Source of the DNA: a virus
Length of the DNA: 27,128 nucleotides
Virus record (IMG/VR): IMGVR_UViG_3300046507_000058
Span: 1-27,128 of that record
Direction: 5' to 3' (one strand)
Shown: piece by piece, positions 1 to 27,128 of the stretch
Position numbering within the stretch: the first letter of the stretch is position 1
Layout of the letters: each line of letters begins with the position of its first letter
Made by a program: the position numbers and the translations under genes
The notes under the pieces: generated by a model
The model's database searches: none
Seen by the model: the letters and a program-made list of their open reading frames with translations, nothing else
What the model was told of the DNA's origin: nothing

Positions 1-1
1 C

Positions 2-118
2 GAGTTGCACATTTTGCGCGGGCCTATCACGAAGGGCGGCCAGTGCTACGTGATGATTTCGGAGGTGGAAGATGGAATTGACCGACTGGATGCCCTGCAT
101 AACTCCGCCTGTGCGTGA
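2..118 (+). CDS. 3' end of an unidentified phage gene (partial)
   Basis: An open frame runs from the window edge to a TGA at 116-118, giving the last 38 residues of a protein whose start lies upstream of the window. The visible tail contains YVMISEVEDGIDRLDALH, which reads like real protein, and it overlaps the next gene by 47 bases. I do not recognise the family. Being read from only 38 codons, it could be a chance frame. Confidence 0.4.
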   Translation, partial: ELHILRGPITKGGQCYVMISEVEDGIDRLDALHNSACA

Positions 119-275
119 CGGCTGGTACGACCTGGAGCGCCGGCTGAGCAACGGCAGCGTAATTCAGGCCGCAGAGCGCATGCGTTTCGCTAACGGTGAA
201 TGGGACCGCCATTCGAGCAAATCGGAGATTGGAGTATGGGTAGGGACGGACTACTGGCGCGGGGTAATGAAATGA
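72..275 (+). CDS. Small conserved phage protein of unknown function
   Basis: A 67-residue protein. The start ATG has a strong ribosome site GGAGG at 61-65, about seven bases upstream. Its pattern (an early W-x-P, then PVRDGWYDLERR, then a C-terminal DYWRG) resembles short hypothetical proteins common in temperate phages of Proteobacteria, in which tryptophans and a 'GWYD' core are conserved. No enzyme motif, signal peptide or membrane segment is visible. Its stop overlaps the ATG of the next small frame (ATGA at 272-275), suggesting translational coupling. Function unknown; the family resemblance is from memory only. Confidence 0.7.
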   Translation: MELTDWMPCITPPVRDGWYDLERRLSNGSVIQAAERMRFANGEWDRHSSKSEIGVWVGTDYWRGVMK

Positions 276-394
276 AAGGCTCCGCCCGCATCCCCACTCC
301 CGCCGAGCAGGAACCCGCGGCGGCAAGAAGAAACTCGACGCTAACGCCATCGCGAACGTTCCGATGGACACCAATGAAACAGGAGAAAGCATGA
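272..394 (+). CDS. Possible 40-residue coupled small protein
   Basis: This short frame starts inside an ATGA overlap with the gene before it and ends inside another ATGA overlap (391-394) with the gene after it, so it fills the gap exactly, which favours a real gene. Composition is rich in Pro, Ala, Arg and Thr with no recognisable domain. Against it, from about base 310 the neighbouring frame reads more like protein (KKKLDANAIANVPMDTNE), so the true product may be frameshifted or the frame may be chance. Function unknown. Confidence 0.3.
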   Translation: MKGSARIPTPAEQEPAAARRNSTLTPSRTFRWTPMKQEKA

Positions 395-678
395 AACTAT
401 GCAAAGACTGTAAGCACATGACGATCCCGCAATACTATGGGTTCGGGCAGCCAGAAATGTGCGGTCACCATCTTGCGCCGGTTGACCCTGTCGGCGGGGA
501 AAAGAATGGACCATGCTCACTGATGCGCTCTCCAAACTGTCTTATCCAATCTTGCGGACCTCGCGGGGATTGGTTCGAGCAAGCGCCTCCCAAGCCAGCC
601 AAGACCTCATATGAAGAAGCGGTGGTTCTCGGGCTGATCGAGCCGAAGAAATCATTCTGGCGCCGTCTGTTCGGCTAA
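391..678 (+). CDS. Cys-rich small phage protein, possible zinc-binding
   Basis: Ninety-five residues when started at ATG 391, chosen because AGGAGA at 381-386 sits at good spacing; an in-frame ATG at 364 has no clear ribosome site. The N-terminus has a C-x2-C pair (LCKDCKH, residues 4 and 7), followed by further Cys/His (MCGHH near residue 30, CSLM, NCLIQSCG), arranged like a small zinc-binding fold. The C-terminus is basic and aromatic (KKSFWRRLFG). No catalytic motif is seen. Such Cys-rich proteins are frequent in phage early/middle regions, and the job is unknown. Confidence 0.65.
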   Translation: MKLCKDCKHMTIPQYYGFGQPEMCGHHLAPVDPVGGEKNGPCSLMRSPNCLIQSCGPRGDWFEQAPPKPAKTSYEEAVVLGLIEPKKSFWRRLFG

Positions 679-699
679 CCATCAAATCGGGGAATAAGC

Positions 700-1134
700 A
701 TGGAAACCGACGACACTATCATCGACGAGCAGGCTGACCGCTGGGTATGGTGGTGCCGCACGCGCCATTACTTCGCGCCGGCAGTGAAGTCGAACATCCT
801 CGCACGGCTGCAGCCGAAGCGTGGCCGCGCGTTCGACCCTGATGCATTCCTCGACCGGGAAATGCCGTTCTTCAATATGGCCGTGCATGCCCTGTGCGAG
901 CAATACCTGCACGAAATGGACGCGGCCTGTTTCCTCGCGGTGCACTGGTACGGCGCAAACATCAAGGCAGTCGCGAAAGAACAGCAATGCGCGCGCGGGA
1001 CGATTTATAATCGAGCCAGGCGGTTCGCTCGGCAGGCTCAGTCATTGTCAATCGTCATTCGCAAAGCTCACGAGTCTTTCACGTCGGAGAAGTGTTCAAA
1101 ATTAGTTGAGCAAAATACCGCTACCATAGATTGA
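700..1134 (+). CDS. Putative late-gene regulator, Q-antiterminator-like
   Basis: A 144-residue soluble protein with GGGGA upstream of the ATG. The N-terminal half is aromatic and basic (RWVWWCRTRHYF); the C-terminal half carries a likely helix-turn-helix around residues 88-113 (IKAVAKEQQCARGTIYNRARR). Phage Q-type late regulators and related small DNA-binding proteins have this size and often end with such an element. Position supports the idea: it is the last gene before a promoter, a long non-coding leader and a terminator, after which all packaging and structural genes begin, as in lambda. The assignment is by context and pattern; it could be another HTH regulator. Confidence 0.5.
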   Translation: METDDTIIDEQADRWVWWCRTRHYFAPAVKSNILARLQPKRGRAFDPDAFLDREMPFFNMAVHALCEQYLHEMDAACFLAVHWYGANIKAVAKEQQCARGTIYNRARRFARQAQSLSIVIRKAHESFTSEKCSKLVEQNTATID

Positions 1135-1140
1135 ACACTT
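1090..1140. repeat. Inverted repeat overlapping the late promoter
   Basis: AAGTGTTCAA at 1090-1099 and TTGAACACTT at 1131-1140 are perfect 10-base reverse complements, centres 41 bases apart (about four helical turns). The right arm contains the -35 box of the predicted promoter and the stop codon of the Q-like gene. This is what an operator or regulator-binding pair would look like. Binding by any protein is inferred. Confidence 0.6.
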
Positions 1141-1158
1141 GGCCCTAAAATCTATAGT
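1131..1158 (+). promoter_or_regulatory. Predicted sigma-70-type promoter for the late leader
   Basis: TTGAAC at 1131-1136 (four of six consensus -35 bases) and TATAGT at 1153-1158 (five of six -10 bases) are separated by 16 bases, an acceptable spacing. The expected start of transcription is near 1165. The downstream stretch TTAATAGATAGT is A/T-rich and could contain a -10-like pause element as at lambda pR'. It lies directly after the Q-like gene and before the terminator at 1561-1584. Confidence 0.6.
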
Positions 1159-1383
1159 TAATAGATAGTCTGCAAAGTTGCCTCTAAACCGCCGATAGTA
1201 CTTAGGCATCGCCCACCTCTGCGGCACAACGGGCGACTTTCACGCATGGTGATTGGGCCGAGTTGCAAAAGACATCGGGTAGCTGCGCAAGGGCGGAGGC
1301 CCAACCAGTCCGGTGGATCAGTCGCCAGTCGTGAGAGTGAATGCGAAAGCGTTACTGATGATGCCGGATCTCTCCAGTTGGCA

Positions 1384-1455
1384 CCAGCGCCGGCCACTCT
1401 CAACACATTGCGCAAGCGCGCTACTGGTAATGCCGGTTCGACTCCGGCTCGCTGG
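1384..1455 (+). ncRNA. tRNA-like element, non-canonical or degenerate
   Basis: CCAGCG (1384-1389) pairs with CGCTGG (1450-1455) over a 72-base span, the length of a tRNA, and the T-arm GCCGG-TTCGACT-CCGGC (1432-1448) sits one base from the 3' strand, as in a real tRNA. However, the D-arm and anticodon arm cannot be drawn in standard form and there is no encoded CCA. Best read as a tRNA pseudogene or tRNA mimic, not a working tRNA. Confidence 0.35.
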
Positions 1456-1475
1456 CCGAGGTTCGGTAAGGAAAA

Positions 1476-1492
1476 GCGGGTTCGACTCCCGC
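1476..1492 (+). ncRNA. Second perfect T-arm-like hairpin
   Basis: GCGGG (1476-1480), loop TTCGACT, CCCGC (1488-1492) matches the T-arm consensus exactly and has the same loop as the one 44 bases upstream. The bases after it run into a palindrome, GCACATGTGC (1491-1500). There is not enough room between the two arms for a full second tRNA, so this is a duplicated fragment or part of a larger structured RNA. Confidence 0.35.
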
Positions 1493-1560
1493 ACATGTGC
1501 CGGGGCAGGTATCAGGCTGTGTAGCCGATGGTTCGGCGGGCCACAAGCAGCACCACACAC

Positions 1561-1584
1561 AACCGCCTTCGGGCGGTTTTTTCG
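1561..1584 (+). terminator. Strong intrinsic terminator ahead of the late genes
   Basis: AACCGCC (1561-1567), UUCG tetraloop (1568-1571), GGCGGTT (1572-1578) and a run of six T (1577-1582) form a textbook terminator. It separates the leader from the packaging genes, so late expression would need read-through, consistent with a Q-like antiterminator. Confidence 0.85.
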
Positions 1585-1599
1585 TTTCTGGAGCCCGAA

Positions 1600-1809
1600 A
1601 TGCCTCTCGACAAATCCGGCAGCAAAGCATCGGTCGGCAAGAACATCAAGACCGAGATGGCGGCTGGCAAACCTCAGAAGCAGGCAGTCGCCATTGCGAT
1701 GAGCACGAAAGACCGCGCAAAGATGCCTGAGCGTGGACAACGCACCGCGAAGAGCAAGGCACGCGATCCGAAGAAGACGGGTGAGCGCCTGGCTAAGTGG
1801 ATGGCTTAG
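1600..1809 (+). CDS. Small basic phage protein of unknown function
   Basis: Sixty-nine residues from ATG 1600, preceded by CTGGAG. It is highly basic and Lys/Ala-rich, with the conserved-looking stretch GSKASVGKNIKTEM followed by GKPQKQAVAIAM, a pattern I have seen in short proteins of many phages and plasmids, often next to the terminase genes. No enzyme signature. A nucleic-acid-binding role is plausible from its charge but not shown. It is the first gene after the leader terminator. Upstream in-frame starts would run into the terminator hairpin and are not preferred. Confidence 0.75.
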   Translation: MPLDKSGSKASVGKNIKTEMAAGKPQKQAVAIAMSTKDRAKMPERGQRTAKSKARDPKKTGERLAKWMA

Positions 1810-1832
1810 TCCAAAGTAGACAAAAGTAGATC

Positions 1833-2099
1833 ATGGCAGTGGGCAAAAAGACAGGTGGCCGGCAGAAGGGAACGCCGAACAAACTCACCCAGGATGCACG
1901 CGCGGCGATCGAACAGGTAGCAGAGGGGCTGGGTGGCGCGCAGGGTATGCTGGCTTGGGCTCAGTCCGACAAGGTCAATGAGCGCATCTTCTGGTCAACG
2001 ATCTACCCGCGGGTCCTACCGAAAGAAGTGAAGGCTGAGCATTCGGGCGATGTTGGTCTGATCGTGAAGATCGTTCGCCACGGCGACGAAGATGCCTGA
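1833..2099 (+). CDS. terS: Terminase small subunit-like protein
   Basis: An 88-residue protein with the N-terminal signature GGRQKGTPNK, typical of small terminase-type DNA-binding proteins, followed by a helical segment. Small subunits recognise the packaging site and hand DNA to the large subunit. Eight bases of overlap with the large terminase gene support the pairing. It is short for a complete small terminase (often 130-180 residues), so it may be a minimal version or a related protein with the same motif. Start context is weak, with no clear Shine-Dalgarno. Confidence 0.65.
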   Translation: MAVGKKTGGRQKGTPNKLTQDARAAIEQVAEGLGGAQGMLAWAQSDKVNERIFWSTIYPRVLPKEVKAEHSGDVGLIVKIVRHGDEDA

Positions 2100-3528
2100 G
2101 ATTCTTATCCCGGCGCACGGGTGGCAGCCTAGAAAGCACCAGCGCCGCATCTGGTCGTATCTGGAGAATGGCGGCCGGTACGCTTACCAGATTGCACACC
2201 GTCGCTGGGGTAAGGATGACGTAGCACTGCGCTGGACGTCGGTGGCGGCATTCCAGAAGGTCGGCAGCTACTGGCACCTGTTGCCGGAAGCAGCGCACGC
2301 TCGCAAGGCTATCTGGAGCGCGATTAACCCCCATACAGGTATGCGCCGTATCGATGAGGCATTTCCGCTTGCGTTGCGTAAGACGACGCGCGAGCAGGAA
2401 ATGTTCATTGAGTTCGTCAATGGCTCGACATGGCAGGTGGGCGGCAGTGACCGGTACAACACGCTGGTTGGCTCTTCACCGGCCGGTGTGATCTTCTCAG
2501 AATGGGCGTTGGCTAACCCGGCGGCATGGGCATATGTCCGTCCGATCCTGCTGGAAAACGGTGGATGGGCGACATTCATCACGACGCCCCGCGGTCACAA
2601 CCACGCAGAGAGGATGCTGAAAGCGGCTCGCAACATGCCTGGAGCTTTTGCCGATGTATCGACGGTCAACGAAACGGGCATTTTCACACCTGAGGCGCTT
2701 GAGCAGGAAAGGCAGTCGCTGATTGCTGAATACGGGCCTGACTTCGGCCAGTCGATATTCGATCAGGAATACATGTGCAGCTTCGAGGCAGCCGTTCTCG
2801 GGGCTTACTACACCGCCTGGATAGCGCAGGTACGTGCCGAGAAGCGCGTCACTGATGTCCCCGTAGACACGACGCTGCCGGTCCATTTCGCATTTGACAT
2901 CGGCCGCACGGATGACACGAGCATCTGGGCGTTTCAGGTGCCATGGAAGGCTGTTCATGTGTGCGGGTTCCATTCGAGCAACGGTCAGGACGTGGCGTTT
3001 TACCTTGACTACCTGTGGACGTACCTGAAAGAGCGTGGCGCGAAGCTCGGAAAGCTGTATCTGCCCCACGACGCGAAGGCCAAGACGCTCGCCAGCATGG
3101 GTAAGAGCGTTCAGGAGCAGTTCGTGGACGGCGTCGAGAAGGACGGCACGAAGTTCCCTGGAGTTGGTTGGGGGCATGTAGAGATCGTGCCTTCGCTGAG
3201 CGTTCAGGACGGGATTCAGGCGGTTCGTACCATGTTCCCGCGCGTGTGGTTCGACAAGTCGTGCGATGACGACAAGCAGGGCTTCAGCGGTCTAGATGCG
3301 CTGACGCAATATCGCCGTGAATACGACGAAGCGCACAAGGTATTCAGGGAAAAGCCGCTTCACGACTGGTGTTCCAACCCGGCTGACGCGTTCCGCATGC
3401 TGGCTGTCGCATACCAGGCAGAAAAGGTCGCAGCGCCTGCGCCGCCGCCGCCGAAGTACCCAACCGACATGACCATCGATCAATTGATCGCCCGACAGCG
3501 CTCCAAGCGCATCGCAGAGGAAGCCTGA
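2092..3528 (+). CDS. terL: Terminase large subunit (packaging ATPase/nuclease)
   Basis: A 478-residue protein with two expected domains. ATPase: a variant Walker A at residues 36-43 (HRRWGKDD, Lys41), Walker B at 132-138 (GVIFSEW, acidic Glu137), and a TTPRG coupling motif at 164-168. RNase H-like nuclease: Asp269 (FAFDIG), Asp327 (LPHDAKAK) and Asp432 (PADAFR) are candidate metal ligands. It drives ATP-dependent DNA translocation into the prohead and cuts concatemers. Length is normal for the family. It ends in a Pro-rich linker and basic tail. The start overlaps the small subunit by eight bases, indicating coupled translation. Confidence 0.93.
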   Translation: MPEILIPAHGWQPRKHQRRIWSYLENGGRYAYQIAHRRWGKDDVALRWTSVAAFQKVGSYWHLLPEAAHARKAIWSAINPHTGMRRIDEAFPLALRKTTREQEMFIEFVNGSTWQVGGSDRYNTLVGSSPAGVIFSEWALANPAAWAYVRPILLENGGWATFITTPRGHNHAERMLKAARNMPGAFADVSTVNETGIFTPEALEQERQSLIAEYGPDFGQSIFDQEYMCSFEAAVLGAYYTAWIAQVRAEKRVTDVPVDTTLPVHFAFDIGRTDDTSIWAFQVPWKAVHVCGFHSSNGQDVAFYLDYLWTYLKERGAKLGKLYLPHDAKAKTLASMGKSVQEQFVDGVEKDGTKFPGVGWGHVEIVPSLSVQDGIQAVRTMFPRVWFDKSCDDDKQGFSGLDALTQYRREYDEAHKVFREKPLHDWCSNPADAFRMLAVAYQAEKVAAPAPPPPKYPTDMTIDQLIARQRSKRIAEEA

Positions 3529-3529
3529 C

Positions 3530-3766
3530 ATGCAAACCGGCCCGTTTAGCACTTACAGCAGCGCCAAGGCGATCACGACCAGTGACACCACGCCGCAGAC
3601 CTACCGCGCGATCTACGTCGGTGGCGCCGGCAATGTTGCTGTCACGACTGAAGGTGGAGATGTGGTGACATTCACCGCGCCCCCGGTCGGCACGATCATC
3701 CCTGTGTCTACCAGGCTCGTCATGGCTACCAACACGACTGCAACGCTTCTGGTGGGGCTCGCCTAA
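3530..3766 (+). CDS. Small phage structural-region protein, unknown
   Basis: A 78-residue protein rich in Thr, Val, Ala and Gly, beta-strand-like throughout (YRAIYVGGAGNVAVTTEGGD, then TFTAPPVGTIIPV). Similar short proteins with an 'IYVGGAGNVAV' core are common in head gene clusters of podoviruses and siphoviruses. They may be small decoration or capping proteins, but no function is established to my knowledge. It begins two bases after the terL stop and ends where the portal gene begins, so it belongs to the head operon. Confidence 0.75.
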   Translation: MQTGPFSTYSSAKAITTSDTTPQTYRAIYVGGAGNVAVTTEGGDVVTFTAPPVGTIIPVSTRLVMATNTTATLLVGLA

Positions 3767-6016
3767 ATGGCTGACATCGACAGCACGGCGATTACCAGCG
3801 TCGATAGCGCCAAGGATTTCGGGCGCGGTCCGCAGGCCGAATATCGCCGCTGGATGGTCGAGCTATCTCTCGCCAAGAAGCGCATGAAGGACTGGCGCGA
3901 GAAATGCAAGAAGCTGTGGGATCTGTATCACGGCACGAGCACGAGCCGGAAAAAGAACAGCTATAACGCACTGTATGCGAATACAGAGATTCTGGCGCCG
4001 AGCATTTACAACACGCTGCCGACGCCTGATACGCGCCGTCGATTTGCCCAGAATGATCCGCTTGGCAAGGCTGTGTCTGAGGTCATCAATCGCTCTCTGA
4101 CGTTCAACGCTGAGACGACAGGCTTCGATACCGAGATCCGCATGGATGTGCTGGACATGCTGATTATCGGCCGCGGTCTGTCTCGCGTGCGCTATATCCC
4201 TGATCTGGTGCAGGTTGGTGACGTCGATCAGACTGGCATCGAGGACGAAGAGACCAACCTTGAGCATGAGCCGCAGGAAGGCGAGCAGAACGAGGAACTG
4301 GCATGGGAAACGGCGCCCATCGAGCACGTCAAGTGGGACAAGTATCTGTGCGGCCCTGGCCGATCGTTCAAGGAAATTCCATGGTGGGCGTTCGAGCACG
4401 ATCTGACACGCGACGAGCTGGTCAAGCGCTTTGGCGAGCAGATCGGCAATGCCATCGAACTGAATGGCGGCCCGGACGATCCTGAAGCACAGCGCATTAG
4501 CGACGACTCCACGAGCGCGCTATTCAAAAGCGCCAAGGTATGGGAAATCTGGGACGGCGACTCGCGCACGGTGATCTGGTTTTGCGAAGGCTATCTGCAT
4601 GGCCCGCTCAAGGTCGAAAAAGACCCGCTTTCGCTTGAGCGCTTCTTCCCGATCGTGGACCCCCTGAGAGCGATCGACGATTCGGACACATTCGAGCCCG
4701 TTCCGCTCTATGAACAGTACAGGGAACAGGCTGAAGAACTGGACCGCATCTCGACGCGCATCAACAAGCTGATTACGGCGCTCAAGGCACGTGCGATCTA
4801 TGATCCAGGCCTCGGTACGCAGGTCGCTGAACTGTTCCGCGGCGAGGACAACGACCTTATCCCGGCTGATAGCTCGATTCGCCAGCTTTACGAGGCCGGC
4901 GGCATTGAGAAAGCGATCTGGTTCGCGCCTATCGACAGGATTATTCAGGTCGTCGAGACGCTTTACAAACAGCGAGAGGAATGCAAGCAAGTCATTTATG
5001 AGCTGACGGGCATCGCTGACATCATGCGGGGCTCGACGGACGCGCAGGAAACGAAGGGCGCGCAGGATCTGAAGGTGGCGTTCGGGATGACGCGCCTGTC
5101 CCGGATGCAGCGCTCCGTGCAGCGCTATATCCGAGATCTGTTTTCGCTTCAGGCTGAGGTGATGTGCGAGCGCTTCTCGATCGAGACGCTAAAGCAGATG
5201 ACGCAGGTTCAGTTACCGACTGATGCGCAGGTCATGCCGCAGCGTCACCAGATGATGCAGGCGGCCATCATTGCAAAAGTGCAGGGCCAGCAGGTCCAGC
5301 CGTTGCCACCCAAGCCGATCACCTGGGAAGATGCGAAAAAGGCCATGGAGGACGATGCGCAGCGCACTTTCCGCGTTGACATTGAGACCGATTCGACGAT
5401 TGCGGCCGCCCAGCAGGAGAACGCACAGGATCTTGCTACGGTGATGACGGCTATCGTCACGCTGGTCAAGGAAGTTGGGCCGATGGTGCAAATGGGCGTC
5501 CTTCCGTTCCCTGCATTCAAGGAATTGCTGGCTATGACGGCCCGTAAATTCCGCATGGGATCGAGCGTTGAGGATGCAATCGACCAGATGCAGCCGCCAC
5601 CGCCGCCTAAGCCTGATCCCAAGGCAACGATGCCGCTACAGGTCGAGCAGATGCGCCAGCAGGGCAAGCAGCAGGAGATCGCCGCTGAGGTTCAGGCAGA
5701 GCGCGAAAAGGCCCAGATACAGGCGCAGACAGCGTATGCAGAGCAGCATGCCCAGGCATTGCAGGCACAGCAGGAAAACGCCCTTGAAGCTCAGCGCAAC
5801 CAGTTGCAGGCCCAGAACGAGGCCGCGCTGGAGCGCATGCGCATGCAGAACGACGCAATGCTTGAGCGCATGAAGTCGGAAATGCAGGGACAGGTTCAGT
5901 TGATTCTGCAGGCGATGAAAGGACAGACAGCGCTGGAAGTCGCAGAAATCACCACGGGCGCGCAACTTGAAGCGGCGCAGATCAGCGCGGCGCGCGCAGG
6001 ATCGGAGGCCGAGTAA
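3767..6016 (+). CDS. Portal protein
   Basis: A 749-residue protein placed between terminase and scaffold, the canonical portal site, and close in length to P22 portal. The core shows the expected pattern of a portal of this group (RRWMVELSLAKKRMKDWREK near the start, KWDKYLCGPGRSFKEIPWWAFEH, YELTGIADIMRGSTDAQETKG), with an acidic insertion at about residues 160-180. After a Pro run near residue 610 the C-terminus is a long Gln/Glu/Ala-rich coiled coil, like the barrel of P22-type portals. It forms the ring at one capsid vertex and docks the terminase. Its stop overlaps the next start (TAATG). Confidence 0.88.
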   Translation: MADIDSTAITSVDSAKDFGRGPQAEYRRWMVELSLAKKRMKDWREKCKKLWDLYHGTSTSRKKNSYNALYANTEILAPSIYNTLPTPDTRRRFAQNDPLGKAVSEVINRSLTFNAETTGFDTEIRMDVLDMLIIGRGLSRVRYIPDLVQVGDVDQTGIEDEETNLEHEPQEGEQNEELAWETAPIEHVKWDKYLCGPGRSFKEIPWWAFEHDLTRDELVKRFGEQIGNAIELNGGPDDPEAQRISDDSTSALFKSAKVWEIWDGDSRTVIWFCEGYLHGPLKVEKDPLSLERFFPIVDPLRAIDDSDTFEPVPLYEQYREQAEELDRISTRINKLITALKARAIYDPGLGTQVAELFRGEDNDLIPADSSIRQLYEAGGIEKAIWFAPIDRIIQVVETLYKQREECKQVIYELTGIADIMRGSTDAQETKGAQDLKVAFGMTRLSRMQRSVQRYIRDLFSLQAEVMCERFSIETLKQMTQVQLPTDAQVMPQRHQMMQAAIIAKVQGQQVQPLPPKPITWEDAKKAMEDDAQRTFRVDIETDSTIAAAQQENAQDLATVMTAIVTLVKEVGPMVQMGVLPFPAFKELLAMTARKFRMGSSVEDAIDQMQPPPPPKPDPKATMPLQVEQMRQQGKQQEIAAEVQAEREKAQIQAQTAYAEQHAQALQAQQENALEAQRNQLQAQNEAALERMRMQNDAMLERMKSEMQGQVQLILQAMKGQTALEVAEITTGAQLEAAQISAARAGSEAE

Positions 6017-6396
6017 TGCCGATGTACACGACACGCTGCGGCCAATGCGGTCGCAGACAGACCATTTTCCGCCACGTTTCGACTCGCGATGCAGAGTTGC
6101 CGGTTTGCCATGGCGCGGCCATGCAACGGGTTATTGAAGCGCCGGCCGTCCATGCCGATCTGCCTGGCTATCAGTCGCCGATCGATGGCAAATGGGTGGA
6201 AGGACGTCGTGCCCGCACAGAGGATCTGAAGCGTTCGAATTGCCGTCCGTGGGAAGGCATGGAAACCGAGCGCAAGGAGGCCGTCAAGCGCGCTGAGGAA
6301 GCCGACCGGAAGTTCGAAACGCAGATCGAGCGCGGCATTGCCGAGACATTCAACAACATGAGCGCCGAGAAACAACGCGCGCTTGAGACGCTATGA
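6016..6396 (+). CDS. Small zinc-ribbon-like protein with helical tail
   Basis: A 126-residue protein. Residues 4-12 (YTTRCGQCG) form the first half of a FmdB-type zinc ribbon, with Cys8 and Cys11; the second knuckle is degenerate, with Cys31-His32 instead of C-x2-C. The rest is a charged helix (residues 65-126) including ERKEAVKRAEEADRKFE. Similar proteins sit between portal and scaffold in several podoviruses, with no known role. It is translationally coupled to the portal gene and followed by a terminator. Confidence 0.72.
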   Translation: MPMYTTRCGQCGRRQTIFRHVSTRDAELPVCHGAAMQRVIEAPAVHADLPGYQSPIDGKWVEGRRARTEDLKRSNCRPWEGMETERKEAVKRAEEADRKFETQIERGIAETFNNMSAEKQRALETL

Positions 6397-6417
6397 CGTC
6401 TGCGCAGAAAACAACAC

Positions 6418-6441
6418 AAGCCGCCTTGAGCGGCTTTTTTT
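6418..6441 (+). terminator. Intrinsic terminator after the portal block
   Basis: AAGCCGC (6418-6424), loop CTTGA, GCGGCTT (6430-6436), followed by T to 6441. A seven-pair GC-rich stem plus a T tract. It lies in the 63-base gap before the scaffold gene and would split portal from scaffold/capsid expression unless read through. Confidence 0.85.
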
Positions 6442-6459
6442 ACGCCCAAGGAGCCTGAA

Positions 6460-7512
6460 ATGCCGGATACGAACGTGGAAATTGACGACACCCTGCGTGA
6501 GACCTATGCCAGTCTGCGCGGTGCATTTGAGCCTGATTTCGCGCAACCGACTGATCCGGTCGAGCCCGCTGAGCCCGCTGAGCCTGAAGAGCCAGTAGAG
6601 CCGACTGAACCGGTTGAGCCGAATCCTGATGAGCAGGCTGATCCAGAAGAGCCGACTGAACCTGTCGAGCCGGAAGAGCCCGCTGAACCCGCTGCCACAT
6701 TCCGGCCGCCATGGAAGAAAGCGGCTCTTGCCGAGTGGGAGAAGCTCCCCCCGCTCGCGCGTGCTGAGGTAGAGAGACGCGAGAACGATTTCCACAGGGG
6801 CATCGAGCAATACAAGGAACGTGCTACTGCGGCGCAGGAATGGGAACGCACAACGGCGCCGTTTATGGCAACGATCCAGAGCTTCGGTGTCACGCCACAA
6901 GTCGCTGCCCAGGAGTTATTCAAGGCGGATCATCTGCTGCGCTATAGCCCGATGCCGCAGAAGGTCCAGATGCTGATGAAGATTGCCGGGGATTACGGCG
7001 TTGACATCAATACACTTGCGCAGGGCATCCAGCAGATTGCCGGCGAACAGGTGTGGCAGCAACAGAATCCAGTCGATCCGCGCGTGCAACAACTGCAGCA
7101 CGAGATCCAGCAGCTAAAGCAGCAACATTTTCAGACGCAGCAACAGCATGTCCAGGCGGAAGCCTCCGCCATTGACAGCGAAATTGCCGCGTTCGCCTCT
7201 GACCCGGATCATGAGCATTTCGGGATTCTGCAACCTGACATGGCCCTGCTTCTGCAGGCCGGAAAGGCCAAGAATCTCGACGAGGCTTATGAAATGGCGA
7301 TGCGGCAAAACCCGCAGACGTACCAGATTTGGCTCGCTCAACAGCAGCAGGAGTGGGACGCACAGCGGAAAGCGAAGGTCGCGAAGGCGAAGCAGGCAGG
7401 TGCAAACGTGGTCCGGCCCAACGGCCGCGCGTCTGTGCAGGCGGCTAATCCGACGCGAACGATGGAAGAGGACATCGAGGCCACTGCACGGCAGCTGGGC
7501 CTTCTCAACTGA
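6460..7512 (+). CDS. Probable capsid scaffolding protein
   Basis: A 350-residue, acidic protein immediately upstream of the capsid gene, the usual scaffold position. Residues about 25-85 are a run of Pro-Glu repeats (VEPAEPAEPEEPVEP type); residues 200-240 are Gln-rich and helical; the C-terminal part is basic and helical (KAKVAKAKQAGANVVRPNGR), as expected for the capsid-binding end. Scaffolds guide prohead assembly and leave before packaging. Good ribosome site (AAGGAG). There is no sign of a protease domain. Assignment is from position and composition, since scaffolds diverge strongly. Confidence 0.75.
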   Translation: MPDTNVEIDDTLRETYASLRGAFEPDFAQPTDPVEPAEPAEPEEPVEPTEPVEPNPDEQADPEEPTEPVEPEEPAEPAATFRPPWKKAALAEWEKLPPLARAEVERRENDFHRGIEQYKERATAAQEWERTTAPFMATIQSFGVTPQVAAQELFKADHLLRYSPMPQKVQMLMKIAGDYGVDINTLAQGIQQIAGEQVWQQQNPVDPRVQQLQHEIQQLKQQHFQTQQQHVQAEASAIDSEIAAFASDPDHEHFGILQPDMALLLQAGKAKNLDEAYEMAMRQNPQTYQIWLAQQQQEWDAQRKAKVAKAKQAGANVVRPNGRASVQAANPTRTMEEDIEATARQLGLLN

Positions 7513-7526
7513 TATAGGAGCCAATC

Positions 7527-8513
7527 ATGGCATCTCCCGGTCAGTCGAGCCTGTTCAACGCTTTCACCGAACTGGTCTCGACAACGTATCGCAATCACCG
7601 CAAGGACGTCGCAGACAACGTCTCCAAACACAACGCCCTTTTCCGTCGCCTGACGTCGAAAGGTCGCATCCGTGTGGAAGACGGCGGTCTCTCGATCGTC
7701 ACGCCGCTTGACTATCAAGCCAACTCGACCTACCAGCGCTACAGCGGCTACGATGTGCTGAACATCAATGCCGTCGATGTGCTGACCGCTGCGGAATATC
7801 CGTGGCGCCAGATCGCCGTGAACGTCGCGGCATCGGGTCTCGAACTGCGCACCAACTCGGGCGCGCAGCGCATCATCAACTTCACCAAGGCCAAGATCAA
7901 GAACGCCCAGCGTTCGATGGCAAACGGCATGTCGGTCGATATTTACTCGGACGGCACGGCTGCGAACCAGATCAACGGCCTGCAGGCAATCGTTGCGGAC
8001 GCTGGCGCCGGCACTGTCGGTGGCATCAACGCATCGACGTGGGCTTTCTGGCAAAACCTGGTGCAGTCGGCAGCCGCTCCGATTCAGGGCGGTGGCGCGA
8101 TCACCCCGGGTGCGACGACGATCGAATCGTTGATGCTCCCGACGTGGATCAAGCTGACCCGCGGCACGGATATGCCTGACATGATCGTTATGTCCGATGA
8201 CTACTTCAGCTTCTACGAGCAATCGCAGACGAGCCTGAAGCGTTACGCGCCGGAAGACAACGGTCAGGGCGGCATGGTCTCGATGAAGTACAAGACCGCC
8301 GATGTGTTCTTCGACTCGTCGGGCGGCATCCCGGCCCAGCACGCGTACTTCCTGAACACCGACTACCTGGAGTTGGTCGTTCATCGCGATGCGAACATGA
8401 CCATGATGGACGAGCTGCGCAGCGTCAACCAAGACGCCGTCGTGATCCCCATCCTGTTCCAGGGCAACCTCGTCTGCTCTGCACGGTTCCTGCAGGGCGT
8501 GATGAAAGCCTAA
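7527..8513 (+). CDS. Major capsid protein
   Basis: A 328-residue protein following the scaffold gene, with a strong ribosome site (AGGAG). Its opening (FNAFTELVSTTYRNHRKDVADN) and internal pattern (ALFRRLTSKGRIRVEDGG, EYPWRQIAVNVAASGLELR, VMSDDYFSFYEQSQTSLKRY) match the HK97-fold capsid proteins of a podovirus group related to BPP-1-like phages, as I recall it. The third codon positions look strongly C/G-biased compared with its neighbours, consistent with high expression. It builds the icosahedral shell. No protease cleavage site is evident. Confidence 0.85.
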   Translation: MASPGQSSLFNAFTELVSTTYRNHRKDVADNVSKHNALFRRLTSKGRIRVEDGGLSIVTPLDYQANSTYQRYSGYDVLNINAVDVLTAAEYPWRQIAVNVAASGLELRTNSGAQRIINFTKAKIKNAQRSMANGMSVDIYSDGTAANQINGLQAIVADAGAGTVGGINASTWAFWQNLVQSAAAPIQGGGAITPGATTIESLMLPTWIKLTRGTDMPDMIVMSDDYFSFYEQSQTSLKRYAPEDNGQGGMVSMKYKTADVFFDSSGGIPAQHAYFLNTDYLELVVHRDANMTMMDELRSVNQDAVVIPILFQGNLVCSARFLQGVMKA

Positions 8514-8523
8514 GGAGGGCGAC

Positions 8524-9255
8524 ATGACCACAGCAGCAACCGCCTATCCGCTGATCGGTTCTCAGCCGGTAGGCAATTTCTTCCAGCCCGACACCACTCA
8601 ACGTCACGTTCTCGGCGCGACATTGTCGGTTGTCGATCCCTTCTGGGGCGGTCAGGAACTGATCTATCTCGGAATCCCGACGTCCACTGCGGTGAAGGTC
8701 GGTCAGGCCGTCACGTGGGACACCAGCCTGAACATGGTTTCGCTTCCGAACACGGCCAACCTTGGCGTGCCGGTTGCGTTCGCCCTGAATGCCGTCGCCA
8801 GCAATGCGTCGTCCGTTCAGTATGGCTGGTTCGCGATCGAAGGCCAGGTTATCGCACTGTCAACGGCGTCTGTTGCCGCGGCTGCTGCGATCGGCATCAC
8901 GGGCGCCGGCACGCTGGGCGCGAACTCCGCAGGCAAGCAGATCCTGAATGCCCGCGTGGTCGATCCGGCAACGACGACTGTCGTGAAAGCGAACGTGCAA
9001 ACGACGAACGGCTCTCCCGTTCTGCGCTGCACGGTCGGTGGAACCGATGGCTGGTTTGTCGGCGCGGCAGTCACGGGCACCGGCATTCCGGCCAGCACGA
9101 CCATCAGCGCAATCAACCCGGATAACACCGTGGTAATGAGCGCGAATGCGACTGCAACCGGTTCGGTGAGCGTCACTGGCACATACAACGACGGTACGAA
9201 CTTCTGGAACGTGCTCGTTATCGACCGTCCGCTGGCTCAGGGCGCAATTACATGA
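8524..9255 (+). CDS. Probable capsid decoration/cement protein
   Basis: A 243-residue beta-rich protein directly after the capsid gene with a very strong ribosome site (AAGGAGGGCGAC). The first 140 residues resemble decoration-type head proteins (QLIYLGIPTS-like core, WDTSLNMVSLPN). Residues about 147-225 look like an added beta module (SPVLRCTVGGTDGW, GTGIPASTTISAINPDNTV) before a short closing segment (NFWNVLVIDRP). Decoration proteins stabilise the expanded capsid. No cysteine or catalytic motif suggests an enzyme. Its stop overlaps the HNH start (ATGA). Confidence 0.65.
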   Translation: MTTAATAYPLIGSQPVGNFFQPDTTQRHVLGATLSVVDPFWGGQELIYLGIPTSTAVKVGQAVTWDTSLNMVSLPNTANLGVPVAFALNAVASNASSVQYGWFAIEGQVIALSTASVAAAAAIGITGAGTLGANSAGKQILNARVVDPATTTVVKANVQTTNGSPVLRCTVGGTDGWFVGAAVTGTGIPASTTISAINPDNTVVMSANATATGSVSVTGTYNDGTNFWNVLVIDRPLAQGAIT

Positions 9256-9671
9256 CATCCGCTGCGCGTCTCGATGGCAAATTCTCGGTGGATTCGGCGA
9301 GCGGCTGCTGGACGTGGCACGCCGCTGTGTCGGACAAAGGAAAGTGGGTATATGGCGTTGTTGCGCATCATGGAAAACTCCAGATGGCGCACCGCGTCAT
9401 GTTCGAGCGACAGATTGGTCCTATACCAGAAGGAATGGAATTGGATCATTTGTGCAGAAACACTCGCTGCATCAATCCCGCGCATCTCGAGCCGGTAACG
9501 CACAAGGAAAACATCGCTCGCAGCGTGAACTTTCAAGCATCCAAATCTGAATGCTTGAAGGGCCACCCACTCTCAGGCGAAAACTTGTATGTGAAACCGA
9601 ACGGGAACCGTGAGTGCCGTGTTTGCCGGAAAGACCAATGGCGCGCCTATAAGGAGCGTCATGCAGCATAA
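9252..9671 (+). CDS. HNH endonuclease, free-standing homing type
   Basis: A 139-residue protein with a clear HNH core: MAHRVMFERQIGPIPEGMELDH carries the first His pair and 'LDHLCRNTRCINPAHL' the Asn and last His (residues about 60-80). A C-terminal zinc-ribbon-like segment follows (ECLKGHPLS, then ECRVC). The gene sits inside the head cluster, with its start in the stop of the decoration gene and a terminator right behind, typical of a mobile HNH gene inserted between structural genes. It would cut homologous DNA lacking the insertion; no intron is evident. It might have been recruited as a packaging helper, as in some HK97-like phages. Confidence 0.85.
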   Translation: MTSAARLDGKFSVDSASGCWTWHAAVSDKGKWVYGVVAHHGKLQMAHRVMFERQIGPIPEGMELDHLCRNTRCINPAHLEPVTHKENIARSVNFQASKSECLKGHPLSGENLYVKPNGNRECRVCRKDQWRAYKERHAA

Positions 9672-9705
9672 ACGACTTCCCCGTCGTCTCCTTGGGGTCT
9701 TTCAA

Positions 9706-9740
9706 GCGGCGCATTCCTTCGGGTCTGCGCCGCGCTTTTT
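9706..9740 (+). terminator. Intrinsic terminator after the HNH gene
   Basis: GCGGCGCA (9706-9713) pairs with TGCGCCGC (9726-9733), followed by GCTTTTT (9734-9740). The stem is strong and the T tract is short. It stands just before the ribosome site of the next gene, so it may have come with the HNH insertion. Confidence 0.7.
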
Positions 9741-9752
9741 GGAGCATAGGAA

Positions 9753-10076
9753 ATGTCCGACGAAGCACAAGCATTGCCGCCTGGTGACGTTGCACAGGCT
9801 GATCCCGTCCCAAACGCTGTCCCGGCTGCGGTAGAGGTTATAGCCGAGCCGGCCTCTGCACCGTCTGTCGATGGCGCCGCTACCACATCGCCCATCGTCG
9901 AAAGTTCGCCCGCTGAACCGAAGACATTCGAGCAGCGTGTCGAGGAGCGCTTTCTGGCGGTGGAGCACTTCATCACCGAACTGCCGCATTCGATTCACAG
10001 CGTCATGACTCAGGGCAGCATGAGCGCCGAAGAGTTCGGCAAAGCTGTTCTCGCGCATCTGTTCGCCAAAAAATAA
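9753..10076 (+). CDS. Small acidic phage protein, unknown
   Basis: A 107-residue protein with a GGAGCATAGGAA ribosome site. Residues 1-55 are disordered and rich in Ala, Pro, Glu and Val; residues 55-107 form a helical region (FEQRVEERFLAVEHFITELP, AEEFGKAVLAHLFAKK). No recognised motif. Its place between decoration and adaptor genes suggests a small head-associated or chaperone-like role, but that is inference only. Confidence 0.7.
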   Translation: MSDEAQALPPGDVAQADPVPNAVPAAVEVIAEPASAPSVDGAATTSPIVESSPAEPKTFEQRVEERFLAVEHFITELPHSIHSVMTQGSMSAEEFGKAVLAHLFAKK

Positions 10077-10097
10077 TCTTTTACCAAGGAGCAAACG

Positions 10098-10721
10098 ATG
10101 GAAGTCCAGAAAGGTGTGCGGCCTCATGTGAGGTTCGAAACGCGTTCTGCCGAAGATCGCGCGGCGTCGATCGAAGCAGGCAAGAAGGTCTACAAGGATA
10201 TCGACTGGGTCATCATCACGCCTCCTGGCGGGAAAGATGTCGTCGAGAACCATGCCGAGCAGTGGCTGGCGAACATCCGCGACCGTGCGCAGGTCGGGCA
10301 ATACGATCCGGAATGGGTCGAAGCCTTCTCGAAGATGTACGGCATGTACAAGGAAGGCAAGGAACTGCCTGAAGATGGCACGCCGCTGCGCATGTGCACG
10401 ACGCTTTTCACGCCGGCCGAAATCCAGAATTGCCTCGGGGCAAACGTTCGGACGCTCGAAATGCTGGCCTCTGCGAATGAAGAGGCATTGGGGCGTATCG
10501 GGATGGGCGCACGGGCTCTGAAAACGCGCGCTCAGGAGTCGATCAAGGTCGGCGACAGCGCAGGCAGCGCAATGAAGGTCGAAGCGCTCCAGATCGAAAA
10601 TGCCGAACTGAAAAGCAAGGTTTCAGCGCTGACCGAGATCGTTACGGAAATGCGCGAACAGATGGCATTGCAGGGCGATGCACCGCGCCGCGGTCGGCCG
10701 CCTAAACAGGAAGCAGCGTAA
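10098..10721 (+). CDS. Conserved phage structural-region protein, unknown
   Basis: A 207-residue protein preceded by AAGGAG. The N-terminal two thirds look globular (VRFETRSAEDRAASIEAGK, DWVIITPPGGKD, WLANIRDRAQVGQYDPEWVE). Residues 155-195 form a coiled coil (KVEALQIENAELKSKVSALT), and the C-terminus ends RRGRPPKQEAA, an AT-hook-like GRP core that could contact DNA minor groove. Similar proteins occur in the head regions of Burkholderia phages. A head-completion or DNA-contacting virion role is possible. No function assigned. Confidence 0.72.
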   Translation: MEVQKGVRPHVRFETRSAEDRAASIEAGKKVYKDIDWVIITPPGGKDVVENHAEQWLANIRDRAQVGQYDPEWVEAFSKMYGMYKEGKELPEDGTPLRMCTTLFTPAEIQNCLGANVRTLEMLASANEEALGRIGMGARALKTRAQESIKVGDSAGSAMKVEALQIENAELKSKVSALTEIVTEMREQMALQGDAPRRGRPPKQEAA

Positions 10722-10730
10722 GGAACCGAT

Positions 10731-11438
10731 ATGACCTGCCTGTCGATCATTCAGGACGTATGCCAGCGCATCAACCTGCCGTCGCCGACTACGGCCGCAC
10801 AGTCGGCTGATCCGGCCATCCAGCAGGTTGTCGCTCTGTCGCTGAAAGAGGCTGAATGGCAACTCGGCCAGTACGATCCCCAGGCATGTCTGCTCGAAGG
10901 TACGTTCACGACGGTTGCCGCAGAGACGCAGGTTGCCAACATCACCTCGACATATCCGGGGATGAAGGCGATTCTGAACGATACGCTGTGGAATCGTAAC
11001 CTGCGCCGGCCTGTGTTTGGCCCGATGACCGCTCAGCGTTGGGAGCAGTTAAAAGCGATGGTGATGCAGGGGCCGTGGAATCAGTATCAGATCCGCGGCA
11101 ATGCGATTCTGTTTATCCCGGTGCCGACTGCAGGGCAAAGCATCTGGTTTCAATACAAGTCGGTCAACTGGTGCCAGTCTTCGGGTGGGACGCCTCAAAG
11201 CCGTTTCATGGCCGATACGGATATTGGCCTGCTCGATGAAAACGTGTTCAAGCTGGGCATTGAATGGCGCTGGAAGAAGGCCAAAAATCTCGAATATGCG
11301 CAGGACTTTGCAGACTACGAAGACGCACTGGCAATCGTGAAGGCGCGTGACGGCACGAAGGACGTCATCAACATGGGCGACGTCCGCTATGACATCTACC
11401 CTGGCATTCTCGTGCCGTCTGGAAGCTGGGGGGCTTGA
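10731..11438 (+). CDS. Head-tail adaptor (P22 gp4-like tail accessory factor)
   Basis: A 235-residue protein with an AAGGAA ribosome site. The pattern 'CLSIIQDVCQRINLP...PAIQQVVALSLKEAEWQL' at the N-terminus and the central strand segment 'NQYQIRGNAILFIPVPTAGQSIWFQY' followed by helices (LFKLGIEWRW-like, FADYEDALAIVKARD) is characteristic of the adaptor ring proteins of P22-like podoviruses. These bind under the portal and build the neck after packaging. It precedes a gp10-like protein as in P22. Stop and next start overlap (TGATG at 11436-11440). Confidence 0.7.
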   Translation: MTCLSIIQDVCQRINLPSPTTAAQSADPAIQQVVALSLKEAEWQLGQYDPQACLLEGTFTTVAAETQVANITSTYPGMKAILNDTLWNRNLRRPVFGPMTAQRWEQLKAMVMQGPWNQYQIRGNAILFIPVPTAGQSIWFQYKSVNWCQSSGGTPQSRFMADTDIGLLDENVFKLGIEWRWKKAKNLEYAQDFADYEDALAIVKARDGTKDVINMGDVRYDIYPGILVPSGSWGA

Positions 11439-12997
11439 TGCTTCGCCAACCTGTGTATGCGCCACGACGCCAGCAACTGGCGCGCACGAAGAATCTGCCT
11501 GCTCCGATCGGTGGATGGAATGCGCGGGACTCGATCGCGGCAATGCCAGAGAGCGATGCCGTTATATTGACCAATCTTTTTCCGAACACGTCAGGCGTCG
11601 CGCTGAGAAACGGATCGACAACCTGGGCAACGGGGCTCGGGAATCAGGTCAATTCGATCATGGGTTATAACCCGGCGGTCGGGACGTCGAAACTGTTCGC
11701 TGCTGCTGGTGGCTCAGTGTTTGATGTGACTGCAGGCGGTGCAGTGGGAGCAGCCGCTATCGGCTCGCTATCAGGCGACAAATGGATTCACACGAATTTT
11801 GCAACGAGCGCCGGCCCTTTCCTGTGCATGGTGAACGGTGTTGACGGGTATTACGTCTACAACGGCACGACATGGCAGAACGTGACTGCTGCATCGGCGC
11901 CCATATCGATTACCGGCGTCAACCCGAACAATCTGTCCTTCATCACTGTCTTCGCGTCCCGTATCTGGTTCATTGAGAAGAGCACGCTACACGGCTGGTA
12001 TCTTCCGGTCGGCCAGATTGGTGGTGCTGCCACGCAATTTGATTTCTCGCCTATCTTCAAGCGCGGCGGCTCTCTTGTGTCGATGGGTGTATGGACGGTA
12101 GACGGCGGCGAAGGCATGCAGGATTACCTGGCGCTTGTGACGTCAGAAGGTGAACTCGCTGTTTATGGCGGGACTGATCCGTCGTCAGCTACCACATTCT
12201 CCAAGTCTGGTACATACCAGGTCGGCACGCCGATGGGGAATAACTGCTTCCTCAAGTATGGCGGGGATCTTCTCTATATCGGAAAAGATGGGCTGGCGCC
12301 GATCTCCGATCTGCTGTCATCGACACGTGTCAACACTGAGAAGAATCTGACATACAAGATTCAGGGTGCGATTTCGGCCGCGACATCGACATATGCGTCG
12401 AACTTCGGCTGGCAGATGATGCTGCACCCATTGCAGAACCAGTTATACGTCAACATTCCGGTTGCGGTGGGATCGCAGCAGCAATATGTGATGAACACGA
12501 TTACCGGGGCATGGTGCAATTTCACTGGATGGCCGGCCAACTGCTGGGAGCGCTGGAACGACAGGATTTATTACGGCGGTAACGGTGTTGTCGTTCAGGC
12601 ATGGACGTCTGCTCTGGATGATAACGGCGCGCAGATCAATGGCGAGGGGCTACAGGCGTTCTCGTATCTAGACAGCACGCAACTGAAGCAGATCACGATG
12701 GCGCGCCCGATCATCCAGTCCAGCGGCAACCCTGGGATTCTGCTGGGACTTAACGTCGATTTCGACACGGCAGCACCGGTTGGCGTGCCGTCGTTCTCGC
12801 CGTCTCAATATGGACTATGGGATCAGGCGCGCTGGGATGTCGGTATCTGGGGCACCGATCAGGCCATCAAGAAGGACTGGCAGTGGGTCTCAGGCGTGGG
12901 TTATACCGCGGCAATGCACATGAAGATTTCCGCTCTGGATATCAGCGTCCAGTGGGTATCGACTGATTATGTTCTCGCTGACGGTGGAGTCCTGTGA
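11438..12997 (+). CDS. P22 gp10-like packaged-DNA stabilisation/tail hub protein
   Basis: A 519-residue beta-rich protein starting at ATG 11438; a TTG three bases upstream is in frame but unnecessary. The opening 'LPAPIGGWNARDSIAAMPESDAVILTNLFP' is typical of this family, which begins by threading along the tail machine and then forms a beta-propeller; repeated blade-like segments with Trp/Tyr-Gly are visible (FLCMVNGVDGYYVYNGTTW, LALVTSEGELAVYGG, GGDLLYIGKDGL). In P22, gp10 plugs the portal channel and supports spikes and needle. It follows the gp4-like gene, as in P22. It lacks secretion signals and catalytic motifs. Confidence 0.72.
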   Translation: MLRQPVYAPRRQQLARTKNLPAPIGGWNARDSIAAMPESDAVILTNLFPNTSGVALRNGSTTWATGLGNQVNSIMGYNPAVGTSKLFAAAGGSVFDVTAGGAVGAAAIGSLSGDKWIHTNFATSAGPFLCMVNGVDGYYVYNGTTWQNVTAASAPISITGVNPNNLSFITVFASRIWFIEKSTLHGWYLPVGQIGGAATQFDFSPIFKRGGSLVSMGVWTVDGGEGMQDYLALVTSEGELAVYGGTDPSSATTFSKSGTYQVGTPMGNNCFLKYGGDLLYIGKDGLAPISDLLSSTRVNTEKNLTYKIQGAISAATSTYASNFGWQMMLHPLQNQLYVNIPVAVGSQQQYVMNTITGAWCNFTGWPANCWERWNDRIYYGGNGVVVQAWTSALDDNGAQINGEGLQAFSYLDSTQLKQITMARPIIQSSGNPGILLGLNVDFDTAAPVGVPSFSPSQYGLWDQARWDVGIWGTDQAIKKDWQWVSGVGYTAAMHMKISALDISVQWVSTDYVLADGGVL

Positions 12998-13461
12998 AGC
13001 GCATCGTCTGGAATGACCATGAGCGCGTGATGCAGTTCGTTGCTACGAAGCTCGGCGTGAATCCATTCGAAAAGTACGCTGCGATAGGTCTTGAGAACGA
13101 TGGCAACCTGGTTGCAGGCGTTGTGTTCGACAACCGGTGCGAAGCAAACATCATGATGCACGTCGCCTCGGACGGGTCGCGCCACTGGATGACGCCGGCC
13201 TATATGGCAGCGTGTTTTGGATATGCATTCAACCAGGAAAAAGTAAATCTGATTGTCGGCCTTGTGCGGGCCGATAACGTCGATGCGCAACGTTTCGACG
13301 AGCACTTGGGGTTCAAGAAGCGCGGACAACTCCCGCAGGCTTGCACCGATGGAACGGACTTGATCGTCTACGGCATGTTGCGAAACGAATGCCGATACAT
13401 CGAAGGCAAATACCATGCGGCACTATTGGCTGACATCCGACGCGCCGGATCTGCCGGTTAG
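12994..13461 (+). CDS. GNAT-family acetyltransferase-like phage protein
   Basis: A 155-residue protein starting at GTG 12994 inside a GTGA overlap with the gene before it. The fold pattern fits GNAT enzymes: strand 'YAAIGLENDGNLVAGVVFDN', central strand 'IMMHVASDGSRHWMTP', helix with 'YAFNQEKVNLIVGLVRADN', then the late signature 'DNVDAQRFDEHLGFKKRGQLP'. GNAT proteins transfer an acyl group from CoA. The acetyl-CoA-binding Q/R-x-x-G-x-G/A loop is not obvious, so activity is uncertain. Such genes recur next to gp10-like genes in BPP-1/Bcep-type phages, where their target is unknown to me. Confidence 0.7.
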   Translation: MKRIVWNDHERVMQFVATKLGVNPFEKYAAIGLENDGNLVAGVVFDNRCEANIMMHVASDGSRHWMTPAYMAACFGYAFNQEKVNLIVGLVRADNVDAQRFDEHLGFKKRGQLPQACTDGTDLIVYGMLRNECRYIEGKYHAALLADIRRAGSAG

Positions 13462-14734
13462 CGCGTTTCGACGCGCGCCGGGACTGAAGCGTCCTGCAAC
13501 TCTGGAAGGCGGCGGTAAAGGTGGTGGGGGCTCGGCTCCCTCCTACCCTGATCCGAACGTCGTTGCGCAGGCTACAACGAACACAAATGAGCAGACGGCC
13601 GCCTATAACAAGGCGCTTAATCTCAATAATTACACTAATCCGTTCGGGTCCCAGCAAACTGTCCAGACTGGCACAGATCCAAACACTGGCGCGCCTATCT
13701 ATTCGACGACTGTCGGCGCCAATTCACAACTACAGAACGCCCTTAATGGGCTTCTCTCCCAGACTGGAAACAGTGGCACAGTCAATCAGGGAGTCATGAA
13801 CGGCCTGTATGGGATCAATGGAAAGCTTGACACCATAGGTTCCGAGCAGCAGCAACTGGGGCAGGGCTTTGGGAATCTGTCCGGCATGACGACCGGGCTG
13901 GCTGGACAGCTTAATCCTCAAGTCGCTCAACAGGCGCAACAGCAGGGTCAGAATGCAGCGTATGCAGCCCAGACGCAGTATCTCGATCCGCAGTTCTCGC
14001 AGCAGAAAGAATCCCTCGATGCGCAACTCGCCAATCAGGGGATTACGCCGGGCTCGCAGGCGTACGACAATGCAATGCTGAATTACAACAACACAAAACA
14101 GCAGGCATATAGCAACGCGCAGAACCAGTCGATTCTCACCGGATCGCAGATCGGCACCCAGAACTTCAATAACCAGCTTAACGGACTGAACACGCAAGCC
14201 GGCCTATATGGACAGGCAGGCAACCTGCTTCAGGGCCAATTGGGCGCAGTCAATGCGAACGCTGCGGGTCTTGGTCAGCAGGCGGGGCTATTTGGTCAGT
14301 TGGCGGGCGTGGGTCAATTGCCTTATTCGAACCTCTCAACTATCGCCGGCATGATCCCAGGCTATTCGGGGACGTCCCAAAGCGCAGCTTCGCCGGCCGA
14401 CATCGCAGGTCTTTACAACAACCAGTATCAATCCCAACTCGCCGGCTACAACGCAGGCCAGTCGTCATCGAATCAGTTGATGGGCGGCCTGTTCGGGCTT
14501 GGCTCGTCTGCGCTCATGGCTTACGGCATGTCGGACCGTCGAGCCAAACGCGATATTCGCCGGATCGGGACGTGGGGTAATGGCCTGGGTGTCTATACGT
14601 ATCGGTACATGTGGGAGAAAGCAGGACGTCACATTGGCTTTATGGCTGATGAGGTTCGCAAGGTCGCGCCAGCCGCGGTCATGCGTTTTGCAGACGGTTT
14701 CGATCGGGTGAGCTATGTCCTGGCTATTCGGTGA
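13415..14734 (+). CDS. Virion protein with C-terminal S74 self-cleaving chaperone
   Basis: A 439-residue protein overlapping the GNAT gene by 47 bases. Residues 30-365 are rich in Gln, Asn, Gly and Ala with long helical/low-complexity stretches. Residues 373-439 form an intramolecular chaperone of the endosialidase/peptidase S74 type: SDRRAKRDIRRIG with Ser373 and Lys378 spaced as in the catalytic pair (S, +5 K), then GRHIGFMADEVRKVAPAAV and a final DGFDRVSYVLAI. In characterised members the chaperone trimerises the protein and then cuts before that Ser. The domain usually caps fibres, so its presence on this protein is notable. It is probably a trimeric tail or ejection-associated protein. 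Confidence 0.75.
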   Translation: MRHYWLTSDAPDLPVSAFRRAPGLKRPATLEGGGKGGGGSAPSYPDPNVVAQATTNTNEQTAAYNKALNLNNYTNPFGSQQTVQTGTDPNTGAPIYSTTVGANSQLQNALNGLLSQTGNSGTVNQGVMNGLYGINGKLDTIGSEQQQLGQGFGNLSGMTTGLAGQLNPQVAQQAQQQGQNAAYAAQTQYLDPQFSQQKESLDAQLANQGITPGSQAYDNAMLNYNNTKQQAYSNAQNQSILTGSQIGTQNFNNQLNGLNTQAGLYGQAGNLLQGQLGAVNANAAGLGQQAGLFGQLAGVGQLPYSNLSTIAGMIPGYSGTSQSAASPADIAGLYNNQYQSQLAGYNAGQSSSNQLMGGLFGLGSSALMAYGMSDRRAKRDIRRIGTWGNGLGVYTYRYMWEKAGRHIGFMADEVRKVAPAAVMRFADGFDRVSYVLAIR

Positions 14735-15614
14735 TTCGCTAAGCGGCGGCAACTATGACGACCCGCTCGGTATGGCGGGCTCGAAGTTCCAGCGATACAC
14801 GGACCCTCTGGCATGGGTTGGCGGTCAGAAATACATCGATCTGACCAGCAAGAAAATACCACGAGAGGTCAACCGCGCGTTTTCCAGTGTCGTCACACCG
14901 ATTGACAAGGCAACGGCGAGCATCGATCCGTTGTATTCGCAGACAGCCGGCATTCATAACTGGGTCGATCACAAACCCGGTTCGACGGTCGGCGCGGTGG
15001 TCGGCTCGATCTTTACCGGTGGTGCTTTGGGTGGCGCGCTTGGCGCTGGGGCAGAAGGCGCTGGCGCTGGTGCAGCGGGAACCGGAGCGGCCGGCGCAGC
15101 GGATGCTGGAGTAGGTGCTGGCGCCAGCGGCTTTACGGGCGCTTTCAGCGGCCCCGCTGCATTCGGCGATGCCGGTCTTACAGGAACGGTCAGCGCTGGC
15201 GGCTCAGGGCTTGGCGGCGTCATGGGTGGCGCTGATATGGGCGGTGCTCTTGGATCGTCTCCTACCGGCCTGTTTAGCGGTCTGCTGCCTGGTGGTGGAA
15301 TGAGCGGCACGGCGAGTGGCGCACTCGGCGGCGGCCTGTCGGGTGAAACGGCTGGAGCATCCGGCATTGGTGGAGCATCGATGGGCGGCCTGAACATGGG
15401 CAGCTTCACGAATCTGGCGCAGCAATTGATGCAGCAGCAAAGCCAGCAACGCCAGCAGCAGGCGCAGCAACAGCAGGGCAATTCTCAGGCTGGTTTCCAG
15501 AGGCTTGCTCCACCTACTGCCACGCTACTGCCTTTCCAGCCGGCCCGGATGATCCCGGCAGATAATGCGCAGCAACTGTATGCCGCGCGTCTCGCAAACT
15601 ATGGAGGCTACTGA
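14715..15614 (+). CDS. Gly/Ala-rich probable DNA-ejection protein
   Basis: A 299-residue protein overlapping the preceding gene by 20 bases. The N-terminal 90 residues look folded (MSWLFGDSLSGGNYDDPLG, DPLAWVGGQKYID). Residues 95-240 are extremely rich in Gly and Ala (GGALGGALGAGAEGAGAGA) and hydrophobic enough to insert in membranes. Residues 240-265 are poly-Gln-like. Similar proteins form the inner or ejected proteins of podoviruses (compare P22 gp7/gp16/gp20 in position). The stop is followed by the next start in a TGATG overlap. Role inferred. Confidence 0.6.
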   Translation: MSWLFGDSLSGGNYDDPLGMAGSKFQRYTDPLAWVGGQKYIDLTSKKIPREVNRAFSSVVTPIDKATASIDPLYSQTAGIHNWVDHKPGSTVGAVVGSIFTGGALGGALGAGAEGAGAGAAGTGAAGAADAGVGAGASGFTGAFSGPAAFGDAGLTGTVSAGGSGLGGVMGGADMGGALGSSPTGLFSGLLPGGGMSGTASGALGGGLSGETAGASGIGGASMGGLNMGSFTNLAQQLMQQQSQQRQQQAQQQQGNSQAGFQRLAPPTATLLPFQPARMIPADNAQQLYAARLANYGGY

Positions 15615-17251
15615 TGGCAGCAGCCGGTGGTGGAATGACGGTCCTCCCGCAGTATCAGGGCGACTATTACACGCTACAACGTCAGCAGGCGCTTGCGCAG
15701 GCGTTGGCACAGCAGGCGATGACGCCGCAGCAGATCCAGCCTACGGGATCGGGCCAGTACACAGTAATGCCGAAGTACAACATCGGCGCTGGTGTCGCGC
15801 AGCTTGGACAGGCGTTGCTCGCTGCCAAGCTTGGCAACCAGGTGTCTGAGGGAATGCAGAACCTCGGGCAGAACCAGTGGTCAGCATTCGGCGGCGGCGC
15901 TCCTCAAGCGACCCAGGGTCAACAGCCAACCCCACAGGGAACGACGCCCAACCCGTTTTCAGGCGATCAGGGCGGTGCCGCTGCTGGTTCAACTCAGGCA
16001 GACTCTCCCCAGCCCTCCCCGATGGCCGGCAATGCTACGCCGATGAACCCGCTCGGGATGAATCCGGCTTTGGCTTACATGGGATATTCAGCCGACCCAG
16101 GGAAGTACTTCGAAACCCAGGCGCAGGCGTATAAACCCGCAGACATCTCCAATCAGATTCGCGCGGCCGGCATTGACCCGGCAAGTCCGCTTGGTCGCCA
16201 ACTCGCACAAACTGCGCTGGCAAACTCACTGGCACCACAGATGGAATCGTTGCGTCCGGGTGGCTATGCGATGAATCGGACGACTGGCGAAGTGCAGCAG
16301 ATGCCGCAAGTTCCAGAGGGGTTCACGGCAATCAAGGGTGAGGATCATCAATGGCATATCGTGCCGGTTGACGGAGCTACCGGAGCCATGACGTCATCTG
16401 CGGCGGCCAATGCAATCGGCAAAGCATATGGAAGCGTGGGCACCGGCTATCAGAACGGTCAACCTGTCTACGTGAACAACGGCGTAATCGCATCGCAGAC
16501 TGCCGCGGGCGGTCAACCTGCTGCGCCGGGTGCGAGCCAGGTCAACCCTGGACGATTCGGCGGATATCAATCGCCGGGGGGGACAGTTGCGCCCGCACTT
16601 GCGCCAGGCGTCTCGGGTGCTGCCGAAAAGGTCTCGGGTGCCAATGCTGATCGCTACAACCAGGCCGTTCAGTTCGGCGTGGATAGCCCGACGCGCCAGA
16701 ACGTGCTCGATAACATCATCCAGCTTTCGCAATCAGGCGTTCAGACTGGCCCCGGCTCCGACTGGCAGAACAATGTCAAAGGGATGATTGCTAATACGCC
16801 TGGCCTGAACAAGGTTTTCCCCAACTGGCAAGGCAGCGTTGGCGACTATCAGGAATTGAAAAAATACCTGAACCAGAACGGCCTGCGTGCATGGCAAGCT
16901 GCTGGCGGAACTGGCACCGATTCGCAGATGGATGCGGCAATGCATGCCAATCCGAACGACACCATGTTCCCTCAGGCGCTTCAGACGATGGCTGCATGGG
17001 CGAAAGCAGGCGAACTTGCCGGCACCGCGCGCGCCAACTTCTACCAGCAGTACAAGCAGAATAACGGTGGCGTTTCCAACCTCGATCAGGCCGATCAGAC
17101 CTGGCGCAATAACTTCGATCCGAAGGTGTTCCAGTTGCAGACGTATTCGCCAGCGCAGCGAACCGCGCTCCTGAATAGTCTCACCCCTACGCAAGCCCAG
17201 CAGCTGATGCAAAAGCGCGCGTGGTTCAAACAGAATGGATTGCTGCAATGA
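15614..17251 (+). CDS. Gln/Gly-rich probable ejection/internal virion protein
   Basis: A 545-residue protein with low-complexity N-terminal half (Gln/Pro/Gly-rich: ALAQALAQQAMTPQQIQP, residues 24-41) and a more ordered C-terminal half from about residue 340 (EKVSGANADRYNQAVQFGVD, WQAAGGTGTDSQMDAAMHAN, QTYSPAQRTALLNSLT). No enzyme motif. It lies between another ejection-type protein and the transglycosylase protein, which overlap with it at both ends (ATGA at 17248-17251), so all three are likely produced together and delivered with the DNA. Confidence 0.6.
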   Translation: MAAAGGGMTVLPQYQGDYYTLQRQQALAQALAQQAMTPQQIQPTGSGQYTVMPKYNIGAGVAQLGQALLAAKLGNQVSEGMQNLGQNQWSAFGGGAPQATQGQQPTPQGTTPNPFSGDQGGAAAGSTQADSPQPSPMAGNATPMNPLGMNPALAYMGYSADPGKYFETQAQAYKPADISNQIRAAGIDPASPLGRQLAQTALANSLAPQMESLRPGGYAMNRTTGEVQQMPQVPEGFTAIKGEDHQWHIVPVDGATGAMTSSAAANAIGKAYGSVGTGYQNGQPVYVNNGVIASQTAAGGQPAAPGASQVNPGRFGGYQSPGGTVAPALAPGVSGAAEKVSGANADRYNQAVQFGVDSPTRQNVLDNIIQLSQSGVQTGPGSDWQNNVKGMIANTPGLNKVFPNWQGSVGDYQELKKYLNQNGLRAWQAAGGTGTDSQMDAAMHANPNDTMFPQALQTMAAWAKAGELAGTARANFYQQYKQNNGGVSNLDQADQTWRNNFDPKVFQLQTYSPAQRTALLNSLTPTQAQQLMQKRAWFKQNGLLQ

Positions 17252-19467
17252 GCGCTGCCGACTTCGATCCCGTTTTCCAGTCTGCCGGCTCGCAGTATGG
17301 CGTCGATCCGGCCGTCCTGAAGGCGCTCGCGCAACAGGAATCGAACTTCAATCCGAAGGCAGTTAATCCGGAGACCGGCGCTGCGGGAATCATGCAATAC
17401 ATCCCCGCTTCTGCCAAAGCGCTTGGCCTTGACCCGATGGACCCGGTTGCATCGATCAACAATGCGGCGAAGGATTTTGCGGGTAACCTGCAGCGCTTCA
17501 ACGGCAATGTCGAACAGGCAGTAGCTGCGCACTTTGCAGGCCCGAATCAGAAAATGTGGGGGCCAAAGACGAACCAGTACGTTAGCGATGTGGCGAGCAA
17601 ATACGCGGCGATCAAGCAGAGCGGCGGCTTTGCACCAGGTCCAGATTCTGCACCCGCAAACCCAAGCCAGCCGGACGACATAGACGCCATGCTTGCATCG
17701 CGCGCAGCAGGTAAGCCCGCGACCGCACAGGCGCAGCCGCAAGCAGGGGTGCCGGCCGCATCCGACGATCCCGTAGATGCGATGCTCGCCGCGCGCGCGT
17801 CCGGGCAACAGATCCCGGCGTCGGCAGCGGGCGGTGCGGGAGCCGCGGCAACACAGACCGCTGCCGGGCAATCTCAAGGGCAATGGCAGGTTCCAGGCTC
17901 AGTTACCATGGGCGCAGGCGACATCATCAAGGGTGGCACGCAAGGAATAGTGCATGGTCTTGCGTGGCTCGCTAACAAGGTCGCGCCTGAATCGCAATTC
18001 GCCAAGGATGCGAACGCTGCCATTCCGCAGATGCAGCAGACCATCACACAGCAGGATCAGGCCTATAACGCTCAGCGCGCGACCCAAGGCGGTTCTGGAT
18101 TCGACTGGGGAAGAGCTGGAGGCCAGGCGCTTGCCGCGGCTCCTCTTGCTGCAGTAATGCCGACTGGGTCCGGGGTGCTGGGTACGATGGGCGCAGGCGC
18201 ACTCTCGGGCGCCGCGACTGGCGTGCTTCAGCCGGTCGGCCAACTTCAGCCAGGTCAGACTTATGCAGGCGAAAAACTCGGTCAGGCTGCGACAGGGGCA
18301 GCGACTGGCGCCGTCGCCGCACCGCTCGCGAGCATGGTCGGCAAGGTTGTATCCGGTGTCGGCAGTGCAGCGCAGAAAAAGCTGGCAGATGCTGGAGTGA
18401 CCATGACTCCAGGGCAGATCCTGGGCGGCGGCTTTGCGAGAACCGAGGACAAACTTACCAGTGTCCCAGTGCTTGGCGATCTCATCAAAAACGCTCAACA
18501 GCGCTCCGTCCAAAGCTTCAACAAGGCTACATACAACGAGGTCCTGGCGCCGCTAGGGCAGAAATATAGTGGTCCTGTGGGTAATGAAGGCGTGCAGGCC
18601 GTCCAGAGCACGATCAGTAATGCCTACGATAGCGCTCTCTCGCGCATGAAGTTCAGCGCTGCCGATCCGCAATTCCAGGCTGATATCTCCAATCTTTCTG
18701 GGCTGGCCCAAGGTCTGCCGCCCGCGCAACAGCAGACGTTTTCGAACGTGCTGAAAACTCAGATTTTCGGCAAGCTTTCTCCGCAAGGTGAAATGGACGG
18801 GCCCACCCTCAAAGGCGCGCAGAGCGAATTGTCGCGTATCGCGCGTGGCTACGCAGGAGACCCTTCATTCGATAACCGCCAACTAGGTCAGGCAATCGGT
18901 GAAATCAAGAACGCCATTGATTCATCGCTACCGCGCTATAACCCGCCTGATGCGGTGAAAGATCTCGCCAATGCGAACGCCGCATATGCCAACTTTGTAC
19001 GCTTGCGCGGCGCCGCTTCGTCGCAGGGAGCAATGAACAACGGCGGGATATTCACTGCAGCGCAACTGCAAAACGCGGTGAAATCGGCTGATAAGTCTGC
19101 TGGGAAAGGCGCTACGGCCACTGGCAACGCGCTGATGCAGGACCTGTCCAGCGCTGGGCAGCAGGTTCTGGGATCGAAATATCCGGACAGCGGCACAGCA
19201 GGCCGATCAATGCTTGGGCTGGCTGCCGGCGCAATGGCAGGGCACGCATTTCTTCCGCCGGGCGCCATTGCTCCTGCAGCGCTCGGAATGGGTGCTGCTG
19301 CGTTGCCTTACACGGCCCCAGGCCAGCGTCTCGCCCAAGCCCTCCTGATGTCACGGCCTGCGGGGGCGGTCCCAATAGGGAATGCGCTTACGCGCTATGG
19401 GGTCCCATTGGCCCCGGCGCTTGGCGCTGCGCTCCTCAATGGCGTCACACCATCGGTAAATCACTGA
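17248..19467 (+). CDS. Virion-associated lytic transglycosylase
   Basis: A 739-residue protein; ATG 17248 is preferred (ATGA overlap) over a GTG 27 bases upstream. Residues 5-130 are an SLT/Slt70-type domain: AVLKALAQQESNFNP gives the catalytic Glu31, and 'NPETGAAGIMQYIPASA' with 'AVAAHFAGPNQ' are the expected following motifs. The rest alternates Ala/Gly/Pro/Gln linkers with helices. Such proteins are ejected to open peptidoglycan locally for DNA entry. There is no signal peptide, as expected for a virion component. A terminator follows about 125 bases downstream. Confidence 0.85.
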   Translation: MSAADFDPVFQSAGSQYGVDPAVLKALAQQESNFNPKAVNPETGAAGIMQYIPASAKALGLDPMDPVASINNAAKDFAGNLQRFNGNVEQAVAAHFAGPNQKMWGPKTNQYVSDVASKYAAIKQSGGFAPGPDSAPANPSQPDDIDAMLASRAAGKPATAQAQPQAGVPAASDDPVDAMLAARASGQQIPASAAGGAGAAATQTAAGQSQGQWQVPGSVTMGAGDIIKGGTQGIVHGLAWLANKVAPESQFAKDANAAIPQMQQTITQQDQAYNAQRATQGGSGFDWGRAGGQALAAAPLAAVMPTGSGVLGTMGAGALSGAATGVLQPVGQLQPGQTYAGEKLGQAATGAATGAVAAPLASMVGKVVSGVGSAAQKKLADAGVTMTPGQILGGGFARTEDKLTSVPVLGDLIKNAQQRSVQSFNKATYNEVLAPLGQKYSGPVGNEGVQAVQSTISNAYDSALSRMKFSAADPQFQADISNLSGLAQGLPPAQQQTFSNVLKTQIFGKLSPQGEMDGPTLKGAQSELSRIARGYAGDPSFDNRQLGQAIGEIKNAIDSSLPRYNPPDAVKDLANANAAYANFVRLRGAASSQGAMNNGGIFTAAQLQNAVKSADKSAGKGATATGNALMQDLSSAGQQVLGSKYPDSGTAGRSMLGLAAGAMAGHAFLPPGAIAPAALGMGAAALPYTAPGQRLAQALLMSRPAGAVPIGNALTRYGVPLAPALGAALLNGVTPSVNH

Positions 19468-19545
19468 ACGGATTTTAGGAAAGCAGGCGCTGAAAATCGC
19501 CACCAGTGATGACGTCAAGATGATTCGTAATGTTTGATCTGACAT
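19351..19545 (-). CDS. Possible minus-strand small membrane protein
   Basis: A 64-residue frame with a good ribosome site (GGAG, five bases before the ATG). It has a hydrophobic segment near the N-terminus (IILTSSLVAIFSACF, residues 8-22), then a basic Trp-rich tail. It overlaps the end of the transglycosylase gene antisense by 117 bases and lies in the gap before the terminator. I do not recognise it. It may be a chance frame; the ribosome site and membrane segment are the only support. Confidence 0.25.
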   Translation of the reverse strand: MSDQTLRIILTSSLVAIFSACFPKIRSVIYRWCDAIEERSAKRRGQWDPIARKRIPYWDRPRRP

Positions 19546-19589
19546 AGAGACTCCAGAGGCCGTCACAGAGCGGCTAACGCATTCTAGAC

Positions 19590-19616
19590 CATGCCGCCTC
19601 GTGCGGCTTTTTTTAT
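19590..19616 (+). terminator. Intrinsic terminator between ejection and lysis genes
   Basis: GCCGC (19593-19597), loop CTCGT, GCGGC (19603-19607), then seven T (19608-19614). It separates virion genes from the lysis cassette. Confidence 0.85.
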
Positions 19617-19642
19617 AACGGGGCCTTCAAACAGGTGATGGG

Positions 19643-19864
19643 ATGGCTCAAAACATGACGGGGAAGCCGATGAACAACGCCGATTCGATCTGGGCAACGA
19701 TCGGTAAGAACCTGCCGCCCATCGTTGGTAACTGGTGGCTATGGCTTGCCAATCACGAACTCGCATGGTGGGTTTCCCTTGGGACGCTCCTCTACATAGC
19801 TTCTCAGCTTTTCTGGGGATGGATGAAGTATTTCCGCGGAGGCTATGCAGATGACGAGCTTTGA
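19643..19864 (+). CDS. Putative holin, single hydrophobic segment
   Basis: A 73-residue protein; ATG 19643 has GGTG seven bases upstream, and in-frame ATGs at 19658 and 19670 are alternatives. An amphipathic Trp-rich segment (WWLWLANHELAWW, residues 31-43) is followed by a membrane span (VSLGTLLYIASQLFWGWM, residues 44-61) and a charged tail (KYFRGGYADDEL). It lies immediately before the endolysin with a 14-20 base overlap, so it is likely the membrane partner that releases or activates it. Holins are too diverse for a firm call by eye. Confidence 0.6.
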   Translation: MAQNMTGKPMNNADSIWATIGKNLPPIVGNWWLWLANHELAWWVSLGTLLYIASQLFWGWMKYFRGGYADDEL

Positions 19865-20333
19865 TGATGCATTCGACGCGCTGATCGGCAACGAGGGCGG
19901 CTATTCGAACAATAAATCCGATCCAGGCGGCGAAACCATGTGGGGCGTTACGGCGCGTGTCGCGCGCGCTGCTGGGTACACAGGTGCAATGAAAGACCTG
20001 CCGCGCGATACCGCGAAGGCGATCGCCAAAAAGCTTTACTGGGACCCGCTACACCTTGACGAGTTCGACCCGCGCGTCGCCTTCCAGATCTTCGACGCCA
20101 ACTACAATGGCGGCCATTGTGTGATCTGGATGCAAGGCGCGGCCGGCGCAAAGGTTGATGGTCTGATAGGACCGCAGACTATCGCCGCAGTGAAAGCCGT
20201 ACCACCCTGGCAATTCATCCTGCGCTGGAATTCCCTGCGACTGCGCTATTACACGTCGCTCAAGAACTGGCCAGCATTTGGAAAGGGATGGGCTAATCGT
20301 GTTGCAGACAACCTGAAACGTGGAGCGTCATGA
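19851..20333 (+). CDS. Endolysin, GH108 muramidase with peptidoglycan-binding end
   Basis: A 160-residue protein. ATG 19851 is eight bases after GGAGG (19838-19842); ATG 19845 is too close. The N-terminal domain has the GH108 signature: LIGNEGGYSNNKSDPGGETM followed by WGVT, with the catalytic Glu about residue 15. The C-terminal part (DGLIGPQTIAAVKA, then a Trp-rich end FILRWNSLRLRYY) fits the peptidoglycan-binding domain paired with this fold. It cleaves the glycan strands at lysis. No signal peptide, so export relies on a holin. It overlaps holin candidates on both sides. Confidence 0.9.
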   Translation: MTSFDDAFDALIGNEGGYSNNKSDPGGETMWGVTARVARAAGYTGAMKDLPRDTAKAIAKKLYWDPLHLDEFDPRVAFQIFDANYNGGHCVIWMQGAAGAKVDGLIGPQTIAAVKAVPPWQFILRWNSLRLRYYTSLKNWPAFGKGWANRVADNLKRGAS

Positions 20334-20878
20334 TGTTTATTCCCATTGCGATGGCGCTCGCGCAGTTCGCGCCGATGATTGCCGGGCTGTTCGGTGGCTC
20401 GAAAGCCGAAGACGTCGCAAAGCACGTGGTGGGCATTGCGTCGGCCATCACAGGGCAGTCCGCACCTGACGCCGCGCTCGCTGCCATTCAGGCCGATCCG
20501 AACCTCGCCATGCAGTTCCAGAAGGCCGTGCTCGATCAGCAGGCGCATCTGGCCGAGCTTGCGCTCGAACAGGAAAAGGCTGAACTCGCCGCAGAAACGG
20601 CAAACGTCGCAGCCGTCAATCAGACCATGCAAACCGAGTCGAAAGCCGATCACTGGCCTACCTATAGCTGGCGCCCGTTCATCGGCTTCATCTTCGGAAT
20701 CATGCTGCTCGGCGATTACTTCGTGATCCCGATCCTGCAGGGCTGGTGGCCGAAGATTCCGCAGCCGACGATCCCGCCAGAAGCATGGGTTGCAATCGGC
20801 GGAGTGCTCGGTGTGGCCTCATTTTTTCGTGGTAAGGCGCAGGCCGATCCGCGCATCACAACCGACAACAGGGGATGA
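20333..20878 (+). CDS. 3TM-type holin-like membrane protein
   Basis: A 181-residue protein; ATG 20333 is seven bases after GGAG, though ATG 20330 is also possible. It has an N-terminal hydrophobic segment (FIPIAMALAQFAPMIAGLFGG), a helical charged middle (LAELALEQEKAELAAETA), and two C-terminal spans around WRPFIGFIFGIMLLGDYFV and AWVAIGGVLGVASFF. The 'W-RP-IG' motif before a membrane helix matches the three-TM holin family found in phages and gene transfer agents. It is the stronger holin candidate of the two, although one may be an antiholin. The start overlaps the endolysin stop. Confidence 0.75.
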   Translation: MFIPIAMALAQFAPMIAGLFGGSKAEDVAKHVVGIASAITGQSAPDAALAAIQADPNLAMQFQKAVLDQQAHLAELALEQEKAELAAETANVAAVNQTMQTESKADHWPTYSWRPFIGFIFGIMLLGDYFVIPILQGWWPKIPQPTIPPEAWVAIGGVLGVASFFRGKAQADPRITTDNRG

Positions 20879-20880
20879 CG

Positions 20881-21114
20881 ATGAATTCCGTTCTGAGATA
20901 CGTCATGAATTTCCTCATCCTTCTGGACGAGGCGTTAAACACGCTGGCGGCTGGCTCCCCCAATGAAACGGTGAGTGAGCGCGCTGCGAAGGCAAGAAAC
21001 GAAGGGCGGAAATGGGGCTGTGTTCTCTGTGGCTTCCTGAACCGCATCAATCCGGGGCATTGCGACAAGGCTCTGAAATCTACCATTGGCGATGACGCCG
21101 TCATTCCTGACTAA
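20881..21114 (+). CDS. Small conserved phage protein, unknown
   Basis: Seventy-seven residues from ATG 20881, six bases after AGGGG; an ATG at 20875 lies too close to the site. The pattern 'LILLDEALNTLAAGSPNETVSERAAKAR' followed by 'WGCVLCGFLNRINPGHC' is one I recognise from many Proteobacterial prophages just downstream of lysis genes, where it is annotated only as hypothetical. Two Cys and a terminal His-Cys could bind metal. The first helix may be membrane-associated. It is not a convincing Rz or Rz1. Confidence 0.75.
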   Translation: MNSVLRYVMNFLILLDEALNTLAAGSPNETVSERAAKARNEGRKWGCVLCGFLNRINPGHCDKALKSTIGDDAVIPD

Positions 21115-21125
21115 AGGGGAATCAA

Positions 21126-22391
21126 ATGCCACGCGACGGAAGCGGTAACTACTCTTTGCCGAGCGGCAACCCGGTAGTGACCAACACAGTAATTTCCTCG
21201 TCAGGCTGGGCCAATCCCACGCTTAGCGACATTGCGACAGCTATCACGCAGTCTCTCTCGCGCGACGGACAGACGACGCCAACTGCCGATCTGACGATGG
21301 GCAATTTCAAGCTCCGCAGCCTGGCTAATGCTATTGCGCGAACGGACGCGGTTCCTGCGGGACAGATTCAGGATGGCGGCCTTATCACACTGGGGAGTGT
21401 CAGCGGCACGGACACGATCACGGCCAGCACGGCACCGGCAATCACGGCTTATGTAGCAGGCCAGGCATTCGATCTGCCCGTCGCTGGCGCCAATACCACG
21501 AATAACGTCACTATCAACATCAATGCGCTCGGCGCAAAGAATGTGACGAAGTTCGGCGGCATCGGTCTCGTTCCAGGGGATCTTGTGGGTACTGTTCGGA
21601 TTCGTTATGACGGGACCCAGTTCCAGTTGATCTCGCCAGCGGCTGTTGCCATGGCTCCGGTAGGTACATCACGAAACGTTGCGATGAGCCTGACCGCAGC
21701 AGCAACATCTGCGACGTGGACCGCCGATGAGTTTGAGGTCAAGTCAGCCCTGGGCGGAACAGGCCAGTTACTGACTAACCTTAACCTGACGTTCAACGGT
21801 GCGACGACAGGCGCCGGAGGCATGGATACCGGCGCGATCCCGAACAACGGCTTTGTCGGCGTCTATGTGATCTGGGGGCTTGGCAAGACCACGGCTCTAT
21901 ACGGCACGAATGCGAGTGCCGCATCGAAGCTGAGCGAGGTCTACACGGGTGGTACAGGCTTGCCAGCGGGCTACACGCAATCTGGCCTGATCTCAATCGT
22001 ACCGACAAATGGTAGCGCTCAATTGATTGCCTGCTACCAGCAGGATAGAACGATCTCCTTCCCGGCGGTAACTGCCGTTACGAGTTCTGGTACTGTAGGT
22101 TTTACGACTCTCAGCATTGCGACGCTTGTCCCATTCAACGCCAAGAGGATCGATGGTGGGATGTCGGTCACAGTAAACAACACTGGGCCCGCCTCGATCA
22201 ACGTGTATGGTCGCGCGGTTCAGGCATCGTCTTTCGCGATCAGTATCACGGGCACCACAGGAGGATGCGGCACTTCCTCCGTATTCGCCAATCTGGTTAT
22301 GGCGCTTCCGCAGACGATTTACTACAACACGTCAACCAGTGCAGGGGCGATCACGAACTTTGCGATCACACTGTCCAATTACACATTCTGA
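21126..22391 (+). CDS. Tail fibre protein
   Basis: A 421-residue protein with an AGGGGA ribosome site. The N-terminus 'MPRDGSGNYSLPSGNPVV' with 'GWANPTLSDIATAITQSLSRDG' is the standard attachment segment of podovirus and siphovirus tail fibres. The middle and C-terminus are beta-rich, Thr/Gly/Ala/Asn-rich. The central segment (FGGIGLVPGDLVGTVRIRYD, TQFQL) is typical of fibres that repeat a short collar domain. It has no lectin-type variable repeat. It recognises the host surface, probably as a trimer. The next gene lies three bases away. Confidence 0.85.
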   Translation: MPRDGSGNYSLPSGNPVVTNTVISSSGWANPTLSDIATAITQSLSRDGQTTPTADLTMGNFKLRSLANAIARTDAVPAGQIQDGGLITLGSVSGTDTITASTAPAITAYVAGQAFDLPVAGANTTNNVTININALGAKNVTKFGGIGLVPGDLVGTVRIRYDGTQFQLISPAAVAMAPVGTSRNVAMSLTAAATSATWTADEFEVKSALGGTGQLLTNLNLTFNGATTGAGGMDTGAIPNNGFVGVYVIWGLGKTTALYGTNASAASKLSEVYTGGTGLPAGYTQSGLISIVPTNGSAQLIACYQQDRTISFPAVTAVTSSGTVGFTTLSIATLVPFNAKRIDGGMSVTVNNTGPASINVYGRAVQASSFAISITGTTGGCGTSSVFANLVMALPQTIYYNTSTSAGAITNFAITLSNYTF

Positions 22392-22393
22392 TC

Positions 22394-22588
22394 ATGATCA
22401 ACGTCCAATTCACAGACGCGAGCGCCCAGATTATTCAGGCCTATCTGGCATCGCCGCAAGACCCAGATCTATGGCCCAATCAGGGAACTGTATCGACCTC
22501 CGACCCGCGCTGGAAAACCTTCTATGACGCCGTCTATCCTTTCGGGCCGCCGATGTGGGGCGGCATGCCAGAACCGACGACAGATTGA
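22394..22588 (+). CDS. Small tail-fibre-linked protein
   Basis: Sixty-four residues starting at ATG 22394, just after the fibre stop. The sequence 'INVQFTDASAQIIQAYLASPQ' with 'YPNQGTV-like' and 'TSDPRWKTFYD' repeats a pattern common in small proteins following fibre genes of Burkholderia and Pseudomonas phages. It may be a fibre chaperone or assembly factor, but no function is proven. A longer in-frame reading would run through the fibre gene and is a shadow. Confidence 0.7.
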   Translation: MINVQFTDASAQIIQAYLASPQDPDLWPNQGTVSTSDPRWKTFYDAVYPFGPPMWGGMPEPTTD

Positions 22589-22596
22589 CAGTCTCG

Positions 22597-23337
22597 TCAT
22601 TTCAGCGAGCGCACGACCTGCTCCAGCACATCCGCCTCCCGCTGCGCCTTGATCGCGTACAGTGCCTGCGTCGGGTGCACACCGTCGCTCAGCATGCTTG
22701 ACCAGTTCGGCAGCGTCTTGATGTAGTCATACTGGTCGATCACCGGCACACCTTTCTCCTGTCCAACCGCGGTCACTACAGCCGCCATATTGGCAACTCC
22801 CTCCTGCATGCCCTGTGATTGCGTCAGGCTCGGCGGATTCGGCTGTTCGAGCACTGGCGTTTTCCCCGCGGCGCGCACCGTGTCAACGAACGCTTCCAGA
22901 CACTGCTGAAACTGCGTAGGCGAGACATACCCCGGATTCGTCGGGGTTCCGTCATTCATGCCGAAATTCTCCACGACGATCTGCGACGGGTCGGACGCCA
23001 GCCTGGAGGCGAGCGTGCTGCCGAACAGATACACGCCGTTCACGTCCTCGCAGACTGTGGCATTGATCACGCCGTAGTTATAGGTCGCCAGCAGGTAACC
23101 AGAGCCGATCTCGCCCAGCAGGTCGTCATGCAGATATTCAACCACGGTCGGGCTGGCGCGCTTGTATGCGCCGTTCTCGTAGGTGACGCCCCACATGGTA
23201 GAGTCGCCCTGCATGTTGATGATCACCGGCTTTGGCTCAGTAGCCGATGAAGCGGCCGGCGAGCTACTTGACCCTCCACCACCACCACAAGCGCTGAGGA
23301 TGACGGACGCAACGACAACCAGAAATAGAGCTTTCAT
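22597..23337 (-). CDS. SGNH/GDSL-hydrolase lipoprotein
   Basis: A 246-residue exported enzyme; start ATG at 23337 was chosen because a signal peptide with lipobox follows (KALFLVVVASVILSAC, Cys17). The Gly/Ser-rich linker gives way to the catalytic core: block I GDS (Ser46), Gly89 as block II candidate, GMND (Asn128), and the final DGVHP with Asp218/His221. All four block residues are present. GDSL enzymes hydrolyse esters or remove acetyl groups. It lies on the opposite strand to late genes, between the fibre and the small exported gene, a typical place for a lysogenic-conversion gene. Substrate unknown; O-antigen or capsule modification is conjecture. Confidence 0.85.
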   Translation of the reverse strand: MKALFLVVVASVILSACGGGGGSSSSPAASSATEPKPVIINMQGDSTMWGVTYENGAYKRASPTVVEYLHDDLLGEIGSGYLLATYNYGVINATVCEDVNGVYLFGSTLASRLASDPSQIVVENFGMNDGTPTNPGYVSPTQFQQCLEAFVDTVRAAGKTPVLEQPNPPSLTQSQGMQEGVANMAAVVTAVGQEKGVPVIDQYDYIKTLPNWSSMLSDGVHPTQALYAIKAQREADVLEQVVRSLK

Positions 23338-23350
23338 TTTTCGACCCGAT

Positions 23351-23647
23351 ATGAAGATGAGACGTGGAATTTTCGGCCTCTGTATGGCATTGATTGCCGC
23401 GCCTGCAGCCGCTGACACGTGCGCCGACCTCGTTAAAGTAGCTGACCGCGTGGCGGACATAAGGGATGCCGGCGTTGAGCAGAGGATGCTGCGCGAGTTG
23501 CCGGAGGCTACTGGCGATAGCCGGAATGCCGTGCTAACGCGTGCGCTCGCTGACGTGGCCTATCGCTATCCGAGGGCGGACGGCAGAACCCTGGCAGGGA
23601 TATATCAACCGGCATGCGCGCGGCATCCAGAGGTATTGACGCGCTAG
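23351..23647 (+). CDS. Small exported protein, unknown
   Basis: Ninety-eight residues with an N-terminal signal peptide (MRRGIFGLCMALIAAPAAA, cleavage expected near AAA-DTC). The mature part has Cys residues near both ends (DTCADLVKVADR and YQPACARHP), likely forming a disulphide, and a helical middle with the pattern VADRVADIRDAGVEQRM, common to short periplasmic phage or prophage proteins. Its start is 13 bases from that of the SGNH lipoprotein, read divergently. No strong ribosome site is seen. Likely cargo or superinfection-related; function unknown. Confidence 0.7.
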   Translation: MKMRRGIFGLCMALIAAPAAADTCADLVKVADRVADIRDAGVEQRMLRELPEATGDSRNAVLTRALADVAYRYPRADGRTLAGIYQPACARHPEVLTR

Positions 23648-24035
23648 AATGGATGAAGCTCATGATCCGATCTCCGTAAAAGGTCGGTTGTGGGTTAGGG
23701 ACGGCAGACGTTGGCGCGTCTGTTTGTCCCGCTTCAACTACATTTCCCGCTCTGGCAGCTCCGTCGAGTGCTTAAAAAGTGCTTATGAACCCGCCAGATT
23801 CCCTACTGTAAGCCGTGTTCGACCGACTCGGGATCGGTCTTCATACTTTCTTACCTTCCCCGCCTGGCAATGCTTTCAGCCGGTTGTTCCTTGCCTGCAT
23901 TGGACTTCAGCCTCTTTTGTTGGTCGTGATTCAGTGACGTTTCGTAACGTTCAGACTACATTCTAGTGCTTATTTTCGGAGTCGGTGCTAAATTCGGTGC
24001 TAAATTTTTGTCCATAAGCACCGAGGATATGCCCC
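23648..24035. other. Non-coding int-upstream region, candidate attP/control region
   Basis: No convincing gene lies here; an in-frame stretch of 105 codons (23649-23966) has no ribosome site and atypical composition. The region has six copies of an RGTGCTWA octamer: AGTGCTTA at 23767 and 23778 (11 bases apart), AGTGCTTA at 23965, GGTGCTAA inside two perfect tandem 12-mers TCGGTGCTAAAT (23982-23993 and 23994-24005), and one inverted copy TAAGCACC at 24015-24022. The pattern resembles integrase arm-type or excisionase sites. The attachment core itself cannot be identified from this window. Confidence 0.5.
23767..24024. repeat. RGTGCTWA octamer cluster (arm-site-like)
   Basis: Octamers at 23767-23774, 23778-23785, 23965-23972, 23984-23991, 23996-24003, and reversed at 24015-24022. 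Two pairs are one helical turn apart (11 and 12 bases). They end 12 bases before the integrase start, so they could also control its promoter. Confidence 0.6.
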
Positions 24036-25100
24036 ATGGGAACAATCACCCCGCGCTCCACAAAAAGCGGCTTAGTGTACACCGCGCAAATCAGGATCAA
24101 GCGTGGCGGCAAGGTCGTGCATAGCGAGTCAAAGACCTTCGAGCGGAAGGCAATAGCGCAGAAATGGATGACGATGCGAGAGGCTGAATTGCATCGTCCT
24201 GGCGCCCTGAACATGGGCCCTGATCCCAAGCTGTCCGAGGTCGTGAATAAGTATCTGGAGGAATCCACCGGCCATGTCGGGAAGACGAAGCGCCGGATAC
24301 TGGAGACGATCGCGGCTTCAGATGTCGGCGAACTGAAGTGCAGCGCAGTGACCAGCGTTGCACTGGTGGACTGGGTGAACACGCTCAACTGCAAGCCGCC
24401 AACAAAGCGAACCTACATCTCGCACCTGTCTCCGGTCTTCAGGGTGGCGCAGGCGGCCTGGGGTTACCCGTTGCATAAGCAGCAGATGGAAGATGCCGCG
24501 GTCGTTCTGAAAAAGCTCGGAGCCACCGCTAAATCAGCGGAAAGAAATCGGCGTCCGTCTCTGGAGGAACTGGAAACGATCCTGAGCTACTTCAAGGAAG
24601 TGGAAGCGAGACAACCCGGAGGCATACCTATGGTTGCGCTGATCGTGTTTTCGATCTTCAGCGGGCGCCGGCAGGGAGAGACGTGCAGAATACTGTGGAA
24701 AGATGTGGAGCCGGGTCGTGTGCTCGTTCGGCAGATGAAAAACCCAGAAAAGAAGCTGACGAACAACGTCTATTGCGACCTCACGCCAGAAGCTCAGCAG
24801 ATCATTGAGGCACAGCCACGGAAGGACGAGCGCATATTCCCGTACAACGCGCCGTCAGTGTCCACGATATTTGCGAGGGCATGCAGGTTTCTGGAGATCG
24901 ACGACTTGAGGTTCCATGACCTACGACATGAGGCCGCAAGCCGCCTGTTCGAGATGGGCTGGACGATACCACACGTCGCCGCGGTGACAGGTCATGCCAC
25001 GTGGCAAAGCCTTCAGCGATATACCCATGTTCGGCAGACGGGTGACAAGTACAAAGACTGGAAGTGGCTCGATTTCCTCACGCATGGGAAGTCATCATAG
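24036..25100 (+). CDS. int: Tyrosine-type phage integrase
   Basis: A 354-residue recombinase with all catalytic landmarks: Arg212 (SGRRQGE), Lys235 candidate, His294-x-x-Arg297 (HDLRHEA), His320 (TGHATW) and Tyr329 (RYTH). The first 60 residues form an arm-binding-like segment (TPRSTKSGLVYTAQIRIK), followed by a core-binding domain (PKLSEVVNKYLEE to about residue 165). It integrates and excises the phage at an att site, together with host IHF and an excisionase. The C-terminus overlaps a minus-strand gene by 23 bases. Repeat octamers lie directly upstream. Length is typical for the family. Confidence 0.95.
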   Translation: MGTITPRSTKSGLVYTAQIRIKRGGKVVHSESKTFERKAIAQKWMTMREAELHRPGALNMGPDPKLSEVVNKYLEESTGHVGKTKRRILETIAASDVGELKCSAVTSVALVDWVNTLNCKPPTKRTYISHLSPVFRVAQAAWGYPLHKQQMEDAAVVLKKLGATAKSAERNRRPSLEELETILSYFKEVEARQPGGIPMVALIVFSIFSGRRQGETCRILWKDVEPGRVLVRQMKNPEKKLTNNVYCDLTPEAQQIIEAQPRKDERIFPYNAPSVSTIFARACRFLEIDDLRFHDLRHEAASRLFEMGWTIPHVAAVTGHATWQSLQRYTHVRQTGDKYKDWKWLDFLTHGKSS

Positions 25101-25344
25101 CGCGCTCGCGAACGGCTGCTGAACGCCTCGATTCGAGGTATTCGGCGAGGTCTTCAACGTGCACGAACATGGCGGCCTTTTGTGACCGGTCAGACCGGAC
25201 AATCGGGAATCCCAGGTCATTCGCGCGCGCGCGCCGGTTGAACGTATCCTCAGAAAGGTGCGGAAAGAAGTTCAGCCGTACCGTTTCGATGGGCAGCAAA
25301 GGCGCATTGAACTGCGCTTCAAGTCTCTTCAGAGTCGAATTCAT
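25078..25344 (-). CDS. PrtN-like regulator / excisionase-type protein
   Basis: Eighty-eight residues from ATG 25344, with GGGGTG well placed; an ATG at 25356 lacks a site. The pattern 'LKRLEAQFNAPLLPIETV' followed by 'NFFPHLSEDTFNRRA', then 'GFPIVRSDRSQKAAMFVHVEDLAEYLESRR' matches the pyocin activator PrtN family: a winged-helix-like DNA-binding fold in which 'LSEDTFNRRA' and the RSDRSQKAA loop are conserved. In PrtN-type phage proteins beside an integrase, a role as excisionase or early activator is likely. It overlaps the integrase end, on the opposite strand. Confidence 0.75.
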   Translation of the reverse strand: MNSTLKRLEAQFNAPLLPIETVRLNFFPHLSEDTFNRRARANDLGFPIVRSDRSQKAAMFVHVEDLAEYLESRRSAAVRERAMMTSHA

Positions 25345-25400
25345 TTCACACCCCATGCGTTCTTCGTGGTTTCAACCATGCGTTGTGCTGCGTCTGCCAT
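25341..25400 (-). CDS. 19-residue mini-ORF, possibly real
   Basis: ATG at 25400 follows the TAA of the upstream gene directly, and its TGA overlaps the ATG of the PrtN-like gene (ATGA). It encodes 19 residues, MADAAQRMVETTKNAWGVK, with ordinary Ala/Lys/Thr content. It fills the 60-base gap exactly, keeping the operon fully coupled. It may be a translational coupler or a short leader; a chance fit cannot be excluded. Confidence 0.4.
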   Translation of the reverse strand: MADAAQRMVETTKNAWGVK

Positions 25401-25781
25401 TTACTGCTGCTCTCCAGCTTTCTGAGACAGGGCGGCGCTGAGCTTTGCAACCTCATCCGGGTTCGCGTCGCGCCAGTCCTGCCAGCTTTCATCGGTTAGC
25501 TTCCACTTGATCCACTCCGGATGATCCGGCGTTGCGTCGAACGGTTTCTCTCCAGTCAAGCAGCGCTCGCACCGATAGCAGTTGTGCTCGTCGTCGGCGA
25601 AGAGGTGGTGCCCGCAGAAATACAGTCCGCACCCATGTTCGCCTCCGTAGGGCTCGCCGCTGCACACGTGCGATAGGCCTCGGTCAATCTTGGCGTTGCA
25701 ATCTGGGTGATCGCACGTCGCTGGCACTCCGTATCCGATGTCGCGATTCCAGGTGCTGTCAAATCCGATGCTCCAGCCCAT
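25401..25781 (-). CDS. Cys/His-rich early phage protein, unknown
   Basis: A 126-residue protein starting at ATG 25781; GTG at 25784 is also in frame. It begins GWSIGFDSTWNRDIGYGVPA and contains several Cys/His pairs (TCDHPDC, HVCSGE, GLYFCGHHLF, NCYRCERCL), a likely two-site zinc-binding domain of B-box or RING-like spacing. The C-terminus has WIKWKLTDESWQDWRDANPD, a motif seen in phage hypothetical proteins. Such proteins are frequent in the leftward early operon. Its start overlaps the stop of the Ea22-like gene (TGATG). Function unknown. Confidence 0.72.
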   Translation of the reverse strand: MGWSIGFDSTWNRDIGYGVPATCDHPDCNAKIDRGLSHVCSGEPYGGEHGCGLYFCGHHLFADDEHNCYRCERCLTGEKPFDATPDHPEWIKWKLTDESWQDWRDANPDEVAKLSAALSQKAGEQQ

Positions 25782-26434
25782 CACGCACCTCGCGTTTTCA
25801 GGTAATCGATGACCGCTTGAATCCGGTCCCAGCGCGGCACGTCGTATCGACTGCAGGTTTCTCGCGAAGATGCGATATAGGTCTGCTCGGCCTCAAGATC
25901 GGCGATCATCTTCTCCGCATCCCGCCCGTCTCCATTCTCAGGAGCGGCGGTGGGAGCGGTGGCAGCGTAGAGTTTCGTACCTACGGGAAGCGCCTCAATA
26001 TCGGAGTCATACCAGTCGATGGTGGTTTCGATCTCGCCGGGGCCGATAGTCGTGTTTTTCGCAATCCACGCCACCGCCTCTTTCCCTGCTGCCGCGAGTA
26101 GAGCGTCGCGCTCGGACTCAAGGGCGGCTATGCGGGCGGATTGCTGCTCGATCAGGTCGATTATTTCCAAGATCGTGGCTGGACTGGCCGCACGAAAGTA
26201 AGCTTCGGCCGCGCCAAACTCATTGCCGATCCCGTAGAACTGCACGCCGATTGCCGCGTCGTCGTAGTTGCAGTAGTCGGCCTCAAGTTCGACGGCGCCT
26301 TCACCGCCGCAATGCGAACACTCGATATATTTCTGGCCGTCGATTCCGATTTCGATCCTTTCAGAGTTGTCGATATTCTGCGGCGTCGCGGCTTGCGCGG
26401 CCTCTTTCAGCCGCTTAATCAGGTCTTCAACCAT
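25781..26434 (-). CDS. Ea22-like early phage protein
   Basis: A 217-residue protein from ATG 26434, with AGGAG about eight bases upstream; the longer frame to 26461 is not needed. The N-terminus is helical (VEDLIKRLKEAAQAATPQ), then a C-x2-C pair (ECSHCGGEG), and a central segment 'ASPATILEIIDLIEQQSARIAALESER' characteristic of the Ead/Ea22 family. A coiled coil and Ala/Pro-rich tail follow, ending in a helix (RIQAVIDYLKTRGA). This family is found in the left early region of lambdoid and related phages, with no firm function. Overlaps neighbours at both ends. Confidence 0.75.
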   Translation of the reverse strand: MVEDLIKRLKEAAQAATPQNIDNSERIEIGIDGQKYIECSHCGGEGAVELEADYCNYDDAAIGVQFYGIGNEFGAAEAYFRAASPATILEIIDLIEQQSARIAALESERDALLAAAGKEAVAWIAKNTTIGPGEIETTIDWYDSDIEALPVGTKLYAATAPTAAPENGDGRDAEKMIADLEAEQTYIASSRETCSRYDVPRWDRIQAVIDYLKTRGA

Positions 26435-27128
26435 TATTTGTCTCCTGGGCGAGGGCCGCATCGATATACGCCATGAACAGGTTGTAGCGCCCAGAGTCCA
26501 TGCATGAACCGGCGATTCGATCTATCTGTGCACGAGATAGCGCCACCTGTGTCTGTGCTGGCTGCGTTGCCGTGGATTGCGTGGATGCGGCGCGCTTCCG
26601 GCCACGCTCGCATGCGCACTTAGGGTCAACGCTCATCCCGCAGTTTGTGCAAGGCTCGTCCTGCTTGGCAGATTGCGCGGGCTGTTGCGGGGCGGGGACA
26701 CGCCGAATGCGATGTTCGTACTTGTCCTTTGTGCGGTCATATTCCTCTTGCGTGACTTCCAGCCAGCCATTCTGGCCGGTGTATGTCTCGTAGACTTTCA
26801 CCGTGGCATTCTCCACCGGCTCCGCTGCCACCTTTTCGGCGGTGAGTGCGGCGCGGGCTTGCCAGCCGTCCCACATGTCATCGACATAGCCGGATCGGTA
26901 CGCTCCGGCAATGGTCTGGTGAAGGTCGCGATCGCATAGTCCGCAGTGCGTCTTACACCAATGTTCAAACGCTTCCCGCTCCCCAATCGCCCCATTGGCG
27001 GCGTCCTCACCGATAGGCTTAGCGCTGGCAGCGGCGCGGCGGTTCCAGAGTGATATTGCGTCTGCTTCGCTGCTGGCAGGCACGAGATGGACGGACACGA
27101 AGCAATCAGCATTCGAGCACTCGACTCG
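26427..27128 (-). CDS. Lar-like early phage protein, N-terminus beyond the window
   Basis: The frame stays open to the window edge (233 residues visible, start missing). The N-terminal part shown, VECSNADCFVSVHLVPASSE followed by ADAISLWNRRA, is the second half of a Lar-type zinc domain, where a Cys pair precedes 'A-I-LWNRR'. Lar proteins alleviate host restriction. The rest is a composite: 'HWCKTHCGLCDRDLH', 'WDGWQARAA', and a CTNCGM zinc-like stretch with GRKRAAST, then the helical end. The ATG at position 27098 in the frame is GTG and internal. Overlaps the Ea22-like start by eight bases. Confidence 0.7.
   Translation of the reverse strand, partial: RVECSNADCFVSVHLVPASSEADAISLWNRRAAASAKPIGEDAANGAIGEREAFEHWCKTHCGLCDRDLHQTIAGAYRSGYVDDMWDGWQARAALTAEKVAAEPVENATVKVYETYTGQNGWLEVTQEEYDRTKDKYEHRIRRVPAPQQPAQSAKQDEPCTNCGMSVDPKCACERGRKRAASTQSTATQPAQTQVALSRAQIDRIAGSCMDSGRYNLFMAYIDAALAQETNNG

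What the first reader, a model, noticed from the sequence alone, without database searches (positions are those of the whole stretch)
1165..1584. Structured late-leader RNA with tRNA-like pieces
Between the Q-like gene and the first packaging gene lies about 420 bases with three successive stem-closed units: GGCGACT/AGTCGCC (1232/1320), TGAGAGTG/CACTCTCA (1332/1395), and a looser CACAT/ATGTG pair (1404/1495). Units share a small hairpin with a GNRA-type loop (TGC-GCAA near 1284 and 1409, and AATGC-GAAA-GCGTT at 1340), and the last contains two perfect T-arms with the same TTCGACT loop, 44 bases apart. They do not make standard tRNAs. This may be a leader RNA for antitermination, a tRNA mimic, or decayed tRNA genes of the kind lambdoid phages carry after Q.
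Basis: partly seen in the sequence, partly recalled or inferred. Interest (0 to 1): 0.65.

Follow-up and report, generated by a model that had tools for sequence, protein, structure and literature searches.

The report
Unrecognised switch-like phage RNA family
The stretch after the late-gene activator is one member of a widespread, apparently uncatalogued family of folded phage RNAs in which one RNA strand has two alternative partners; the family also occurs in well-studied phages such as P1 and HK620, so its function can be tested at the bench.

Summary
Window 1236-1402 belongs to a recurrent RNA unit. A strand a' (1330-1339) can pair upstream with s1 (1236-1244), making a ~20-bp hairpin P1, or downstream with s3 (1395-1402), closing a branched domain U2. 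Both helices covary: P1 in 14 sequences has 9 of 20 pairs changed on both sides; U2 in 100 distinct sequences has 19 of 24. Neither was reached by any of 500 shuffles. Models built separately for P1 and U2 overlap on a' in L009, L011, L025, L078 and L080.

The frame is constant and its interior exchangeable. Interiors include tRNAs, a hammerhead-like ribozyme and a 16S rRNA helix-11 look-alike. The family occurs in P1, HK620, N4-like, Jedunavirus, Taipeivirus and Pseudomonas phages, and BLAST finds it in 966 of 5,426 complete E. coli genomes. No Rfam 15 family matches. In Klebsiella phage SBP it looks like a stand-alone RNA gene, antisense to its neighbours.

The window's unit 2 is divergent (15.7 bits, no kissing loop). 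Unit 3 has two real T-arms but no found homologue. Function is inferred: most likely a processed, bistable structured RNA.

The parts
700..1134 (+). Q-like gene (144 aa); relatives precede the same promoter in about ten phages
   Evidence: Homologues L033-L042, promoter conserved after them. No Pfam or PHROG match, so 'Q' rests on position and promoter.
1131..1158 (+). Late-promoter-like sequence TTGAAC-16-TATAGT
   Evidence: TTGAACACTTnnnCnTARAAT recurs after Q-like genes in other phages; identical in L033.
1236..1338 (+). P1: hairpin of ~20 bp (outer 1236-1244/1330-1338, inner 1247-1256/1318-1327, 2x2 internal loop) enclosing a variable structured interior
   Evidence: Covariation; model R1 score 74 bits; z -3.79.
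1236..1244 (+). Strand s1, upstream partner of a'
1330..1339 (+). Strand a', shared by P1 and U2 (1332-1338 in both)
   Evidence: P1 and U2 models overlap here in L009, L011, L025, L078, L080.
1332..1402 (+). U2: branched domain closed by 1332-1339/1395-1402
   Evidence: Closing stem: 9 of 9 pairs changed on both sides across 100 distinct units. Window scores 15.7 bits with R2, E 1.5e-4 in 551 b, 0.12 in 436 kb. Its 3' 18 nt are identical to canonical units.
1340..1353 (+). P2 hairpin AATGC-GAAA-GCGTT (place of the canonical GCGCA-GGCTGA-TGCGC)
1363..1394 (+). P3 stem GCCGG/CCGGC abutting the closing stem; 22-nt loop instead of the canonical 9
1395..1402 (+). Strand s3, downstream partner of a'
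1404..1495 (+). Unit 3: two T-arm-like hairpins (1432-1448, 1476-1492); no homologue found; absent from L033
1561..1578 (+). Intrinsic terminator AACCGCC-TTCG-GGCGGTT + T tract
   Evidence: identical in L033.

Best explanation
The window carries a divergent member of a phage non-coding RNA family with a fixed frame and exchangeable interiors. SHOWN by comparison: (1) strand a' has two partners, s1 upstream (P1, ~20 bp) and s3 downstream (U2 closing stem, 8-9 bp), and both pairings are conserved through compensatory changes; (2) canonical U2 units carry a second hairpin pair P2/P3 whose loops are complementary (GCUGA/UCAGC), set out like the D and T arms of a tRNA: P3 directly abuts the closing stem and P2 follows after three nucleotides; (3) interiors are replaced wholesale and include tRNA, hammerhead-like and 16S rRNA-like RNA. 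INFERRED: RNA polymerase starting at 1131-1158 makes a ~400-nt RNA ending at 1561-1578 unless antiterminated. P1 forms first. As s3 emerges it can displace s1 from a' and close U2, so the RNA can switch between a long hairpin (a possible RNase III substrate) and a compact tRNA-like fold. The product works as a structured RNA that presents its interiors, released from the late transcript here and made as its own gene in other phages. What the interiors bind (translation, tRNA-processing or defence factors) is not known.
For: P1: 9/20 pairs changed on both sides, 0/500 shuffles, score 0.352 against at most 0.106 when slid. U2: 19/24 pairs, 270 cells, 0/500, 0.321 against at most 0.129 when slid. 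G.U cells exceed A.C: P1 41:5, P2+P3 17:3, closing stem 30:18, as expected of RNA read from this strand. Own against swapped P1 duplexes -25.3 against -19.5 kcal/mol. The two folds are near-isoenergetic in 61 units (median -0.9 kcal/mol). Separate models overlap on a' in five loci. SBP: promoter, element, terminator on the strand opposite both neighbouring genes; phage 6947 likewise, with tRNA-Ile. Terminators cluster 23-30 nt after s3. tRNAs within 1 kb of 12 units against 5 expected, 11 on the same strand. Interiors: tRNA, hammerhead-like in L106, 16S h11-like.
Against: The window's U2 is a weak match (15.7 bits) and lacks the kissing loops. Most canonical units were gathered with a fixed 19-mer, so P2 and the kissing helix vary little (kissing: 2 of 5 pairs with a both-sided change, mostly from single sequences). 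An ungapped 18-nt P1 helix is found in only 49% of canonical units (12% swapped), so P1 is not universal in that form, and some units may have P1 elsewhere or not at all. Relatedness inflates the shuffle tests. No transcript was seen here. Energy differences carry errors of several kcal/mol.
Confidence: 0.5

Rival explanations
1. A cis-acting switch of the late leader: the choice between P1 and U2 decides termination at 1561-1578 or read-through into the packaging genes, as an attenuator or put-like antitermination element.
For: Lies between promoter and terminator in the window, L033, L034 and HK620; mutually exclusive near-isoenergetic helices; in 12 units a terminator follows s3 within 30 nt.
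Against: s3 does not overlap the terminator stem, so the switch would not melt it. Many units lie antisense to their neighbours or in tRNA clusters without a downstream gene. Only 23 of 95 units have a terminator within 250 nt.
Confidence: 0.2
2. Decayed tRNA genes left in a tRNA insertion hot spot.
For: Two perfect T-arms in unit 3; intact tRNA-Asn and tRNA-Trp in the same place in L041 and L061; tRNAs enriched near units.
Against: Decay does not produce compensatory changes in 9/20 and 19/24 pairs or a near-invariant 20-nt P2 in unrelated phages. Fits unit 3 only.
Confidence: 0.1
3. A DNA-level cassette or recombination/packaging site: inverted and direct repeats (s1, a', s3) mark exchangeable modules; its RNA fold is incidental.
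For: Interiors are exchanged while frames stay (L033 against window; HK620, IME11 and KP6 share a further module); s1 and s3 are near direct repeats.
Against: G.U outnumbers A.C on one strand; promoter-terminator units; interiors are functional RNAs in sense orientation; not tied to one packaging gene.
Confidence: 0.1
4. An RNA decoy: tRNA-like fold and interiors imitate host RNAs (tRNA, 16S helix 11) to occupy anticodon nucleases, ribosomal proteins or processing enzymes.
For: tRNA-like topology of U2 with P2/P3 loop pairing; tRNA and 16S-like interiors, all sense.
Against: Most interiors resemble no known RNA: 11 of 128 query regions hit the rrn operon, mostly tRNA. No target or defence system was tested.
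Confidence: 0.1

Closest known systems
GOLLD and ROOL RNAs (Rfam; PMC12286853)
   Same: Structured phage or prophage RNAs of unknown function, often beside tRNA islands, with kissing loops and a variable linker that sometimes holds a tRNA.
   Different: Large multi-stem RNAs (GOLLD often over 800 nt) with other sequences; no Rfam match here. No shared-strand (a') arrangement is known to me for them.
tRNA genes and tRNA-like structures
   Same: Closing stem abutted by a 5-bp arm, a second 5-bp arm after three nucleotides, loop-loop pairing; T-arms nearby.
   Different: Closing stem 8-9 bp of variable sequence, 9-nt 'T' loop without TTCRA, no anticodon arm, no consistent CCA; not found by ARAGORN.
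Late leader of lambdoid phages (PR', qut, tR'; lambda 6S RNA)
   Same: Position, promoter type, early terminator in relatives.
   Different: The RNA unit also occurs far from any late promoter.
Hammerhead ribozymes of phage intergenic regions (PaP3, Bcep176; PMC3088659)
   Same: A hammerhead-like core lies inside one unit (L106) and another in the ZC03 tRNA cluster.
   Different: The family frame itself has no hammerhead core; the window has none.
Prophage sRNAs (Pas, STnc100, IsrK, AsxR; PMC13192938) and P22 sncRNAs (PMC13397905)
   Same: Small RNAs from the late regions of lambdoid prophages.
   Different: Not matched by Rfam models of these in the units scanned; P22 has no match to the U2 model.

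Membership tests
This family, P1 frame (model R1) | ~20-bp covarying hairpin CTYTCACG-CA-TGGYGATTGG / CCAGTCGCCA-GY-CGTGAGAG | tested here: met
   19 of the 20 modelled pairs form in the window. It was in the training set, so its 74 bits are not independent; the 100%-identical L033 and the 98%-identical L068 hold it too.
This family, U2 frame (model R2) | Closing stem complementary to a' with P3 abutting it | tested here: met
   8 bp 1332-1339/1395-1402, P3 1363-1367/1390-1394; last 18 nt identical to canonical units.
This family, U2 frame (model R2) | P2/P3 loops complementary (GCUGA/UCAGC) | tested here: not met
   Window P2 has a GAAA loop; P3 loop is 22 nt; model score only 15.7 bits.
tRNA gene | Cloverleaf accepted by ARAGORN or the Rfam tRNA model | tested here: not met
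   best sub-threshold tRNA-Sec 18.8 bits, E 0.43.
Any Rfam 15 family (GOLLD, ROOL, C4, IsrK, 6S and others) | Score above the gathering cut-off | tested here: not met
   No match in the window or over units in other loci except tRNAs.
Q-dependent late leader | Late promoter just after a Q gene, followed by terminator | tested here: met
   Promoter 1131-1158 and terminator 1561-1578; conserved in relatives. The gene itself matches no Q family.
Q-dependent late leader | Antitermination by the Q-like protein | not testable with these tools
   Needs a read-through assay.
put-type antitermination RNA | Defined two-hairpin put sequence modifying RNA polymerase | not tested
   put sequence not compared; considered from memory only.
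Hammerhead ribozyme | CUGANGA / GAAA core | tested here: not met
   Absent from the window (pattern scan); present in L106 and ZC03.

The most novel reading that the evidence does not exclude
A general phage RNA platform: a bistable frame whose single strand a' chooses between two partners, and whose sequence differs between units of one genome so that units do not cross-pair. It carries exchangeable RNA modules (tRNA, ribozyme, rRNA mimic) and spreads between unrelated phages, forming kilobase-long arrays beside tRNA genes (2-3 kb gaps in IME11 and KP6).
Probability: 0.35. Interest if true: 0.92.

Novelty: new variant of a known kind. Interest (0 to 1): 0.8.

Why it matters
The family is found in phage P1, HK620, PAJU2, PY54, N4-like and Klebsiella phages and by BLAST in 966 of 5,426 complete E. 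coli genomes, yet no Rfam 15 model matches it and no paper in the library prints its core sequence. It would explain long 'empty' gaps beside phage tRNA genes and ORFs annotated across them (plp/upl of P1). Its presence in standard laboratory phages makes its function directly testable.

Tried and rejected
Whole-region stability gave nothing (z -1.05). Weak Rfam hits in the window (Plastid-ycf2, tRNA-Sec, Tymo tRNA-like) were discarded as chance. BLAST of the window region against phages found only terminator matches. An exact P1 pattern found 0 of 399 Burkholderiales genomes; R2 found 1 strong and 5 weak in 150. A conserved CCA end on the closing stem was tested: only a slight excess (7-8 of 93 at the best offsets against ~3 expected), not a defining feature. 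T-arms inside U2 interiors are enriched but rare (3/95), so the family is not simply tRNA debris. Integron attC sites (conserved GTTRRRY/RYYYAAC ends) were considered and rejected because the ends do not fit. P22 small RNAs were considered as expression evidence and rejected, since P22 has no R2 match. Shared 8-mers on all three strands were asked for in the window and not found: the shared strand is 7 nt. Coding of the region was not supported: interior lengths vary from 27 to 163 nt without frame.

Full report
CHECK OF THE OBSERVATION. ARAGORN and Rfam find no known RNA. The two T-arms are real: the only perfect ones in the window, and at least one arises in 3 of 20,000 shuffles. The region as a whole is not unusually stable, but its first hairpin is (z -3.79).

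HOMOLOGUES. Scans with the terminase and the Q-like protein gave 43 loci. L033 is 99.5% identical over window 1130-1344 and resumes at 1559, but its unit-2 interior differs completely and unit 3 is missing. L034 and L039 kept only the frame. Pattern scans then found the same frame in many contexts, including just upstream of a terminase small subunit-like gene (L069), under its own promoter-like sequence (L073, L080) and in arrays (L075).

P1. Aligning 14 sequences over window 1236-1339 gives a 20-bp hairpin with 9 pairs changed on both sides, 95.3% of cells paired and no shuffle as good. Model R1 finds further copies: L009 and L011 twice each, L015, L025, L058 and L075. In L058 the interior is tRNA-Leu-like (sequence reading only).

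U2. Nearly every unit examined has a variable stem before it and the complementary strand after a second conserved hairpin. Observed closing stems average 6.6 contiguous pairs against 2.7 for swapped partners. In 100 distinct units all nine closing pairs show changes on both sides. P2 and P3 have loops GGCUGA and AGAUCAGCA that can pair; this is near-invariant, and L226 (GCTCA/TGAGC) and L165 (GGTGA/TCACC) keep it with other sequences.

SHARED STRAND. The strand before GAATGC is the 3' side of P1 and the 5' side of U2. Models built independently for P1 and U2 overlap on it in L009, L011, L025, L078 and L080. Across the distant units the 24 nt before GAATGC pair with upstream sequence better than swapped controls (-25.3 against -19.5 kcal/mol); a strict ungapped helix is present in 49% against 12%. 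Forced folds of the two states are near-equal in 61 units. In the window s1 is 1236-1244, a' 1330-1339 and s3 1395-1402.

CONTEXTS. HK620: between qut and terminator tQ. PAJU2: between the Q-like gene and the lysis genes. P1: beside tRNA-Asn and tRNA-Thr, antisense to plp/upl. ZC03: in a ten-tRNA cluster. KP6 and IME11: in 2-3-kb gaps without annotated genes. SBP: promoter 2665-2693, element, terminator 3163-3179, with both neighbouring genes on the other strand. R2 confirms 12 of 14 phage records searched. BLAST with one unit finds 966 of 5,426 complete E. coli genomes; part of these matches may cover the flanking module rather than the whole unit.

INTERIORS. tRNA models hit inside L193 and L212. 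L106 holds CTGATGAG-GCC-ATAA-GGC-CGAAAC, a hammerhead core with stems I and III (Rfam HH9 28.2 bits, E 0.007, below cut-off). ZC03 has another in its tRNA cluster (21.2 bits, below cut-off). SBP and L220 hold a 40-nt, 82.5%-identical copy of 16S positions 243-282. All rrn-operon hits are in sense; reversed controls gave one.

HOW IT MAY WORK. Shown by comparison: two alternative, conserved helices on one strand; a tRNA-like layout of canonical U2; exchangeable RNA interiors. Inferred: co-transcriptional formation of P1, then capture of a' by s3; a released structured RNA; possible processing of P1 by RNase III. Antitermination in cis is possible in late leaders but cannot explain the antisense and tRNA-cluster units. 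The window's own member lacks the kissing loops and may have lost or altered part of the function.

NOVELTY. No Rfam 15 family matches, and no library paper contains the core sequence. The nearest kind is the GOLLD and ROOL class of phage RNAs beside tRNA islands (PMC12286853), from which it differs in sequence and size. A paper outside the open library could already describe it.

Noticed in passing
L246:3032-3078 (Klebsiella phage SBP), L220 near 4600: Interior of the RNA unit is an 82.5%-identical copy of E. coli 16S rRNA helix 11 (243-282), Rfam SSU 33.4 bits.
   Followed up: partly
L106:3701-3779 (-): Hammerhead ribozyme-like core inside a U2 interior (HH9 28.2 bits); not tested for cleavage.
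   Followed up: partly
L256:1620-1690 (Pseudomonas phage ZC03): Hammerhead-like sequence between tRNA genes of a ten-tRNA cluster.
   Followed up: partly
L254:2155-2724 (phage P1 plp/upl): Annotated ORFs plp and upl lie antisense across an RNA unit (2498-2602), with a second, weaker unit just beyond (2759-2885), and may not be genes.
   Followed up: no
L255:1479-3565 (IME11) and L257:1300-4327 (KP6): 2-3-kb gaps full of long-range perfect helices and T-arms; IME11 holds unannotated tRNA-like genes near 3085-3260.
   Followed up: no
L245:2740-2960, L255:2255-2445, L257:2280-2450: A further ~200-nt module just upstream of P1 is 78-85% identical between HK620, IME11 and KP6, three unrelated phages.
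   Followed up: partly
L079, L080, L070, L025, L015 just upstream of P1: Hairpin with conserved loop GGAAAGAC and variable complementary stem precedes P1.
   Followed up: no
L067:430-560: tRNA-like gene with a long insertion (43.7 bits) between two RNA units.
   Followed up: no
L033-L066, after Q-like genes: Conserved promoter TTGAACACTTnnnCnTARAAT followed by a terminator in most relatives; the window lacks the strong terminator at that place.
   Followed up: partly
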